Assembly (NCBI RefSeq): GCF_003931795.1
Contig: NZ_CP034234.1
Span: 62,001-126,000 of the forward strand
Source of the DNA: Erysipelothrix piscisicarius
GTDB lineage: Bacteria > Bacillota_I > Bacilli_A > Erysipelotrichales > Erysipelotrichaceae
Direction of reading: 5' to 3'
DNA length: 64,000 nt
Shown: positions 1 to 64,000 of the stretch, one piece after another
How positions within the stretch are numbered: the first letter of the stretch is position 1
Layout: each line of letters opens with the position of its first letter
Position numbers and translations under genes: made by a program
Notes under the pieces: model-generated
What the model was told of the DNA's origin: nothing
The model's database searches: none
What the model saw: the letters and a program-made list of their open reading frames with translations, nothing else

Positions 1-797
1 GCAATTTGTTGGACCCCAAACGTACAATCTCCTGCGGCATACAACCCTGGCATATTCGTTTCCATATTCTCATTAACAAGAATCCGACCATTTTCAACAC
101 CTAGACCTAATTTATTTGCGAGATCGGTGCTGGTAGCAGAACCAATGGCAACAAAGATACCATCCAATTCTAAGATACCTGATTCCATTTCCACGCCCGA
201 AACCTTTTCCTCACCAACCACGGTCTTTACTTTTTCTTCGAGAATAATACAACGGTCATCAAAAGTTCCTGTGATTGGCTCACCATTGGTCAATACATAG
301 ACTTTCGATGCTACCTCTACAAGTTCCGCTGCTTCATGAGCTGCATACTCAGCACTTCCAACCACGGCAACCGTTTTACCGCGATAGAAAAATGCATCGC
401 ATACTGCACAATATGAAACACCACGTCCATTATAATTACGGATTTTTCGAATTCTTGGAATGTTTCGATGAGACCCCGTCGCTAACAACACACTGATGGC
501 TTTATACGTTTCATGAATCGTTTCAACAACATAAGTTGCTCCATCAAAACCAATGGACAACACTTCATCCGTCACAACTTCAATGCCCAACTCAATGGCT
601 TGATCAATCCCACGTTGAACCAATTCAACACCACCAATTGAGGTGAATCCGTAGAAATTATCCACATCCCGTGCCGTTTCACTTGCGCCTAAATCTTTAC
701 CAATAACCGTTGTGTTTACATTCCCACGTTTAAGATATACGGCAGCTTGAATCCCCGCAGGTCCCTTGCCAATTATTAATGCATCCGTTTCTTTCAT
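1..797 (-). CDS. trxB: Thioredoxin reductase-like flavoprotein (3' end beyond window)
   Basis: FAD/NAD(P)H-dependent disulfide oxidoreductase that would reduce thioredoxin in the cytoplasm. The first 265 residues are present; the C-terminus lies before base 1. Seen: N-terminal dinucleotide-binding motif IIGKGPAGIQAA; the redox pair CAVC at residues 130-133 followed by DAFFYRGK, as in TrxB; a second nucleotide-binding segment (VAVVGSAEYAAHEA); and the FAD-contacting GLYAAGDC near the window edge. The ATG at 797 follows GGAGATATCT. CAVC instead of the common CATC and the divergent first glycine motif leave open a TrxB paralogue with another partner. Confidence 0.85.
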   Translation of the reverse strand, partial: MKETDALIIGKGPAGIQAAVYLKRGNVNTTVIGKDLGASETARDVDNFYGFTSIGGVELVQRGIDQAIELGIEVVTDEVLSIGFDGATYVVETIHETYKAISVLLATGSHRNIPRIRKIRNYNGRGVSYCAVCDAFFYRGKTVAVVGSAEYAAHEAAELVEVASKVYVLTNGEPITGTFDDRCIILEEKVKTVVGEEKVSGVEMESGILELDGIFVAIGSATSTDLANKLGLGVENGRILVNENMETNMPGLYAAGDCTFGVQQI

Positions 798-883
798 AGA
801 TATCTCCTTCAAACTCTTTCAATTATATGATATATGATTTTCGCATTCAAGTTTGATGTTTTTGAAAAAAATTAAAGTTTTTA

Positions 884-911
884 TTGAATTTAAAAATCAT
901 AGCGTTATAAT
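884..911 (+). promoter_or_regulatory. Promoter of tRNA-Lys
   Basis: TTGAAT (884-889) and a perfect TATAAT (906-911) are separated by 16 bp. The tRNA begins 13 bp after the -10 box, so transcription would start only a few bases before the mature 5' end. Confidence 0.65.
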
Positions 912-923
912 ATAAAGGCAAAC

Positions 924-999
924 GCTCCGTTAGCTCAGTCGGTAGAGCAACTGACTCTTAATCAGTGGGTCCACGGTTCGAGCCCGTGACGGAGCACCA
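924..999 (+). tRNA. tRNA-Lys (anticodon CUU)
   Basis: A complete cloverleaf of 76 nt. The acceptor GCTCCGT pairs with ACGGAGC, the discriminator is A, and CCA is encoded. The anticodon stem ACTGA/TCAGT encloses loop CTCTTAA, giving anticodon CTT (reads AAG). The T arm contains GGTTCGAGCC. It is a single-gene unit followed at once by a terminator. Confidence 0.97.
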
Positions 1000-1012
1000 T
1001 TGAGTTTATTAC

Positions 1013-1034
1013 ACCACTTTCGAGTGGTTTTTTT
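1013..1034 (+). terminator. Rho-independent terminator of tRNA-Lys
   Basis: The stem CCACT/AGTGG has a TTCG tetraloop and is followed by seven T. Confidence 0.85.
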
Positions 1035-1040
1035 ATGTTC

Positions 1041-1083
1041 AAGCAAAAACAGTTGGCGGTTCCAAACGAAACACCAACTGTTT
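1041..1083 (-). terminator. Terminator of the S51 peptidase gene
   Basis: The inverted repeat AAACAGTTGG/CCAACTGTTT lies just past the stop codon. On the minus strand it is followed by a T-rich stretch. Confidence 0.75.
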
Positions 1084-1088
1084 ATTTT

Positions 1089-1814
1089 TTAAAGATTCAA
1101 TTCAATTTCCAAGACGTCATCTTCATGAATTTCATGCTTTTGAATCGTACCATCAACATGCGTCAAAACATACGCTTTACAGTGATTATGTTCTTTAAAA
1201 ATATGTGCTTTCGATCCTTCGTAAATCATCGCAACCCCATTCTCCAACGCAATCCCTGGTACAGATGGATACGCTTTATAAAATGCATCAAATGTCTCAC
1301 GACCTGGCTCATTATAGTTTGGTACATGAACTGCTTGAATAAAACCAAGACCTGATGTCATGATGAACTTCCAATCTTCCTTATTATCAAAGGACTCTGA
1401 ATCACTATGACTGTATTGGTACCAGCAATTGGACCCTGCACTAAGACCTGCGAGGATAATTCCACGGTGATACGCATCTTTTAACACATGATCAACACCC
1501 CGTTGACGCCATACTTTAATCATCATACGAGTATCCCCACCACCAACATAAATTAAATCGGTATTTAATAATTTATACTGAATGACAGCTTGAGATGGAG
1601 ACTCCGACACAAGTTTTAAAACGTCTACAACACACCCAAGCGCTTCAAATCGTTGCGTGAGCGCCTCGATATATTCAACACGATCTGAGCTCGCAGTCGG
1701 TAACACAAGCACGCGTGGCTCCTTCTTTCCGGTCATTGCGATTAATTCCTTTTCGATCGCGGGTGCACTTCCAAATACATCGGTGCCCCCACCAATTGTT
1801 ACGATTGTTCCCAT
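1089..1814 (-). CDS. Peptidase S51 family protein (dipeptidase E / cyanophycinase-like)
   Basis: Class I glutamine-amidotransferase-fold serine peptidase; known relatives release N-terminal Asp from dipeptides (PepE) or cleave cyanophycin. Seen: N-terminal TIVTIGGG; central YVGGGDTRMM; nucleophile motif LSAGSNCW, where the Ser is the expected catalytic residue; and a late PNYNEPGRETFDAF segment. The start at 1814 is chosen because AGAGGTGA precedes it; an upstream in-frame extension lacks a ribosome site. Length (241 aa) fits the family. Substrate cannot be assigned. Confidence 0.85.
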   Translation of the reverse strand: MGTIVTIGGGTDVFGSAPAIEKELIAMTGKKEPRVLVLPTASSDRVEYIEALTQRFEALGCVVDVLKLVSESPSQAVIQYKLLNTDLIYVGGGDTRMMIKVWRQRGVDHVLKDAYHRGIILAGLSAGSNCWYQYSHSDSESFDNKEDWKFIMTSGLGFIQAVHVPNYNEPGRETFDAFYKAYPSVPGIALENGVAMIYEGSKAHIFKEHNHCKAYVLTHVDGTIQKHEIHEDDVLEIELNL

Positions 1815-1895
1815 AAAATCACCTCTTTGATATATGAGATTAACACAAGATTGCTTAAAACACAAGAAATTTAAAATGCCACTCAACCCACAACG

Positions 1896-2078
1896 CTATT
1901 TGTGATCTTTATCTTTTAGACCCAATAACCCATAAAGAAAGTGTTCATTCAACATTATAAATACAAATAAAATTACAACGATTCCCGTAATCTTTACTTC
2001 CAAGTCGAAAATCATAAAAAAGATTGCACATACGATAATTTCTACCGACCAAATCATGATTTTTTTTGAATCTTTCAT
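1896..2078 (-). CDS. Small two-helix membrane protein, unknown function
   Basis: A 60-residue protein with basic N-terminus (MKDSKKIMIW), two hydrophobic helices (about residues 8-25 and 29-46) and a charged tail LKDKDHK. The ATG at 2078 sits about 10 bp after GGAGGAG; a GTG three codons upstream would be too close to that site. It lies 81 bp upstream of the S51 gene and may be cotranscribed. No family recognised. Confidence 0.5.
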   Translation of the reverse strand: MKDSKKIMIWSVEIIVCAIFFMIFDLEVKITGIVVILFVFIMLNEHFLYGLLGLKDKDHK

Positions 2079-2191
2079 AGCGATCACACTCCTCCATACA
2101 TTATAACACTCTCATCTCAAAACCAAAAATAATAATTGAAGGTCTGCTTTATGTAGCGTATGATAATATAAAGAGATTGGAGATGGAACGT

Positions 2192-2674
2192 ATGTTGAAG
2201 GTTGTTGAGTTGGAAAATGAAATTGTACATCATTCCTTAAAATTAATTGGCAAACGCTATACAGAAGCAGATCAGGAAAATGGTATGTATCAAAATCAAT
2301 GGAAGACATGGTTTGAAGCTGATTTATTTGAGGATGTTATGAAAGAGTGTGCACCACATTATGCCTCACCCATTGGTCTTATTGCGGAAGATGATGCATA
2401 TTGGATTGGACAAATTTTTAAACGTGATGCACCGGTACCAAAATCTTATGAGTGTTATGATTTACCGAATGGCGTCCTTGTGAACGTCTTTATTGAGGGG
2501 TCAACACGCAATGGTGAACTCTTTGAAACACCACTTGTTGATTTCGCTTGGAATCATTTAAAACAAGCAAATGTCATTGAAGCAGAACGTCAACCTAAAG
2601 TTGTTTTGGAACGGTATGAATATTTTGATCCCAGTCAAGAAACAACAGTCATGATTATTGGATTTGTAATTTAG
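2192..2674 (+). CDS. Conserved hypothetical protein, possibly GyrI-like ligand-binding fold
   Basis: A 160-residue soluble protein without membrane segments or DNA-binding motif. The alternation of strands with aromatic and acidic residues, ending in a YEYFDPS...VMIIGFVI strand, is reminiscent of GyrI-like/SOUL effector-binding domains, but this is a weak resemblance. The ATG at 2192 follows TTGGAGATGG at correct spacing; the upstream in-frame TTG overlaps that ribosome site. It is divergent from the small membrane protein and has its own terminator. Confidence 0.55.
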   Translation: MLKVVELENEIVHHSLKLIGKRYTEADQENGMYQNQWKTWFEADLFEDVMKECAPHYASPIGLIAEDDAYWIGQIFKRDAPVPKSYECYDLPNGVLVNVFIEGSTRNGELFETPLVDFAWNHLKQANVIEAERQPKVVLERYEYFDPSQETTVMIIGFVI

Positions 2675-2697
2675 AGCGTAGTTTATGCTCTTTTTTT
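2673..2697 (+). terminator. Terminator after the hypothetical gene
   Basis: The hairpin GAGCGTA/TATGCTC (one G-T pair) is followed by seven T and overlaps the stop codon. Confidence 0.7.
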
Positions 2698-2760
2698 ATG
2701 GATAACCTATGCTTAAAACATCATCTATGGCATAATACTTGTAATATAAAGGAGACACTT

Positions 2761-3792
2761 ATGAAACATCTAATCCATGATTTAGAAATACTTTTAAACA
2801 TTAAAAGTCCTACTGGAAATACTGAAGAAGCTGTATTATTCTGTGAGAAACGCTTCCAATCATTAGGCCTTAAAACTTATCGAACCGTTAAATGTGCACT
2901 GATTGCCACATTAGAGGGTGACTGTACCGATAAAGAAGTTACGTTATCCGCACATGTAGATACCTTGGGATGTCTTGTTAAAGAGATTACATCCGATGGT
3001 AAACTTCGTCTTCCCCAATTAGGTGGTTATGCATGGGCAACGATTGAAGGCGAACATGTCGCAATTGAAACGCTGTCGGGCCGTTTTTATTCTGGAACAA
3101 TTCTTACAAATGTCGCATCCTCTCATGTACACGGATCACTGACATCCACAACAGAGCGGACTCAAAAGAACTTAGAAGTTCGTATCGATGAAAAAGTTAA
3201 AACATATGATGATGTTATTGCTTTAGGCATTAATGTTGGAGACTATGTTCATTTAGATCCACGTTGTCAAGTAACTGAGAGCGGCTTTATCAAATCCCGT
3301 CACCTGGATGATAAGGCGTGTGTCATTGCTTTATTTGGTATGGCTGAACATTTTGTATCCACAAAAACAAAACCAACCTACACAACCAATTTCTTTATCT
3401 CTACATTTGAAGAGGTTGGACATGGATCAAGTGCCGCAATTCCCGAAAAAACATTTGAATTCATCGCAGTCGATATGGCTGCACCTGGACAAGGTCAAAC
3501 ATCAGACGAATTTTCAGTGACAATCTGTGCGAAAGATAGTAGTGGTCCTTATGATTATGACCTTCGCAAACGTCTTGTTGCCCTTGCTTCACAAAACAAA
3601 ATTCCTTATAAGATTGATATCTATCCTTACTATGGCTCCGATGCTTCGGCTGCATTACGTACAGGATATGATTTTAAAGCAGGACTGATTGGTCCCGGCG
3701 TTGATGCATCACACAGCTTTGAACGGACACATGAAGAAGCCATTCAAGCGACCATCGACCTTGGAATTGCCTACCTCACCTCAACATTTTAA
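2761..3792 (+). CDS. M42 family metallopeptidase (glutamyl aminopeptidase-like)
   Basis: A cytoplasmic dinuclear-metal aminopeptidase. Seen: metal and catalytic motifs in family order, SAHVDT (His ligand), RHLDDKA (bridging Asp), FEEVGHG (general base and ligand Glu), AVDMA (Asp ligand) and a C-terminal DASHSFERTH (His ligand). Length is 343 aa, usual for M42. The ATG at 2761 has AAAGGAG eight bases upstream; an earlier in-frame start at 2698 lacks one. Relatives form large tetrahedral oligomers that trim peptides. The annotation endoglucanase sometimes given to this family is not supported. Confidence 0.92.
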   Translation: MKHLIHDLEILLNIKSPTGNTEEAVLFCEKRFQSLGLKTYRTVKCALIATLEGDCTDKEVTLSAHVDTLGCLVKEITSDGKLRLPQLGGYAWATIEGEHVAIETLSGRFYSGTILTNVASSHVHGSLTSTTERTQKNLEVRIDEKVKTYDDVIALGINVGDYVHLDPRCQVTESGFIKSRHLDDKACVIALFGMAEHFVSTKTKPTYTTNFFISTFEEVGHGSSAAIPEKTFEFIAVDMAAPGQGQTSDEFSVTICAKDSSGPYDYDLRKRLVALASQNKIPYKIDIYPYYGSDASAALRTGYDFKAGLIGPGVDASHSFERTHEEAIQATIDLGIAYLTSTF

Positions 3793-3817
3793 CCAAATCC
3801 TTTGATTTGGTTTTTTT
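3791..3817 (+). terminator. Terminator of the M42 peptidase gene
   Basis: The stem AACCAAATC/GATTTGGTT is followed by a run of T; it includes the last bases of the stop codon. Confidence 0.85.
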
Positions 3818-3943
3818 AAGCAAGATTTCTATCTTTTTAAGAGATGTTTAATTTGTGAAATGAATCCAATAAAGGACAAAATAAGCCAATTTACCGCTAA
3901 TATAGATAATATACTACGCATTTATTGTGAACACTCTGAAATT

Positions 3944-3957
3944 TGTAAGCGTTTACT
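3944..3957 (+). promoter_or_regulatory. Candidate CcpA cre site upstream of the AraC gene
   Basis: TGTAAGCGTTTACT matches the cre consensus TGWAANCGNTNWCA at all but the last base and abuts the -35 box of the promoter below. Confidence 0.5.
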
Positions 3958-3985
3958 TGACACTTAATAAAAGCAAGTCTATACT
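3957..3985 (+). promoter_or_regulatory. Sigma-A-type promoter of the AraC regulator gene
   Basis: A perfect TTGACA (3957-3962), 17-bp spacer and TATACT (3980-3985). This implies a leader of about 45 nt before the ATG at 4035. The rest of the 3818-4034 gap is AT-rich without a gene. Confidence 0.8.
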
Positions 3986-4034
3986 GAAAATATAAGATAA
4001 TGATATATAAAGAATTGTTTAGGGGTGCTAGGGT

Positions 4035-4853
4035 ATGAATAATCTATATTTCGAACATTATAGTTTTAGTCGTGCAGATTCGCCATTAATTGTGGAACAT
4101 TGCGAATTTGATCTTTCAACTGCAACCAATGCCTTTTATTGGCATAATGACTTTGAAATTATTTTAGTCAAAACCGGTCTGTGTGAGATTGATATTGAAG
4201 ATGAGGTCTTTACCGCAATGAAAGACACGGTCGTCTTTATAAATCCTGGGCAAACACGACGAATTGTACCAAAAACAGAAGGCATAACACTTGATCGTTA
4301 TATCATTGATCATCGTTATCCGGAAAATTTTAATCTGGATTTGGAACATAAACAGTTTGAAACACTCTCACTTAGGCAAGAACTTGTAGCCATTTTACAT
4401 GTAATTTCGCTTGAGTACGATGCGAGTCTTAGTGATGAAACATCATCTCTAAATCCTTTAACCTATTCCCTCTTTGACATGCTGGTTAAATATCAACCAC
4501 GCGTTCCCGTTCATACTGATCGCAAACATTCAAAAATTGATATCGTAAAACAAGGCATTCAGTATATGCATAAAAATTATAAAGAGGAACTTACACTTGA
4601 TCAAATTTGTCGTGATATTGGAATCAGTAAGTTTTATTACTGTCGTCTTTTTAAAGAAGAGACCGATACGACAATCAACAGCTACCTCAATGAGGTACGG
4701 TGTCATTATGCTTATGAACTCTTAAGCGAGTCAAACCTACGTGTGGGCGAGGTTGCTAAAGCCTGTGGCTATAATTCAACTTCTTATTTTACCAAAATAT
4801 TTAAGCATTTATTTGGCTATCCTCCTTCACATGTGGAGAAAACTGTCGTCTAG
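4035..4853 (+). CDS. AraC family transcriptional regulator
   Basis: A 272-residue regulator. Residues about 15-110 look like a cupin sensor domain (WHNDFEIILVKTG and FINPGQTRRIVP). The C-terminal ~95 residues carry the double helix-turn-helix of AraC/XylS proteins: LDQICRDIGISKFYYCRLFKEE, then VGEVAKACGYNSTSYFTKIFK and GYPPS. Start ATG at 4035 is preceded by AGGGGTGCTAGGGT. Many relatives control sugar uptake genes; the cre-like site at its promoter agrees with carbon-source control. No clear target gene adjoins it, so the regulon is unknown. Confidence 0.88.
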   Translation: MNNLYFEHYSFSRADSPLIVEHCEFDLSTATNAFYWHNDFEIILVKTGLCEIDIEDEVFTAMKDTVVFINPGQTRRIVPKTEGITLDRYIIDHRYPENFNLDLEHKQFETLSLRQELVAILHVISLEYDASLSDETSSLNPLTYSLFDMLVKYQPRVPVHTDRKHSKIDIVKQGIQYMHKNYKEELTLDQICRDIGISKFYYCRLFKEETDTTINSYLNEVRCHYAYELLSESNLRVGEVAKACGYNSTSYFTKIFKHLFGYPPSHVEKTVV

Positions 4854-4861
4854 TCCTTATT

Positions 4862-4893
4862 TAAAAAGCAGCTGAGTCCGTCGGCTGCTTTTT
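4862..4893 (+). terminator. Terminator of the AraC regulator gene
   Basis: AAAAAGCAGC and GCTGCTTTTT form the stem, ending in a T run. Confidence 0.85.
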
Positions 4894-4961
4894 ATGTGCA
4901 CGTCTTTCTCATATTTTCTAAGATGATGTTACAATACTTGTGAAAGTAAGAGGAAATTGTA

Positions 4962-5897
4962 ATGAAAATATTATTTGCAGGTGCGGGTGCCATGGGTGCG
5001 CGCTTTGGTGCCCTATTGCACCGTAGTGGTAATGAAATTGTTTTTGCGGATGGATGGCAAGCACATCGTGATGCAATCAATGAACACGGACTCAAGATGA
5101 TTATTGATGGCGTCGATGAAGGCTTTGTTCAGATTCCAGCGGTTTCACCAAGTCAAGTCGAAGGAACCTTTGATCTTGTCTTTGTCTTTACCAAAGCGAT
5201 GCATCTTGATGCTATGATGCAAGACATCAAACACGTCATTACCGACAACACACGCGTAATCTGTTTATTGAATGGATTGGGAAATGTTGAGGTTATTGAA
5301 CGATATGTTCCTCAAGAAAATATCTTTTTAGGGGTAACCGTATGGACTTCAGGTCTTGGTGGCCCTGGAATTGTTGATGCAGTTGGGTCCGGTGCTATTG
5401 AACTCCAACAAGTTCATCAAACCCAATCACCCTTTAATAAAACACTCCTTGAGACCTTAAACCAAGCTGGACTTAATGTTGTTTACAGCGATGATGTGAA
5501 ACAATCAATCTGGAATAAAGTTGCATTAAACTCCGTACTCAATACATATTGTACCTTAATCGATTGCAACGTAGCGGAATACGGTCATTATGAAAACAAT
5601 CGTATTCTTACTGACTTAGTTGTGGATGAAGTCATTGCGGTTGCCAATGCTGAAGGGATTCTTTTGGATAAGGATGCTTTAGTCGCTAAAATTGAAGCCG
5701 TCTACGATCCACAAAAAGCCGGCAATCATTACCCCTCCCTCTACCAAGATATGGCAGCAGGGCGTAAAACAGAGATTGATTATCTGAATGGAGCAATTGC
5801 CCGTTTAGGTGCAAAACACGGAATTGCGACACCGGTATGTTTGGCGATTACACATATGATTCATGCTAAAGAAGGCGTAAAGAAAACACATCGTTAG
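4962..5897 (+). CDS. panE: 2-dehydropantoate 2-reductase family protein
   Basis: NADPH-dependent ketopantoate reductase of coenzyme A biosynthesis, or a close ApbA/PanE paralogue. Seen: N-terminal Rossmann motif FAGAGAMGARFGALL; FVFTKAMHLD; the catalytic Lys region SIWNKVALNSVLNTYC; and the C-terminal YPSLYQDMAAGRKTEIDYLNGAI signature. The length of 311 aa is typical. The ATG at 4962 follows AGAGGAAATTGTA. It is monocistronic and convergent with the receiver gene. No other pan gene is nearby, so ketopantoate as substrate is likely but not certain. Confidence 0.85.
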   Translation: MKILFAGAGAMGARFGALLHRSGNEIVFADGWQAHRDAINEHGLKMIIDGVDEGFVQIPAVSPSQVEGTFDLVFVFTKAMHLDAMMQDIKHVITDNTRVICLLNGLGNVEVIERYVPQENIFLGVTVWTSGLGGPGIVDAVGSGAIELQQVHQTQSPFNKTLLETLNQAGLNVVYSDDVKQSIWNKVALNSVLNTYCTLIDCNVAEYGHYENNRILTDLVVDEVIAVANAEGILLDKDALVAKIEAVYDPQKAGNHYPSLYQDMAAGRKTEIDYLNGAIARLGAKHGIATPVCLAITHMIHAKEGVKKTHR

Positions 5898-5914
5898 ATG
5901 TGTTTTCTTTTTTT
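5881..5914. terminator. Bidirectional terminator between panE and the receiver gene
   Basis: AGAAAACACATC and GATGTGTTTTCT form a 12-bp perfect stem with loop GTTA and T-rich flanks both ways. It contains the ends of both convergent genes. Confidence 0.85.
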
Positions 5915-6247
5915 ATACTCATTAATTAACGTGGTGATACGCTCAAGGATCACCTCACAATTGTACGGCTCAACAATATAGTCTTGCGCCCCTTGGACTA
6001 AAAGTTCGAGCGTTCGCTTCGGACGGTACCGTGTTGTTACGCTGACAATAGGTTTGTGATAATTTTCCTTAAGCCATGGGATGAGGGCTGCACCATCGTG
6101 ATCACAATAATCTATATCCACGAGGAAGCAATCCGTATCCTCTGATTGAAGTGGAAACGTATGGATAGTCTTCACACACCATGTCGGATCAAAACAATCG
6201 AGTAGGTTGGGAATATCATGATGACTTATGATTGTGATTGTATACAT
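5894..6247 (-). CDS. Degenerate response-regulator receiver domain protein
   Basis: A stand-alone CheY-like domain of 117 aa with no output domain. Asp44 (CFLVDIDY) sits where the phosphoacceptor is expected and Thr71/72 where the switch Thr is. However, the conserved Lys before Pro is Glu (VEPY, residue 93) and the N-terminal acidic pair is replaced by Ser-His-His (residues 8-10). This suggests a pseudo-receiver that may not be phosphorylated normally. The ATG at 6247 follows AAGGAG by 8 bp and lies 4 bases past the stop of the GNAT gene, so the two are probably cotranscribed. No histidine kinase is adjacent. Confidence 0.65.
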   Translation of the reverse strand: MYTITIISHHDIPNLLDCFDPTWCVKTIHTFPLQSEDTDCFLVDIDYCDHDGAALIPWLKENYHKPIVSVTTRYRPKRTLELLVQGAQDYIVEPYNCEVILERITTLINEYKKRKHI

Positions 6248-6251
6248 TTCA

Positions 6252-7681
6252 TTAACTCCTTGATTCATTGTGATGCGTCGTTTTAATTTGAAAGCGTTTA
6301 TCGTTAATGTTGATCGTTTTAAACCCATCAAGGGCCCTATCGATCGTGGATTCAATAATAATATAAGGAATTTGATGGTATATTGCAATCTGTTCTGCGC
6401 AATCAATCATTATTTTTATCAATAAATCGTCACGCACACTTTCAAGGCTTTCGAAGCACTGTATCATCATTTGGGTCTCACACTCAAAATTGTAAGCTAA
6501 ATAACCTAGGATTGATTGGGACGATGCGATTGTAATGAAACGCTGTGTTTCACTCAATGTATGCGTTGGAAAGCACGCTTGAATTTTTGTTATGCATTCA
6601 AGGCTTTGATGTGCGGGCCACACATATGTCTGATACCGTTCATGATGCCTTAACTTCCATTGTGATCGAGTTATTCCATAGGATACCGAATCATAGTAAA
6701 CACCTTGATAATAGCGGGCTTTTTTTATCACTGCTTCGCGGTTCATACCCAATTTGTCACCAATACGCTGCATCCCGATATTTCCAGACCATGTCACAAA
6801 TCCAATGCGTTCGATTTCATAAAATAAAAACGCTTCATGAATTAATAGTTTCATTACTACGGTCCCAATTCCTTTAGACCAAAAAGATTCATCAAAAAGA
6901 TCAAAACCACTATTCATCCAACGCGTACGTTGATCTTGCCAGTACAAGGAAGTCCGACCAATAATCACATCATCATATAAGATTACCCGGGTGCGGGGAT
7001 TGTTGAGGTAGAAAGGTGCTTCGTTCTCAAGAAATTCACGTAAAGACTTTTGTTGGTATTCCTCAAAATAAGGTGCATCCAAATCACACCACGCATAATG
7101 CGGCTCTTTCGCTGACAACTCCCAAATACGCGGTAAATCTGTATGGCGAAACGGTCTTAGCTGAAGTTTCGATTCAATAAAACTTTGTTTCGGTTTAAAC
7201 TGTTTTCGAGTAAGGGCAAGCACCCATTGACTTGGACGATACCCTTCGGGTGGATCCACCGCAATAAACCCCAAAGACTGATAGAGGTGAATGGCACGAT
7301 GATTTTGTGGACTTGGATCAACATATACATGGGTACATGATGTCTTTTTAAACACTTCATGAATGAGCCAACTTAATGCGTAACCACCCACATGAAAACG
7401 ATTGTACAGTTTAATATCAAGTTGCGCATAAGTATCAACGACCCGATAGAAGAGTTCCCCGACATAGTCATGGTTTTGATATACACTAAAATGAACTGAA
7501 TTGTGATTTAAATGAATCTGTTGGACCATCGTTGCATGGCTTCATCATCCAACAACAATCCCGACTCAAAGCCAACATGATGCATTATTTCAGGGTCAGC
7601 CCATAACTGCTGGAGGTTCTTTAAATCCTTTTCCTGTGTAGGTTCAATCGCTATATTTAGACTTTGTTTATGCCAATTCAT
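6252..7681 (-). pseudogene. Multi-domain GNAT acetyltransferase, frameshifted near its N-terminus
   Basis: The frame opens at 7681 after AGAGGTGAAGTG and gives 57 residues (7508-7681) that look like the beginning of a GNAT domain. A second frame from 7529 continues the fold for 425 residues. Restoring one C in the CC at 7526-7527 joins them as ...MQRWVQQIHL... and gives about 476 aa. Modules seen: a first GNAT domain (ending NHRAIHLYQSLGF), a RimJ-like GNAT with a FWSKGIGTVVMKLL acetyl-CoA loop and SGNIGMQRIGDKLGM, and a C-terminal domain resembling a degenerate GNAT. Substrates are unknown. The break matches the homopolymer losses elsewhere in the window and may be artefactual. Confidence 0.7.
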
Positions 7682-7764
7682 CACTTCACCTCTTTTCTAA
7701 AGAAAATATATCATAATGATAGGTTTTTAGGTAGCATCTGTTATTAAAAGGGACTCAAAGGATA

Positions 7765-7789
7765 CAAAAAAAGAGTCAGTGACTCTTTT
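7765..7789 (-). terminator. Terminator of the AIM24 gene
   Basis: AAAAGAGTCA/TGACTCTTTT is a tight hairpin with a T run on the minus strand; it overlaps the stop codon. Confidence 0.85.
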
Positions 7790-8543
7790 AGGCAATCGGC
7801 GCAAGCAATACTTTACCTGTACCACGATACACATTCACAAATCCTTCGCCTGAAACGGCAGAACCCATTAAACTTTTGGTAGATTTTTCGACACGGAAAT
7901 CCAAGGATCCAGACCATGCAATCGCAAAGGTTCCATCAATTCGAATTTCATCGTCTTGAAGTTCCACTACAATCAGTTCTTCACGAGGGACTGGGCTTTC
8001 CAAAACCGCAACACCATGACCTTCGAGTGCAAGGTTAAAAAGACCTTCTCCACCCATCATTGCGGATGATAAATTCCCACGAGAAACAACTTTTTGTTTG
8101 ATATCTGAATCGCAGGCAAGGAATAAACCATCTTCAAGCACAATTTTTCCCCAATCTTCAACACGTTCAAGCAGAATGTGTTTATATGTCGGTTCTAACA
8201 TCAAATATCCCGTTCCGGAGTATCGCGGTTTCGCAGCAGATTCTTTCGTTACAGAACCTTTGATTGCTTTTCCAATAAAATCCCCAACACCTTTCACATC
8301 TGCACCCATCTTCACATCACCGGCAGACCATTGCATCGCACCAGCACTAACCGTTACGGCTTGATTTTCCAGTTGAACATAGACTTGACGCTTACGAATA
8401 TTCATCTCGGATGCATAATATGCAGCAATCGCATTTTCGGCACTCACACTTAAATCCTTTTGGTATTCCAATACTTTAAAACAACCCATGGAAGCAACTT
8501 CCACAATATTACTGTTATCCTGTAAATTTTTAATTTGAATCAT
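7788..8543 (-). CDS. AIM24 family protein
   Basis: A 251-residue beta-rich protein of the AIM24/TerD-like fold family found in many Firmicutes and in mitochondria; the molecular role in bacteria is unknown. Seen: repeated Gly-rich strands such as SAGAMQWSAGDVKM, RYSGTGYLMLEPT, MMGGEGLFNLALEG and the C-terminal SGEGFVNVYRGTGKVLLAP, characteristic of the family. The ATG at 8543 follows AAGGAGAAGATA; the longer upstream frame has no ribosome site. Monocistronic. Confidence 0.85.
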   Translation of the reverse strand: MIQIKNLQDNSNIVEVASMGCFKVLEYQKDLSVSAENAIAAYYASEMNIRKRQVYVQLENQAVTVSAGAMQWSAGDVKMGADVKGVGDFIGKAIKGSVTKESAAKPRYSGTGYLMLEPTYKHILLERVEDWGKIVLEDGLFLACDSDIKQKVVSRGNLSSAMMGGEGLFNLALEGHGVAVLESPVPREELIVVELQDDEIRIDGTFAIAWSGSLDFRVEKSTKSLMGSAVSGEGFVNVYRGTGKVLLAPIA

Positions 8544-8633
8544 TATCTTCTCCTTATAATATAAGGCTATCCTACCAAATTTTATAGCGAGAAAGTGTTT
8601 AAACGACCTAAACCGCTCAATTTTTGTGCTCAA

Positions 8634-8663
8634 TGAAAAAAAAGACTGATTATTCAGTCTTTT
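8634..8663 (-). terminator. Terminator of the sda operon
   Basis: AAAAGACTGA/TCAGTCTTTT hairpin with a T run on the minus strand, overlapping the sdaAA stop. Confidence 0.85.
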
Positions 8664-9528
8664 CGTTTCCAAATATTGCTTCCGCAAGGGCTCTTCCTTC
8701 AATTGTATCCGCAAGACCCCCTTCACCGGTTTCTCGGAATTTACGCGGAAGTTCTTTCCCTACTTTATACATTGCTTCTACCACCGTATCCGGTGTCAAG
8801 GCACTCTTTACACCGGCAAGCGCCATATCGGCGGATACTAAAGCTTGTGACGCACCCAAAGCATTTCGTTTAACACACGGCACTTCCACAAGGCCTGCGA
8901 CAGGATCACAAATTAGACCCAACATATTTTTGATTGTCATCGCAAAAGCATGGGCGCACATCTTTGGTGTTCCCCCTAATACATCCACAACCGCAGCACT
9001 TGCCATCGCACTGGCGCTGCCAATTTCAGCTTGACAACCCCCTGTAGCACCTGCAATGGACGCATTATTCGCGACCACCAAACCAAAACCTCCCGCTACA
9101 AACAAGAAATTAATTTCTTGTTCGCGTGTAAGATGATAACGTTCTGAAATTGCAGATAATACTCCCGGCACAACACCGGCACTCCCCGCCGTTGGCGTTG
9201 CGCAAATGATACCCATCGCAGCATTCACTTCGTTCGTTCCGACTGCATTTTGAACCGCAGTCATCACCGTCGGTCCACAAATCGTTTCACCATGACTTAA
9301 ATATTTTGAAATCTTGGTTGCATCACCACCCGTTAGACCCGTGGTCGATTTTACACCGCGTTTCCCCTGCTCAATGGTTCGTTTCATAACATCCAGTTGT
9401 GAACCCATACGTTGAACGATGACATCGCGGGATTCTTCGGAACGCTTCATTTCAAATTCAATAATTGTTTCAGATAAACTTCCACGCTCTGTAGCAGTAT
9501 CAACTAATTCTTGGATAGATTTAAACAT
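8650..9528 (-). CDS. sdaAA: L-serine ammonia-lyase, iron-sulfur-dependent, subunit alpha
   Basis: Catalytic subunit that deaminates L-serine to pyruvate and ammonia using a [4Fe-4S] cluster. Cysteines are in family contexts: IICATPTAGSAG, GGCQAEIGSASAM, LICDPVAGLVEVPCVKRN. The length of 292 aa is usual for the two-subunit form. Start ATG at 9528 follows AGGAGATATT. It lies 8 bp downstream of sdaAB, forming a two-gene operon. The gene is intact and feeds pyruvate to fermentation. Confidence 0.95.
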   Translation of the reverse strand: MFKSIQELVDTATERGSLSETIIEFEMKRSEESRDVIVQRMGSQLDVMKRTIEQGKRGVKSTTGLTGGDATKISKYLSHGETICGPTVMTAVQNAVGTNEVNAAMGIICATPTAGSAGVVPGVLSAISERYHLTREQEINFLFVAGGFGLVVANNASIAGATGGCQAEIGSASAMASAAVVDVLGGTPKMCAHAFAMTIKNMLGLICDPVAGLVEVPCVKRNALGASQALVSADMALAGVKSALTPDTVVEAMYKVGKELPRKFRETGEGGLADTIEGRALAEAIFGNEKTE

Positions 9529-9536
9529 AATATCTC

Positions 9537-10208
9537 CTATTTCGCAATGTAGAGAACTTCACAAATATTCTCCACACATCGTAAGCGATCCAGTGATGTT
9601 TCCAAAGCATCTTGATCCAGTTCAATCCCCATATACGCTTTTTTTCCTTTTTCCTCACGATCCACTTTCATGGAACCAATATTAATGTGCATCTCACTGA
9701 GAATGGTTGCGACCTTCGCAATCATCCCAGGACAATCCTCATGAAAAATAAGAATTGTTGGGACACCCCCATCGATTTCCACTTTCGTACCATTGATCTC
9801 GGTAATCTTTACATTTCCGCCACCAATCGATATTCCTACGACTGTACATTTACGCCCCGCTTTATGCATTACAATTTTTGTAGTATTGGGATGATCCACC
9901 TTATCCACTAAAGGAATAAAGGTCACCTTCATCCCTTCTTCTTGTGCAATGAGAAGGGATTCATGCAAGCGCGTATCATCGGGATCCATCCCCAAAAGAC
10001 CGCCCGCTAACGCAACATTGGTCCCATGTCCCTTATACGTTTTCGCAAACGATTCATATAAATAAATATTGGCTCGCTCTGGACATTCTCCAAAAATACT
10101 GCGAGCTATCTTTCCAATCCGCGCTGCTCCAGCAGTATGAGAACTGCTGGGTCCGGCCATAACTGGTCCAATAATATCAAAAACAGACTTAAAATCTTGA
10201 CTACTCAT
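9537..10208 (-). CDS. sdaAB: L-serine ammonia-lyase, iron-sulfur-dependent, subunit beta
   Basis: Partner of SdaAA. The N-terminal part has the family motif IGPVMAGPSSSHTAGAARIG; residues about 145-223 form an ACT domain (PTILIFHEDCPGMIAKVATILSEMHINIGSM) thought to bind serine. Length 223 aa is normal. The ATG at 10208 follows AAGGAGGG. First gene of the operon, with a promoter about 20-50 bp upstream. Confidence 0.95.
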   Translation of the reverse strand: MSSQDFKSVFDIIGPVMAGPSSSHTAGAARIGKIARSIFGECPERANIYLYESFAKTYKGHGTNVALAGGLLGMDPDDTRLHESLLIAQEEGMKVTFIPLVDKVDHPNTTKIVMHKAGRKCTVVGISIGGGNVKITEINGTKVEIDGGVPTILIFHEDCPGMIAKVATILSEMHINIGSMKVDREEKGKKAYMGIELDQDALETSLDRLRCVENICEVLYIAK

Positions 10209-10228
10209 GATGGACCCTCCTTACGCAC

Positions 10229-10257
10229 ATTATAACGATTTTCACTACGTATCACAA
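10229..10257 (-). promoter_or_regulatory. Promoter of the sda operon
   Basis: On the minus strand TTGTGA (10252-10257), 17-bp spacer, TATAAT (10229-10234). Confidence 0.65.
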
Positions 10258-10272
10258 CATCTTAAAACATAA

Positions 10273-10312
10273 GAAAAACACTTTAGTTCAAAAGGGCAAA
10301 CCAAAGTGTTTC
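10273..10312 (-). terminator. Terminator of the diaminopentanoate-dehydrogenase-like gene
   Basis: AACACTTT/AAAGTGTT with inner GTT/AAC pairing, followed by TTTTTCTT on the minus strand. Confidence 0.75.
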
Positions 10313-10326
10313 TTTGCTTATTGTTC

Positions 10327-11358
10327 TTAGAAATCGTAGTGATCGATTGGATACGTGAGGTAATGAATTTGCTCAAGTTTTTCGGCCGTGATAAATCCTG
10401 CTGGTGCATCGAGCACTTGTGGTATACGGTTTACAACCGTTGCACACGTATGTGCTACCGTATCCGGTTTTTCGACTGAGAATACTACATCTGGGTCTCC
10501 GACAATCTTCCATTCACAGAGATCCCCATCATTCTCACCGTAAACCTTCCCAATACATTGAACTTCCAGTTCTGGGCCTTGATGTGTAAGGATTGTGGTG
10601 ACCGCTGACATACCAATCGCATCCCCCGCTGGAATTTCACGTCCTAATGTTTCTGAATAAATTGCATGATCTAAAACATACGGAACATTTTTTTGTGAAA
10701 TGGCCTTAATGGTCCATCCCATTTTTGCGCAGATGCCCTCGCCTGCATTCCACATATAGCTTGGCAAACTTTCTGCTTGCGCAATTTCTTTTTCAAACGT
10801 CTCAAGATCATAACCAGCACCGTGTGCTTCCGCCAGTGCAAGTCCATAATCTTCTACATTATAGCTAGCCGTTCCATACATCTTCTCAATACGATTCACA
10901 CCGCCTGCAACAAGACACGGCATGTTAATCCAATAGATATCTTGCATACCACTTCCCGTAATGGTAACATTGTAATCTTTCGCAAGACGATCAAGGCGAT
11001 TAGTTTCTGATGGTGCGGTGGTCCATGGATAAATTGCTTCTTCACAAGTCGTAATGACGTTTACACCATGAATTGCGCATGTTTCAAAAATTGAGTACAT
11101 ATCGTTCATATAACTAAATACTGTCACGATCGCAACATCTGCATCACATTCTGATAATACCTTATCAGCATCATCGGAAATCAGTACACCGGTTTTACGT
11201 CCCAAATTCGCAAAGTCACCGACATCCACCCCTACTAATTTCGGATTCGCATCAATCGCTCCCACGATTTCTGCACCGTGATCAACTAAATTACGAACAA
11301 TCACTTCGGCAATTTTACCACAGCCATATTGTATAACGCGTACCTTTTCGTGTTTCAT
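10327..11358 (-). CDS. 2,4-diaminopentanoate dehydrogenase-like NAD(P) oxidoreductase
   Basis: A 343-residue oxidoreductase of the dihydrodipicolinate reductase-like fold; closest recognised relatives are the 2,4-diaminopentanoate dehydrogenases (Ord) of clostridial ornithine fermentation. Seen: N-terminal [17 protein letters not shown] Rossmann motif, [24 protein letters not shown], and [13 protein letters not shown]. The ATG at 11358 has AGGAGG 7 bp upstream; an in-frame TTG two codons earlier overlaps that spacing. No ornithine aminomutase genes are present here, so the substrate may differ. Divergent from a MerR regulator whose likely operator overlaps its promoter. Confidence 0.7.
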
Positions 11359-11377
11359 ATCCAAGCCTCCTATTTCT

Positions 11378-11406
11378 TGATATATATTTCACAACTATAG
11401 TATAAT
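11378..11406 (+). promoter_or_regulatory. Promoter of the MerR regulator gene
   Basis: TTGATA (11378-11383), 17-bp spacer, perfect TATAAT (11401-11406). Its -10 box lies inside the dyad ACTATAG-N8-CTATAGT (11394-11415). Confidence 0.7.
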
Positions 11407-11429
11407 CTCTATAGTAAGGTGAGAGTCAA
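11399..11429 (-). promoter_or_regulatory. MerR-type 19-bp-spacer promoter facing the oxidoreductase gene
   Basis: On the minus strand TTGACT (11424-11429) and TATACT (11399-11404) are 19 bp apart, the long spacer typical of promoters activated by MerR proteins through DNA distortion. CTCT and AGAG flank the spacer symmetrically. It overlaps the oppositely directed merR promoter, allowing joint control. Confidence 0.65.
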
Positions 11430-11438
11430 GGAGGGTTT

Positions 11439-12257
11439 ATGCAAAAATTAAGAATCGGGGAAATTGCCCGTTTGAATGATGTTTCCATTCAAACATTACG
11501 GTATTATGATGAAATCGGTCTTCTCAAACCGGCTTCGATTGATCCAGAAACGCATTATCGCTACTATACGATTGAACAGTCTGCAACGTTGGATATGATT
11601 CAGTTTCTTAAACGATTAGACTTTAATCTCATGGAGATTCATGACATTCTAAAACAAAAAATCAGCCTTGAGTCTTTGAAGGCTTCCCTTAAATTAAAAG
11701 AAGAACAACTTCTCGATGAACATCGATCGATTATCCATCAAATTCAGTCAATCCATCATTTTATGGAAACCACCAACTTGTATACACAAAATATGGATAA
11801 GCACTGGATGGAAATCAGCTCGTTTCATGCACGCCATATCTACCGTTATCCCATTACACAAAATATTTACGAAATGTCGATTGATGCCTATGAATATGCG
11901 TTGCGCGACTTTAAACATCATCTAAAATCGAAAACCCTTTTTAATCGAGTCGGTTCCATTATGTCCAAGGAAAACTTTAACCGGCAACACTTTGACTCGA
12001 AAGAACTTTTTGTCTTTGTCGATGATCCAGCTCAAGCTAACGACAGCCTCCCACAGGGGGATTATGCCGTCTTTTTCTGTCAATCTTTTGAGGATGAAAT
12101 AGAAGCAATGCATGCCTTTCATCAACTCATCAATGCGCAAAACCTTGTCATTAATGGGGATTATATTTGTGAAGTACTCTACGAAATGCCCAATACCAAT
12201 TCCGGTCGTCGTGATATGTTTATTCGACTTCAAGTCCCTATATTACTTGATATCTAA
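11439..12257 (+). CDS. MerR family transcriptional regulator
   Basis: A 272-residue regulator. Residues 5-75 are the MerR winged helix: RIGEIARLNDVSIQTLRYYDEIGLL then YRYYTIEQSATLDMIQFLK. A coiled-coil dimerisation helix follows (about 75-115) and then an effector-binding-type C-terminal domain of about 150 aa, as in BmrR/TipA-like activators. Start ATG at 11439 follows AAGGAGGGTTT. The 19-bp-spacer promoter of the divergent oxidoreductase gene is its probable target. The ligand is unknown. Confidence 0.88.
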   Translation: MQKLRIGEIARLNDVSIQTLRYYDEIGLLKPASIDPETHYRYYTIEQSATLDMIQFLKRLDFNLMEIHDILKQKISLESLKASLKLKEEQLLDEHRSIIHQIQSIHHFMETTNLYTQNMDKHWMEISSFHARHIYRYPITQNIYEMSIDAYEYALRDFKHHLKSKTLFNRVGSIMSKENFNRQHFDSKELFVFVDDPAQANDSLPQGDYAVFFCQSFEDEIEAMHAFHQLINAQNLVINGDYICEVLYEMPNTNSGRRDMFIRLQVPILLDI

Positions 12258-12324
12258 AAATGTATGGGTACTTTGATCCCCTATCGTTACGCTCGAACGG
12301 TTTATGTTTTTTCAAATTCATAAA

Positions 12325-12366
12325 AAAAATTTCCGTTTTCATTATTAAGTGATAAACGGAAATTTT
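12325..12366. terminator. Hairpin between merR and the SIMPL gene, probable terminator
   Basis: AAAATTTCCGTTT and AAACGGAAATTTT form a 13-bp perfect stem around a 16-nt loop. A/T-rich flanks on both sides would serve both convergent genes. The rest of 12258-12428 shows no gene. Confidence 0.6.
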
Positions 12367-12428
12367 GGATTGTGATGAAACGTTGTGGTTTCATTAAACC
12401 AGTTCTTCGATATTAAGTACGTTAAATA

Positions 12429-13031
12429 TTACTTAATTTCCCAACTCATGACAATGGATTGTGTCACGGCTAAGTCATTTGCAGTCATCGTGAAACCCAT
12501 CATATCCGCACTGGCCATACGATGCATTGGTCTTGCAGTAGCATGATTCACGTACTCCATATTACAAATATGACCCAATCGGATCCCTGAAGTATCCGCA
12601 ATCAATTTCGCTTTATCGGTAGCTTGATTAATCGCGAGAATCAAGGCATCATTATCTGCTTTGGTTGAATCTTTTAAGAAATACGAAAGACTGAAATTAA
12701 AGTCATCACTGGTTCTTAAATGATCTAACAACTCCGACATCTTCGTAAGATTAATACTATCTTCAAAAACAAGGCGTTGCACACATCGGAATAATTTGGG
12801 TTGATTTTCGGTGGGTTGGAGGATGGAAACCTCGATCCCTGACGTTTTAATCAAACTGGTATTAAACTCTACGCGCTTAAAGGCCTTCACAATATTTTCA
12901 TATTGTTTTTTTAATGCATCAAACGAACTTGCGTACGACGAATCATCTTGTACTAATTCATAGCTAAAACGCATCATATCTGGTGTTACATAGATACTGC
13001 CCGATCCTTAAATCGTTAATTTACTACTCAT
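12429..13031 (-). pseudogene. SIMPL domain (DUF541) protein with an in-frame stop at codon 8
   Basis: The natural start is the ATG at 13031 after AGAGGTGATTGAT, giving MSSKLTI, then TAA (13008-13010), then GSGSIYVTPDMMRFSYEL in the same frame. The GSGSI-V-PD strand is the conserved N-terminal signature of SIMPL proteins, so the stop interrupts the domain. Translation could restart at the ATG codons near 12977 and yield 182 aa lacking the first strand. TTTAA may be a miscall of TTAAA (Ile-Lys), which would make the gene intact. Function of the family is poorly known. Confidence 0.7.
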
Positions 13032-13114
13032 ATCAATCACCTCTCTCTCTAATGATACAGTATAATAGGTGAAATAAAAGTAAAATGTGCTATATTTTAA
13101 TAAAGGAGTCAACC

Positions 13115-13657
13115 ATGAAAAAATTTAATCTGAAACAAAAACTCATTGTGAGTCTGGTAATGCTTGCGATTACCCTAATTACCTTTGTTGTGATGACCTT
13201 TTTCGTTTTTAGAGTTCCATTCCAAATGGATCTCTTATTAAATGAAGTCGTTCTCGCACTTGTCGTATCCGTCTATGCATTTTTTATTATAAATATTGGA
13301 TCTTGGGTAAGTATTGTATTTTTTATCCTTGGAATGCTTGCATCATTTTGGGCAATTGCGTTCTCGGTAGCTCGTTCTGGTGGCAATGCAATTGCATTCA
13401 ATGGTCTATTTATATGGATTATTGTGATGTTTAGCTCGAATCTTATTGGATTAATCTTAGATTTAGTCTGGAAATCAAAACGAAAAGCAAAACGCGCAGA
13501 AAAAGCTAAAAATGATGCACTCAAACAAGAACAATTTGAGGCAAAACAAGACGAAGCAATTGCTAATGAACCACAAACGGAAGAGCATCCCACAATTCAT
13601 CTCAATGATATTACAGTGGATGAACCGCTTGATGAAAAAGAAAACAACGTTGATTAA
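13115..13657 (+). CDS. Four-helix membrane protein with charged C-terminal tail
   Basis: A 180-residue protein. Four hydrophobic helices lie at about residues 11-31, 40-60, 65-84 and 92-112, followed by a basic stretch KSKRKAKRAEKAK and an acidic, probably disordered tail of about 60 residues. The ATG at 13115 follows AAAGGAGTCAACC; the longer upstream frame lacks a ribosome site. No family recognised. Monocistronic, with its own terminator. Confidence 0.65.
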   Translation: MKKFNLKQKLIVSLVMLAITLITFVVMTFFVFRVPFQMDLLLNEVVLALVVSVYAFFIINIGSWVSIVFFILGMLASFWAIAFSVARSGGNAIAFNGLFIWIIVMFSSNLIGLILDLVWKSKRKAKRAEKAKNDALKQEQFEAKQDEAIANEPQTEEHPTIHLNDITVDEPLDEKENNVD

Positions 13658-13669
13658 CGTTGTTTTTTT
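13643..13669 (+). terminator. Terminator of the four-helix membrane protein gene
   Basis: AACAACGTT/AACGTTGTT stem with GATT loop and T run, overlapping the stop codon. Confidence 0.85.
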
Positions 13670-14243
13670 ATGATTTAAAGGTAATCTTCCCTGAATCCAC
13701 ATCGATGGATTCGATTTGTGCTTGACAATATAGGTCGTGTCCTTCATCTACGAGCATTTGATAACCCGGTTGAAAATTCTTTGAAATACAAATACCGGTT
13801 GCGACAAGCGATGCATCCGCTTGGCTTAGAAGTTTATCTACATTATGAACAACACTTCCTTTCGCAAGGAAATCATCGAGAAGAATAACACGTTTTCCTT
13901 CAATAAGATGTTTCGGTACGGTTAAGTGATAACCGTTTTTCTTTGTGAATGAAAAACATGATTGTTGGATAAACTTAGGGTCATCTTTTTCAGTTAAACT
14001 TTTTTTGATAATGATTAGCGGTTTGTTTGCATACAACGCTGCGAAAACACTGGGCGCAATTCCTGATGTCTCAACTGTTACAAACAAATCAAAGTCATAA
14101 TCTGCATAGAAATCTGCGAAGTCTTTTCCTAAAGCTTCCATAACTTTAGGATCTACTTGAGCATTCAAAAATGAACTCACATCCACAATTTCTTCAGATT
14201 TAACTTTACCTTTTTCTTGTATTATTTCTTCGAGTAATTTCAT
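13668..14243 (-). CDS. xpt: Xanthine phosphoribosyltransferase
   Basis: Purine salvage enzyme making XMP from xanthine and PRPP. The PRPP-binding loop is RVILLDDFLAKGSV (about residues 122-135), with VTVETSGIAPSVFAAL and IIIKKSL upstream as in Xpt/PurR-fold proteins. Length 191 aa matches Xpt. Start ATG at 14243. It lies 33 bp downstream of the purine permease gene; both follow a guanine riboswitch, the same logic as the xpt operon of Bacillus. Confidence 0.93.
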   Translation of the reverse strand: MKLLEEIIQEKGKVKSEEIVDVSSFLNAQVDPKVMEALGKDFADFYADYDFDLFVTVETSGIAPSVFAALYANKPLIIIKKSLTEKDDPKFIQQSCFSFTKKNGYHLTVPKHLIEGKRVILLDDFLAKGSVVHNVDKLLSQADASLVATGICISKNFQPGYQMLVDEGHDLYCQAQIESIDVDSGKITFKS

Positions 14244-14276
14244 GGGTACCTTCTTTCAATTTTACTTAGTATTATA

Positions 14277-15652
14277 CTACAACGTACAAATATATGCTAT
14301 TGAAATCAGGGTAATAAAGTGCATAATCTTAGGAAGCTCTTTACCACGTCCCGCAAAAACCATACACATTTCATAGGAAATAAATCCTAAAGTTAACCCT
14401 AAAGCAATTGATCCCGTTAGAGGCATCATCACGATTGTTAAGAAGGCAGGAATAATGTTTTCAAATCCTGAGTGCCATTCGATATTTGTAATGTTTTGCA
14501 TCATAAAGATCCCAATCACAACCATAGCTGGTGTTGTGACAGCTGGCGTTACAAGCGATAATAAAGGATAGAAGAACATGGATAACAAGAAGAGCACTGC
14601 CGTAACAACTGCCATAAGTCCTGTTCGTCCACCATTAATAATTCCCGATACTGATTCAATATACGTTGAAAGATTTGATGTTCCAAAAAGTGAACCTACA
14701 AATGTTCCAAGGGCATCGGCCATATAAATACGATTGTTGTTTTCAAATTCTTCTTGTGGAATATGTGGAATTTGTGATGCCGCAGCGGATAATGTTGTTG
14801 CAGTTCCAAAGAAGTCTAAGAATAAGAACGTTAAAACTACAATAATCGCTTGTGGATTCAATAAGTTCGGTAATTCTTTCACCGCTACAAACATGGTTTC
14901 ATGAACCATTGTTTGAATTGGTTCTATAGGGAACACTATAGGGCTTCCTGCTGGCAATTGGGTAACGTCGCAACTACATCTGGTGCCATTGATAATACGC
15001 CCATATTTACCCCTAAACGCATCAACAAGCCACAAACCGCTGCACCAACCATACCGAGAAATACAGCATATTGATTGCCACGAACCAAGAAAAACGCAGC
15101 CGTAATAATCCCTACAAATGCAATAATAACATTTGGATTATCAAAACCACCAAAAGTAATAAACATACCTGGATCGGGTACAATAATCCCTGAGTTTTTA
15201 AAACTTACAAAAGCAATAAAAATACCGAGGCCCACCGTTCCTGCTTGCTTAATGGTTAATGGAATCGATTTAATAATCTTCGATCGAACGCCTGAAGCAG
15301 CAAGAATAATGAATAAAATTGATGATGCAAGCACCGAAGCCAAAGCTGTTTGCCATGAAATCCCCATTTGCATGACAACACTAAAAGCAAAGAACGCATT
15401 CATCGACATACATGGTGCAAGGCCTAGTGGAAACTTCGCATAAAGCCCCATAATTAACATTGCAATTGCCGAGGAAATAATGGTTGCAATAAAGACCGCA
15501 TCCTTCGGCATTCCTGCTTGCCCTAAAATAATTGGATTAACGAAAATAACGTATGACATTGAAAGAAATGCCGTTAACCCTCCCGCAAATTCACGTTTGA
15601 TTGTCGAACCTGCTTCTTCAATCCCAAAATACTTATTGAGAATATTTTTCAC
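14277..15652 (-). pseudogene. pbuG: NCS2 family purine permease (PbuG/AzgA-like), frameshifted
   Basis: Inner-membrane importer for guanine/hypoxanthine or xanthine. The first frame (14936-15652) covers the N-terminal half (YFGIEEAGSTIKREFAGGLT, NPIILGQAGMPKDAV). The second (14277-15035) covers the rest (FLFLDFFGTATTL, YIESVSGIINGGRTGL). Adding one G to the GGG at 14960-14962 restores ...ATLPQLPAGSPIVF... and one protein of about 458 aa, normal for the family. ATG at 15652 follows GAGGAGGACA. The guanine riboswitch upstream supports a purine substrate. The frameshift is probably a sequencing artefact. Confidence 0.85.
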
Positions 15653-15677
15653 GTAATGTCCTCCTCTTCCTCAATAT

Positions 15678-15705
15678 ATAAAAAAACTGCCATTATATGT
15701 GGCAG
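15678..15705 (-). terminator. Riboswitch-controlled terminator
   Basis: CTGCCA/TGGCAG stem with loop CATATAA, followed by seven T on the minus strand, between the guanine aptamer and the permease start. It is the expression platform. Confidence 0.8.
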
Positions 15706-15747
15706 AAAGAGACGTGAAAATATCCTATCATGAAGATAAGGCTCTTT

Positions 15748-15816
15748 TGCCATAGTTTACATCTTTACGGGATGTAAGTAGAAACTTCCGGACCCTATTA
15801 CCAGAAATATATGGAG
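15748..15816 (-). ncRNA. Guanine-sensing (purine) riboswitch aptamer
   Basis: On the minus strand P1 CCATA/TATGG encloses two arms. P2 TCTGG/CCGGA has a seven-base loop AATAGGG; P3 TTACATC/GATGTAA has the conserved loop CCGTAAA. The J2/3 core GTTTCTAC and J3/1 ACTATG match the purine class. The C in CTATG corresponds to the C that pairs with guanine; adenine riboswitches have T there. A terminator follows about 45 bp downstream, so ligand should switch off the permease and xpt. Confidence 0.92.
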
Positions 15817-15831
15817 TTTTTTCATACCTTA

Positions 15832-15860
15832 AGACTACCATGGTCCGGTGCAACATGCAA
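15832..15860 (-). promoter_or_regulatory. Candidate promoter of the riboswitch transcript
   Basis: TTGCAT (15855-15860), 17-bp spacer, TAGTCT (15832-15837); start about 15 nt before the aptamer. Nothing else is recognised in 15861-15965. Confidence 0.45.
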
Positions 15861-15965
15861 GCCTTGATAACTGCTATTGATTGTCTAAAAGTTATTGAAA
15901 ACGATATCAAATCTTCATTATGAGATTATTGTGTAGCATCTTATCGTTTGGGATGATTCTGTCGC

Positions 15966-15994
15966 ATAAAAAAACTCACTCTTTCGAGTGAGTT
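15966..15994 (-). terminator. Terminator of the pgk-tpiA-eno operon
   Basis: AAACTCACT/AGTGAGTTT stem with CGAAAG loop and T run on the minus strand. Confidence 0.88.
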
Positions 15995-16008
15995 TGATCA
16001 ACGTTTAA

Positions 16009-17346
<1,338 letters not shown>

Positions 17347-17354
17347 TTAATAAA

Positions 17355-18098
17355 TTATTTAATTGCATCGATGATTGCTTTGAATGAATCCACTTGAAGT
17401 GAAGCTCCACCAATTAATGCACCATCAATGTCTTCTTGTGACATGTATTCCTCAATGTTTTCAGGTTTAACGGATCCACCGTATTGAATACGAACTTTAT
17501 CTGCAACTTCTGCTCCAAATAAGTTTTTAACTTCGTCACGAACTAAAGCACATGTGTTTTGAGCAATCTCAACTGTTGCGCTCTTACCAGTTCCAATTGC
17601 CCAAACAGGTTCGTATGCGATCACGATGTTTTGAACATCGTCTGCATTTAAACCACTTAAGCAACCCGCAACTTGCTTACGAACAACTTTTTCTGTTTTA
17701 TCTGCTTCAAATTCAAATAATGTTTCCCCAACACAAACGATTGGAGTCATACCATTTTCGATTAATACAGCTGCTTTTTTATTAATGTCTTCATCTGTTT
17801 CGTTGAAGTATTGACGACGTTCTGAGTGTCCGATAACAACCCATTTTGTGCCAATTTCTTTTAACATTTCAACTGAGATTTCACCTGTATAAGCACCGTT
17901 TGCTGCCCAGTGAACATTTTCAGCTGCAATATGTAAGTTTTTAGCATTTGCAATGGATGCTTGGAGTGCTGTGAAAGGCACTGCCACGCCAAAGTCTGCT
18001 TTATCTGTAACAAATGCATCAACACCTTGAACGAATTCAGTTGCTTCTGCAATCGTCTTATTCATTTTCCAGTTACCAAAGATAATGGGTTTTCTCAT
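17355..18098 (-). CDS. tpiA: Triosephosphate isomerase
   Basis: Interconverts dihydroxyacetone phosphate and glyceraldehyde 3-phosphate. Seen: N-terminal FGNWKMNKT with the catalytic Lys, IGHSERRQYF with the catalytic His, AYEPVWAIGTGKSA with the catalytic Glu and the mobile loop, and YGGSVKPEN phosphate-binding motif. Length 247 aa. It begins 3 bp after the pgk stop, so translation is probably coupled. Confidence 0.98.
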   Translation of the reverse strand: MRKPIIFGNWKMNKTIAEATEFVQGVDAFVTDKADFGVAVPFTALQASIANAKNLHIAAENVHWAANGAYTGEISVEMLKEIGTKWVVIGHSERRQYFNETDEDINKKAAVLIENGMTPIVCVGETLFEFEADKTEKVVRKQVAGCLSGLNADDVQNIVIAYEPVWAIGTGKSATVEIAQNTCALVRDEVKNLFGAEVADKVRIQYGGSVKPENIEEYMSQEDIDGALIGGASLQVDSFKAIIDAIK

Positions 18099-18101
18099 GT
18101 T

Positions 18102-19301
18102 TTATTTATCCTGAATTGCTGCAATACCTGGCAATTCTTTTCCTTCCATAAATTCTAAACTTGCTCCCCCACCGGTTGAGATGTGAGTAATTTTGTCTTT
18201 GAATCCTAATTGAATTGCTGCCGCTGCGGAATCTCCACCACCGATAACACTCAATACATCAGGAAGTTCTGTAATTGCTTTACAGATTGACAATGTTCCT
18301 TGAGCAAATGCGTCAAATTCAAACACACCCATTGGACCATTCCAAACAACAGTTTTCGCACCCTGTAATTCTTTTTCGAATAATTCGATTGTCTTAGGAC
18401 CAATGTCAAGTCCCATCATATCTGCAGGAATTTGATTTGAAGGCACAACAACTGGTGTTGCATCTGGTGCAAATTCCTTAGCAACCACAGTATCAACTGG
18501 CAATACTAATTTATCGCCTGCTTTTTCCATAATTGCTTTCGCTACATCAATACGGTCCATTTCAACAAGTGAAGTTCCGATTTCGTAACCTTTTGCTTTG
18601 TAGAATGTATAAGCCATTCCACCACCAACAATAACTTTGTCAGCTACGTCTAATAAGTTTTCAATAACATTAATTTTGTCACTTACCTTAGCACCACCTA
18701 AAATCGCTACGAATGGTCTTTTTGGTGAATAGATTGCTTCTGTTAAGAACTTAACTTCTTTCTCAACAAGGAATCCAAGTGCTGAAGGAAGATGTTGTGC
18801 AATCCCTACTGTTGAAGCATGTGCACGGTGAACAGATCCAAATGCATCTGTTACGAATAAGTCTCCCAAACTTGCCCAGTATTGTGATAAGTTGTCGTCG
18901 CATTTGCTTTCGCCAACTTCATAACGTGTGTTTTGCATTAACACGATGTCGCCATCAGCCATAGCTGCAACAGCATCTTCTAACGCACTACCACGTGTAA
19001 CTGGAACAAACTTAACATTTGTTTCAGGCATTAATTCTTGTAGTCTTACTGCAACAGGTGCCATATCATTTTTAGCTTTGTCTGCTTCAGTTTTTTCTGA
19101 ATCCTTATGATTTACTTTGCCCAAGTGTGACATAAGAATAACTTTTGCATTGTTTTCTACCAAATATTTGATTGTTGGAAGTGCACCATTGATACGGTTA
19201 TCGTCTGTAATAACGCCATCTTTTAATGGAACGTTAAAGTCAACACGTACAATGACTTTCTTACCAGCAACATCCAAATCACTGACAGTTCTTTTTGTCA
19301 T
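18102..19301 (-). CDS. pgk: Phosphoglycerate kinase
   Basis: Makes ATP from 1,3-bisphosphoglycerate. Seen: [62 protein letters not shown] and [11 protein letters not shown]. The ATG at 19301 has AAGGAGG upstream and gives 399 aa, the family size; a 21-residue upstream extension lacks a ribosome site. First gene of the operon. No gap or gpm gene accompanies it here. Confidence 0.98.
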
Positions 19302-19326
19302 AATTGCCTCCTTATTTACCTTTCCC

Positions 19327-19355
19327 ATTATAACAAATACAAATGGGTTTCTCAA
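19327..19355 (-). promoter_or_regulatory. Promoter of pgk-tpiA-eno
   Basis: TTGAGA (19350-19355), 17-bp spacer, perfect TATAAT (19327-19332) on the minus strand. Confidence 0.75.
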
Positions 19356-19371
19356 TGAAATCATGCGCAGT

Positions 19372-19403
19372 AGTTTACGCTTTCACACATGAAAACGGTT
19401 TAA
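19372..19403 (-). promoter_or_regulatory. Two cre-like sites upstream of the pgk promoter
   Basis: The minus strand reads TGAAAGCGTAAACT (19372-19385), agreeing with the cre core. The plus strand reads TGAAAACGGTTTAA (19390-19403), with one mismatch at the conserved C. Both lie just upstream of the -35 box, the position from which CcpA activates in some Firmicutes. Confidence 0.4.
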
Positions 19404-19513
19404 AACCAATATTTTCACACTTATATGTTTGTTGCTTGTGCAAATCTGTCTTTGCTTCATATAGTTATTCCAATTTAATCCTACTAAATTGCTCTATTTT
19501 CACGTTAAAATAA

Positions 19514-19543
19514 GAAAAACAGGCTATTTTACAGAATAGCCTG
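19514..19543 (-). terminator. Terminator of copA-copZ
   Basis: CAGGCTATT/AATAGCCTG perfect stem with T run on the minus strand; includes the copZ stop. Confidence 0.88.
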
Positions 19544-19715
19544 CTGATTGAATTGCTTGTTTTGCTGCATGGACGGTATCGTTTGATCCTTCAACCGTTA
19601 CGGATTTATTGACCAAACTGATCGTATAATCCACACGTGTGTTATCCAATTCTTCTGAAATACGTTTAACGCATCCCTCACACTTCATATTATCGACAAA
19701 AATTATATGCTTCAT
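19524..19715 (-). CDS. copZ: Copper chaperone, heavy-metal-associated domain (CopZ-like)
   Basis: A 63-residue single HMA domain with the metal-binding motif MKCEGCVKRI near residues 10-19. It would carry Cu(I) to CopA. The domain ends with VHAAKQAIQSAGYSV, typical of the fold. The ATG at 19715 follows AAAGGCGGTAACT; a longer upstream frame overlaps the copA end without a ribosome site. It starts 16 bp after copA. Confidence 0.85.
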   Translation of the reverse strand: MKHIIFVDNMKCEGCVKRISEELDNTRVDYTISLVNKSVTVEGSNDTVHAAKQAIQSAGYSVK

Positions 19716-19731
19716 AGTTACCGCCTTTCTC

Positions 19732-22186
19732 TTATATTTTAATCTTAAAGCGACGTAAACGCAATGCATTTGAAACAACACTTACGGAACTTAGAGCCAT
19801 TGCGGCACCGGCGATCATTGGATCAAGAAGTGGCCCTTGGAATAAGACTTTAAAAACACCCGCCGCAAAAGGGATCCCCACGACATTATACGCAAATGCC
19901 CAGAATAAATTTTGTTTTATATTACGCATGGTTGCTTTACTGAGGGCTAATGCATTCACAACATCTTTCAAGTTATCTTTCATCAGCACAATTTTCGCGG
20001 ATTCAATCGCTACATCCGTTCCAGTACCTACTGCAATCCCAACATCGGCTTGAACCAAAGCGACCGCATCATTAATCCCATCTCCTACCATTAAGACGTT
20101 TTTACCGTTACGTTGAAGTTCTTTTATTTTGGCTGCCTTTTCTTCAGGCATCACTTCTGCTAACACATGGTTGATGCCAATTTGATGGGCAATTGCGTGT
20201 GCTGTATCACGATGATCACCGGTAAGCATAATGACATCATAGTTCATATCTTGTAATGCTTTTACGGTTTCAATTGATTCAGTTTTAACAGTATCCGCAA
20301 CTCCAACAATCCCCATTAATGCTGTTTGATCTGAAACATACATCGCCGTTTTACCTTCTTGAGATAAACGTTTCACATCTGCTTCATAACGATCTGTAGA
20401 GATATTTAACGAAGCCATCAACGCTTCATTTCCAATTGCAATGGATTTTCCGCCAACACTTCCTTGAAGACCTTTTCCTGAGATTGATTTAAATGAATCA
20501 ATGGCTAAGATTTCTAGATTTCGCTTTTCTAACTCTGAAACAAGCGCATGTGCTAAAGTATGTTCGGAAGCATTTTCAAGTGAACCTACAATACTTAAGA
20601 ATTCATTTTCAGGCACGTTCGTGATGATATCCGTTACAACAGGTTTCCCATGTGTTAAGGTTCCTGTTTTATCGAAAACAACGGTATCAATATGCGCAGC
20701 AGCCTCAAGTGCTTCCGCTGATTTAATAAAAATACCATTTTGTGCACCCACTCCGGTTCCGACCATGATTGCCGTTGGGGTTGCAAGTCCAAGTGCACAC
20801 GGACAAGCAATAACGAGTACCGTTACGAAAATTGTAAGGGCACGTTCAAGGTCTTTGGTAGCGATAAACCATAAAATTCCAGAAATAAGCGCAATGAACA
20901 TAACCACAGGAACAAACACACCTGCGACTTTATCTGCTACTTTAGAGATGGGTGCCTTTTCGTTTTGCGCATCTTCAACCAAACGAATAATTTGGGCAAG
21001 TTTTGTATTTTGATCATCAACGGTCACTTCGATGACAAGACGACCATTAAGATTCATGGTCCCCATCACAACATCATCATTTCGCGTTTTATCAACCGGA
21101 ATACTTTCTCCAGTCAACATCGACTCATCGACCGCACTTTCGCCTTCTAAAATTCGTCCATCCATTGGAATGGATGTACCCGGTTTTACCAGCAAATGAT
21201 CACCAATTCGGATTTCATCCGCATCAATTTCCACAACACCACCCTCACGAATCAAAAGTGCCGTTTCTGGTTTAAGGTTTAATAATGCTTTAATGGCACT
21301 GGTGGTCTTCGCTTTACTGCGAGACTTCATGGTTTTTCCCAGACGAATCAACGCTAAAATTACCGCAGCAGACTCAAAGTAGAGATGATGTACGAAATGC
21401 GCTTCGCCATTTAAAATTTTGAAGAATCCGTAGAAACTGTAAAGCATTGCACTTCCAGTTCCAATGGCAACTAAAGAATCCATATTAGGATGTCCTTTGA
21501 ATAATGTTTTAAAACCCCTTTTGAAGTAATCACGGTTTAACCAAACAATCGGTACCGTAATGATGATTTGTAAGAGGGCATTGTTTAATGCATTAAGATT
21601 TGGATCGATAAAGGATGGTAATGGGAGTTTATAGGCAAACATTTGACCCATTGTAATATAGAGCATGGCAGCCGCTAAGACTAAACTCATGTAAAGAGTA
21701 CGATTCGCTTTGTGAGCTTGTTGTGTTTGGAGATCTGTTGATACTGCGTCAACTTCATCCAAACGACTTGCACCATAGCCTTGATGTTCAATCGCTTGAA
21801 TCATATCCACCAGTTTTAGTTTATGAGGATCATAGGCCACTCGAGCACGTTCGGTCATTAAATTAACACTTGCGGACGAGACGCCTTCTAAGTGTTGGAG
21901 TGCACCTTCCACATTCGCAACACAGGATGCATAGGTCATATCGGTAAGTTTGAGATCGACTGTTTTTTCTTGAATTAGATTGGGGATTTCAAGGCCATAA
22001 CCTTGATCTTCAACCGCTTGGATTAAATCAGCTTCAGGAATTGTGTTTTGTGACGTAATAACGGCTTGATTGGTAAGGAGATTAACCTCCACATGTTCAA
22101 CCCCTCAACACCTTGTAATGCTTTTCAACTTGGCTTTGACAGGATGCACACATCATCCCTGTTACGTTATAGGTTTTTTTATTCAT
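19732..22186 (-). pseudogene. copA: Copper-translocating P1B-type ATPase, two single-base deletions near the N-terminus
   Basis: Exports Cu(I). The ATG at 22186 (after GGAGGACGGAAATC) opens a first HMA domain with MMCASCQSQVE. Its frame is lost at a TTTT (22122-22125, five expected) and again at CCCC (22101-22104, five expected). The remaining 786-residue frame from 22092 has a second HMA domain, eight predicted helices, the CPC motif ACPCALGLATP, phosphorylation site FDKTGTLTHG and hinge VGDGINDAVAL. The repaired length of about 818 aa is normal. The second HMA has Tyr in place of the first metal Cys (MTYASCV). The deletions are probably artefacts. Confidence 0.88.
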
Positions 22187-22209
22187 GATTTCCGTCCTCC
22201 TTTATCGTT

Positions 22210-22219
22210 TACATTTGTA
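22210..22219. promoter_or_regulatory. cop box 1 (CopY-type operator)
   Basis: TACATTTGTA is an exact match to the TACANNTGTA cop box and overlaps the -10 box of the copA promoter. Confidence 0.75.
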
Positions 22220-22247
22220 GTTTATCATGGTATTTCTGCGATATCAA
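22219..22247 (-). promoter_or_regulatory. Promoter of copA-copZ
   Basis: TTGATA (22242-22247), 17-bp spacer, TAAACT (22219-22224) on the minus strand, bracketed by the two cop boxes. Confidence 0.6.
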
Positions 22248-22257
22248 GTGGTATGAC

Positions 22258-22267
22258 TACAAATGTA
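22258..22267. promoter_or_regulatory. cop box 2 (CopY-type operator)
   Basis: TACAAATGTA is the second exact TACANNTGTA, 38 bp from the first and just upstream of the -35 box. Paired boxes are the usual CopY arrangement. Confidence 0.75.
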
Positions 22268-22281
22268 GTTTGGTTAGGAAT

Positions 22282-22313
22282 TAAAAAACTCACCGATTAT
22301 CGATGAGTTTTAT
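22282..22313 (-). terminator. Terminator of deoD
   Basis: AAAACTCA/TGAGTTTT stem with inner TCGATAATCGG loop and T run on the minus strand. Confidence 0.8.
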
Positions 22314-22316
22314 TTT

Positions 22317-23036
22317 TTAGAATTTTAAAGAAATTGCTGCATCCAACGCAATCTTCATCATATTTGTGAATGAGAGTTGACGTTCCTCTGCTGAAGTCAC
22401 TTCTTGAGTTACAAATGAATCTGAAATTGTTAGAAGACATGCTGCATGTTTGTTTAATTTCTTAGCATTTGCAAACAGTGCAAATGATTCCATCTCAACA
22501 CATGTAACACCATGATTCTTTGCAAGTTCTTGCCATGTAACGCCCGAGTCACGATAGAAAACATCACTTGAATGAATACGTCCTTCTTGCATTGGAATTT
22601 CTAATTTTTGAGCTGAAGCGCGTAATTGATCATTTAACATCTTACTTGGTTCAAGAACATCTTCTTCATATCCAAATCCAACTTTCGCAAATGAAGATTC
22701 ACTGTATGCACTGTCTGAAAGAATTACATCATAAACATCAAGTCCTTCAACATACGATCCTGCTGAACCAATACGAATAATTGCTTCAACATCAAATTGT
22801 GAATATAGTTCATAAGAATAAATTCCAATACTTGGTTGTCCCATTCCTGAACCCATTACTGATACTTCAACGCCTTCATAGGTTCCTGTATATCCAAACA
22901 TATTACGAACATCGTTAAATTGTTTCACATCTTTCAAAAATGTTTCCGCAATAAACTTTGCGCGAAGTGGATCTCCAGGCATTAATACAACCTTAGCGAT
23001 TTGCCCTTTTTCAGCATTAATATGTGGTGTAGCCAT
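22317..23036 (-). CDS. deoD: Purine-nucleoside phosphorylase (DeoD type)
   Basis: Phosphorolyses purine (deoxy)nucleosides to base and (deoxy)ribose 1-phosphate. Seen: MPGDPLRAKFIAETF phosphate site, GSGMGQPSIGIYSYEL, IRIGSAGSYVE, and VEMESFALFANAKKL in the nucleoside pocket. The usual late catalytic SD motif is present as TISDSFV. Length 239 aa fits the hexameric DeoD class. Start ATG at 23036. Monocistronic. Confidence 0.96.
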   Translation of the reverse strand: MATPHINAEKGQIAKVVLMPGDPLRAKFIAETFLKDVKQFNDVRNMFGYTGTYEGVEVSVMGSGMGQPSIGIYSYELYSQFDVEAIIRIGSAGSYVEGLDVYDVILSDSAYSESSFAKVGFGYEEDVLEPSKMLNDQLRASAQKLEIPMQEGRIHSSDVFYRDSGVTWQELAKNHGVTCVEMESFALFANAKKLNKHAACLLTISDSFVTQEVTSAEERQLSFTNMMKIALDAAISLKF

Positions 23037-23252
23037 AAATATAAATTCCTCCCATTAATTTATTCAATTATAACATAGCCTTTAAAGAGATTCATTACCT
23101 TTGGTGTAAAGAACGAAAATGCCAAGAATTCACCAACTTAGCTCTAAATTCCCTAAATATCGATAACCATGATGAAAAAGCACCAAAAAAACCGGAAACC
23201 CCCTGTGATTTATTTGTATATGTTATATAATTCACATAGTAAGGAGGTTGTC

Positions 23253-24005
23253 ATGACAATGAGCCATAAAAAATTAAAAAAGCAACGAACCATGCTCTAT
23301 TTTATGCAGGCAGCCAAAGAAATTGTGAACACCGAAGGCATGCAAGCAATCACCATCCGAAAAGTCGCAGACATTGCCGGATACAACAGTGCTACCCTCT
23401 ATAATTACTTTGAAAATCTTGACCAACTGATTGCTTTCGCCATGATCCATACCATCACCGATTACCTCAGTGATCTTGAAACCATTATTAACTTAGACCT
23501 TAATGCACTTGATAAGTATTTATTAATGTGGCGATGTTATTCCGATTGGTCTTTTAAAGATCCCGAAATCTATACTTACGTATTTGATTCTGAGAAGTCT
23601 GATGAAATTTTAAGTCATATGGATGCTTACAACGCAACGTTTCCAATGCATAAAACCAAACCCGCAAAACACATCAGTGATCTTGTTTTAGGGCAAGGAA
23701 TGAAACGGCGTAACCAACTTTCAATAGACCCTTGTGTCGAGGCGGGATATTTTAGAGCCGATGATGTTTCAACGATCGTGAATTTTGCCTATATTATGCA
23801 TCAAGGGATTATCCGTCGTATTCTAAAGGGGTCCTATACCTTCGATAAGAATCACGTTAAAGAATTTCTTGATTATTTTGTTTCCTTTCTTCGAGGGTAC
23901 GATCAAACACAAAGTCTAACTGCTGACACAGTCACCAAAATCTTAGCCTTTGATATCCATAAAAAACACATCAACCCTGGAACTGACCTAGTTCCGTGGG
24001 ACTAA
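23253..24005 (+). CDS. TetR family transcriptional regulator, C-terminal residues altered by IS insertion
   Basis: A 250-residue protein. Residues about 14-62 are the TetR helix-turn-helix (AAKEIVNTEGMQAITIRKVADIAGYNSATLYNYFENLDQLI); the rest is an all-helical ligand domain. ATG at 23253 follows AAGGAGGTTGTC. The IS at 23979 enters just before the end: the uninterrupted frame would read ...KKHINPNR and stop, whereas it now ends ...HINPGTDLVPWD. Only the last few residues change, so the protein is probably functional. Its targets are not evident. Confidence 0.85.
   Translation: MTMSHKKLKKQRTMLYFMQAAKEIVNTEGMQAITIRKVADIAGYNSATLYNYFENLDQLIAFAMIHTITDYLSDLETIINLDLNALDKYLLMWRCYSDWSFKDPEIYTYVFDSEKSDEILSHMDAYNATFPMHKTKPAKHISDLVLGQGMKRRNQLSIDPCVEAGYFRADDVSTIVNFAYIMHQGIIRRILKGSYTFDKNHVKEFLDYFVSFLRGYDQTQSLTADTVTKILAFDIHKKHINPGTDLVPWD
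23976..23978. repeat. Target-site duplication CCT, left copy
   Basis: CCT directly precedes the IS and recurs at 25250-25252 after it, a 3-bp duplication as expected for IS3-family insertion. Confidence 0.75.
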
Positions 24006-25249
24006 AGAAAAAAACCTCTTGTATGAGAATTATTGTAAAATAGTTCAATATAGGAGGTTTTTATATGGGAACACGAACTATGCATAGCTATGAGACAAAG
24101 ATGAAAGTTATAGAAATGAAATTGGCAGGCTACTCAAGCAGGTTTATTCAGACTGAACTTGGAATAAAAAATGTAACACAAGTCAAAACATGGTGGAGAT
24201 GGTATCGAAATGGTGAACACTATCGATTTTCTCAACCTGTAGGCAAGCAATATACTTTTGAAAAGGCCTGAAGGAGACACGGTCGAAGAAACACAAAGAC
24301 TTAGAATTAAATCTTTGAGCAACAAATTGAACTATTAAAAGTATTTGAAAGAGAAAGGATGTGGTTCCTGAAATAATCATCAAGCTCGTTGAAGAGTATC
24401 GCAACACTGTATCTCTTAAAGATATCTTGAATCTTTTTGGGGTACCTAAGTCAACGTATTACCGTTGGACTAAAAAAGAGCAACTAGAGTCTAATAATTA
24501 TTCTGTCAATGAAGCATTAGTAATTGAACTTTGTAAAGAAAATAAATTTCGTTATGGATATCGAAAAATAACTGCATTAATTCGAAAAGAAAGAATTATC
24601 AATAAGAACACTGTTCAAAAGATAATGCAGAAACACCAATGTCAATGCCGTGTTAAGGTCAAACGGTATCGAAAAAACAAAAATCCGAAGATCATTATGC
24701 CCAATATCATTAATCGCGACTTTAAATCACTACGTCCTCTAGAGAAATTGGTGACAGATATCACTTACATCCCTTATGGCCATAAGATGCTCTATTTATC
24801 TACGATCATGGATTTATATAATGGTGAGATTATTGCGTCTACATTGAGTGACAGACAAAACCTAGAATGTGGTTGATACATTAAATCAACTTCCGGATAT
24901 CGTTCAGCCATGTATTCTTCATTCTGATCAAGGAGTGTCTATACATCAAAAGAGTATCAACTCAAAGTAAAAAATAAAAGCATTACCATGAGTATGTCCC
25001 GTAAGGGTACACCGCTGATAATGCTCCTATCGAATCGTTTCATGCCTCGCTAAAGTGTGAAACATTCGAATTAAACCCAGAACTAAAGGGTTCTACTGAA
25101 ATTGTATCACAAACTGTGATAAACTATTTAAAATATTACAATGAAAATCGAATACAAGAAAAGCTAGGATATCAATCTCCCGTAAATTATCGGTTAACTT
25201 CATCCTAACTTGGTTTTTTTCTTTAGTCCCAAGGAACTAGGTCAGTTCC
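23979..25249 (+). mobile_element. IS3-family (IS150 group) insertion sequence, copy 1
   Basis: A 1,271-bp element with terminal inverted repeats of about 34 bp beginning GGAACTGACCTAGTTCC. It is flanked by CCT duplications. It is almost identical to copy 2 (38338-39614), same orientation, 14.4 kb away, but carries about a dozen small insertions or deletions, nearly all in homopolymers. Confidence 0.93.
24065..25208 (+). pseudogene. IS150-group transposase OrfA/OrfB, multiply frameshifted
   Basis: Sequence corresponds to orfA and orfB of copy 2. OrfA loses frame at TTTTGAAAAGGCC (one G missing twice). The A6G slippery run is reduced to AAAAG. OrfB is cut at GAATGTGG (GT missing) and later by a missing G and an altered GGTACACCG. 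The catalytic VTDITYI is present, but SDQG and the Glu region are out of frame. As written it encodes no active transposase; if the indels are sequencing errors, it is intact like copy 2. Confidence 0.85.
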
Positions 25250-25252
25250 CCT
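25250..25252. repeat. Target-site duplication CCT, right copy
   Basis: Right partner of the CCT at 23976-23978. Confidence 0.75.
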
Positions 25253-25275
25253 AATCGGTGATGTGTTTTTTGTTT

Positions 25276-26664
25276 TTAGAATATAATCATTGAAAGTACA
25301 AACATAAAGACCGTACCAACAATCATTGGAACCGATGTACGTTTCACAATATCAAACGGTTCTTCTTTTGTTGTTCCTGCAACAATCATCACAACGGCAG
25401 ATACCGGTGAAACAGCACGTAGTAAGTTTCCTGCAAGCCCCATTGGCACAGTCACCGCAAATGGACTAATGCCCGCTGCTGCAGCAAGAGGAACCATAAG
25501 CGGTACCATTGCATAGAAGAGTGCCATTCCACTACCACTCAAGAGGACAATCAGTGCTGTAAAGAGTACAAGAATCAGTGGTAAGACAAAGCCTGAAGCT
25601 TGGGTTGTTTGCATTACCGTTTGAAGTTGGGTAATTAGACCAATCGCTTTAAGACCATTCACAAAGGTTGAAGCAGCAACAAGTAAGACAACAATCCCCA
25701 TTGCATTTCCCATCCCTTTAAAGAAGGATTCTGTAGCTGTTAAGACTTTATTTCCATCACGATGACGTATCAGTTCGCACGCAATCACAATGATAAAGGA
25801 CATCATCGATACCACTTCAACAGATAAGTTCAAGGTTGATCCTGTGATTGCATTAATTGCAAAGACAACAAGTAAAATTAAGATTGGTAACAAGGGAAGC
25901 AATGTGTAGACAAATTTATAAAGACCACTGCCTTCAATTTGCTTGGGTGCTTCTACATTAAGAACAACCTTTTCTTCACCACTTGCTACAAGTTTTTTAT
26001 CACAGTATTTTTGCCAGAATGTATGTGCGAGTGCCATCACAAGAAGTGTTGGTACGGAAACAATTGCATGATGTTGGAAGACATAGTCTGCAACAGGCAT
26101 TCCAAGTTCCGCAGCAATCGCAACGTTATCTGCACCTAATGGTGTAGGCATAACCGTTGCCGTTGTCGCAATAATTGCGGCTGCAGTTAATGTTGACATC
26201 CCTGATTCTTTTAAAACTGGATACAAGGTTGCAAGCAAAATAATGGATAAATTGGATGCACTTGGAATTACAAGGGATAACAAGTTCCCGAGTAAGAATA
26301 CAATTGGAACCAAAACGTATGCTGATTTTATGCCTTTGAGGGGTTTTGTAAGTGTATTAACCGTTACCTCATTTGCACCAATCGCATTCATATAAGCCGT
26401 ATAACCACCCAATACAAGAATCACAAACCCAGAACTTGGGAGTGTTTTCTTAAATTGATCGATAATCGCAAGAAGTGGATCAACTAAGATATGAACCGGT
26501 TCTTCAATAACCGCATTCCCCATCATAATTGCTACCACCATGAGTAAAATACCAACACCAAACAACGTAATCTTAATATCGAGTTTTTTAAGAAGCATGA
26601 CAACTACGATTGCGACTGCAATCAAGCCTGCTCCATACATAACAAATGGACTCATAACCTTCAT
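25276..26664 (-). CDS. DcuC-family (C4-dicarboxylate type) membrane transporter
   Basis: A 462-residue protein with about 12 hydrophobic segments. Family-type features are a central VIPSASNLSIILLATLYPVL, TVMPTPLGADNVAIAAELG, and a late VSPVSAVVMIVAG, typical of DcuC/C4-dicarboxylate antiporters. It is the last gene of an operon with nucleoside hydrolase, ribokinase and a LacI-type regulator, 11 bp after the hydrolase. A nucleoside, nucleobase or ribose-derived substrate is therefore as plausible as a dicarboxylate. Start ATG at 26664 follows AAGGAGAATGAAGGTT or nearby. Confidence 0.75.
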   Translation of the reverse strand: MKVMSPFVMYGAGLIAVAIVVVMLLKKLDIKITLFGVGILLMVVAIMMGNAVIEEPVHILVDPLLAIIDQFKKTLPSSGFVILVLGGYTAYMNAIGANEVTVNTLTKPLKGIKSAYVLVPIVFLLGNLLSLVIPSASNLSIILLATLYPVLKESGMSTLTAAAIIATTATVMPTPLGADNVAIAAELGMPVADYVFQHHAIVSVPTLLVMALAHTFWQKYCDKKLVASGEEKVVLNVEAPKQIEGSGLYKFVYTLLPLLPILILLVVFAINAITGSTLNLSVEVVSMMSFIIVIACELIRHRDGNKVLTATESFFKGMGNAMGIVVLLVAASTFVNGLKAIGLITQLQTVMQTTQASGFVLPLILVLFTALIVLLSGSGMALFYAMVPLMVPLAAAAGISPFAVTVPMGLAGNLLRAVSPVSAVVMIVAGTTKEEPFDIVKRTSVPMIVGTVFMFVLSMIIF

Positions 26665-26675
26665 TCTCCTTTATA

Positions 26676-27605
26676 TTAGTTTTTCGTTTGACACTTTTGA
26701 ATTGATTCGAGGAACCATGTTTTAAATAGATCCGCATCGATATCAGTCGTAACTTTCGCATTTGCGGGCTGACCACAATATCCTTTTAGGTCTACCACGG
26801 TAGCCCCTGATGTATATTCCCCTTGAGTCTCAATACCTACAAATGTCTCCACCACTTCAAACATTTCTGGTTTAAGTAAGTATGCAATCGCACAACTGTC
26901 ATACATCTTTAAACCAACCTTAAAGCTTCCACCGCGATAGGTTTTAAATAAGTGATAAAACATATTTCCAACAGGATTCATGTCCTTAATCAATGCAGAA
27001 TCTTCCGGATAAACAAGGGCTTTAAGACCTACATCAAGACCTGCCATCACAATATTTAGACCACTTTCAAAAACAATCTTCGCAGCTTCTGGGTCTACTT
27101 TAATATTAAATTCAGAATAGACACCCGCATTACCACGTCCGACACTACCACCCATTAATACCACTTCATCAATGCGTTCAATGACTTCCGGATATTCTCG
27201 AATTAATAAAGCAATATTGGTTAGTGGACCAATTGGAACAAGTGTAATTTTCTCCGCACTGTTCATAATGACCTCATACATTGCCTCTACCGCATTTTTC
27301 TCGAGAAGCAAACTTCGATCTTCCTCAGGGAAATCATAACCATCCATCCCCGTTTTACCGTGTACACCACTGGCATCAATCGGTTCTCTTAGTAAGGGAC
27401 GGGATGCACCCATGGCCACTGGAATTTTTTTACCGTAGAAGGGCAACAGCTTTAAGGTGTTTTTCGTAACCTTCTCAATACTTACATTTCCTGCAACCGT
27501 TGTAATCAACTGAACATCCAGTTCTTCCGAAAATAAAGCGATTGCCAGTGCAACGGCATCATCAATGCCTGGATCTGTATCAATGATAATTTTGCGTTTA
27601 CTCAT
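26676..27605 (-). CDS. Inosine-uridine-preferring nucleoside hydrolase
   Basis: Hydrolyses ribonucleosides to base and ribose. Seen: the Ca2+-binding IIIDTDPGIDDAVAL at the N-terminus, a second metal region with MGGSVGRGN, and SEFNIKVDPEAAKIV. The length of 309 aa is typical. Start at the second of two adjacent ATGs (27605), 6-7 bp after GGAGG; the frame overlaps the ribokinase end. The released ribose would be phosphorylated by the upstream ribokinase. Confidence 0.93.
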   Translation of the reverse strand: MSKRKIIIDTDPGIDDAVALAIALFSEELDVQLITTVAGNVSIEKVTKNTLKLLPFYGKKIPVAMGASRPLLREPIDASGVHGKTGMDGYDFPEEDRSLLLEKNAVEAMYEVIMNSAEKITLVPIGPLTNIALLIREYPEVIERIDEVVLMGGSVGRGNAGVYSEFNIKVDPEAAKIVFESGLNIVMAGLDVGLKALVYPEDSALIKDMNPVGNMFYHLFKTYRGGSFKVGLKMYDSCAIAYLLKPEMFEVVETFVGIETQGEYTSGATVVDLKGYCGQPANAKVTTDIDADLFKTWFLESIQKCQTKN

Positions 27606-28524
27606 CATTTCCTCCTTGGTTCATAAAATCTGTTAATGCTTCAAGTGTGGGAAGTGCTTCTTGAGCACCTTGTTTTGTACATGCAAGGGCACCTGCAGCA
27701 CTTGCATAGGTTAATGCTTTTTGAAGATTCCATTGCTTACTAAGACCGTATAAGAACGTTCCAATATAAGCATCGCCTGCTCCCGTTGTATCTACTACAT
27801 CTACTGCATAAGATGGGATGATGTCAACGTGATCTTTAGAAATACAGATACTTCCCGAGCCACCTAAGGTAAAGACAACCGTCTTAACACCTCGTTCACA
27901 TAAGGTTGTGGCCGCACGCTTACAATCCTCAAGATCATGAGGGAAGATCTCTGTCAAAATTTCACTCTCTGATTGATTTACCACAAGGTAATCTATTAAT
28001 GGATAAAAATCTTCGTTCATCACTACCGCAGGGGCTGGATTCACCACCGTTGTCATTCCCAAGGTTTTTGCTTGTTTGAGACCTTCATATACGGCATAGA
28101 GTGGAACTTCAAATTGAGTTAAAAAGAAATCCTGGTTAGATCCCTGTAGGGCTTCATGAATGCGTGGAACACTAATATTCGCATTCGCACCTTGGTTTAT
28201 AATTATGCGATTATCGTGATCTGTTTTTAAAATCATCGCAACCCCGGTATGTTCATCATCACTGAGAAGAACATGATTTGTATTAACCCCAAAATTATTT
28301 AAAGCATTTAAGGCAAGTTGACCATGATAATCCCGTCCAACACTTCCAATGAGAAATGTAGGGGCGCCTAGATTGGCACATGCCGCTGCTTGATTACCAC
28401 CCTTACCCCCAATTGCTTCAAAATAATCATAGCCAGCAATCGTTTCACCCTGTTGAGGGACACGATTCGCGGAAATCATCAAATCCGCATTAATACTTCC
28501 AAGTACATAGATCTTACTGCTCAT
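27598..28524 (-). CDS. rbsK: Ribokinase
   Basis: PfkB-family sugar kinase giving ribose 5-phosphate. Seen: GSINADLMISANRVPQQGET, the GGKGGNQAAACANLGA signature near the N-terminus, and the C-terminal DTTGAGDAYIGTFLYGL with the catalytic Asp and anion hole. About 308 aa. Start ATG at 28524 overlaps the end of the regulator gene, and the stop overlaps the hydrolase start: tight translational coupling. No ribose ABC transporter is present, so ribose probably comes from nucleosides. Confidence 0.93.
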   Translation of the reverse strand: MSSKIYVLGSINADLMISANRVPQQGETIAGYDYFEAIGGKGGNQAAACANLGAPTFLIGSVGRDYHGQLALNALNNFGVNTNHVLLSDDEHTGVAMILKTDHDNRIIINQGANANISVPRIHEALQGSNQDFFLTQFEVPLYAVYEGLKQAKTLGMTTVVNPAPAVVMNEDFYPLIDYLVVNQSESEILTEIFPHDLEDCKRAATTLCERGVKTVVFTLGGSGSICISKDHVDIIPSYAVDVVDTTGAGDAYIGTFLYGLSKQWNLQKALTYASAAGALACTKQGAQEALPTLEALTDFMNQGGNDE

Positions 28525-29782
28525 AAAATAACACCATCCCACTTCCTAGTTCTTCAGTCGGTCTTGTGATAAAACCATACTGAGCATAAAACGCTTCAAC
28601 ACCTGGCGTCGCCATGAGCCCTACATAAGCACCTTGACAGGCAACCCGTGAAAGATACTTAAAGATTGATTGCATCAGTAAATCGCCACAGCCTTGATGT
28701 TGATATTGCGGATGTACGATGACATCCTTGAGAAAGAACACAATCCTTCCATCACCGACCAGTCGGGCAATGGCAACCGCTTGGTCACCATCAAACACCA
28801 CAACATCGTATAAATCATGATCAAGCGCCATCTGAATATCCTCTAAGGCATATGCTTTAAAGTTACAGACTGAATGCATCGCTAAAACGGAAAGATCTTG
28901 AGAAACAGAAGTTAACGGAATCCCAAACATCTCTGATTGTTTTAAATTATCATACCCCACAACTTTAAGGGTTTTCTGAGTCAGTCCAGCTTCATCCATC
29001 GCCTTAAGCAATCCGTAAGCCATGAGATCATTACATGCAAAGACCCCATCGATGTCTTTACGTGCTACGACATCCTTTCCAAAAACATACCCTGTCTCAT
29101 ACCGGTAATCCCCTTCATAACGGTTTTTCTTTGAAATCGAATATCCGGATTCTTTTAAGGCACGAAGATGCCCCTCATAACGTTGACGCCCACCATAGGT
29201 AAGTAAAGAACCGGTAAAACATGCAATGTGTTTACAACCCTGTTCAATGAGGTATTGTGTCGCCAGATACCCACCATATTCATTATCGTAAGAAACTTGA
29301 TTTGTTTGAATGTTTTCAAAAATGCGGTCTACCAACACAAAAGGACCCCCAATCGAATCCAACTCCTGCTGTACATCCGCATTCACACGGTATGCATCCA
29401 AAGCAGGACAGAGAATTAACCCATCAACTTGCCGATCTTTAAGTTCTTTAATAAGCGTGCGATCATTTTCAACATGATCATCACTGTTGACCATAAAAAC
29501 GAGATATCCCTCTTTACGTAATAAATCTTCAACATGTTTAGAAAATGATGAAAAATAGGGGTTTTCAATATCTGGAATAATTAAGCCGATTGTTTGCGTT
29601 TTATTCGTAGAAAGACTGCGAGCAACATAATTTGGTCGATAATTTAACTCTTCCGCAATCCGTTTAATCTCTGATTTCTTAGCTTCTGAAATTCGTGAGG
29701 GCGCGTCATTTAATACTAAAGAAACGGATGCTTCTGAAACATGCGCTAACTTCGCAATATCTTTAAGTCTAACTTTTTTCAT
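28514..29782 (-). CDS. LacI-family regulator fused to a GNAT acetyltransferase domain
   Basis: A 422-residue protein. Residues 1-55: LacI HTH (VRLKDIAKLAHVSEASVSLVL, hinge NYRPNYVARSL). Residues 60 to about 310: periplasmic-binding-like sensor (GLIIPDIENPYFSSF, GVFACNDLMAYGLLKAM, VVGYDNL), ending prematurely at SVSQDLSVLAMHSVCNF. Residues about 315-422: GNAT domain with the acetyl-CoA loop HPQYQHQGCGDLLMQS and FYAQYGF. First gene of the nucleoside operon, so it probably represses it in response to ribose or a nucleoside. Whether the acetyltransferase is active is unknown. Confidence 0.85.
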   Translation of the reverse strand: MKKVRLKDIAKLAHVSEASVSLVLNDAPSRISEAKKSEIKRIAEELNYRPNYVARSLSTNKTQTIGLIIPDIENPYFSSFSKHVEDLLRKEGYLVFMVNSDDHVENDRTLIKELKDRQVDGLILCPALDAYRVNADVQQELDSIGGPFVLVDRIFENIQTNQVSYDNEYGGYLATQYLIEQGCKHIACFTGSLLTYGGRQRYEGHLRALKESGYSISKKNRYEGDYRYETGYVFGKDVVARKDIDGVFACNDLMAYGLLKAMDEAGLTQKTLKVVGYDNLKQSEMFGIPLTSVSQDLSVLAMHSVCNFKAYALEDIQMALDHDLYDVVVFDGDQAVAIARLVGDGRIVFFLKDVIVHPQYQHQGCGDLLMQSIFKYLSRVACQGAYVGLMATPGVEAFYAQYGFITRPTEELGSGMVLFYEQ

Positions 29783-29855
29783 ACTCCTCCATTCTTACTA
29801 CTATTGTAACTGATATTTTATTCATGTGAAGAACCTTTTACACAATCAGTCTTAG

Positions 29856-29919
29856 ATTGTTTTACTTTTCATAAGTATATCAAATATCTGCAATTCAAAA
29901 AAAGTATGGATAAAACAAT
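29856..29919. promoter_or_regulatory. Spaced 9-bp inverted repeat between the LacI-GNAT gene and the AhpD-like gene
   Basis: ATTGTTTTA (29856-29864) and TAAAACAAT (29911-29919) are exact reverse complements 46 bp apart in the divergent intergenic region. They might be paired operators of the LacI-type protein, but such short A/T-rich repeats also occur by chance. Confidence 0.25.
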
Positions 29920-29973
29920 TGAAGATATTTCTTTTTGTGTTAGCATGGACATATACATACAGGAGGAACGATC

Positions 29974-30330
29974 ATGGCACAATATGATGTTAGAGAAATG
30001 TATAAAGCTTTTACAGGTGGTTTAACTGAATTATCACGTACACAACGCGAAGGTGTTGGTGCGTTTATGAATCTTTTAGGAAAAAGTTATGCTCCTGGAG
30101 CATTAGATCCTAAAACGAAAGAATTAATCAGTGTTGGGATTGCGGTGTATAACCGTTGCGAATACTGCATTGTTTACCATACACATGAAGCATTAAAACA
30201 TGGTGCAACACGTCCAGAAATTGAAGAAGCTGCACTTGTTTCTGTTGCATTTGGTGGTGGTCCAAGCATGGCTTATAAGGTAACACTCCTTAAAGAAAGC
30301 CTTGATGAATTCGAGAAAGATTTTAAATAA
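29974..30330 (+). CDS. Carboxymuconolactone decarboxylase / AhpD-like protein
   Basis: A 118-residue helical protein with the AhpD-type redox motif CEYCIVYHTH (Cys62, Cys65, His69) and a preceding Glu-rich helix. Relatives act as thiol reductants or peroxidases in antioxidant defence. ATG at 29974 follows AGGAGGAACGATC. Monocistronic and divergent from the nucleoside operon; no AhpC gene is close. Confidence 0.85.
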   Translation: MAQYDVREMYKAFTGGLTELSRTQREGVGAFMNLLGKSYAPGALDPKTKELISVGIAVYNRCEYCIVYHTHEALKHGATRPEIEEAALVSVAFGGGPSMAYKVTLLKESLDEFEKDFK

Positions 30331-30336
30331 TTATAG

Positions 30337-30367
30337 AAAAGCCCACATCTGCTGATGTGGGCTTTTT
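30337..30367. terminator. Bidirectional terminator between the AhpD-like gene and adhE
   Basis: AAAAGCCCACATC/GATGTGGGCTTTT perfect 13-bp stem with a 4-base loop; T runs follow on both strands. Confidence 0.88.
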
Positions 30368-30406
30368 CTTTGCACCGGTAGAGCGATGCTTTTTTAAATC
30401 GTTAAA

Positions 30407-33045
30407 TTATTTTTTTGTTTTTGTATGAATTTTTTCTGCAGGATAGTAAGCATGTTCAATAATTTCCTTCATATCCTTAACAAGTGGAAGACGTGGGTTA
30501 CATGGTGAACATTGGTCTTCGTATGCAAGATAAGCAATGGTTTCTGTTTCAGCCATAAATGCTTTTTCATTAACACCTTGTTCTTGGAAACTCATCTTAA
30601 TACCACAACGAACGGCTAAGTCATGACATGCTTGCGCATAACTTTCAACACCTTCTTCGGTTGTGCTTGCAGGTAAGCCAAGGATACGTGCTAATTCAGC
30701 ATAACGTTCATGGGCACGGTATACATTGTATTTTGGCCATAATGAAGGTTTTTCTGGATGTGTACCATTATAACGTACAACATAAGGGAAGAGAATTGCA
30801 TTAATACGTCCGTGAGGCATTTCGTCGAATTTACCACCAATTTTATGTGCTAATGAGTGACTCATACCTAAGAATGCATTCGCAAATGCCATCCCTGCAA
30901 GGGTTGAAGCATTATGCATTTTTTCACGTGCATCCAAGTCGTTTTTTCCATTATGAACTGCACGTTCAAGGTTTTCAAAGACCATTTTAATGGCTTGAAT
31001 TGCAAGACCATCTGTATAGTCATTTGCGAAGTTTGAAACATATGCTTCTGTAGCATGTGTTAATACATCAAGACCTGTATCTGCAGTTACGGATGCAGGA
31101 AGGTTTGTTGTGAAGATTGGGTCAACAATCGCAACAGTTGGAACAAGTGAGTAGTCCGCAAGTGGGTATTTCTTATTTGAATCTGTATCGGTGATAACTG
31201 CAAATGGTGTAACTTCACTACCGGTACCGGAAGTTGTTGGGATACATACAAGTTGTGCTTTTTCACCCAGGTCTGGGTAACGGAATGCACGTTTACGGAT
31301 ATCCACAAATTTTTGTTTAAGATCGTTAAAGTCTACATCTGGATGTTCATAGAAGATCCACATACCTTTAGCGGCATCCATTGGTGAACCACCACCTAAA
31401 GCAATAATTGTATCCGGTTGGAATGATTTCATCATTTCATAGCCACGTTTAACAGTGTTTAATGATGGATCTGGCTCAACATCGCAGAATAATTGAATTT
31501 GAACTTTGTTACGTCGTTTATTAAGTTGTTCAACAATTAAGTTGTAGTAACCTAAATCAACCATAGCACGGTCTGTTACAACAAATACACGTTCAACATC
31601 ACGCATTGATTTTAAATATTGAATTGAGTTTCTTTCGAAATAAATTTTTGATGGTACTTTGAACCATTGCATATTGTTATTACGTCTCCCAATCTTTTTA
31701 ATATTCAAGAGGTGAACTGCACTTACGTTATCGCCTACTGAGTTATGTCCGTATGAGCCACAACCAAGTGTTAATGAAGGAATAAAGTCATTATAGATGT
31801 TACCAATTCCTCCAAAGGTTGATGGTGAGTTCCAGATAATACGAATTGCAGGAACAGTTTCTCCAAATTTTTCGGAAAGTTCTTTTGATTTTGTATGGAT
31901 TGCTGCTGAGTGACCCAATCCATCAAATTCAACCATTTGACGTGCTAAGCTGATTCCTTCATCGCTGTCTTTTGATTTTAAGACTGCAAGAACTGGTGAT
32001 AATTTTTCACGTGTTAGAACTTCGTTAGGTCCTACTTCTTTACATTCTGCGGCTAAGATTACTGTATTTGAAGGCACTTTAATCCCTGCTTGTTCAGCAA
32101 TCCATGTTGCATCTTTCCCTACAACATTTGGATTTAATTTTGCTTCAAGAACATTTGCATCGCCACTTGAAACTCCGAACATAAATTTCTCAACTTTTTT
32201 CTTATCTGTAGCTGAGAGGAAGTGCATACCGTATTTTTTGAATTTTTCAATGGCTTCATCATAAACGTCTACGTCAATAACCACAGCTTGCTCTGAAGCA
32301 CAGATCATTCCGTTATCAAATGATTTTGATAGGGGAATATCGTTAACAGCTTGGGCAACCTCTGCTGATTTTTCAATATATGCAGGAACGTTTCCGGCAC
32401 CAACACCAAGTGCAGGTTTCCACATGAGTAAGCAGCACGAACCATTGCATTACCACCGGTTGCAAGAATTGTCGCAACACCGTCGTGGTTCATCAGCTCA
32501 TCTGTTTTTTCTTTTGATCCACGTTCAATCCATTGAACACAGTGTTCAGGAGCCCCTGCAGCAACTGCAGCTTCATAAACAACTTTCGCAGCCGCAATAC
32601 TACATTTTTGTGCAGATGGGTGTAATGAGAAAATAATTGGATTTCTTGTTTTAAGTGAGATTAATGATTTGAATATTGCAGTTGATGTTGGGTTTGTAAC
32701 GGGTGTAATTCCACAAATAACCCCTACTGGATCAGCAATTTCGGTAATCCCTGTGATGTCCTCATCACTGATAACACCAACTGTTTTAAGGTGACGCATA
32801 TGGTTAATAACATGTTCACATGCAAATAAGTTTTTCGTTGCTTTGTCTTCAAAACAGCCTCGTCCTGTTTCTTCAACAGCAAGTTGCGCTAAAACACCGT
32901 GTTGATCGAGTGCAGCAACACTTGCTTTCGCAACGATATAATCGACTTGTTCTTGATTTAAATCCATAAAACCATTTAATGCTTTTTGAGCATTCGCAAC
33001 GAGTTCATTGACTTCGTTGTCCAATTCTACTTTTTTAGTTGTCAT
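30407..33045 (-). pseudogene. adhE: Bifunctional acetaldehyde-CoA/alcohol dehydrogenase AdhE, frameshifted
   Basis: Fermentative enzyme reducing acetyl-CoA to ethanol. The first frame (32305-33045) holds the N-terminal aldehyde dehydrogenase domain (GITPVTNPTSTAIFKSL). The second (30407-32425) holds the rest, including the active-site MICASEQAVVID and the iron-dependent alcohol dehydrogenase (FVVTDRAMVDLGY, GGGSPMDAAK, GMSHSLAHKIGG). Adding one T to the TTT at 32417-32419 restores SCGKPALGVGAGNVPAY and one protein of about 879 aa, the family length. ATG at 33045 follows AAGGGAGGTCACATACC. Probably intact in life. Confidence 0.92.
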
Positions 33046-33060
33046 GGTATGTGACCTCCC

Positions 33061-33078
33061 TTGTTATTTCTTTCACAT
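33061..33078. promoter_or_regulatory. Candidate Rex operator in front of adhE
   Basis: TTGTTATTTCTTTCACAT resembles the Rex box TTGTGAANNNNTTCACAA, with both outer halves conserved. It covers the predicted transcription start, right for NADH-sensing repression. Confidence 0.4.
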
Positions 33079-33082
33079 ACAT

Positions 33083-33111
33083 ATTGTATGTTGGATCAAA
33101 GGCTGACTCAA
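33083..33111 (-). promoter_or_regulatory. Promoter of adhE
   Basis: TTGAGT (33106-33111), 17-bp spacer, TACAAT (33083-33088) on the minus strand. Confidence 0.6.
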
Positions 33112-33131
33112 ACAAATCAACGTAAAAAAGC

Positions 33132-33195
33132 GCAAATAAAAACTAAATTCGTGATGATGAAACAAGTTAAGCGTTTTCATCATCACGAATTTAGT
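33132..33195 (-). terminator. Long-stem terminator downstream of the zinc-ribbon membrane protein gene
   Basis: A 21-bp perfect inverted repeat (33142-33162 with 33175-33195, loop 12 nt), followed on the minus strand by TTTTTATTTG. Unusually long and partly G/C, but position and T run fit termination. Confidence 0.7.
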
Positions 33196-33200
33196 AAGTT

Positions 33201-33584
33201 TTATGATTTTGCGTCAAATTTTGTTTTACAGTTTGGACACGTAATCTCAATTTTTCCTTTTCGTCGCGGAACACGAAGTCGGGTTTCGCACGTCTTGCAT
33301 GTGAAATATTTATACTTCGGCCATGACTTAATGCGATTCCATTTCGCGTTTCCTTTGCTTAAAAATGTAAGATACGCTTGATTCTCTTGATATCGTTTTT
33401 GAATCTTACGCGAGAAGGTACGGTAATAGACATAAACTAAAAGTAACAACCAAACCCCTTGCAACCAAACTTGTCGGGTAAAAATCCCAACAATCGCCAC
33501 AACCACACCTAAATAAAGAAGATGTTGATTCAGTTTATCCGTTCCATAACGGCCCTGCATCATTTGAATAAATTTTTGCTTCAT
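33201..33584 (-). CDS. Membrane protein with C-terminal zinc-ribbon-like CxxC pairs
   Basis: A 127-residue protein. Two hydrophobic helices occupy about residues 23-55, a basic stretch follows, then a C-terminal zinc-ribbon pattern TCKTCETRLRVPRRKGK...TCPNCKTKF with two CxxC knuckles. Such domains bind zinc and often nucleic acid or protein. Start ATG overlaps the stop of the epimerase gene (ATGA), so the two are coupled. Function unknown. Confidence 0.7.
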   Translation of the reverse strand: MKQKFIQMMQGRYGTDKLNQHLLYLGVVVAIVGIFTRQVWLQGVWLLLLVYVYYRTFSRKIQKRYQENQAYLTFLSKGNAKWNRIKSWPKYKYFTCKTCETRLRVPRRKGKIEITCPNCKTKFDAKS

Positions 33585-34426
33585 TGAAACGTCACCGTAT
33601 ATTGATGCACAATGTCATCACCTTTCTGAAGACGCTTAATTCCAAGCTTTTCACGAATATCAGGGTATCCACCGTATTCATCCGCAATACCTACCCAAGG
33701 CTCAATACATACAAAAGGTGCCATTACACCTTCCTTACAAGGTCGCCATAACGCTAAGTAGTCAAAGCCTTCGTAAGCTACCGTAACGGATTCTTGGGTG
33801 TTCTTGTTTATTAATGTCACTTCTGAAGTATGATCATAGATTAAGGTTGTATCCTTGAAGTTTGCTTCATTCACCTCAAGTCGATCTAATTGAACGGGAG
33901 CCTTTCCATCAATAAAGCCTTCTTTGAGTCCGTATTGATGAACGTTTTCAGTTTGTTCAAAGACAAACTCATAATCACCTTCATCATCAAGTAGAAAAGC
34001 AGGATGTGCTCCAATGGCATAAAACATTTCGTTCTCATCTTTATTAAAGATATGCCACGTTACAGTGATCCGTTTTCCATCTAATTTATAAGCAATTTGT
34101 ACTTTGTGTTTATATGGATATACTTCCAACAGTGCATCATTACTGTGAAACTCAAATACAAACTCATTTTCAGTATGACGTACAACTTCAAATTCTTGGT
34201 CTCTTAAAAAACCATGTTGCGATAATTGATAGTCTTGACCATCGATTGTATATTTTCCATTAAATACTTTTCCTACAATGGGGAAAAGGACTGGAGAAAC
34301 ACGTCCCCAAAATGCAGCATCACCGTTCCACATTAATTCTTTTTGCGTCTCTTTATTTAATGCGCGACGAAGCTCTGCACCTTTACAATCAAATTCTAAA
34401 AGTAACGATTCATTTTCTAATTTCAT
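33581..34426 (-). CDS. Aldose 1-epimerase family protein (LacX-like)
   Basis: A 281-residue beta-sandwich mutarotase-like protein. Seen: MWNGDAAFWGRVSPVLFPIVGK and QHGFLRDQEF near the N-terminus, IGAHPAFLL with a conserved His, and FVCIEPWVGIADEYGG with the presumptive catalytic Glu. This subgroup resembles LacX and YihR-type epimerases rather than canonical GalM. Start ATG at 34426. The sugar is unknown; no sugar operon adjoins it. Confidence 0.85.
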   Translation of the reverse strand: MKLENESLLLEFDCKGAELRRALNKETQKELMWNGDAAFWGRVSPVLFPIVGKVFNGKYTIDGQDYQLSQHGFLRDQEFEVVRHTENEFVFEFHSNDALLEVYPYKHKVQIAYKLDGKRITVTWHIFNKDENEMFYAIGAHPAFLLDDEGDYEFVFEQTENVHQYGLKEGFIDGKAPVQLDRLEVNEANFKDTTLIYDHTSEVTLINKNTQESVTVAYEGFDYLALWRPCKEGVMAPFVCIEPWVGIADEYGGYPDIREKLGIKRLQKGDDIVHQYTVTFQ

Positions 34427-34516
34427 CCTTATGCCACCTCATTTTACGTTTTGATTATATCATGTCTTTATGCAAACAATGCTTCATTCCCCAAATTTAC
34501 ATTAAATAACATAATA

Positions 34517-34542
34517 CAAAAAAGCAGTCCTTTCGACTGCTT
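34517..34542 (-). terminator. Terminator of the OsmC gene
   Basis: AAGCAGTC/GACTGCTT stem with T run on the minus strand; overlaps the stop codon region. Confidence 0.82.
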
Positions 34543-34948
34543 AGTATGCTTCCACAAATACATCAACATGTTCGTTGCCATGAATCAGTTTTGATACAGG
34601 GCATCGTTCATGGGCTTGACGTACAAGACGTTCACTTTCTTCTAAGGAAATTCCCTCTACGGCCAAATATGCATAGGCACTGAAGTAATATCCTACTCCA
34701 TTTGCCTCTTTATGGAGGTCTACCTCAACACGCACTCTTGAATTATGTTCGAGTTTTCGTGCTTTTAAGAGTGCTTGACTTGTGGCATTAAGGCATGTTG
34801 CCCACGACATTGCAAGAAGTTGTTCTGGATTCGAACCTTCTTGAGGATCTAAAGGCGGTGTCATTGTAAGTGCTAGACCGTCTTCAATTCGAGTTTGATT
34901 TGGCACAGTTGTTTCATTGATTGCCGTTGTTTTATAAATCGATGTCAT
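34541..34948 (-). CDS. OsmC/Ohr family peroxidase-like protein
   Basis: A 135-residue protein of the OsmC/Ohr group that reduces organic hydroperoxides with two cysteines. Seen: ATCLNATSQAL (first Cys) and HERCPVSKLI (second Cys), plus the N-terminal NPEQLLAMSWA that is a hallmark of the family. Start ATG at 34948 is 10 bp after AAGGAG; an ATG three codons earlier is too close. Monocistronic. Confidence 0.9.
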   Translation of the reverse strand: MTSIYKTTAINETTVPNQTRIEDGLALTMTPPLDPQEGSNPEQLLAMSWATCLNATSQALLKARKLEHNSRVRVEVDLHKEANGVGYYFSAYAYLAVEGISLEESERLVRQAHERCPVSKLIHGNEHVDVFVEAY

Positions 34949-35057
34949 GTTTATCATTCTCCTTTTATTATACATGAGTCTGTATTTATGAACCTTCAGA
35001 ACGCTCATTTTGTTAGTAAAATCACGTTATTTTATTGTTTTTTTATGAGTATATCAG

Positions 35058-35086
35058 GTGAAAATCAGGTATAAAGCAACTATAAT
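35058..35086 (+). promoter_or_regulatory. Candidate promoter of metNIQ
   Basis: Perfect TATAAT (35081-35086) with a weak -35 GTGAAA (35058-35063) 17 bp upstream. The leader would be only about 25 nt, so no SAM riboswitch or T-box fits. Confidence 0.5.
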
Positions 35087-35118
35087 AACGGTGGGTTAAT
35101 GAGCTGGGAGGTTTTATT

Positions 35119-35852
35119 ATTATTGAGTTTAAAAATGTTTCTAAACATTATCAAGGTAAAAACAAAACATTCAAGGCACTCGACAACGTTTCATTTGAAA
35201 TCAAACAATCTGAAATTTTCGGAATTATTGGTGAAAGCGGAGCCGGTAAGTCAACTGCGCTGCGTTTAATCAATGGATTAGAACAGCCCGACGATGGTGT
35301 CGTTTACGTTGATGGCACCGATTTAAAATCACTCTCAAGTAACGCAATGCGTTCACTTCGTAAAGAGATTGGCGTCGTTTTCCAAAATTTCAATTTATTG
35401 GGGAATCGTACTGTGTTTGATAACATTGCCTTGCCACTAAGACTTGCAAAGAATAAAGATTGTAATGTGGTGTCTGAAGCACTTTGCTTTGTACACCTCG
35501 AATCAAAGATCCACCACTATCCTGCACAACTTAGTGGTGGAGAGCGTCAACGTGTTGCCATTGCACGTGCATTGATTACCAAACCGAAGATTTTAATTTG
35601 TGATGAACCATCATCTGCTTTAGATCCTCATACTACCAAAGAAATTCTTGAGGTTTTAAACAAATTAATCAACAATTCGGCACAACGATTGTGATTGTTA
35701 CTCATGAATTAGAAGTTGCGAAGATGTTGTGTGATCGGGTTGCGATTTTGGATAATGGAACGCTTCATGAAGTGATTTCAGTAAATCGTCACGATGAAGA
35801 CAATCCAACACCCTCTTACGCAATCCATGCAAAGGACTATTTATTACAATGA
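35119..35852 (+). pseudogene. metN: Methionine ABC transporter ATP-binding protein; ATT start and one frameshift
   Basis: ATPase subunit of the methionine importer. The frame reads (I)IEFKNVSKHYQGK, Walker A GESGAGKST, LSGGERQRVAIARAL, Walker B ILICDEPSSALD, then shifts after NKLINN. Adding one A to the AA at 35667-35668 gives LNQQFGTTIVIVTHELEVAK. No ATG, GTG or TTG is in frame before Met at 35347, inside the domain. ATT at 35119, 7 bp after GGGAGG, is where the start should be. The product of about 244 aa lacks the C-terminal NIL sensing domain. Its stop overlaps the metI ATG. Confidence 0.85.
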
Positions 35853-36511
35853 TATCGATATACGCTGAATTTCATGCTGAGTTGCTTAAAGCACTGAGCG
35901 AAACCTTTATTCTTTTAGGATTTTCAATTCTATCTGCACTTTTAGTTGGATTACCACTGGGCACACTTATCTACCTTACCCGAAAAGACGGGTATTACGA
36001 AAATCGATTTGTTTCATTTTTCTTAAATGGATATGTGGATGTGGTGCGTTCGTTTCCGTTTTTATTATTTATTGTGTTTATGATTCCGGTGACTCGATTC
36101 TTAATTGGGACTTCACTTGGAACTTATGCAGCCTCAGTACCCATGAGTTTTGTTGCAGCGGCATTGTATGCTCGATTTGTTGAACAAGCACTCCTCGAGG
36201 TTCCTCAAGGAATTATTGATAGTGCCCTCTCACTTGGGGCAACACCGTTTCAACTTGTTTTTAAATTTCTGTTTGTTGAAGCACGATCAGGACTTGTCCT
36301 CGGACTTACATCTTCCATTATTAGTTATGTAAATTACTCGACGGTAATGGGAGTTGTTGGTGGCGGCGGAATCGGGGACTTCGCAATGCGATATGGTTAT
36401 CAACGATTTGAGTGGCAAATCATGTATGCAACCATTCTCATTATGATTGTTCTTGTACTGATGATTCAATTCACAGGAAATAGAATCGCTAAACGAATTG
36501 ATAAGCGATAA
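35849..36511 (+). CDS. metI: Methionine ABC transporter permease
   Basis: A 220-residue permease with about five helices. It has the ABC-coupling EAA-type loop ALSLGATPFQLVFKFLFVEAR and the family segment VMGVVGGGGIGDFAMRYGYQRF. Start ATG overlaps the metN stop (ATGA). Intact, metQ 9 bp downstream. Confidence 0.93.
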   Translation: MISIYAEFHAELLKALSETFILLGFSILSALLVGLPLGTLIYLTRKDGYYENRFVSFFLNGYVDVVRSFPFLLFIVFMIPVTRFLIGTSLGTYAASVPMSFVAAALYARFVEQALLEVPQGIIDSALSLGATPFQLVFKFLFVEARSGLVLGLTSSIISYVNYSTVMGVVGGGGIGDFAMRYGYQRFEWQIMYATILIMIVLVLMIQFTGNRIAKRIDKR

Positions 36512-36520
36512 GGAGAAAAG

Positions 36521-37309
36521 ATGATTAAAAAAGGACTTGTATTACTCACAGCAATGCTCATGCTTACCGCATGCGGCGCCAAAAAAAATCCAGATGACAT
36601 GAAGTTAAAGGTTGCATCACATATGATGCCAATGACCGATGTTGTCGAAATTGCTAAAGAGGAATTGAAAAAAGACGGTTATGAACTTGAACTTGTATCC
36701 GTTTCAGACAATACCCAAGCTAATACTGCTCTTAATAATAAAGAAATCGATGCCAACTTCTTCCAACATGTTCCCTTTATGGAAATGTTCAACAAGAGTC
36801 AAAGTGGTAACCTTGTAGGCATTCAACCAATCTATGATGCAATTGTAGGTTTCTACTCAAAAGATCTTAAGGACATTAAAGATCTTAAAGATGACGCAAA
36901 AATCGCAATTCCAAATGATGCAGTCAACCAAGCTCGTGCCCTTCTAATCTTGCAAGATGCTGGACTCATCACATTAAAAGATGGTGTTAAATATGATGCA
37001 ACGATTAAAGACGTAACAGATCATAAAAACTATCAGTTTATTGAAGTTGATCTCTTAACTTTAAATCAAGCATATGAAGAAGTCGATCTCGTATTCAACT
37101 ATCCTACTTATATTAAACAAGTTGGACTCACACCAAGTGATGCGCTAATTTTAGAAAAATCAGATGGACATTATGCAATTTCATTAGTAGCACGTGAAGA
37201 TAATAAAGATGATGCGAAAATTCAAGCACTAAAAAAAGCCATGACAAGTGATGCTGTTCGTAAATTCTTAACAGAAGAACACAGCGCAACACTCTCACCA
37301 GCTTTCTAA
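36521..37309 (+). CDS. metQ: Methionine-binding lipoprotein (NlpA family)
   Basis: The extracytoplasmic receptor of the transporter. Residues 1-20 are a lipoprotein signal with lipobox LTAC (Cys18), so it is membrane-anchored by lipid. The mature part has the NlpA-family SHMMPMTDVVEIAKEELKKDG and ANFFQHVPFMEMFN. 262 aa. ATG follows AAGGAGAAAAG. Its presence supports methionine as substrate for the cluster. Confidence 0.94.
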   Translation: MIKKGLVLLTAMLMLTACGAKKNPDDMKLKVASHMMPMTDVVEIAKEELKKDGYELELVSVSDNTQANTALNNKEIDANFFQHVPFMEMFNKSQSGNLVGIQPIYDAIVGFYSKDLKDIKDLKDDAKIAIPNDAVNQARALLILQDAGLITLKDGVKYDATIKDVTDHKNYQFIEVDLLTLNQAYEEVDLVFNYPTYIKQVGLTPSDALILEKSDGHYAISLVAREDNKDDAKIQALKKAMTSDAVRKFLTEEHSATLSPAF

Positions 37310-37314
37310 ACACG

Positions 37315-37348
37315 AAAAAACCTCTCGATATCCATTGAGAGGTTTTTT
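37315..37348. terminator. Bidirectional terminator between metQ and asnA
   Basis: AAAAAACCTCTC/GAGAGGTTTTTT stem; both convergent genes end into it. Confidence 0.88.
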
Positions 37349-37354
37349 ATTTAC

Positions 37355-38337
37355 TTATAAGAGTTCTATTTTTCCTTTACATGTGTCTAAAGTCTCATCA
37401 TCCCAAAGACTTACTTGAACTTCACCAATATGTGCATTTCCCAATAACAGCATACACATACGGCTCTGACCAATACCACCACCAATTGTTAGTGGAAGTT
37501 CATCGTCTACGATCATCTTATGGAAATCATATTTTAAGCGATCTTCTTGATTTGCCTCTTTAAGTTGATACAACATCGCTTCGCGATCGACACGAATTCC
37601 CATGCTGGATAGTTCAAGTGCAATCCCAAGCGGTTCATGCCAGAACAACAAATCTCCGTTTAAAGACCAATCATCATAGTCCGGAGCGCGGTTATCATGC
37701 GGTTTTCCACTCTTGAGTTTATCACCAATTTGAATGATAAACGTTGTATGATGTTCCTTAACATATGCGTTTTCTCGTTCTTTAGAGCTCAAGTTTGGAT
37801 ACAAATCTTCCAATTCTTGACTTGTAATAAATGATACATTTGAATCAATCATGACATCCACATCTTGATACTTCGTATGTAAACGACTTGAAGTTTCCAC
37901 GATCGCATTCACAATGCTTTGAACCGTTTCTTTTAGATAATCTATCGTAAGTTGTTCACGTGAAATCACACGTTCCCAATCCCACTGGTCCACATAAATT
38001 GAGTGAATGTTATCCAACGCTTCATCACGGCGAATTGCATTCATATCCGTATAAAGACCGTTTCCTTCTCTAAAATCATATTGATGTAACGCAATGCGTT
38101 TCCATTTTGCCAGGGAGTGTACTACTTCACCCTCTGCATCCAGTGAGGGAACGTCAAAACGAACCGGACGCTCCAAACCATTTAAGTCATCATTTAAACC
38201 CGAATTTCGTGCCACGAACAAAGGCGCAGAAACCCGTTTTAATTTTAAACTTCCTGTGAGCGCCTCTTCGAAGCAACGCTTAATAAATCCAATCGCAGTT
38301 TGTGTGTCATAAACACCAAGTCTGGACTGATATCCTT
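37355..38337 (-). pseudogene. asnA: Asparagine synthetase A, 5' end replaced by IS copy 2
   Basis: AsnA makes asparagine from aspartate, ammonia and ATP. From GYQSRLGVYDTQ onward it is intact: KRVSAPLFVARNSGLNDDLN, EVVHSLAKWKR, GLYTDMNAIRRDE, YVDQWDWERVI, RAPDYDDWSLNGDLLFW, SSMGIRV and the terminal TIGGGIGQSRM. The first dozen or so native codons, its ribosome site and promoter are gone. The reading frame instead runs into the IS left end as far as an ATG at 38407, with no convincing ribosome site there. Function doubtful unless the IS supplies expression. Confidence 0.88.
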
Positions 38338-38423
38338 GGAACTGACCTAGTTCCGTGGGACTAAAGAAAAAAACCTCTTGTATGAGAATTATTGTAAAAT
38401 AGTTCAATATAGGAGGTTTTTAT

Positions 38424-38741
38424 ATGGGAACACGAACTATGCATAGCTATGAGACAAAGATGAAAGTTATAGAAATGAAATTGGCAGGCTACTCAAGCAG
38501 GTTTATTCAGACTGAACTTGGAATAAAAAATGTAACACAAGTCAAAACATGGTGGAGATGGTATCGAAATGGTGAACACTATCGATTTTCTCAACCTGTA
38601 GGCAAGCAATATACTTTTGGAAAAGGGCCTGAAGGAGACACGGTCGAAGAAACACAAAGACTTAGAATTAAATCTTTGGAGCAACAAATTGAACTATTAA
38701 AAAAGTATTTGGAAAGAGAAAGGATGTGGTTCCTGAAATAA
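38424..38741 (+). CDS. IS150-group OrfA (helix-turn-helix protein)
   Basis: A 105-residue DNA-binding half of the transposase. The N-terminal HTH is MKVIEMKLAGYSSRFIQTEL...WWRWY; the C-terminal leucine-zipper-like helix is ETQRLRIKSLEQQIELLKKYLER. ATG follows AGGAGGTTTTTAT. It overlaps orfB by 16 bp, with a slippery A6G run upstream of the overlap. Confidence 0.92.
   Translation: MGTRTMHSYETKMKVIEMKLAGYSSRFIQTELGIKNVTQVKTWWRWYRNGEHYRFSQPVGKQYTFGKGPEGDTVEETQRLRIKSLEQQIELLKKYLERERMWFLK
38699..38705 (+). promoter_or_regulatory. Programmed -1 frameshift heptamer A AAA AAG
   Basis: AAAAAAG is in the right phase of orfA (TTA-AAA-AAG). A -1 slip enters the orfB frame without a stop and would make the OrfAB fusion transposase, as known for IS3-family elements. 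Confidence 0.75.
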
Positions 38742-39574
38742 TCATCAAGCTCGTTGAAGAGTATCGCAACACTGTATCTCTTAAAGATATCTTGAATCTT
38801 TTTGGGGTACCTAAGTCAACGTATTACCGTTGGACTAAAAAAGAGCAACTAGAGTCTAATAATTATTCTGTCAATGAAGCATTAGTAATTGAACTTTGTA
38901 AAGAAAATAAATTTCGTTATGGATATCGAAAAATAACTGCATTAATTCGAAAAGAAAGAATTATCAATAAGAACACTGTTCAAAAGATAATGCAGAAACA
39001 CCAATGTCAATGCCGTGTTAAGGTCAAACGGTATCGAAAACAAAATCCGAAGATCATTATGCCCAATATCATTAATCGCGACTTTAAATCACTACGTCCT
39101 CTAGAGAAATTGGTGACAGATATCACTTACATCCCTTATGGCCATAAGATGCTCTATTTATCTACGATCATGGATTTATATAATGGTGAGATTATTGCGT
39201 CTACATTGAGTGACAGACAAAACCTAGAATGTGTGGTTGATACATTAAATCAACTTCCGGATATCGTTCAGCCATGTATTCTTCATTCTGATCAAGGGAG
39301 TGTCTATACATCAAAAGAGTATCAACTCAAAGTAAAAAATAAAAGCATTACCATGAGTATGTCCCGTAAGGGTACTCCCGCTGATAATGCTCCTATCGAA
39401 TCGTTTCATGCCTCGCTAAAGTGTGAAACATTCGAATTAAACCCAGAACTAAAGGGTTCTACTGAAATTGTATCACAAACTGTGATAAACTATTTAAAAT
39501 ATTACAATGAAAATCGAATACAAGAAAAGCTAGGATATCAATCTCCCGTAAATTATCGGTTAACTTCATCCTAA
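38726..39574 (+). CDS. IS150-group OrfB (DDE transposase domain)
   Basis: A 282-residue catalytic part. The retroviral-integrase-type DDE triad appears as KLVTDITYI, LHSDQGSVYTS and NAPIESFHASLK with the following K. An HTH (KDILNLFGVPKSTYYRW) and HTH_21-like region (FRYGYRKITALI) precede. First possible start is GTG at 38726, but it is probably made mainly as an OrfAB fusion. Confidence 0.93.
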   Translation: MVPEIIIKLVEEYRNTVSLKDILNLFGVPKSTYYRWTKKEQLESNNYSVNEALVIELCKENKFRYGYRKITALIRKERIINKNTVQKIMQKHQCQCRVKVKRYRKQNPKIIMPNIINRDFKSLRPLEKLVTDITYIPYGHKMLYLSTIMDLYNGEIIASTLSDRQNLECVVDTLNQLPDIVQPCILHSDQGSVYTSKEYQLKVKNKSITMSMSRKGTPADNAPIESFHASLKCETFELNPELKGSTEIVSQTVINYLKYYNENRIQEKLGYQSPVNYRLTSS

Positions 39575-39672
39575 CTTGGGTTTTTCTTTAGTCCCAAGGA
39601 ACTAGGTCAGTTCCGACTGAGATGTTTTTTTACTTTATCATTTATAAGAAACCGTCATTTTAGAATTACATA

Positions 39673-40500
39673 TTACTTACTCAACTGAAGCAATATCCAC
39701 TCAACCATAGTATCTAGAATCTCAGGGTACATCTTTTCATTAAGGATTTCATGGTATAGGTCTGGGTAAGCAATAAAACGTTTGTTTTTTGAACTGATGT
39801 TTTCATAAAGCCATTCACCTACTTCGATAGGAACAACCTTATCCTTTTCTCCATGACAAATTAAAACAGGATAGCGGTAACGGGATACATTTTTCGCAAC
39901 AAACTCCGGTGCCTTAATTAAAAATTCACGCATAAATCGTGCAGTTGCTTTATGTAAAACATCCGGATCATTTTTATAAGCACTCACAACCTCGGGTACC
40001 GAACAAATGTCATCTTCCACAACATTACGAATGTTTATCTTTTTAAATGATTTACCGACTACATTTAATACTTTACCCATATTTCCTTCAACCGGCGGAA
40101 GTGGTGCCACAGCAGGACCTGATAGAATTTGGCCTTTTAGTTCATAGGGATGTGCTATACCATACATCGTCGTAACAAGCCCACCCATACTATGACCTAA
40201 CATAAATACAGGAACACCGATATTCTCATCTTTAACAAATTTAACCATTTCATTACAATCTGAGATAAACGATAAATACGAATCGATATGTCCTTTAGGG
40301 GAGTCGGTACGACCGTGTCCACGTAAATCATAGCGATACACACTTAATCCTGCTTTATTAAAATGCTCTGTAACATGATCATAGCGACCAATATGCTCCG
40401 CAAAACCATGGTTAATAATAACAATAGCCTTCGGTTTTTCAACACAATCAGCTGCATAACGCAGCGAAACCTCATCATTAATCTTTAAATAAGATTCCAT
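39673..40500 (-). CDS. Alpha/beta hydrolase (monoacylglycerol lipase-like)
   Basis: A 275-residue hydrolase. Seen: oxyanion region IINHGFAEHIGRYDHV, GHGRTDSPKGH, nucleophile elbow LGHSMGGLVT (Ser), late Asp (HGEKDKVV) and catalytic His (LYHEIL). This pattern is that of lysophospholipase/monoacylglycerol lipases. No signal peptide, so cytoplasmic or membrane-associated. It begins 4 bp after the broken inositol-monophosphatase copy and is probably in its operon. Confidence 0.88.
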   Translation of the reverse strand: MESYLKINDEVSLRYAADCVEKPKAIVIINHGFAEHIGRYDHVTEHFNKAGLSVYRYDLRGHGRTDSPKGHIDSYLSFISDCNEMVKFVKDENIGVPVFMLGHSMGGLVTTMYGIAHPYELKGQILSGPAVAPLPPVEGNMGKVLNVVGKSFKKINIRNVVEDDICSVPEVVSAYKNDPDVLHKATARFMREFLIKAPEFVAKNVSRYRYPVLICHGEKDKVVPIEVGEWLYENISSKNKRFIAYPDLYHEILNEKMYPEILDTMVEWILLQLSK

Positions 40501-40504
40501 ATTC

Positions 40505-41270
40505 CTATCTCCTATCTTTGAGTTCCTGAATCACTGTGGGATTTGAAGCACACATAAATTCAAAATTCTTATCTTCAAATATAATCTTATTATCGCATGT
40601 ATCGTAAGTGAATGCACCACCAACTGCCTCAAGAATGATTGCTGTAGCTGCAATATCCCATACCTTCAAGCGCCGTGAGAGATACACCTGATGACGACCT
40701 GCAGCGACACCACAAATTTCAAGCGACGCTGCTCCCATATAACGTACCGACATAAAATGATCATGTGCCTACCGCATCCCCAAACATAACCTCTAGAGTC
40801 TTAGTATCCGAATAAACAACGGAATCACGAAGTGTTACGGTTTGAGATAGCATTGGAAGCTTATGATCGTTGAGGTAAGCCCCTTCGCCTGCAATCCCGA
40901 CATACATTTCATCACGACTCACGTCATAGACAATCCCAAAAACAGGTTTTTGTTCTTCATAATAACCAACAGATATCGCAAAATTACGTTTTTCAAAAAT
41001 AAAATTTCACGTACCATCAATTGGATCAATGATCCACAAATCATCAAGTCCAGTCGATGCAACCATTTTTTCTTCGGTAATAAAATTTTGGTTTGGATAT
41101 TTTGCATTAATGCGTTTGGCTAAAAATTGCTCTGTCCCTTTATCGACATTGGTAACAAAATCATTGCGTGCTGATTTCGTATCAATATTTAATTCTTGCT
41201 TCATATGTTCGCGAACATAGTCTCCTGCTTCATAAACTAATTGCTTCGCAAATGATAATTTTGATTGCAT
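40505..41270 (-). pseudogene. Inositol monophosphatase family gene, broken copy
   Basis: The first frame (41007-41270) runs from MQSKLSFAKQLVYEAG to WIIDPIDGT and meets TGA where the family has Thr before NF. The same frame then continues NFIFEKRNFAISVGYY...GEGAYLN and shifts near 40755-40765. The last part (40505-40753) reads RYMGAASLEICGVAAGRHQ to the end. The catalytic EE...DPIDGT and late WDIAA are present. It is homologous to the intact gene immediately upstream, so the pair is a tandem duplication with one copy decayed. The stop codon is not a simple homopolymer error. Confidence 0.82.
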
Positions 41271-41280
41271 ACATTTCTCC

Positions 41281-42048
41281 TTATAGTAGTGCTTTTAAAC
41301 TTTCTTTAATCGTTTGATTGGATGCCGCGATAAATACACGGGGTTCATTATCAAAGTAAAGCGTATCCTCTAAATCCCCAAAGTGGTAAGTACCACCAAC
41401 ACATGTTAAGACAATCACCGCAGCTGCGAAATCCCATACTTTGAGTTTAGGAAAGACATATGATTGCCATCGCCCTGCCGCAATATGACATACTTCTAGA
41501 GCTCCCGACCCTAAAAATCGATGCGTAATAAATAGTAGTTTAAGTTCTTGAGGGGTCATTTTAAATAAACCAGGACGGTAGACATCACCGGAAATAATTG
41601 AATCTTTTAACTGAATATCTTGGTCGAGCATCGCTAATTTTTGTCCGTTCAGATATGCTCCTTCACCAACAATCCCAACAAACATCTCATCTGCCATGAC
41701 ATCATAAACAATACCAAATACAGGCATTCCTTGATGATAATAACCCACAGAAATACTGAAATTTTGTTTTTGATAGATAAAGTTTGTGGTTCCATCAATC
41801 GGATCAATAATCCATAAATGGTCTTTCCCCATCGTTTCCACGGTTTTTTCTTCAGTTAAGAAATTTTGGTTTGAATAAGCTTCCTTGATTCCTGAAACTA
41901 AAAAAATCTCTGTTTGTTTATCAACATTCGTTACAAAATCTGATCTTGATGATTTAAGACTAATATCAATCGATTCCTGCATCATCGTTTTAATGCGTTC
42001 TCCGGCTTGACGTACAAGTTTTATCGTAAATTCTGCTTTTTTATTCAT
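41281..42048 (-). CDS. Inositol monophosphatase family protein
   Basis: Mg2+-dependent phosphatase of 255 aa. Metal-binding motifs: LTEEKT (Glu), WIIDPIDGTTNFIY (Asp-x-Asp) and the late VWDFAAAVIVLTCVGG (Asp). In bacteria such enzymes act on inositol phosphates, fructose 1,6-bisphosphate, NADP or 3'-phosphoadenosine phosphate; the motif alone does not decide. ATG at 42048. The second, broken copy follows after 10 bp. Confidence 0.9.
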   Translation of the reverse strand: MNKKAEFTIKLVRQAGERIKTMMQESIDISLKSSRSDFVTNVDKQTEIFLVSGIKEAYSNQNFLTEEKTVETMGKDHLWIIDPIDGTTNFIYQKQNFSISVGYYHQGMPVFGIVYDVMADEMFVGIVGEGAYLNGQKLAMLDQDIQLKDSIISGDVYRPGLFKMTPQELKLLFITHRFLGSGALEVCHIAAGRWQSYVFPKLKVWDFAAAVIVLTCVGGTYHFGDLEDTLYFDNEPRVFIAASNQTIKESLKALL

Positions 42049-42101
42049 TTTAACGCCTCCATCTTATCATTATAAACCTTTATCAATAAATATGTACATA
42101 T

Positions 42102-42138
42102 AAAAAAAGTCCTCCACTCAAATCGATGAGTGTAGGCC
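42102..42138 (-). terminator. Terminator of the rpoBC operon
   Basis: Stem of CC-TA/T-CACTCA with TGAGTG-GG and AATCGA loop, followed by seven T on the minus strand. Confidence 0.78.
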
Positions 42139-42174
42139 CTTAATTTTAGAAATGCATTGATTTATAAAACTCAA

Positions 42175-45100
42175 TTATCCACGAATAATTTCGCTAATAA
42201 CGGAATCCTCTTCCTCAATTGTATTTCGTTCAATACGTTCTTGGCGCTTGAGTTCAGCCATTTCTTTAACCATTTCAGTTGATTCACGGTATAATTCAGA
42301 ACCTGTTCCCGCTGGAATTTTCTTACCAATGATAACATTTTCTTTCAGACCCATGAGTGGATCAATCTTAGACTTGATAGCTGCATCCGTAAGAACTTTT
42401 GTAGTTTCTTGGAATGAAGCAGCTGATAAGAATGATTCCGTTTCAACAGAAGCTTTGGAAATACCGAGTAACACTGGACGATAACGTGCAGGGTTCTTAC
42501 CTTCCATAAGGATATCTTCATTGATTTGAGTCATGTTATCAACATGCATTTGAACACCAGGAGAAATTCCTGTATCTTGTCCATCAATTACAATAACTTT
42601 ACGCATCATTTGGTTAATCATAACTTCAATATGCTTATCAGAAATTTCGATACCACCACTTTGGTAAACTTTTTTAACTTCTTTTAAAATGTATTTTTGA
42701 ACATCGAGACGTCCTGCATATTCCATAAGTTTCTTAGGATCTACAGAACCTTCTGTTAGTTTTTCACCGGCTGAAACCTCAGAACCAACTTTTAACCAAC
42801 CACGAGCAGGTTGATGTGGTAATGTATGGTGCTCAACAGATGTTTTATCGTTTGCAACGGTGATGATATAACCGAAACCATCTTCGGCATTACGGATATC
42901 CGTAATACGTCCGGAAATTTCAGAAATCGCAGCACCCAGTTTTGGTGAACGCGCTTCAAAGAGTTCTTCAACACGTGGAAGACCTTGAGTGATATCTTCC
43001 CCACCAGCAACCGCAACCCCACCGGTATGGAACGTACGCATGGTTAGCTGTGTACCCGGTTCCCCGATTGATTGAGCGGCAACGATACCGACTGCTTCTC
43101 CAACCTCAACAATTTCACCTGTTGCCATGTTACGTCCGTAACATTTTTTACAGATACCATGTTTTGATTCACATGAGAATACAGAACGAATGCGAACTTG
43201 TTTGATTCCTGCATTCACAATACGTTTTGCAGCAAACTCATCGATATATTCGTCTTCTTCGATAATAACTTCTTTAGTTTTTGGATCAACAATTGTTTCT
43301 TTAATATAACGTCCAACAAGACGGTCATGGAGTGACTCAACAATTGTATTAGATTTACGATCTACAATTTCCTCTACAAGGAAACCGTTGTCGCTATAAC
43401 AGTCATCTTCAACGATTGTGACATCTTGCGCAACGTCAACAAGACGACGTGTAAGATATCCTGATTCCGCTGTTTTAAGAGCAGTATCGGTTAGTCCCTT
43501 ACGCACACCGTGAGTAGAAACGAAGAATTCACTAACGTTTAGACCTTCACGGAATGACGAATAGATTGGAACTTCAATAATTGATGATTGATAGCCTGCT
43601 TTTGATTTTGATTGAGTAGGTTTACCCATTAAACCACGCATACCGGATAACTGAGTAAAGTTAGAAACGTTACCACGAGCACCCGATGTCGCCATCATAT
43701 TGATAGGGTTTTTACGAGCAAGTTCGTCCATTAATTCCGCACCAACGCGTCCTTTAATACCATCCCATAGAGTCATCAGTTTACCTTCCCACTCTTGAGC
43801 TGTTAAACGACCCCGTTTGTATTGTTTCATTAATTTCGCAGCTTGTTCTTTACCCTCATCAACATATTTTTCTTTGTTAGGGGCAACATTGATGTCACTT
43901 AACGCAACAGTCATACCCGCAACAGTTGAATAGCGGAAACCTAAGTCTTTAATGTTATCTAAGATTTCAGCTGTTTTATCGATTGAGTAACGATCAAAGA
44001 TTTCTTTGATAATTTTCTCGAGATCTTTTTTCTTGAAGTCATTATTAAGTGGCATTGCACTAATAATTTCACGAACATCTTGTCCCATCGCAACAAAGAA
44101 TTTATCCGGTGTCGCTTTAAAATTATACGGTGAAACCTCGTTTAAGTATGGGAAGTCACTTGGGAACATATCGTTAAAGATAAGTTTACCAAGCGTTGTA
44201 ACAAGGTACATTTCGTTTTGTTTTGCACTTAACGTTGATTTCTTAAGTGATGATGCACGAACACAAATACGTGTATGTAAGTGAATCAACTCATGTTCAT
44301 ATGCAAGTTGTGCCTCATTGATGTCACGGAATGCTTTACCTTGGTTTTCACCAAAGCGACGCCATTTAGCACCTTCTTCCATATCGCCACGAGCTTCACA
44401 TTGTAATGCTTTTTCTTCAAATTCTTCTGGAGATTCTTCCATGTTTAGATAGAAGTTTCCAAGAACCATATCTTGAGATGGTGTAACAATCGGTTTTCCA
44501 TCTTTAGGACCAAGAATATTACGTGAACCAAGCATGAGCAATTCTGCTTCTGCTTGAGCCATTTCGGATAATGGAACGTGAACCGCCATTTGGTCACCAT
44601 CAAAGTCCGCGTTAAACGCAGGCGTTACAAGAGGGTGAAGACGAATTGCACGACCTTCAATCATTTTCGGTTTAAAGGCTTGAATACCAAGACGGTGAAG
44701 TGTAGGGGCACGGTTTAAGAGCACAGGGTGATCTTGAATTACTTCTTCAACAATATCCCAAACACGTGGATCTTGACGTTCAATAAGTTTTTCAGCAGCT
44801 TTAGCATTATTACTAATTCCACGAACCTTCATCTCATTTACAACAAATGGTTTAAAGAGTTGAATTGCCATTTCTTTAGGAATACCACATTCATACATCT
44901 TAAGATCTGGTCCAACAGCGATAACTGAACGACCTGAGAAGTCTACACGTTTACCAAGTAAGTTGGCACGGAAACGACCTTGTTTCCCTTTAAGACTGTG
45001 TGAAAGTGATTTTAGAGGACGTCCACCAGCACCTGTAACAGGTTTTGAACGACGACCATTGTCAATCAATGCGTCAACAGCTTCTTGAAGCATACGTTTT

Positions 45101-45951
45101 TCGTTTTGAACGATAACTTGTGGTGTACCCATTTCAAGTAAACGTTTCAGACGGTTATTACGTGTGATTACACGACGGTATAAGTCGTTTGCATCTGAAG
45201 CAGCAAAACGGCCACCATCAAGTTGTAACATCGGACGTAAATCTGGTGGAATAACTGGAAGTTCAGTCAGTACCATACATTCTGGCATGTTATCAGAATT
45301 AATAAATGCTTCAACCGTTTCAAGACGGCGAATTAACTTCTTACGCTTGTCGCCTTTAGCATTTTCTAATAACTCAAGAATTTCATTACGTTCTTTTTCT
45401 AAATCCATATTTTCAAGCAAGGTTTTAATACCTTCTCCACCTGCTTGAGCTACGAAACCATTCGGTCCGTATTGATTGATGTATTCACGATATTCGCGGT
45501 CATCAATAATTTGTTTGTATTGTAATCCTGATTTCTTAGGATCCACAATAACCCATTTTACGAAGTACACAACTTCTTCCAAAATTTTAGGGGTAATGTT
45601 TAGTAATAAACTCATGCGTGATGGAATACCACGTAAATACCAAATATGTGCAACAGGTGCAGCTAACGTAATGTGTCCCATACGTTCACGACGCACAGCA
45701 GATTTCGTTACTTCCACGCCACAACGATCACAAATAACACCACGGTAACGTACTTTCTTGTACTTACCACAGTAACATTCCCAATCCTTTGTAGGACCAA
45801 AAATCTTTTCACAGAACAATCCATCACGTTCCGGTTTTTGTGAACGATAGTTAATTGTTTCTGGTTTTTTAACTTCTCCATGAGACCATTCTAGAATGCG
45901 CTCAGGGGACGCTAAAGCGAGTTGTATCGAGTCAAAATTATTAATACTCAT
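42175..45951 (-). CDS. rpoC: DNA-directed RNA polymerase subunit beta'
   Basis: 1,258 aa. Seen: N-terminal zinc site with Cys59, Cys61, Cys74 and Cys77; the catalytic [12 protein letters not shown] (residues 447-458) with three Mg2+-binding Asp; [13 protein letters not shown]; the bridge/trigger region [17 protein letters not shown]; and the second zinc site [15 protein letters not shown]. Start ATG at 45951 follows GGAGGCGGTAATCTC, 17 bp after rpoB. Intact. Confidence 0.98.
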
Positions 45952-45968
45952 GAGATTACCGCCTCCTT

Positions 45969-48900
45969 CTACGCTTGCTCATCAAGGTTTAGTGATTCAA
46001 CCTCATTAGTTTCTTCGATTTCCACAACAATTTCTGGTTGCGGAACATCTTGTGATGGTGCTGAAGCAACTTCTTCATCACCATCTACAAGACTTTCTTT
46101 GATTTCTTCTTTGTTTTGGTCCAAGAATTTCACATCAAGTGCAAGTGCTTGGAGTTCATGTTTAAGTACTCGGAATGATTCTGGAATTCCAGGTTCTGGA
46201 ATATCTTCACCATTTTGAATAGCGGCATAAGTCTTTGTACGTCCATTTACGTCATCGGACTTAATGGTAAGGATTTCTTGAAGTGTGTTTGCAGCTCCAT
46301 AAGCATAGAGTGCCCAAACTTCCATCTCTCCAAATCTTTGTCCACCATTTTGTGCTTTACCACCAAGTGGTTGTTGGGTAACAAGTGAGTAAGGTCCTGT
46401 TGCACGAGCATGAAGTTTATCATCAATCATATGTGATAACTTAAGCATGTACATAACACCTACTGAAATACGTTCATCATAACGCTCACCAGTTTGTCCA
46501 TCATAAAGTACCATCTTACCATCAGGTGAAACGTTACCTTCTTTCATGATATTAAACAGTTCATCTGTTTCAATACCATCGAAAACACTTGTAGCAAACT
46601 TAATATTTAAGTTCTTCGCTGCAATACCCAGATGTAATTCTAAGATTTGTCCAATGTTCATACGACTTGGAACCCCAAGAGGGTTAAGCATAATATCAAC
46701 AGGTGTACCATCTTCCATGTATGGCATATCTTCTACAGGAAGAATCTTAGAGATAACCCCTTTATTACCGTGACGTCCAGCCATCTTGTCACCTTCATGG
46801 ATTTTACGTTTTTGAACGATGTAAACCTTAACAGATTCACTTACTCCAGGTGGCAAGTCATGTCCTTCCGCGCGGCTAAAAATCTTGATATCTTGAACAA
46901 TACCTGATCCACCGTGTGGAACTTTAAGTGAGTTATCTCGTACTTCACGGGATTTTTCACCAAAGATTGCAAGTAATAATTTTTCTTCTGGAGAAATTTC
47001 GCTTTGTCCTTTAGGTGTTACTTTACCCACTAGGATATCGCCTTCTTTAACTTCAGCCCCAATCATAACGATTCCGCGTGCATCAAGATGACGGCATGCA
47101 ACTTCACTTACGTTTGGTATATCACGGGTAATTTCTTCAGGTCCAAGTTTTGTCTCACGAACTTCAAGTGTATATTCTTCAATATGAATTGATGTATAGA
47201 CATCTTCTTTTACAAGACGTTCACTCATGATGATCGCATCTTCATAGTTATATCCGTTCCAAGTCATAAATGCGACTGTAACGTTTTGACCAAGAGCAAG
47301 CTCACCATTTTGCATGGATGGACCATCCGCAAGGATGTCACCATTTGAAACTTTTTCACCAAGAGCCACTAAAGGTTTTTGGTTAATACATGTTCCTTGG
47401 TTTGATCGTCTGAATTTTTGTAATAAATATGTACGTTCTTTTCCTGATACTCCGTTTACAATAACGCGGTTTGCATCAACATAAGAAACGATTCCGTCTT
47501 CATGACAGATTACCGCACTCCCTGAATCCTTTGCAATACGGTGTTCAATACCAGTACCAACAAATGGTGAGTTCGGTTTTAAAAGCGGAACAGCTTGACG
47601 TTGCATGTTGGCACCCATGAGAGCACGAGAAGCATCATCATTTTCCAAGAATGGAATCGCCGCAGTCGCAACAGAAACAATTTGTTTAGGACTCACGTCA
47701 ATAAGTTCTACAGTGTCACGGTGGGCAAGAATATTTTCACCACGGTAACGAACAACAACTTCTTCGTTCACAAGTTTGTGATCTTGCACTTCGTTCGCTT
47801 GCGCAATAACATATTCAAACTCATCGTCTGCAGATAGATAAATAATATCTTCAGTAACGGTTCCATCTGGAGTAACGATTCGGTATGGTGTTTGAATAAA
47901 ACCATACTTGTCAATTTTTCCATATGACGTTAAGTTCGAAATCAACCCGATATTTGGTCCTTCAGGTGTTTCGATTGGACAAATACGACCGTAGTGTGAT
48001 GTATGAACATCTCGAACTTCGAAACCAGCACGGTCACGTGTAAGTCCACCCGGTCCTAAAGCTGAAATACGACGTTTGTTTGTAAGTTCAGCAAGTGGGT
48101 TTAATTGGTCCATAAATTGTGACAATTGGGATGAAGAGAAGAACTCTTTAACCATTGCGGTCAATGGACGAACGTTTGTAAGATTTTTGGGTGTTAGGTT
48201 CGATGAATCTGAAGAGATTGACATACGTTCCTTAACAACACGTTCCATACGGCTTAAACCGATTCGGAATTGATTTTGGATTAATTCTCCAACTGTACGA
48301 ATACGACGGTTACCTAATTGGTCAATATCGTCTTCATTACCAACACCATCAATGAAGTTTAAGAAATATGAATATGTAGCATAAATATCTGATGCTACGA
48401 TTGTTGTTTTTTCAAGTAATGGATCAATACCAACAATCTTCACAATTTCTTCATGATCATCTTCATGCGCAACAAACAATTCTTGTATTGCTGCTCCGAC
48501 TAACCACATTGTTACGGGGCCATCTTCTAATGAATCAACAATAAGTTTTTCATTTGTTTTATTAATTTTAGGTACGTTGTAATTTGGTGTGAAACGATCA
48601 GCGATTAGATTTCCTTTTGCAGACATCATATCTGCTCCAGAAGCATCAAGAATACGTCCAACAGTATATAAACGTTGTGAGTAGTTTAACACTGCCCATA
48701 CGTTATCTTTTGTTACCACAACTTCTTTACCCATGATCCCTGTGTAAATTTGAATCGTTTCGCCTTTTAAGGTCTCAAGATCTTGTGCAGTAAGAACCGT
48801 TCCGCGTTCAAATTCAAAATCATCACCATCAACATCTTTCGATAAGATACGTCCAACTAAATGCACGGTTCCATCAACCTTGATATCACTTACATCGGGT

Positions 48901-50087
48901 GCCGAGAAGATATTCTTAAGTGGGAATACATTCATGTGTCCGCCTTCGCGTAATACATCACGTAATTTTAAGACATCATCACGACGTGTAATATGTGTTC
49001 CTTTTTCAAAAACAACATTACCGTTAATATCTTTGATATCCCTTGTAAGAACGGTTCCATTTACACGATTGTAAACTTCAAGTTTTTTATGAATTTTATA
49101 ACGACCTGCTTTATTAAGGTCATAACGGCGTGGATCTAAGAACTTCGCGTTCATCAAGTTGATAGCACCGTCAGTTGTAGGGATTTCATCAGCACGTTGG
49201 TTTTCATACATTACACGTAATGAATCTTCAAACGTAACAGTCTTATCTAATACTAATGAGTTCACAATCTCAGGATAGTTTCCAAAGAATGCTGTATAGA
49301 GTAACGCATATAAAGTTAAGAATTCACGTTTCTCACTATCAATTTCTTCCCATTCATCATAAACAGGTAAATTCATAGCATTTAAGAACGTTTTAAATGA
49401 ATGTGTATCAAATGCATCTTCACCTTCTTGTAAATCAAGACTTAAACCAAAAGACTTGAACAAAATTGTGGATACAATCGTACGCTTACGGTCAACTTTC
49501 ATGTTGATAACACGACCATTAGCCGCTTTACGATCATCACTCATAAATTCTAACCAAGTACCACGACTTGGAATTAATTCGGACATGAACGTGTCACGAC
49601 CCGTTTTATCATCATTTTCAGACTTAAAATACGCTCCAGGAGAACGCACAATTTGCGAAACAATAACTCGTTCCGCTCCATTAATAATAAAGGTACCTGT
49701 TTCAGTCATTAAAGGAAGATCCCCGAGGAACACCTCTTCTTCTTTTTCAATCACTTCACCAGTTTGTTTGTTAATTACTTCTAGACGCATTGTTGCTCGA
49801 AGTGGCGCAGCATAGTTTGCTTCGCGTGATCGACATTCGTCTACGTTATATTTAGGTTCACCAAATGAATAATCAATGAACTTTAGTTTTACATTTTCAT
49901 TATAGCTTTGAATAGGATAGATTTCGTTAAAAACTTCAAAGAGTCCCTCGTTTTTAAACCATTCATACGCATCCGTTTGAATTTCTACCAAATTAGGCAA
50001 TTCTAAGGTTCCACTAACTTGAGAATAATCACGACGGGTAGCCTTATTACCAAATTTCTTTACACTATATACTTGGTTTTTCTCCAT
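45969..50087 (-). CDS. rpoB: DNA-directed RNA polymerase subunit beta
   Basis: 1,372 aa, longer than the ~1,190 of bacilli and close to mollicute RpoB. The extra sequence lies partly in the N-terminal half (about residues 330-470) and in an acidic C-terminal tail. The rifampicin region reads [20 protein letters not shown] then [10 protein letters not shown]. Residue 670 is Asn where E. coli has His526, and Leu replaces E. coli Asn518. Other conserved blocks: [53 protein letters not shown] at 50087 follows AAAGGATGGCATAA. Has its own promoter besides the rplJL transcript. Confidence 0.98.
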
Positions 50088-50160
50088 TTATGCCATCCTT
50101 TCCTGTACTTTTTATAACAACCAAAAAAACGCGCATAAATCCACTATTATGCAATTATAT

Positions 50161-50189
50161 ATATTATCACTAATGTGGGTTACAGTCAA
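50161..50189 (-). promoter_or_regulatory. Internal promoter in front of rpoB
   Basis: TTGACT (50184-50189), 17-bp spacer, TAATAT (50161-50166) on the minus strand. A small hairpin GCATAA/TTATGC (50137-50156) lies in the leader. Confidence 0.7.
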
Positions 50190-50770
50190 CGCTTTGAGGC
50201 ACAATAGATGTAATATCCCTTTTCTTTTTTTAATAACGTGCAATTACCAAATAATGCTTCACATTTTGCTTGCGCAGACTTCGCTCCATGTGACTTACGA
50301 ATTACAAAGATAAACATCCCATCCTTGGTCAAAACATCGTAAGCATTATCAAATAAAGAATACATTTTTTCTTTTCCAACACGAATCGGCGGATTGCTAA
50401 TTACAAAGTCATACACGCCATCCAACCCATCTTGAATTTTATTAATTCCATTCACATTATATTTTTCATAGTTTATATTGGCGAGTTCAACCGAACGCGG
50501 ATTAATATCGACGCCCGTCATTTCAATATCACTAAAGAAATGCGAAAGAATCACACCCACAACCCCAATACCGCATCCTAGGTCTGCAACCTTTCCTTTT
50601 AAGGGATGATTGACACAGACTTTAAGCAGTGCTTCGGTACCACGATCCAGGCCATCTTTCGAGAAAACCCCATCATCCGAGATAACTGAAAAACTAATGT
50701 CTAAAAACCGGAAAGGGATATCTCTCCGGTTTTTATTCAAATTAGAATTGTCTGTAAAGTAATGACTCAC
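50186..50770 (-). CDS. Class I SAM-dependent methyltransferase (RsmC-like, rplL-rpoB locus)
   Basis: A 194-residue methyltransferase. Seen: SAM-binding KVADLGCGIGVVGVIL, acidic MTGVDINPRSVELA, and the catalytic SNPPIRVGK typical of rRNA guanine-N2 methyltransferases. The place between rplL and rpoB is conserved in Firmicutes (YbxB in Bacillus). Likely target is 16S rRNA, unproved for this gene. It starts 24 bp after rplL. Confidence 0.88.
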   Translation of the reverse strand: MSHYFTDNSNLNKNRRDIPFRFLDISFSVISDDGVFSKDGLDRGTEALLKVCVNHPLKGKVADLGCGIGVVGVILSHFFSDIEMTGVDINPRSVELANINYEKYNVNGINKIQDGLDGVYDFVISNPPIRVGKEKMYSLFDNAYDVLTKDGMFIFVIRKSHGAKSAQAKCEALFGNCTLLKKEKGYYIYCASKR

Positions 50771-50794
50771 AGAAGATCCTTCTTAACGTGTTAA

Positions 50795-51166
50795 TTATTT
50801 AACTTCTACAACTGCGCCAGCTTCAACAAGTTTAGCTTTGATTTCTTCTGCTTCTGCTGGTTTGATGTTTTCTTTAATTGCTGTTGGTGCGCCGTCAACT
50901 AATGCTTTAGCTTCCATCATACCTAAACCTGTGATGTCGCGTAATGCTTTGATAACTCCAACTTTTGAACCTGAGATTTCTTTCAAGATTACTGAAACTT
51001 CGCTTGGTCCTTCTTCTTCACCAGCATCTGATGCTGCTGCAACTGCAACTGGTGCTGCTGCTGAAACTCCGAATTCTTCTTCGATTGCTTTTACTAATTC
51101 ATTTAATTCTAAGATTGTCATTTCCTTTAGGGAAGCGATTAGTTCTTCTGATGTTAATTTTGCCAT
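50795..51166 (-). CDS. rplL: 50S ribosomal protein L7/L12
   Basis: The stalk protein of the large subunit, 123 aa. N-terminal dimerisation helix ([20 protein letters not shown]), Ala-rich hinge and the C-terminal factor-binding domain ([20 protein letters not shown]). ATG at 51166 follows AGGAGGAAATATTAAG. 22 bp after rplJ. Confidence 0.98.
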
Positions 51167-51188
51167 CTTAATATTTCCTCCTATTTAA

Positions 51189-51764
51189 TTAAGCTTCTGT
51201 AGCTTCTTCTTTTACTTCTTCTACAACAGGTGCTTCTTCAGCAACTGCTGCTGCTTCTTCAACAACTTCTCCGCCCTCTGCACGTTGTTCAGCAACTTGT
51301 GATACAGCGTAAGCAAAGCTTCGAATTGGGGATTGGAACATTCCAGCCAACATAGCAATCATGCCATCGTGGTTTGGTAATGCTGAGAGTTCTTTGATTT
51401 CTTCTTGGTCTACTAAGTTACCGTCAACGATACCAGCTTTAAGGATTAACTTTTTGTTCTTCTTAGCGAAGTTAGCTAATACTCGAGCAGGTGCAACAGC
51501 ATCTTCTCCAAACGCAACACCGTTAGGTCCTGTTAATTCGGATTTTAAACCTTCAAAGTCTGTGCCTTCGACAGCACGTTGGAACATTGAATTTTTATAA
51601 ACTTTAAATTCAACGTTTTCTGCACGAAGTTGACGACGTAGTTCAGTCATTTGATCTACGGTTAGTCCACGGTACTCAACAACAACTGTTGATCCGGCAT
51701 TCTTTACTTTTTCTTGAATCTCTGCAACAACAGCTTTTTTATTTTCTAAAATTTCTGTACGCAA
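51189..51764 (-). CDS. rplJ: 50S ribosomal protein L10
   Basis: Stalk base protein that carries L7/L12 and controls its own operon through the leader. About 191 aa: N-terminal KKAVVAEIQEKVKNAGSTVV, YRGLTVDQMTELRRQLR, then helix and an acidic Glu/Ala-rich tail binding L7/L12. The chosen start is TTG at 51764: the ATG five codons upstream lies inside the strong GGAGGTGA ribosome site, which is 6 bp from the TTG. Confidence 0.95.
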   Translation of the reverse strand: MRTEILENKKAVVAEIQEKVKNAGSTVVVEYRGLTVDQMTELRRQLRAENVEFKVYKNSMFQRAVEGTDFEGLKSELTGPNGVAFGEDAVAPARVLANFAKKNKKLILKAGIVDGNLVDQEEIKELSALPNHDGMIAMLAGMFQSPIRSFAYAVSQVAEQRAEGGEVVEEAAAVAEEAPVVEEVKEEATEA

Positions 51765-51802
51765 ATGATTCACCTCCATTCGATCTCGGAAATCAAATTA
51801 AA

Positions 51803-51835
51803 CCAAAAAAATAAACCCATCCAAAAGACAGGTTC
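51803..51835 (-). terminator. Attenuator terminator in the L10 leader
   Basis: AACCTGTC/GGATGGGTT stem (with G-T pairs) followed by TATTTTTTTGG on the minus strand, just upstream of rplJ. Confidence 0.65.
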
Positions 51836-51896
51836 AAAAGTTTTATACTTTCACCTCGGTAACATTATTAAGGTTGCCCCGTTACTGTCTTTGGTT
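51805..51896 (-). ncRNA. Ribosomal protein L10 leader
   Basis: The minus-strand leader contains ACCAAAGACAG, GGGGCAACC and CCGAGGT, the conserved elements of the L10 leader. CCAAAGACAG (from 51884-51893) can pair with CTGTCTTTTGG (51820-51830), competing with the attenuator stem. Free L10 (or L10-L7/L12) is expected to favour termination. Confidence 0.82.
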
Positions 51897-51912
51897 AATT
51901 GATAACATAGAT

Positions 51913-51940
51913 ATTCTACCAACTTTATTCAGAAAGTCAA
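51913..51940 (-). promoter_or_regulatory. Promoter of the rplJL operon
   Basis: TTGACT (51935-51940), 16-bp spacer, TAGAAT (51913-51918) on the minus strand, starting just upstream of the L10 leader. Nothing further is recognised in 51941-52065. Confidence 0.7.
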
Positions 51941-52065
51941 GATTTTTATTATTCCAATGTTAAATATTTCCAACAAATAGCCCCTGCTATCCTTCATGAC
52001 TGTTTAGATTCATGATTGAATAATTATTTAAAGGCATGCATGTACAAAGCGCCCCATCTTTTTGA

Positions 52066-52098
52066 TGTAAAACAAGCGGACACATGACGTATCCGCTT
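52066..52098 (-). terminator. Terminator of the XRE regulator gene
   Basis: AAGCGGA/TCCGCTT stem followed by GTTTTAC on the minus strand. Confidence 0.65.
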
Positions 52099-52110
52099 AT
52101 CACATTTTAA

Positions 52111-52506
52111 CTATAACTCTGACTTCAATTCTGACTTCATTAAAAGGGCTTTCTTTCGTAAAAAAAGAACCAGTTCATTGATAAGTTTTATTTTGTTTTC
52201 TTCATCCAACTCTCGAATATTTAAACCGACTTCATGATGCGTCCCACATAAATTTAGCACATGATAAAACGCTAAATGTAAGCTCCATTCATCAAAATCT
52301 TGCATGTGTTTCGGTTTTTGACAGAGAAGACACTCCACAGAAATATTCAGTTCCTCGCAAATCTTTACAAGATTTGAAGTATCTGGATTCGAAACCCCCA
52401 CTTCCCACTTTGCGACTGCTTGTTGAGAATAATTTACACGTTTCGCCAGCTCACGCTGCGTTAATTTTCGTTTTAAACGTATTTTCTTTAGATTAGAGTC
52501 TAACAT
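52111..52506 (-). CDS. XRE family (Cro/CI-type) transcriptional regulator
   Basis: 131 aa. Residues about 5-60 are the HTH_3 domain (KIRLKRKLTQRELAKRVNYS, QQAVAKWEVGVSNPD, LNISVECLL). The C-terminal 60 residues are helical with a CxxC-less Cys/His-containing stretch and no known domain. The ATG at 52506 follows GAGGGGTGAGCACG; a GTG three codons upstream overlaps the ribosome site. Divergent from the TraB gene. Role unknown. Confidence 0.85.
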   Translation of the reverse strand: MLDSNLKKIRLKRKLTQRELAKRVNYSQQAVAKWEVGVSNPDTSNLVKICEELNISVECLLCQKPKHMQDFDEWSLHLAFYHVLNLCGTHHEVGLNIRELDEENKIKLINELVLFLRKKALLMKSELKSEL

Positions 52507-52665
52507 CGTGCTCACCCCTCAAATTGATTATAATCGACAAGTTTTGAAAAAAATATATCATTCATTGACTATATTCTTAAGTAATCTTAATTTTTCGCGG
52601 TCAATTCAAATCAAGTACTATGGATGACATTTAGAATTTGATATGATGATGGTACGAGGTATCTT

Positions 52666-53808
52666 ATGAAAACAGTAGAATTTAAAGATAAAACATTGCA
52701 TTTTGTATCCACCGCTCATGTATCCAAGCAATCCGTCCTTGATGTACAAGAATCAATTGCTTCCGTTCAGCCACAGGCTGTTTGTATCGAATTGGATGAT
52801 AACCGGGCTCGTAACCTTATGGAATCTGATAAATATAAAGAAGTTGATATTAAGCAGATTATTAAAACCAAACGAGTTGGTGCTTTTATTGCCACCTTGG
52901 TCCTTTCTTCCTATCAGAAAAAACTCGCAGATGACCTTAATACATCTGTAGGTCAAGAAATGAAGCAAGCAATTGAAAGCGCTAAAACGTTTAACGCTTC
53001 GATTCATTATATTGATCGTGATGTCCAAGTAACCTTTAAACGCATTTGGGGAAATCTCACTTGCTTTAAAAAAATATCCTTGCTTTCCACGCTCATTTTA
53101 AGTGTCTTCGAAGATGATTCGGTTTCAGAAGTTGATGTTGAGAATTTAAAAGAGAGTGATTTATTGTTTGAGTCTGTTCGTGAAATGGATGAAAAACTTC
53201 CAGCAATTTCTAAAAGTCTTCTCCATGAGCGAAATGCTTTTATGGCCGAAAAAATTAAAGCATTACCTGAAAAAGAAATTGTGATTGTTGTAGGGGCTGC
53301 TCATACTGAAGGTATCATTGAGGTACTGGATCAAGACCATTCGCTTTATGAACTAAATCAAATCCCCGCAAAGAAAAAATTGAATTTATCAGGTTGGATC
53401 GTACCGGGAATAATTATTTTATTACTGGTTGCGCTCACGCTTAAAAATCCACACATGGCTCTTAACGATCTTTTGGTGTGGTTTGCATTAAGCGGTGGCC
53501 TTGCAACCCTTGGTGCAATCATTTGCCTAGCACACCCGCTTACAATTCTCACAACAGCCCTTACCGCATGGATTGGGACACTCTCCCCCGTTTTAGGCGT
53601 CGGTATGTTTGCAGGTCTTATGGAAGCATATCAACGTCCACCAACATTCGAAGATTTTGATGCCTTATCCACGCATGCAACCCAACCGAAAATGTGGTTT
53701 AAGAACAAAGTTTTACGTATTTTACTAATTTTTGTAATTACATCACTCTTTAGTTCAATCGGCACATTTATTGCCGGTGGAAATATTATTGGTTCACTAT
53801 TCAAATAA
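52666..53808 (+). CDS. TraB/GumN family membrane protein
   Basis: 380 aa. The N-terminal ~220 residues form the TraB domain: HFVSTAHVSKQSVLDV, VCIELDDNRARNL and IVIVVGAAHTEGIIEVL, with His/Glu residues that suggest metal-dependent hydrolase activity. The C-terminal part has about four membrane helices (from about residue 243). In Enterococcus TraB inhibits pheromone activity; chromosomal homologues have unknown function. ATG at 52666 follows ACGAGGTATCTT. Confidence 0.88.
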   Translation: MKTVEFKDKTLHFVSTAHVSKQSVLDVQESIASVQPQAVCIELDDNRARNLMESDKYKEVDIKQIIKTKRVGAFIATLVLSSYQKKLADDLNTSVGQEMKQAIESAKTFNASIHYIDRDVQVTFKRIWGNLTCFKKISLLSTLILSVFEDDSVSEVDVENLKESDLLFESVREMDEKLPAISKSLLHERNAFMAEKIKALPEKEIVIVVGAAHTEGIIEVLDQDHSLYELNQIPAKKKLNLSGWIVPGIIILLLVALTLKNPHMALNDLLVWFALSGGLATLGAIICLAHPLTILTTALTAWIGTLSPVLGVGMFAGLMEAYQRPPTFEDFDALSTHATQPKMWFKNKVLRILLIFVITSLFSSIGTFIAGGNIIGSLFK

Positions 53809-53842
53809 AAAGAGTTCAGTACTTTAGTGCTGAACTCTTTTT
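53806..53842. terminator. Terminator after the TraB gene
   Basis: AAAAAGAGTTCAG/CTGAACTCTTTTT stem with extended AC/GT pairing; T runs on both strands. Confidence 0.88.
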
Positions 53843-53850
53843 ATCTTTTA

Positions 53851-54779
53851 TCAAATCTCAACCGCACCACTTTCACTTTTATTAAAGTCTATCTCATAGG
53901 CCGTTTTGAAGTCAAATATTTTTCGCGGCATTGAGTTAATTTTGAAGCAAATATCATCAAGATATTGTTGCGCTATATCATACATTGATTTTCCTTTTGG
54001 TATAAACCTTCTAACGATTGCATTCGCTCGTTCATTGGTTCCACGTTGAAAAGAACAGTATGGATCACACTTATATAGTTTCACACCCAACCGCTTGGCT
54101 GTAATTCCTAATGTTTTAAATTCAAGTCCATTATCTACTGTTATCGATTTCGTGGTTATATTATTCTCTTCAATAAATTTTCGAATTAAGTTTGATGTGT
54201 AATAGTCATATCGATATTCTGCTTTAATAAGCCAGGTCATTCTTGAGCAGCGGTCTACAATGGATATAATCGCTGCAGATTCATGTTTCTTACCGATTAT
54301 AGAGTCGATTTCGAGATGGCCAATCTCGTTACGTTCCTCAATGTATTTAGGTCTAAGGCTAATGGAAGTACCGTTTTCTCTTCAAGTTCCATCTCAAGTG
54401 ATTCATCATTCCACTAATTCTCTTTTACGTTTTCGACGTTTATAGCACATTCTATTTGGTTTATATCAAGTTTACCTTGATTAATCCAGTTATAGACTTG
54501 CTGCGATGAAACACACGGTTTATATGGATGATATCGTTTATAGTTACTCAAGCATACTTCTACAATGAACTTTAGGATCATAGTGAGAATGCAGATATTC
54601 GATTAAGTGGGAATATTTTCTCGAATATCAATCGTTCGTTTCTTATAGACATTATTTTATATCTAGAAATCGTAGAATGAGATATATTGAGTTTACGTGC
54701 TGCCTTGCGCATAGAGTAGCCGATGCTTAATAGAATATCAATTTGGTCTTTCATTTTTATCTAATTGTTTATACTTCAT
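53851..54779 (-). pseudogene. IS30-family transposase, frameshifted
   Basis: The start ATG at 54779 gives MKYKQLDKNER, then the frame is broken. The next frame has the HTH QIDILLSIGYSMRKAARKLN; fragments follow up to HLEIDSIIGKKHES. The last intact frame (53851-54240) holds MTWLIKAEYRYD, TVDNGLEF and ERANAIVRRFIPKG, the Asp and Glu of the IS30 DDE domain. Inactive as written. Confidence 0.82.
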
Positions 54780-54792
54780 ATGGGAGCTCCTT

Positions 54793-54795
54793 TAG
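54793..54795. repeat. Target-site duplication TAG, left copy
   Basis: TAG precedes the inner IS and recurs at 56200-56202. Confidence 0.65.
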
Positions 54796-56199
54796 TGAAC
54801 CGCACGAATCTTGGACAAAGATGAGGAGGTGCGGTTTTATAACTAAGCTAACACGAAAACAAAAATTGAAATATATGAAAACGAAAGTTAGGACAATCAG
54901 TATGTTCATTAGTAAATGAGTATGGTATTAATAAATCAAGTATTAAATATTTGGTAAGACTTATCGATCAACATGGACCCAATGTTCTAAGACGAAACAA
55001 AAATCACTTTTATTCTCATGAATTTAAGTCAGAAGTAATAAATCGGATATTAATGGATGGAGAAAGTACAATAGCTATCGCCATCGAACTTGGATTAAGT
55101 TCTGATGGATTGATTTACAATTGGATTAAAAATTATAAAGAAAACGGCTATAATGTCATAGAACGGAAACGAGGTAAACCATCTATGACAAAACCAACTA
55201 AACTGTTAACAGTTAATGATGAACTAAAGGCATTGAAGAAAAACAAGTATTTGGAAGCGGAGAATGAATATTTAAAAATTGAATGCCGTAGTGAAACAAG
55301 GGTGGAGCGCGAAAGAAGAAACCAAAGTAGTTTCCTTACTACGACAAAATATCCCTTAGAGATTCTTTTAAAATATCCGGACTCGCTCGATCTACTTACT
55401 ACTTCTACGTTTCAAAATTGATTTTGATACCAAAACGACGAACTCATGCAAGAGATTATAGAAATCTATTATGATCACAAGGACGATATGGTTATCGTAG
55501 AATTACTTTAGAACTAAATAATCGAGGAATTCGTGTAAATCACAAGAAAGTCTTGAGACTTATGAATAAAATGGGATTACATTCAATCATAAGAAAGAAA
55601 CGTAAGTATTCTTCATATAAAGGGACAGTGGGAACCATTGTTGAGAATCGAGTTCAAAGAGATTTTGAAGCTGATAAACCCAATCAAAATGGTTTACGGA
55701 TATCACTGAGTTTAATGTGCAAGGAAGAAAATCTATCTTTCACCAATACTTGATGCATATGGTAGATACATTGTATCTTACAACATATCTACAAGTCTAA
55801 TTTGGATCAAACTAGAGACGTGCTTCACAAGGCATTTTCTTGTAACGATACGCAAGGAACAATTATTCATTCGGATAGAGGATGGCAATACCAACATCAA
55901 TTTTATGTGAAAGAATTAGAAGCACATTCGATGATTAGAAGTATGTCAAGAAAGGAAATAGTATTGATAACGGACTCATGGAGGGCTTTTTTGGGCTACT
56001 AAAATCAGAAATGTATTATGACCAAGAACATAAGTATAAAAAGGTAGAAGAATTAGTTGATGCAATTGATGAATATATCGACTCTTATAATAACAAGAGA
56101 ATTAAGAGCAAACTAAAAGGACTGACCCCTGTTCAATACAGGAATCAATCCTTAAATTTAAAAGATAATTAGCTTGTCCAAAATTTGGGGTTCAGTTCA
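54796..56199 (+). mobile_element. IS3-family insertion sequence nested in the IS30 element
   Basis: About 1,404 bp with imperfect ends: TGAACCGCACGAATCTTGG... on the left and the reverse complement of TGAACTGAACCCC... with TTTTGGACAA on the right. TSD TAG on both sides. A different element from copies 1 and 2 at 24 and 38 kb. Confidence 0.82.
54839..56172 (+). pseudogene. IS3-family transposase (orfA/orfB), multiply frameshifted
   Basis: An orfA-like first part with HTH motifs (KYLVRLIDQHGPNVLRR, AIAIELGLSSDGLIYNWIK) and a following coiled coil. An orfB-like part with RVNHKKVLRLMNKMGLHSII, IIHSDRGWQYQH (second Asp) and MEGFFGLLKSEMYYDQE (Glu) follows. Pieces lie in three frames; several breaks are at short homopolymers. 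The presumed start is ATA at 54839 after GAGGAGGTG. Inactive as written. Confidence 0.82.
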
Positions 56200-56202
56200 T
56201 AG
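56200..56202. repeat. Target-site duplication TAG, right copy
   Basis: Partner of the TAG at 54793-54795. Confidence 0.65.
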
Positions 56203-56265
56203 TCGGGTGGGCTCCTTTTATTATACAAAAACAACCGCACCTTGGGTGGTGCGGTTGAGATTTGA

Positions 56266-57084
56266 ATTTAGGATCCGTCAAATATTGTATAATTAGAACA
56301 GAAATGACTATAACAGCAAATGACTGACAACCTAGCATATACCTCGAAATCAAGATTGAAAAAACTTTAAAAAATGGTATTTTCGTAATAATTAAATTCA
56401 CAGGACCTAGAGAGACTAATATTACTAGAGATATAATCAAGATAAATGAAGGCATTTTTTCGTTTTTGTAAACAAGTGGACCCAATGTTGTTCCAAATAG
56501 AAACACTGGAATTCTTGAGAGTAGAATTTCATAATATCTGTATGCATCTGAATTCAAATAGAGAAAAAATGCGAGTCCAATCGTGTAGAGAATAATTGAA
56601 AAATAAATTATATTTTGCCTTCCAGAATTAATTTGTTTATAAATCAGAGGATAAATTAAATAACAGATAGATATTATTAGCAAAAACCAAAATGAACTTA
56701 CATTTCTATTCATAAATAGAATTTGCTTTAAAAATAAATCTAGAGTGTAGTTTCCAGTCGCTAACATCAAGAAAAAAAAGGGATCGCTACAAAAATATAA
56801 ATCTTACAGAGGCGACTAAATCGTCGTTTGTAGAACGCTTGTAACGATTGATTAGGATTTTTTTTCATAGAATAATATAAGGAAACCCCTGACAAAATCA
56901 AAAATAAATCAACACCCATATTACCTCTCTTAATGATATTAATTATCGTCCAATTATAGCTAATCTGCTTTGGAAATGACTCCCAAATGTGAAAAACAAT
57001 TATCCAAATTATAGTAAATCCGTATAACTGATCTCTATACTCACTAAACATACCCCATGTTAATGAGTTTTTTTGATTACTCAT
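56266..57084 (-). pseudogene. Acyltransferase family 3 membrane protein, frameshifted and truncated by IS30
   Basis: An integral-membrane O-acyltransferase of the type that decorates polysaccharides. The first frame (56767-57084) has FTIIWIIVFHIWE (catalytic-type His) and GVDLFLILSGVSLYYS. The second (to 56266) carries five more helices (SSFWFLLIISICYLIYPL). Adding one A to the eight A at 56772-56779 gives IPFFFLMLATGNY. The coding frame enters the IS30 end at 56265 and stops inside it at 56192, losing the final helices. Start overlaps the epimerase stop region (ATGA). Confidence 0.82.
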
Positions 57085-58133
57085 TGATTTGTTTCCCTCT
57101 CATCTATTGTTAACGATTCTAGAAGTCTAGAATATGCTTCTCGAATTTCTATCTTAGGACTCCAACCTATTTTTTTTATCTTGTCACTGTTAAGTTGCAT
57201 TTTATTAATTGGCGCATACATTGTGCTCTCGTCAAGATCGAAAACAACTTTTTGATTACTACCATATTCATCAATTAACCATTGTGCAACGTCTTTTATA
57301 CGCATTGAATCAGAATCTCCTGAAGCATTATATATTTCTCCAGAATCGCCATCCGCTAGCAATACTAGAATTGCTTTTAACGCATCGGTCAAGTAGCAAA
57401 AATTAACAACCGTTTCTCCTGTGCTTTTTAACACGATATCATCATTTTTGATGATACAATCACAAAAATATTTGAAGACTCTGTTTTCATTTTTTGTTAT
57501 TCCCGCACCAAAAGTTTGAGCTAACCGTAAAGAGGTTACATTTACATTATACTCTTGGCTATAAGAATAAGCTAAAAGTTCAGTTAGGCGTTTCGATTCT
57601 GGGTATGAGCTTCTTAATGAGGTTAATGGAATTAATCCAAGATTATCCTCTTCCACATTATCACATTCGATTGTTCCATAACTTTCCATAGATGACACAT
57701 TCACCATGCTCTTTACATTATTTACTCTAGCCAAATTTAATACATTCATTGTCCCAAGCACTATCGACTCAATAGTTTCGACAGGATTATTGACAAAAAA
57801 ACTAGATTTAGTTGGTGCCGCCGTATGAACAATATAGTCAATTCCCAATTCAGAAATATTAATATTTTCAATGGATTTTTCGATATAACGTACCGATTCG
57901 TAGCCTGGATAAGTTGATAATTGTTCTCTTGATCTGTCTCTATCACGAACAAGAAGTACAATTTTAATGTTCGAATTATAAATCCTATTTCTGAGCAGAA
58001 ACAATTTAGCCATAATGCTTCCAATCAAACCTGTTCCACCAGTTATTAAAAAAGTATTTGCGTCAAATTTTTCCCATTTCACTTCCTCAGATTCAATAAT
58101 TTCAACTAAATCCTCATACTCTACTCGATTCAT
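57081..58133 (-). CDS. NAD-dependent epimerase/dehydratase family protein
   Basis: A 350-residue extended short-chain dehydrogenase. Seen: FLITGGTGLIGSIMAKLFL at residues about 27-45, IDYIVHTAAPTKS, NVSSMESYG with the catalytic Ser, and YPESKRLTELLAYSY with the YxxxK pair. Close to nucleotide-sugar epimerases or dTDP-glucose 4,6-dehydratases of surface polysaccharide loci; substrate unassigned. ATG at 58133. Heads a two-gene unit with the acyltransferase. Confidence 0.88.
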   Translation of the reverse strand: MNRVEYEDLVEIIESEEVKWEKFDANTFLITGGTGLIGSIMAKLFLLRNRIYNSNIKIVLLVRDRDRSREQLSTYPGYESVRYIEKSIENINISELGIDYIVHTAAPTKSSFFVNNPVETIESIVLGTMNVLNLARVNNVKSMVNVSSMESYGTIECDNVEEDNLGLIPLTSLRSSYPESKRLTELLAYSYSQEYNVNVTSLRLAQTFGAGITKNENRVFKYFCDCIIKNDDIVLKSTGETVVNFCYLTDALKAILVLLADGDSGEIYNASGDSDSMRIKDVAQWLIDEYGSNQKVVFDLDESTMYAPINKMQLNSDKIKKIGWSPKIEIREAYSRLLESLTIDERETNQ

Positions 58134-58239
58134 AATTCATCCCCTATCTAAGTATAAAAAAAGAACTACTCAACATTACTATTATATCTAAGAGCAACTA
58201 CCCATTCAACCTAATCAAGAGTATTTTGAATATTTATTC

Positions 58240-58278
58240 AAAAAAAAATCAACTGTCCAAAATATAAACAGTTGATTA
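58240..58278 (-). terminator. Terminator of the D-2-hydroxyacid dehydrogenase gene
   Basis: AATCAACTGT/ACAGTTGATT stem with T run on the minus strand. Confidence 0.82.
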
Positions 58279-58295
58279 AATTTCATGTTTCTAAA

Positions 58296-59288
58296 CTATA
58301 CTAGTTGATTTTTTGATTCGCCTTTTTCGATAAATTCTTGAAGGTTTTCATATGAATATTCAACCATGTTACTTACGGCTTCATCTGTGTATGAACCAAC
58401 ATGTGGTGTTACAAGTACACGTGGATAAAGATTATTCAAACGTGTTTGTAATTCATCAAATGCTTCTCCAGATAAATCTTTATTGAAGTATTTTGTTTCA
58501 TTCGCAAGAACATCCGCTGCAAATCCTTGGATTTTACCAGATTCAACTGCATCAAGAATATCATTAATGTTTTGAAGTTCTCCACGTGAAGTATTCATAA
58601 CAATAACGCCATCTTTCATTTGAGCAATTTTCTCTGCATTCAAGAATTCATCATTTGAACCTTTAAAGTAAGGCATATGCATTGAGATGATGTCAGACTC
58701 TTTTAATAGTGTTTCAAGATCTACTTGAGTACATGTATCGCCAAGGTAGTCTTTTTCAACAACATCGTACCCGATAACATTCGCACCAACGCCTTTGAAG
58801 ATTGTAGCTGCGGTAAATCCGATTTTACCTAAACCAATAATCCCAACCGTTGATTTACGAATTTCTTTACTAAACATAAAGTCATCAATTTTAAAGTTTC
58901 CATTATGAGTGTTGTTTGCTGTGTACTGAGTATGACGTGCAAGTGTTAATGAAAGTGTTAATGCTAATTCAGCAATCGCATTTGGTGAATAAAATGGTAC
59001 ATATGCAACTTTCAAGCCAAATTCTTTAGCGGCTTCTAAATCAATATGGTTATATCCTACTGTACGTGTTAACACATACTTAACGCCATAATTTTTATAA
59101 ATTTCTAAATTTTGGCGATTTCCTGGGCAATTACCGCGAAGCATTACTGCTTCACAACCTTCTGCCATATGAACTGTTTCGTCATTTAGCATTTTTTCTG
59201 TTAAGACTAAGTCAAAATTAAATTTTTCATTTAATTCCACAAAGAATTGTTTTTCTACTGGTCGAACACCGTAGCATAATAGTTTCAT
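58296..59288 (-). CDS. D-2-hydroxyacid dehydrogenase (D-lactate dehydrogenase-like)
   Basis: A 330-residue NAD-dependent enzyme. Seen: TVGYNHIDLEAAKE and the NAD-binding VGIIGLGKIGFTAATIFKG. Further on are the catalytic Arg in MNTSRGELQN and the catalytic His in LVTPHVGSYTDEA. Length and motifs fit D-lactate or related D-hydroxyacid dehydrogenases. It begins 21 bp after an AEC-type permease, forming a two-gene operon for a 2-oxo or hydroxy acid. No VanH-type ligase is adjacent, so a resistance role is unlikely. Confidence 0.9.
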   Translation of the reverse strand: MKLLCYGVRPVEKQFFVELNEKFNFDLVLTEKMLNDETVHMAEGCEAVMLRGNCPGNRQNLEIYKNYGVKYVLTRTVGYNHIDLEAAKEFGLKVAYVPFYSPNAIAELALTLSLTLARHTQYTANNTHNGNFKIDDFMFSKEIRKSTVGIIGLGKIGFTAATIFKGVGANVIGYDVVEKDYLGDTCTQVDLETLLKESDIISMHMPYFKGSNDEFLNAEKIAQMKDGVIVMNTSRGELQNINDILDAVESGKIQGFAADVLANETKYFNKDLSGEAFDELQTRLNNLYPRVLVTPHVGSYTDEAVSNMVEYSYENLQEFIEKGESKNQLV

Positions 59289-59309
59289 TTTAAATCTCCT
59301 TTTTGATTC

Positions 59310-60353
59310 TTAGATAATTCCTACGCCATGTAATGCTGTAAGAATTACTAACCATAAAATGATTGCAACAATCGATAATACTGTAGCAACAAGTGATGCG
59401 TTTGACGAGAATAATGCTTCTTTATCAAAGTTAATTGCATAACTTACTGCAACGGTTGCAGGTGGAGTTGCCAACATGATAATAACACCAGTGATTGCAA
59501 CATAGTCTAATGGTAAGAAACCAATTTGCTTGAAGATGATCATAATCACAAGCATAATTGCAGGAACAATTACCAATTTACCAATTGAGTAAATCCATAC
59601 GTTAGCGTCTTTAGTTGCATCTTTAAGTGAGATTTTTGCTAAAGTCATACCGATTGCTAACCATGCAAGTGGTGATGATAATGATGATAAGTAACCAACA
59701 GCATTCATAAACCATGGAAGTGTAGCATCTAAACGTAAGAATGCAACGGTCTTCGCAGTTTCACCAGCGCCTACTGTAACTTGTGGTAAGCTTGCTTGGA
59801 ACATCCAAATTAAGAATCCTAAGAATGTTGCAATAATGATTGGATTAAGAACAATTTGTTTTAAGTTTTTCTTCTCGAATTTTAGACCTGAGAATAAGAT
59901 GTAGCCATATGAGTATAAGAATACACGGTATGCTACGTTAAATAAGTTTGCGTAAAGTGCGCCTTCATTTCCTAAGAAAGCTGAAATAATAGGAATACCG
60001 AAGAATGTTGTCGATCCGAAAATTGTAAGTCCACGCATTGCATCAAGTTTATCACCTTTATATTTAGCTGTATAAGCTAATGTGATAAGAATTAAAAGTA
60101 CATATGCAACAAAACCAAAGATGAATGAGTTTAAACCAACAGTAAAGGTTTCAGGTTTAATATCTGTCATAAATGCTTTAAATGCTAATGCTGGTAACGC
60201 AACATTAAGCAATACTGCAGTTAATGCTTTTGATGCATCATCTGTAACTTTATTTGTTTTCTTTAGGTAGTAACCTAAAAGGATAATTGATATTGTTGAG
60301 AATATCGCACCTAGAAATGCCTGATCAGACAGGACTTGTTTTATAATATCCAT
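59310..60353 (-). CDS. AEC family transporter (malate/auxin efflux carrier type)
   Basis: A 347-residue protein with about ten hydrophobic helices. Family features: LGYYLKKTNKVTDDASKALT near the N-terminus, LPALAFKAF, FGSTTFFGIPIISAFLG and the late ATPPATVAVSYAINF. Relatives carry malate, lactate or other carboxylates. The ATG at 60353 follows GGAGGAGAAATTA; a longer upstream frame has no ribosome site. Pairing with the D-hydroxyacid dehydrogenase suggests it moves that enzyme's substrate or product. Confidence 0.88.
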   Translation of the reverse strand: MDIIKQVLSDQAFLGAIFSTISIILLGYYLKKTNKVTDDASKALTAVLLNVALPALAFKAFMTDIKPETFTVGLNSFIFGFVAYVLLILITLAYTAKYKGDKLDAMRGLTIFGSTTFFGIPIISAFLGNEGALYANLFNVAYRVFLYSYGYILFSGLKFEKKNLKQIVLNPIIIATFLGFLIWMFQASLPQVTVGAGETAKTVAFLRLDATLPWFMNAVGYLSSLSSPLAWLAIGMTLAKISLKDATKDANVWIYSIGKLVIVPAIMLVIMIIFKQIGFLPLDYVAITGVIIMLATPPATVAVSYAINFDKEALFSSNASLVATVLSIVAIILWLVILTALHGVGII

Positions 60354-60465
60354 TAATTTCTCCTCCGTTAATTGATATTTCAAAAAGCACATTTGCTTCC
60401 TTAGCGCTTCTTGGTATAAACATAATACTCCCATAACGTTGCCTTATGGTGTGATAACGAAAAGT

Positions 60466-60495
60466 ATTATAGACTTTTTGCGTCAATTATCACAT
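60466..60495 (-). promoter_or_regulatory. Candidate promoter of the AEC-dehydrogenase operon
   Basis: TATAAT (60466-60471) on the minus strand, with a weak -35 (GTGATA) 17 bp upstream. The remaining 60496-60702 region holds no gene. Confidence 0.4.
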
Positions 60496-60702
60496 ATTTA
60501 AACCATATTTACCTAACTATGTGAATTATATGCTGTTTTTTAACAAATTAATCGTGGTTCTAATAAATATAAGACAATATTAATCAAATATGATCAGATG
60601 GATAAACTCAAAATGAAATATGAAAGATCTATTTTTAATCGCCTTAATCTACTATTCATCAAAAATCGACATAAATTTTAGTTATGGCGAGTATTTCATA
60701 TC

Positions 60703-60746
60703 AAATAACAAAACATCCCCAATTTCTCAGAGATGTTTTGTTATTT
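60703..60746. terminator. Terminator downstream of the cytidylyltransferase gene
   Basis: AACAAAACATC/GATGTTTTGTT stem with T-rich flanks both ways. Confidence 0.78.
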
Positions 60747-61481
60747 TTAAGATAAGACCTGTCCTTCTTCTCTTTTCTTATTCAAATTGTATAGTGCTTC
60801 AAAAATAAAATAATCTTCATAGTTCGTGATTTTGATATTTGAACTATTCCCTAAAACAAATGACATCGCATGATTATATTTATACATCATGCTGCATGAA
60901 TCGATATTATTTGTAATGCCCAGATCCATTTCTTTGAGATGTGTATTATAGATATCTTTCATAAAAAATGTCTGAGGTGCTCTTGCATAAAATAAATCTT
61001 CTCTCTTTAAGACTTCCATGATTTTGGCTTTATCTTCACTCTTAAATACTGTTTCGGTAGCTGGAGCAACGGTTACTGCAGCTCCATGAGTTCTTGTGGT
61101 AACTATATTTTCTAGTATAAGATTTTCTGATATTATAGGGCGAACACCATCATGGATTAGCACGACAGTATTTTCGCAAGTTCTATCGTCCTTATATACA
61201 GCATCGAGTCCGTTAAATATTGAGAGCTGGCCAGTCTCTCCTCCCTCTACAATCCACTGAACCTTGTCTAGAGAATATTCAGCTACAAGTTCTTTCATGT
61301 AATCTATGTATTCTGCAAGGATAGTAACTACAATCCCATCAATCGCAGAGCAATTGTTGAATTTTTCTAATGTATGAACAATTATTGGCTTATCATCAAT
61401 ATTTAAAAACTGCTTAGGTTTTTCAGTATTTCCCATTCTACTACCGGTTCCACCAGCAAATATAAGTGCTATATTCTGCAT
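60747..61481 (-). CDS. IspD/TarI family cytidylyltransferase
   Basis: 244 aa. Seen: nucleotide-binding LIFAGGTGSRMGNTEKPKQF at the N-terminus, VLIHDGVRPIIS, and the late RAPQTFF and ITNNIDSCSMM, as in 2-C-methylerythritol 4-phosphate and ribitol 5-phosphate cytidylyltransferases. The surrounding glycerophosphotransferase and LicD genes favour a teichoic-acid or capsule role (TarI-like, CDP-polyol) over isoprenoid synthesis. The reductase TarJ normally paired with TarI is not in the window. Confidence 0.82.
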   Translation of the reverse strand: MQNIALIFAGGTGSRMGNTEKPKQFLNIDDKPIIVHTLEKFNNCSAIDGIVVTILAEYIDYMKELVAEYSLDKVQWIVEGGETGQLSIFNGLDAVYKDDRTCENTVVLIHDGVRPIISENLILENIVTTRTHGAAVTVAPATETVFKSEDKAKIMEVLKREDLFYARAPQTFFMKDIYNTHLKEMDLGITNNIDSCSMMYKYNHAMSFVLGNSSNIKITNYEDYFIFEALYNLNKKREEGQVLS

Positions 61482-61711
61482 TATTTCCTCCTATATTATT
61501 TGTATAATTAATTAACCCTCTAAATTAACGCCTCTTTTTTCAGATAGATAATCGATTATTATCAATCGATATAAAGCAGTAAAGTTAGATATCTAAATGT
61601 AAATTAAAATATTCAGAAGTTTATTCAAAAATAACATATAAATAAACTGACATAATTGTAAGAGAATCATCCTTGAGTTTCCTTACGAAATCTTTAAATC
61701 CTAAAACTCAA

Positions 61712-62851
61712 TTATTTATGAATACCCTCTCTTATTGTTTTTCTTAATATATACTCACCAATTGACTTTGTGGCTTCTCCAGATTCAAAGGACTGTAAAT
61801 CTTTATGGTGTGAAACCAATTTCTGCTGATAATCCTCATCGTTAAAATCCGATATATTTTGAATTAACTTATCAAATGTGAGTGCTAATGAATATGGCCA
61901 GGAAGACGGATCCGTATAAAATTCTCTCTCTTTTTCTTGATATTCTGCAATATCTGTTGAGAGGAGAAAAACTGGTTTATAAGAAAGCGAAAAATCCCAC
62001 ATACATGATGAAAAGTCAGTAATAAGAACATCACTTGCCAAGAGTAATTCTTGCATATCTGGATAATTAGAGACGTCAATGATTCGAGGATCATTGACCT
62101 TAGATGTCTCATAATAGTGACTTCTATATAGGATAACCCATGACCCTTTCATTTTTGCTTCAAGTGTATCTAAAAGCAGGTCAAAGTTAAACCTCTCGAG
62201 TGCAAAATCAGTTACATTTCTAAATGTAGGTGCTATTAATACAACCTTTTTATTTGCGATATTGAGGTTGTTTTTGACCTGTTGAGCTAGCGATTCATTT
62301 CCGTTAACTAAGATATCATTTCTTGGCATTCCCTTTTCCATTATCTCCCCGAGATAATCAAAGGATTCATGTAGTGTTTGACTTGAGAATGCTTTACTAC
62401 TTGATAAATATAAATCAACTCTACGATTTTTATCTCGAACATTTTTGGCATTGAAAGAACTTCCATCTTTTCGAGATGTCCCAACCTTTTTATAAGAACC
62501 GCCACCATGCCAAGTGTTTATTACAGTCTGACCCTTTCTTTTCGGTATTATTGACCAACTCTCGGAGTTTTCAACTACAATATTTGCAGTTAAAACGTAA
62601 TAAATGTACTTCAAACTCTTATATCTAACTTTTTTAATAGGGGCATCAAAATGAAACTTTTCAGTACTCTCAAATGCCCATATTAAATCTAATTTATTAG
62701 AATAATCCTCTAAATATTCATAAATATACTTCTGATTACATCCATATTGCTTACCATTATAGGCATTGAAAATAATCCTGTTTTTTTGAATAGGAAAAAC
62801 AAAAAAAATCTTTAAAGCATTACGAATGAGAACAATTAAATAATATTTCAA
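61712..62851 (-). CDS. CDP-glycerol glycerophosphotransferase family protein
   Basis: 379 aa of the TagB/TagF class, adding glycerol phosphate or ribitol phosphate to a teichoic or capsular polymer at the membrane. Seen: NTWHGGGSYKKVG with the conserved His115, VVLIAPTFRN, and DVLITDFSSCMWDFSL...KPVFLL with the substrate-binding SS pair. A hydrophobic N-terminal stretch fits peripheral membrane location. The gap 61482-61711 downstream is AT-rich without recognised features. 17 bp after licD. Confidence 0.9.
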   Translation of the reverse strand: MKYYLIVLIRNALKIFFVFPIQKNRIIFNAYNGKQYGCNQKYIYEYLEDYSNKLDLIWAFESTEKFHFDAPIKKVRYKSLKYIYYVLTANIVVENSESWSIIPKRKGQTVINTWHGGGSYKKVGTSRKDGSSFNAKNVRDKNRRVDLYLSSSKAFSSQTLHESFDYLGEIMEKGMPRNDILVNGNESLAQQVKNNLNIANKKVVLIAPTFRNVTDFALERFNFDLLLDTLEAKMKGSWVILYRSHYYETSKVNDPRIIDVSNYPDMQELLLASDVLITDFSSCMWDFSLSYKPVFLLSTDIAEYQEKEREFYTDPSSWPYSLALTFDKLIQNISDFNDEDYQQKLVSHHKDLQSFESGEATKSIGEYILRKTIREGIHK

Positions 62852-62868
62852 ACAATCATCTCCTCTCT

Positions 62869-63759
62869 TTAATCTTTAATACAGTAATATTTATTTTTAA
62901 ACTTGTGATATGGTTCTTCAGTATTAATATATGCAATATTATGTTTCGCAATTCTTTCTTGTACTGGTGGCAACGCCATGTAATCACCAAAGATTAAAGT
63001 CAAGTATCGATCATAACCCTTAATCACAGGTAAGCTAAGGTGTTCAAACGGAACTCTAACTACAGACTCAAAATCATCCTTAGGATGTAATGTTGTCATT
63101 CCTCGGATACTACCAATTAATTCAGTAACCTCATCCGAGTCTTCCCACCGATGCTTAGTCATTCGTCTTTCAGCACGTTTCCAAATATTGTATCGAGTCT
63201 TTTTCCAAGGAACTACTGCATAGATAAAACCCGTCACTATTAGAATAGCCTTTCCTTTGTTATCTGGAAGTCTCTGAGTATTAAACAAGGCAAATATAAA
63301 AGCATTATAAAGTTGAAGCAATCTTTTTACTTTACTTTTTGGTGCTCCATCTATCGGCATTATTTCAATACCAATAGAATGAATAACATCATCATTTATA
63401 CTATGTTTATTTATGAATGTTGTTTGCGTATCTTTTATTCCAATTCCAGCATCATGATAATTAGATTTTAAATCTGATCTTACCAGTACATACTGCGAAT
63501 TAATAGACTCTTGATTCCATATTTTTGATAATTTTTCATAATCATCACGTGGCATCATAAGATCTACATCATCATCCCACGGGATAAAGCCATGATGACG
63601 AATCGCACCAATCAGTGTTCCACCTAGTAGAGAATACTGCAAATTATGCTCAGTACAAAACGCATCAAAATATTCCAAAATTTCTAAATTCTTTTCTTGT
63701 AGTGCCTTTAATTCTGTTTCTTTAACATCGAGTAAATCAAAAATTTCCACAAACTTCAA
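62869..63759 (-). CDS. LicD family phosphotransferase
   Basis: 296 aa. Seen: LLGGTLIGAIRHHGFIPWDD and the following DVDLMMPR at residues 44-71, the LicD/fukutin-type metal-binding signature. LicD proteins transfer phosphocholine (or related phospho-groups) from CDP-choline to surface polysaccharide. ATG at 63759. The same strand continues with the polysaccharide genes on both sides. The identity of the transferred group is inferred from the family. Confidence 0.9.
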   Translation of the reverse strand: MKFVEIFDLLDVKETELKALQEKNLEILEYFDAFCTEHNLQYSLLGGTLIGAIRHHGFIPWDDDVDLMMPRDDYEKLSKIWNQESINSQYVLVRSDLKSNYHDAGIGIKDTQTTFINKHSINDDVIHSIGIEIMPIDGAPKSKVKRLLQLYNAFIFALFNTQRLPDNKGKAILIVTGFIYAVVPWKKTRYNIWKRAERRMTKHRWEDSDEVTELIGSIRGMTTLHPKDDFESVVRVPFEHLSLPVIKGYDRYLTLIFGDYMALPPVQERIAKHNIAYINTEEPYHKFKNKYYCIKD

Positions 63760-63805
63760 CCTCTTTTCGTTTCAACTTACAATCACAAACTTAATTAAAT
63801 CTAAA

Positions 63806-64000
63806 TTAACTGAAAACAACTTTTTTTATGGTTTTCAATATTAACTTTACGTCATATAAAACCGAGTATTTTTCTAAGTAGGTTAATGAATTGTTTAATT
63901 TTTGTGGTAACAATACCGTTTCGTAGTAATCGATACGATCTGAATTTTCTTCTAAAAATAACTCTTCATCTCTTAGTTCTATTGAACTAATATCCGTAAT
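63806..64000 (-). CDS. Sugar transferase, C-terminal part (5' end beyond window)
   Basis: The last 64 codons of a gene reading in from the window edge and ending in TAA at 63806. The sequence ...YETVLLPQKLNNSLTYLEKY...LKTIKKVV resembles the C-terminus of bacterial undecaprenyl-phosphate sugar-1-phosphate transferases, where a conserved LPEKLxxxLxYL precedes the last amphipathic helix. Such enzymes start polysaccharide assembly on the lipid carrier. Confidence 0.65.
   Translation of the reverse strand: MTDISSIELRDEELFLEENSDRIDYYETVLLPQKLNNSLTYLEKYSVLYDVKLILKTIKKVVFS

Follow-up and report, generated by a model that had tools for sequence, protein, structure and literature searches.

The fused frame and its operon

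We analysed a 64,000-nucleotide stretch of the Erysipelothrix piscisicarius genome (GCF_003931795.1, contig NZ_CP034234.1, positions 62,001 to 126,000; hereafter the window). On its minus strand a single open frame of 422 aa runs uninterrupted from ATG to stop at 28514-29782, and joins a part of a LacI-type repressor to a part of a GNAT acetyltransferase upstream of genes for ribokinase, a ribonucleoside hydrolase and a DcuC-family carrier. The features of the locus and the evidence for each are as follows.

29783..29973, minus strand: region upstream of the repressor gene, with the presumed promoter that would now also read the operon (sequence scan)
28514..29782, minus strand: fused open frame, truncated LacI-type repressor plus truncated GNAT (open reading frame, Pfam, comparison with the closest relative, G009)
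29630..29767, minus strand: LacI-type helix-turn-helix, aa 6-51 (Pfam PF00356, E 2.9e-13)
28883..29599, minus strand: LacI sensor domain of the periplasmic-binding type, aa 62-300, lacking the C-terminal helix and strand (Pfam; model of the intact E. tonsillarum repressor)
28875..28883, minus strand: putative deletion junction with the sole remaining copy of the 9-bp repeat AGCGATGCA (in G009 two copies bound the absent 268 bp)
28517..28876, minus strand: remainder of the GNAT, aa 303-422, without some 20 residues of its N-terminus (Pfam, comparison with G009)
27598..28542, minus strand: ribokinase gene rbsK, full length (NCBIfam TIGR02152, 291 bits, just below the cutoff of 299.65)
26676..27608, minus strand: full-length gene for the ribonucleoside hydrolase RihC (NF008036 scores 460 bits and passes its cutoff)
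25276..26664, minus strand: full-length gene for a DcuC-family carrier, at the end of the operon (NF037994 and TIGR00771 both exceed their cutoffs)

Pfam matches to both domains within the one frame bear out the original prediction that a LacI-type repressor continues into a GNAT domain without a stop. The N-terminal helix-turn-helix is present (PF00356), and the sensor domain stops short of its C-terminal end: LacI-family models are 327-358 long and their matches end near aa 298-307 or earlier, while the intact homologue reaches 329 aa, of which the fused protein lacks the C-terminal 27 or so residues. The early end of the sensor domain and the absence of the usual LacI C-terminus had been correctly recognised. 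Among NCBIfam models the nearest to the repressor part are those of RbsR, PurR and CcpA, all below cutoff, the best being RbsR NF047341 (202.7 bits against a cutoff of 382). In the model of the intact E. tonsillarum repressor, used only to place the missing elements, a helix spans residues 297-314 and a strand residues 320-325; the fusion retains about six residues of this helix and has lost the strand entirely, with the break at AMH of ...SVLAMHSVCNF. The AlphaFold model of the fusion (7-row alignment; residues 278-327, at the junction, below pLDDT 50) is too poor to argue from, and its mean pLDDT of 59.9 cannot fairly be compared with the 71.7 of the intact repressor, which was modelled from a different, 3-row alignment.

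Three overlapping Pfam models (Acetyltransf_10, _7 and _1) cover about aa 314-411 of the fused frame. The acetyl-CoA-binding region is present according to Pfam, and the predicted acetyl-CoA loop, of the form Q-x-x-G-x-G, is there as QHQGCG. The description of the GNAT domain as complete does not hold, since the first 19-22 or so codons of the gene in relatives are absent from this half. It aligns to the E. tonsillarum GNAT, a protein of 140 aa, from residue 20 to residue 140; the N-terminal strand and helix of this half are not whole, and by the order of the GNAT fold the first strand and most of the first helix are presumably missing. Among proteins of solved structure, the closest in sequence are GNATs that are themselves uncharacterised (1y7r, 2atr, 2ozh). 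With its acetyl-CoA loop retained, the GNAT part may have weak activity. The fused protein occurs once in the genome, which holds no second close copy of either half.

The start of rbsK overlaps the end of the fused frame. At each of the 16 GNAT-containing loci that we compared (L036-L042, L066-L069, L071-L074, L078), a DcuC-family carrier gene accompanies those of ribokinase and RihC, and both this carrier and the GNAT regularly form part of the ribokinase-RihC operon across the class. In PMC7873064, DcuC of E. sp. Strain 2 is taken to be a C4-dicarboxylate carrier; DcuC is given there as core in E. piscisicarius and missing from E. rhusiopathiae, and 286 annotated pseudogenes are counted in the fish isolate. 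The constant operon of the carrier suggests transport of nucleosides or ribose instead of C4-dicarboxylates.

Elsewhere in the window, a difference of one base near 32420 breaks adhE (30407-33045) into two frames, where the neighbouring genome G002 has one 879-aa frame; the frame of a methionine-type ABC transporter ATPase (35347-35694) is interrupted near 35658 relative to G009. In addition, repeated IS-like stretches lie at 23979-25250, 38338-39614 and 53840-54793, with copies elsewhere in the G009 region and small indels.

The missing 268 bp and the locus in relatives

Among 60 genomes searched, the closest relative is G009, which matches residues 1-305 of the fused protein at 98% and, at a different place, residues 296-422 at 95%. 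There the repressor (329 aa) and the GNAT (141 aa) are encoded by separate genes in different frames about 120 bp apart, so that such a deletion is needed to join them. Leaving 268 bp out of G009 gives the sequence of the window, apart from 70 mismatches over 1269 positions. Ten neighbouring breakpoints fit equally well because both ends of the 268 bp carry the 9-bp direct repeat AGCGATGCA. In a first-order Markov simulation, none of 2000 random breakpoints at that spacing lay in at least 9 bp of identity. Repeats of 9 bp at a spacing of 100-600 bp are otherwise common (4 pairs in the region against an expected 4.4), and this one is meaningful only because the breakpoints sit within it. An absence of 268 bp between 9-bp copies is the mark of a deletion that ran from one short direct repeat to another. 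In E. tonsillarum (G005) both copies of the repeat are disrupted, so the opportunity for deletion probably arose near the lineage of the window.

On the repressor side, the missing DNA holds in G009 the last 27 or so codons and the stop, followed by a terminator-like hairpin and T run. Next come the control elements of the operon, namely the palindrome TTAAACGCTTAA, a TTGACA-17-TAAACT promoter and a ribosome-binding site, and on the GNAT side the palindrome TTAAGCGCTTAA just before the GNAT start, the start itself and 19-22 GNAT codons. The two operator-like palindromes are 66 bp apart in G009, G005 and G012. The putative operator of the operon is TTAARCGCTTAA, and the window gave no match to the 16-bp form of the operator pattern at up to 3 mismatches. 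The exact 14-bp pattern occurs twice in G009, both times at this promoter, and is found nowhere in the window's genome; when up to one mismatch was allowed, the counts of 9 in the window's genome and 8 in G009 were too near those of the reversed control (4 and 4) to interpret.

Across the 16 loci with GNAT, a CG-centred operator-like palindrome precedes the gene in 12 and a TTGACA-type promoter in all; at L069, L073 and L074 this promoter falls on the assigned GNAT start or close to it, where the start codons are doubtful and the scan for promoter and operator ended. In many genera of the class the operon promoter, about TTGACARCGNTTWCA, sits beside the palindromic operator and overlaps an apparent CcpA cre site; its -35 region, TGACAGCGGTTACA, is similar to the cre consensus. 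Upstream of the repressor gene, the scan of 29783..29973 yielded no operator-like palindrome and a weak TTCACA-16-TACAAT match at 29830-29803; promoter-like sites in the region were no more frequent than in shuffled sequence.

The exact junction was found in one of 13 genomes of the genus, compared at one genome per species. Out of 20 loci examined, 16 hold the repressor, GNAT, ribokinase, RihC and carrier genes, six of them in Erysipelothrix (G009, G005, G012, G003, G007, G004) and ten elsewhere. Repressor and GNAT are separate genes in all 16, the repressor lying directly before GNAT in 11 and downstream of the carrier in 5. Loci without GNAT (L070, L075, L076, L077) were left out of the 16, as were L043 and L044 (G011 and the second G002 locus), whose repressors share 41% and 35% identity with the query and have other gene neighbours. 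No LacI-GNAT protein other than that of the window was among the matches listed from the 395 class genomes searched, none was found in a relative among the 60 genomes, which partly overlap with the 395, and a contig scan that covered E. tonsillarum, E. aquatica and E. anatis and may omit the window's own or very near records returned no second copy. The same domain order, which the original prediction had proposed to look for, was thus not found in the relatives examined; every one of them that holds both genes has them apart, as that prediction had expected of a strain-specific deletion rather than a conserved fusion.

Long open frames in G012, G152 and G190, which the genome search had returned as candidate natural fusions, were rejected, the genes being separate in the DNA. 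Titles and abstract openings revealed no paper on a LacI-GNAT architecture, which is no proof of absence, and the available part of PMC4968806 holds nothing on this locus. A 629-aa frame in G022 (L077, 3238-5127), which resembles LacI over aa 2-180 and ribokinase over aa 324-625, may be a fusion of repressor and kinase. In the neighbouring genome G002 (L057, record 488374-490862) the repressor, GNAT and carrier are gone and ribokinase-like fragments remain, while RihC is kept together with a diverged operator pair 66 bp apart. The operon is therefore damaged in two neighbouring Erysipelothrix genomes, differently in each.

Origin of the fusion and competing explanations

We consider it highly probable (about 0.88) that a 268-bp deletion at the 9-bp repeats accidentally joined the remnants of the repressor and GNAT genes, with local decay or loss of control, and no new kind of sensor, as the outcome. 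The ancestral order would have been a LacI-type repressor gene with its own terminator, the promoter with two operators, and then GNAT, rbsK, rihC and the dcuC-like gene, and it would be the lineage of the window that lost DNA. In a single step, slipped mispairing or a similar process between the 9-bp direct repeats could have taken from the repressor its C-terminal end and stop and from the GNAT its start and about 20 codons, together with what lay between them (terminator, promoter and both operators), and the remnants would have come into frame by a one-in-three chance. An accidental fusion after a deletion, which the original prediction had allowed for, is strongly supported by the 268-bp loss at a 9-bp repeat and by the separate genes in 16/16 relative loci. 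The truncated repressor would probably no longer fold or repress, the truncated GNAT would be inactive or weak, and transcription of rbsK, rihC and the carrier gene would start, free of repression, at the repressor's promoter. As the terminator and the operon promoter are both gone, these downstream genes would be readable from there or from a weak internal promoter. Loss of control through such promoter capture could be adaptive or neutral.

Between the window and G009, dN/dS is well under 1 in all five genes, with dN and dS of 0.009 and 0.34 for the LacI part, 0.011 and 0.079 for GNAT, 0.020 and 0.30 for rbsK, 0.008 and 0.16 for rihC, and 0.005 and 0.19 for the carrier. Polarised by G005, and omitting sites where window, G009 and G005 all differ, the repressor part has 5 nonsynonymous and 26 synonymous changes on the window side and 0 and 19 on the G009 side, which is not significant (Fisher p 0.14). 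With low dN/dS and no clear decay after it, the deletion may be recent, and the substitution pattern in these sequences neither establishes relaxed selection on the repressor part nor argues against it. The silent divergence of the GNAT part (28517-28876) from G009 is far below that of the repressor part and ribokinase (0.079 against 0.34 and 0.30), perhaps through recombination.

A different reading takes the fused protein for a functional chimera, in which the repressor half binds DNA or a ligand, the GNAT half uses acetyl-CoA, and the acetyl-CoA level thereby feeds into nucleoside use. We regard it as extremely improbable. Although the frame is open across both domains, the helix-turn-helix and acetyl-CoA region are retained and few replacements have accumulated since the split from G009, the repressor lacks the C-terminal helix and strand of the intact model and the C-terminal end of its relatives, the GNAT is missing some 20 residues at its N-terminus, no operators are left at this locus, the architecture is absent from relatives (60 genomes, and the matches listed from 395, partly the same), and the model of the fusion is poor at the junction (278-327 below pLDDT 50). 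The suggestion that the repressor acetylates itself or its operon partners found no support, given the truncated domains, the loss of the operator pair and the absence of the architecture from the relatives examined, and a self-acetylating repressor is very unlikely. It is likewise scarcely credible that the last strand and helix of the repressor replace the lost first ones of the GNAT and so yield a working bifunctional protein, an acetyltransferase borne by a DNA-binding domain and made from the repressor's promoter.

The strain might truly have the 268 bp, their absence being an error of assembly or sequencing. Small indels nearby relative to G009 (adhE near 32420, ABC ATPase near 35658) would be compatible with assembly errors or with many pseudogenes; however, these are one-base differences, and a clean 268-bp loss at a 9-bp repeat would be atypical of long-read or short-read error, which makes an artefact improbable. 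Finally, the same deletion might have been favoured, with the added benefit of a constitutive nucleoside operon, the fused protein being a by-product whose open frame couples translation to rbsK. Consistent with this are the loss of terminator, promoter and both operators in one step, the overlap of the rbsK start with the end of the fused frame, and the full length and conservation of rbsK, rihC and the carrier gene; but the arrangement is known from one genome, and the neighbouring G002 has instead lost most of the operon, which fits plain decay. We therefore hold a selective advantage to be possible, though rather unlikely. Repeat-mediated deletion as an accident remains the preferred reading, and it implies that terminator, promoter and two operators can all be lost through one deletion between short repeats, with an open frame remaining that resembles a new multidomain regulator. 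In automatic annotation the fused frame might be labelled a bifunctional protein.

Relation to known regulators and acetyltransferases

With LacI-family repressors of the RbsR, PurR and CcpA type the fusion has in common the helix-turn-helix and most of the sensor domain, but the C-terminal 27 or so residues are gone and GNAT sequence stands in their place. Its other half corresponds to the GNAT that stands alone in the operon of Erysipelothrix and of further genera in the class, the retained part being 58-81% identical to that of three named Erysipelothrix species, whereas the copy in the window is fused to the repressor and has neither its start codon nor the first 20 or so residues. MarR-GNAT proteins and similar natural fusions of a helix-turn-helix to a GNAT are conserved architectures with whole domains. 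They likewise combine a regulator with an acetyltransferase, while the case in the window is, in all probability, the product of a deletion in a single genome.
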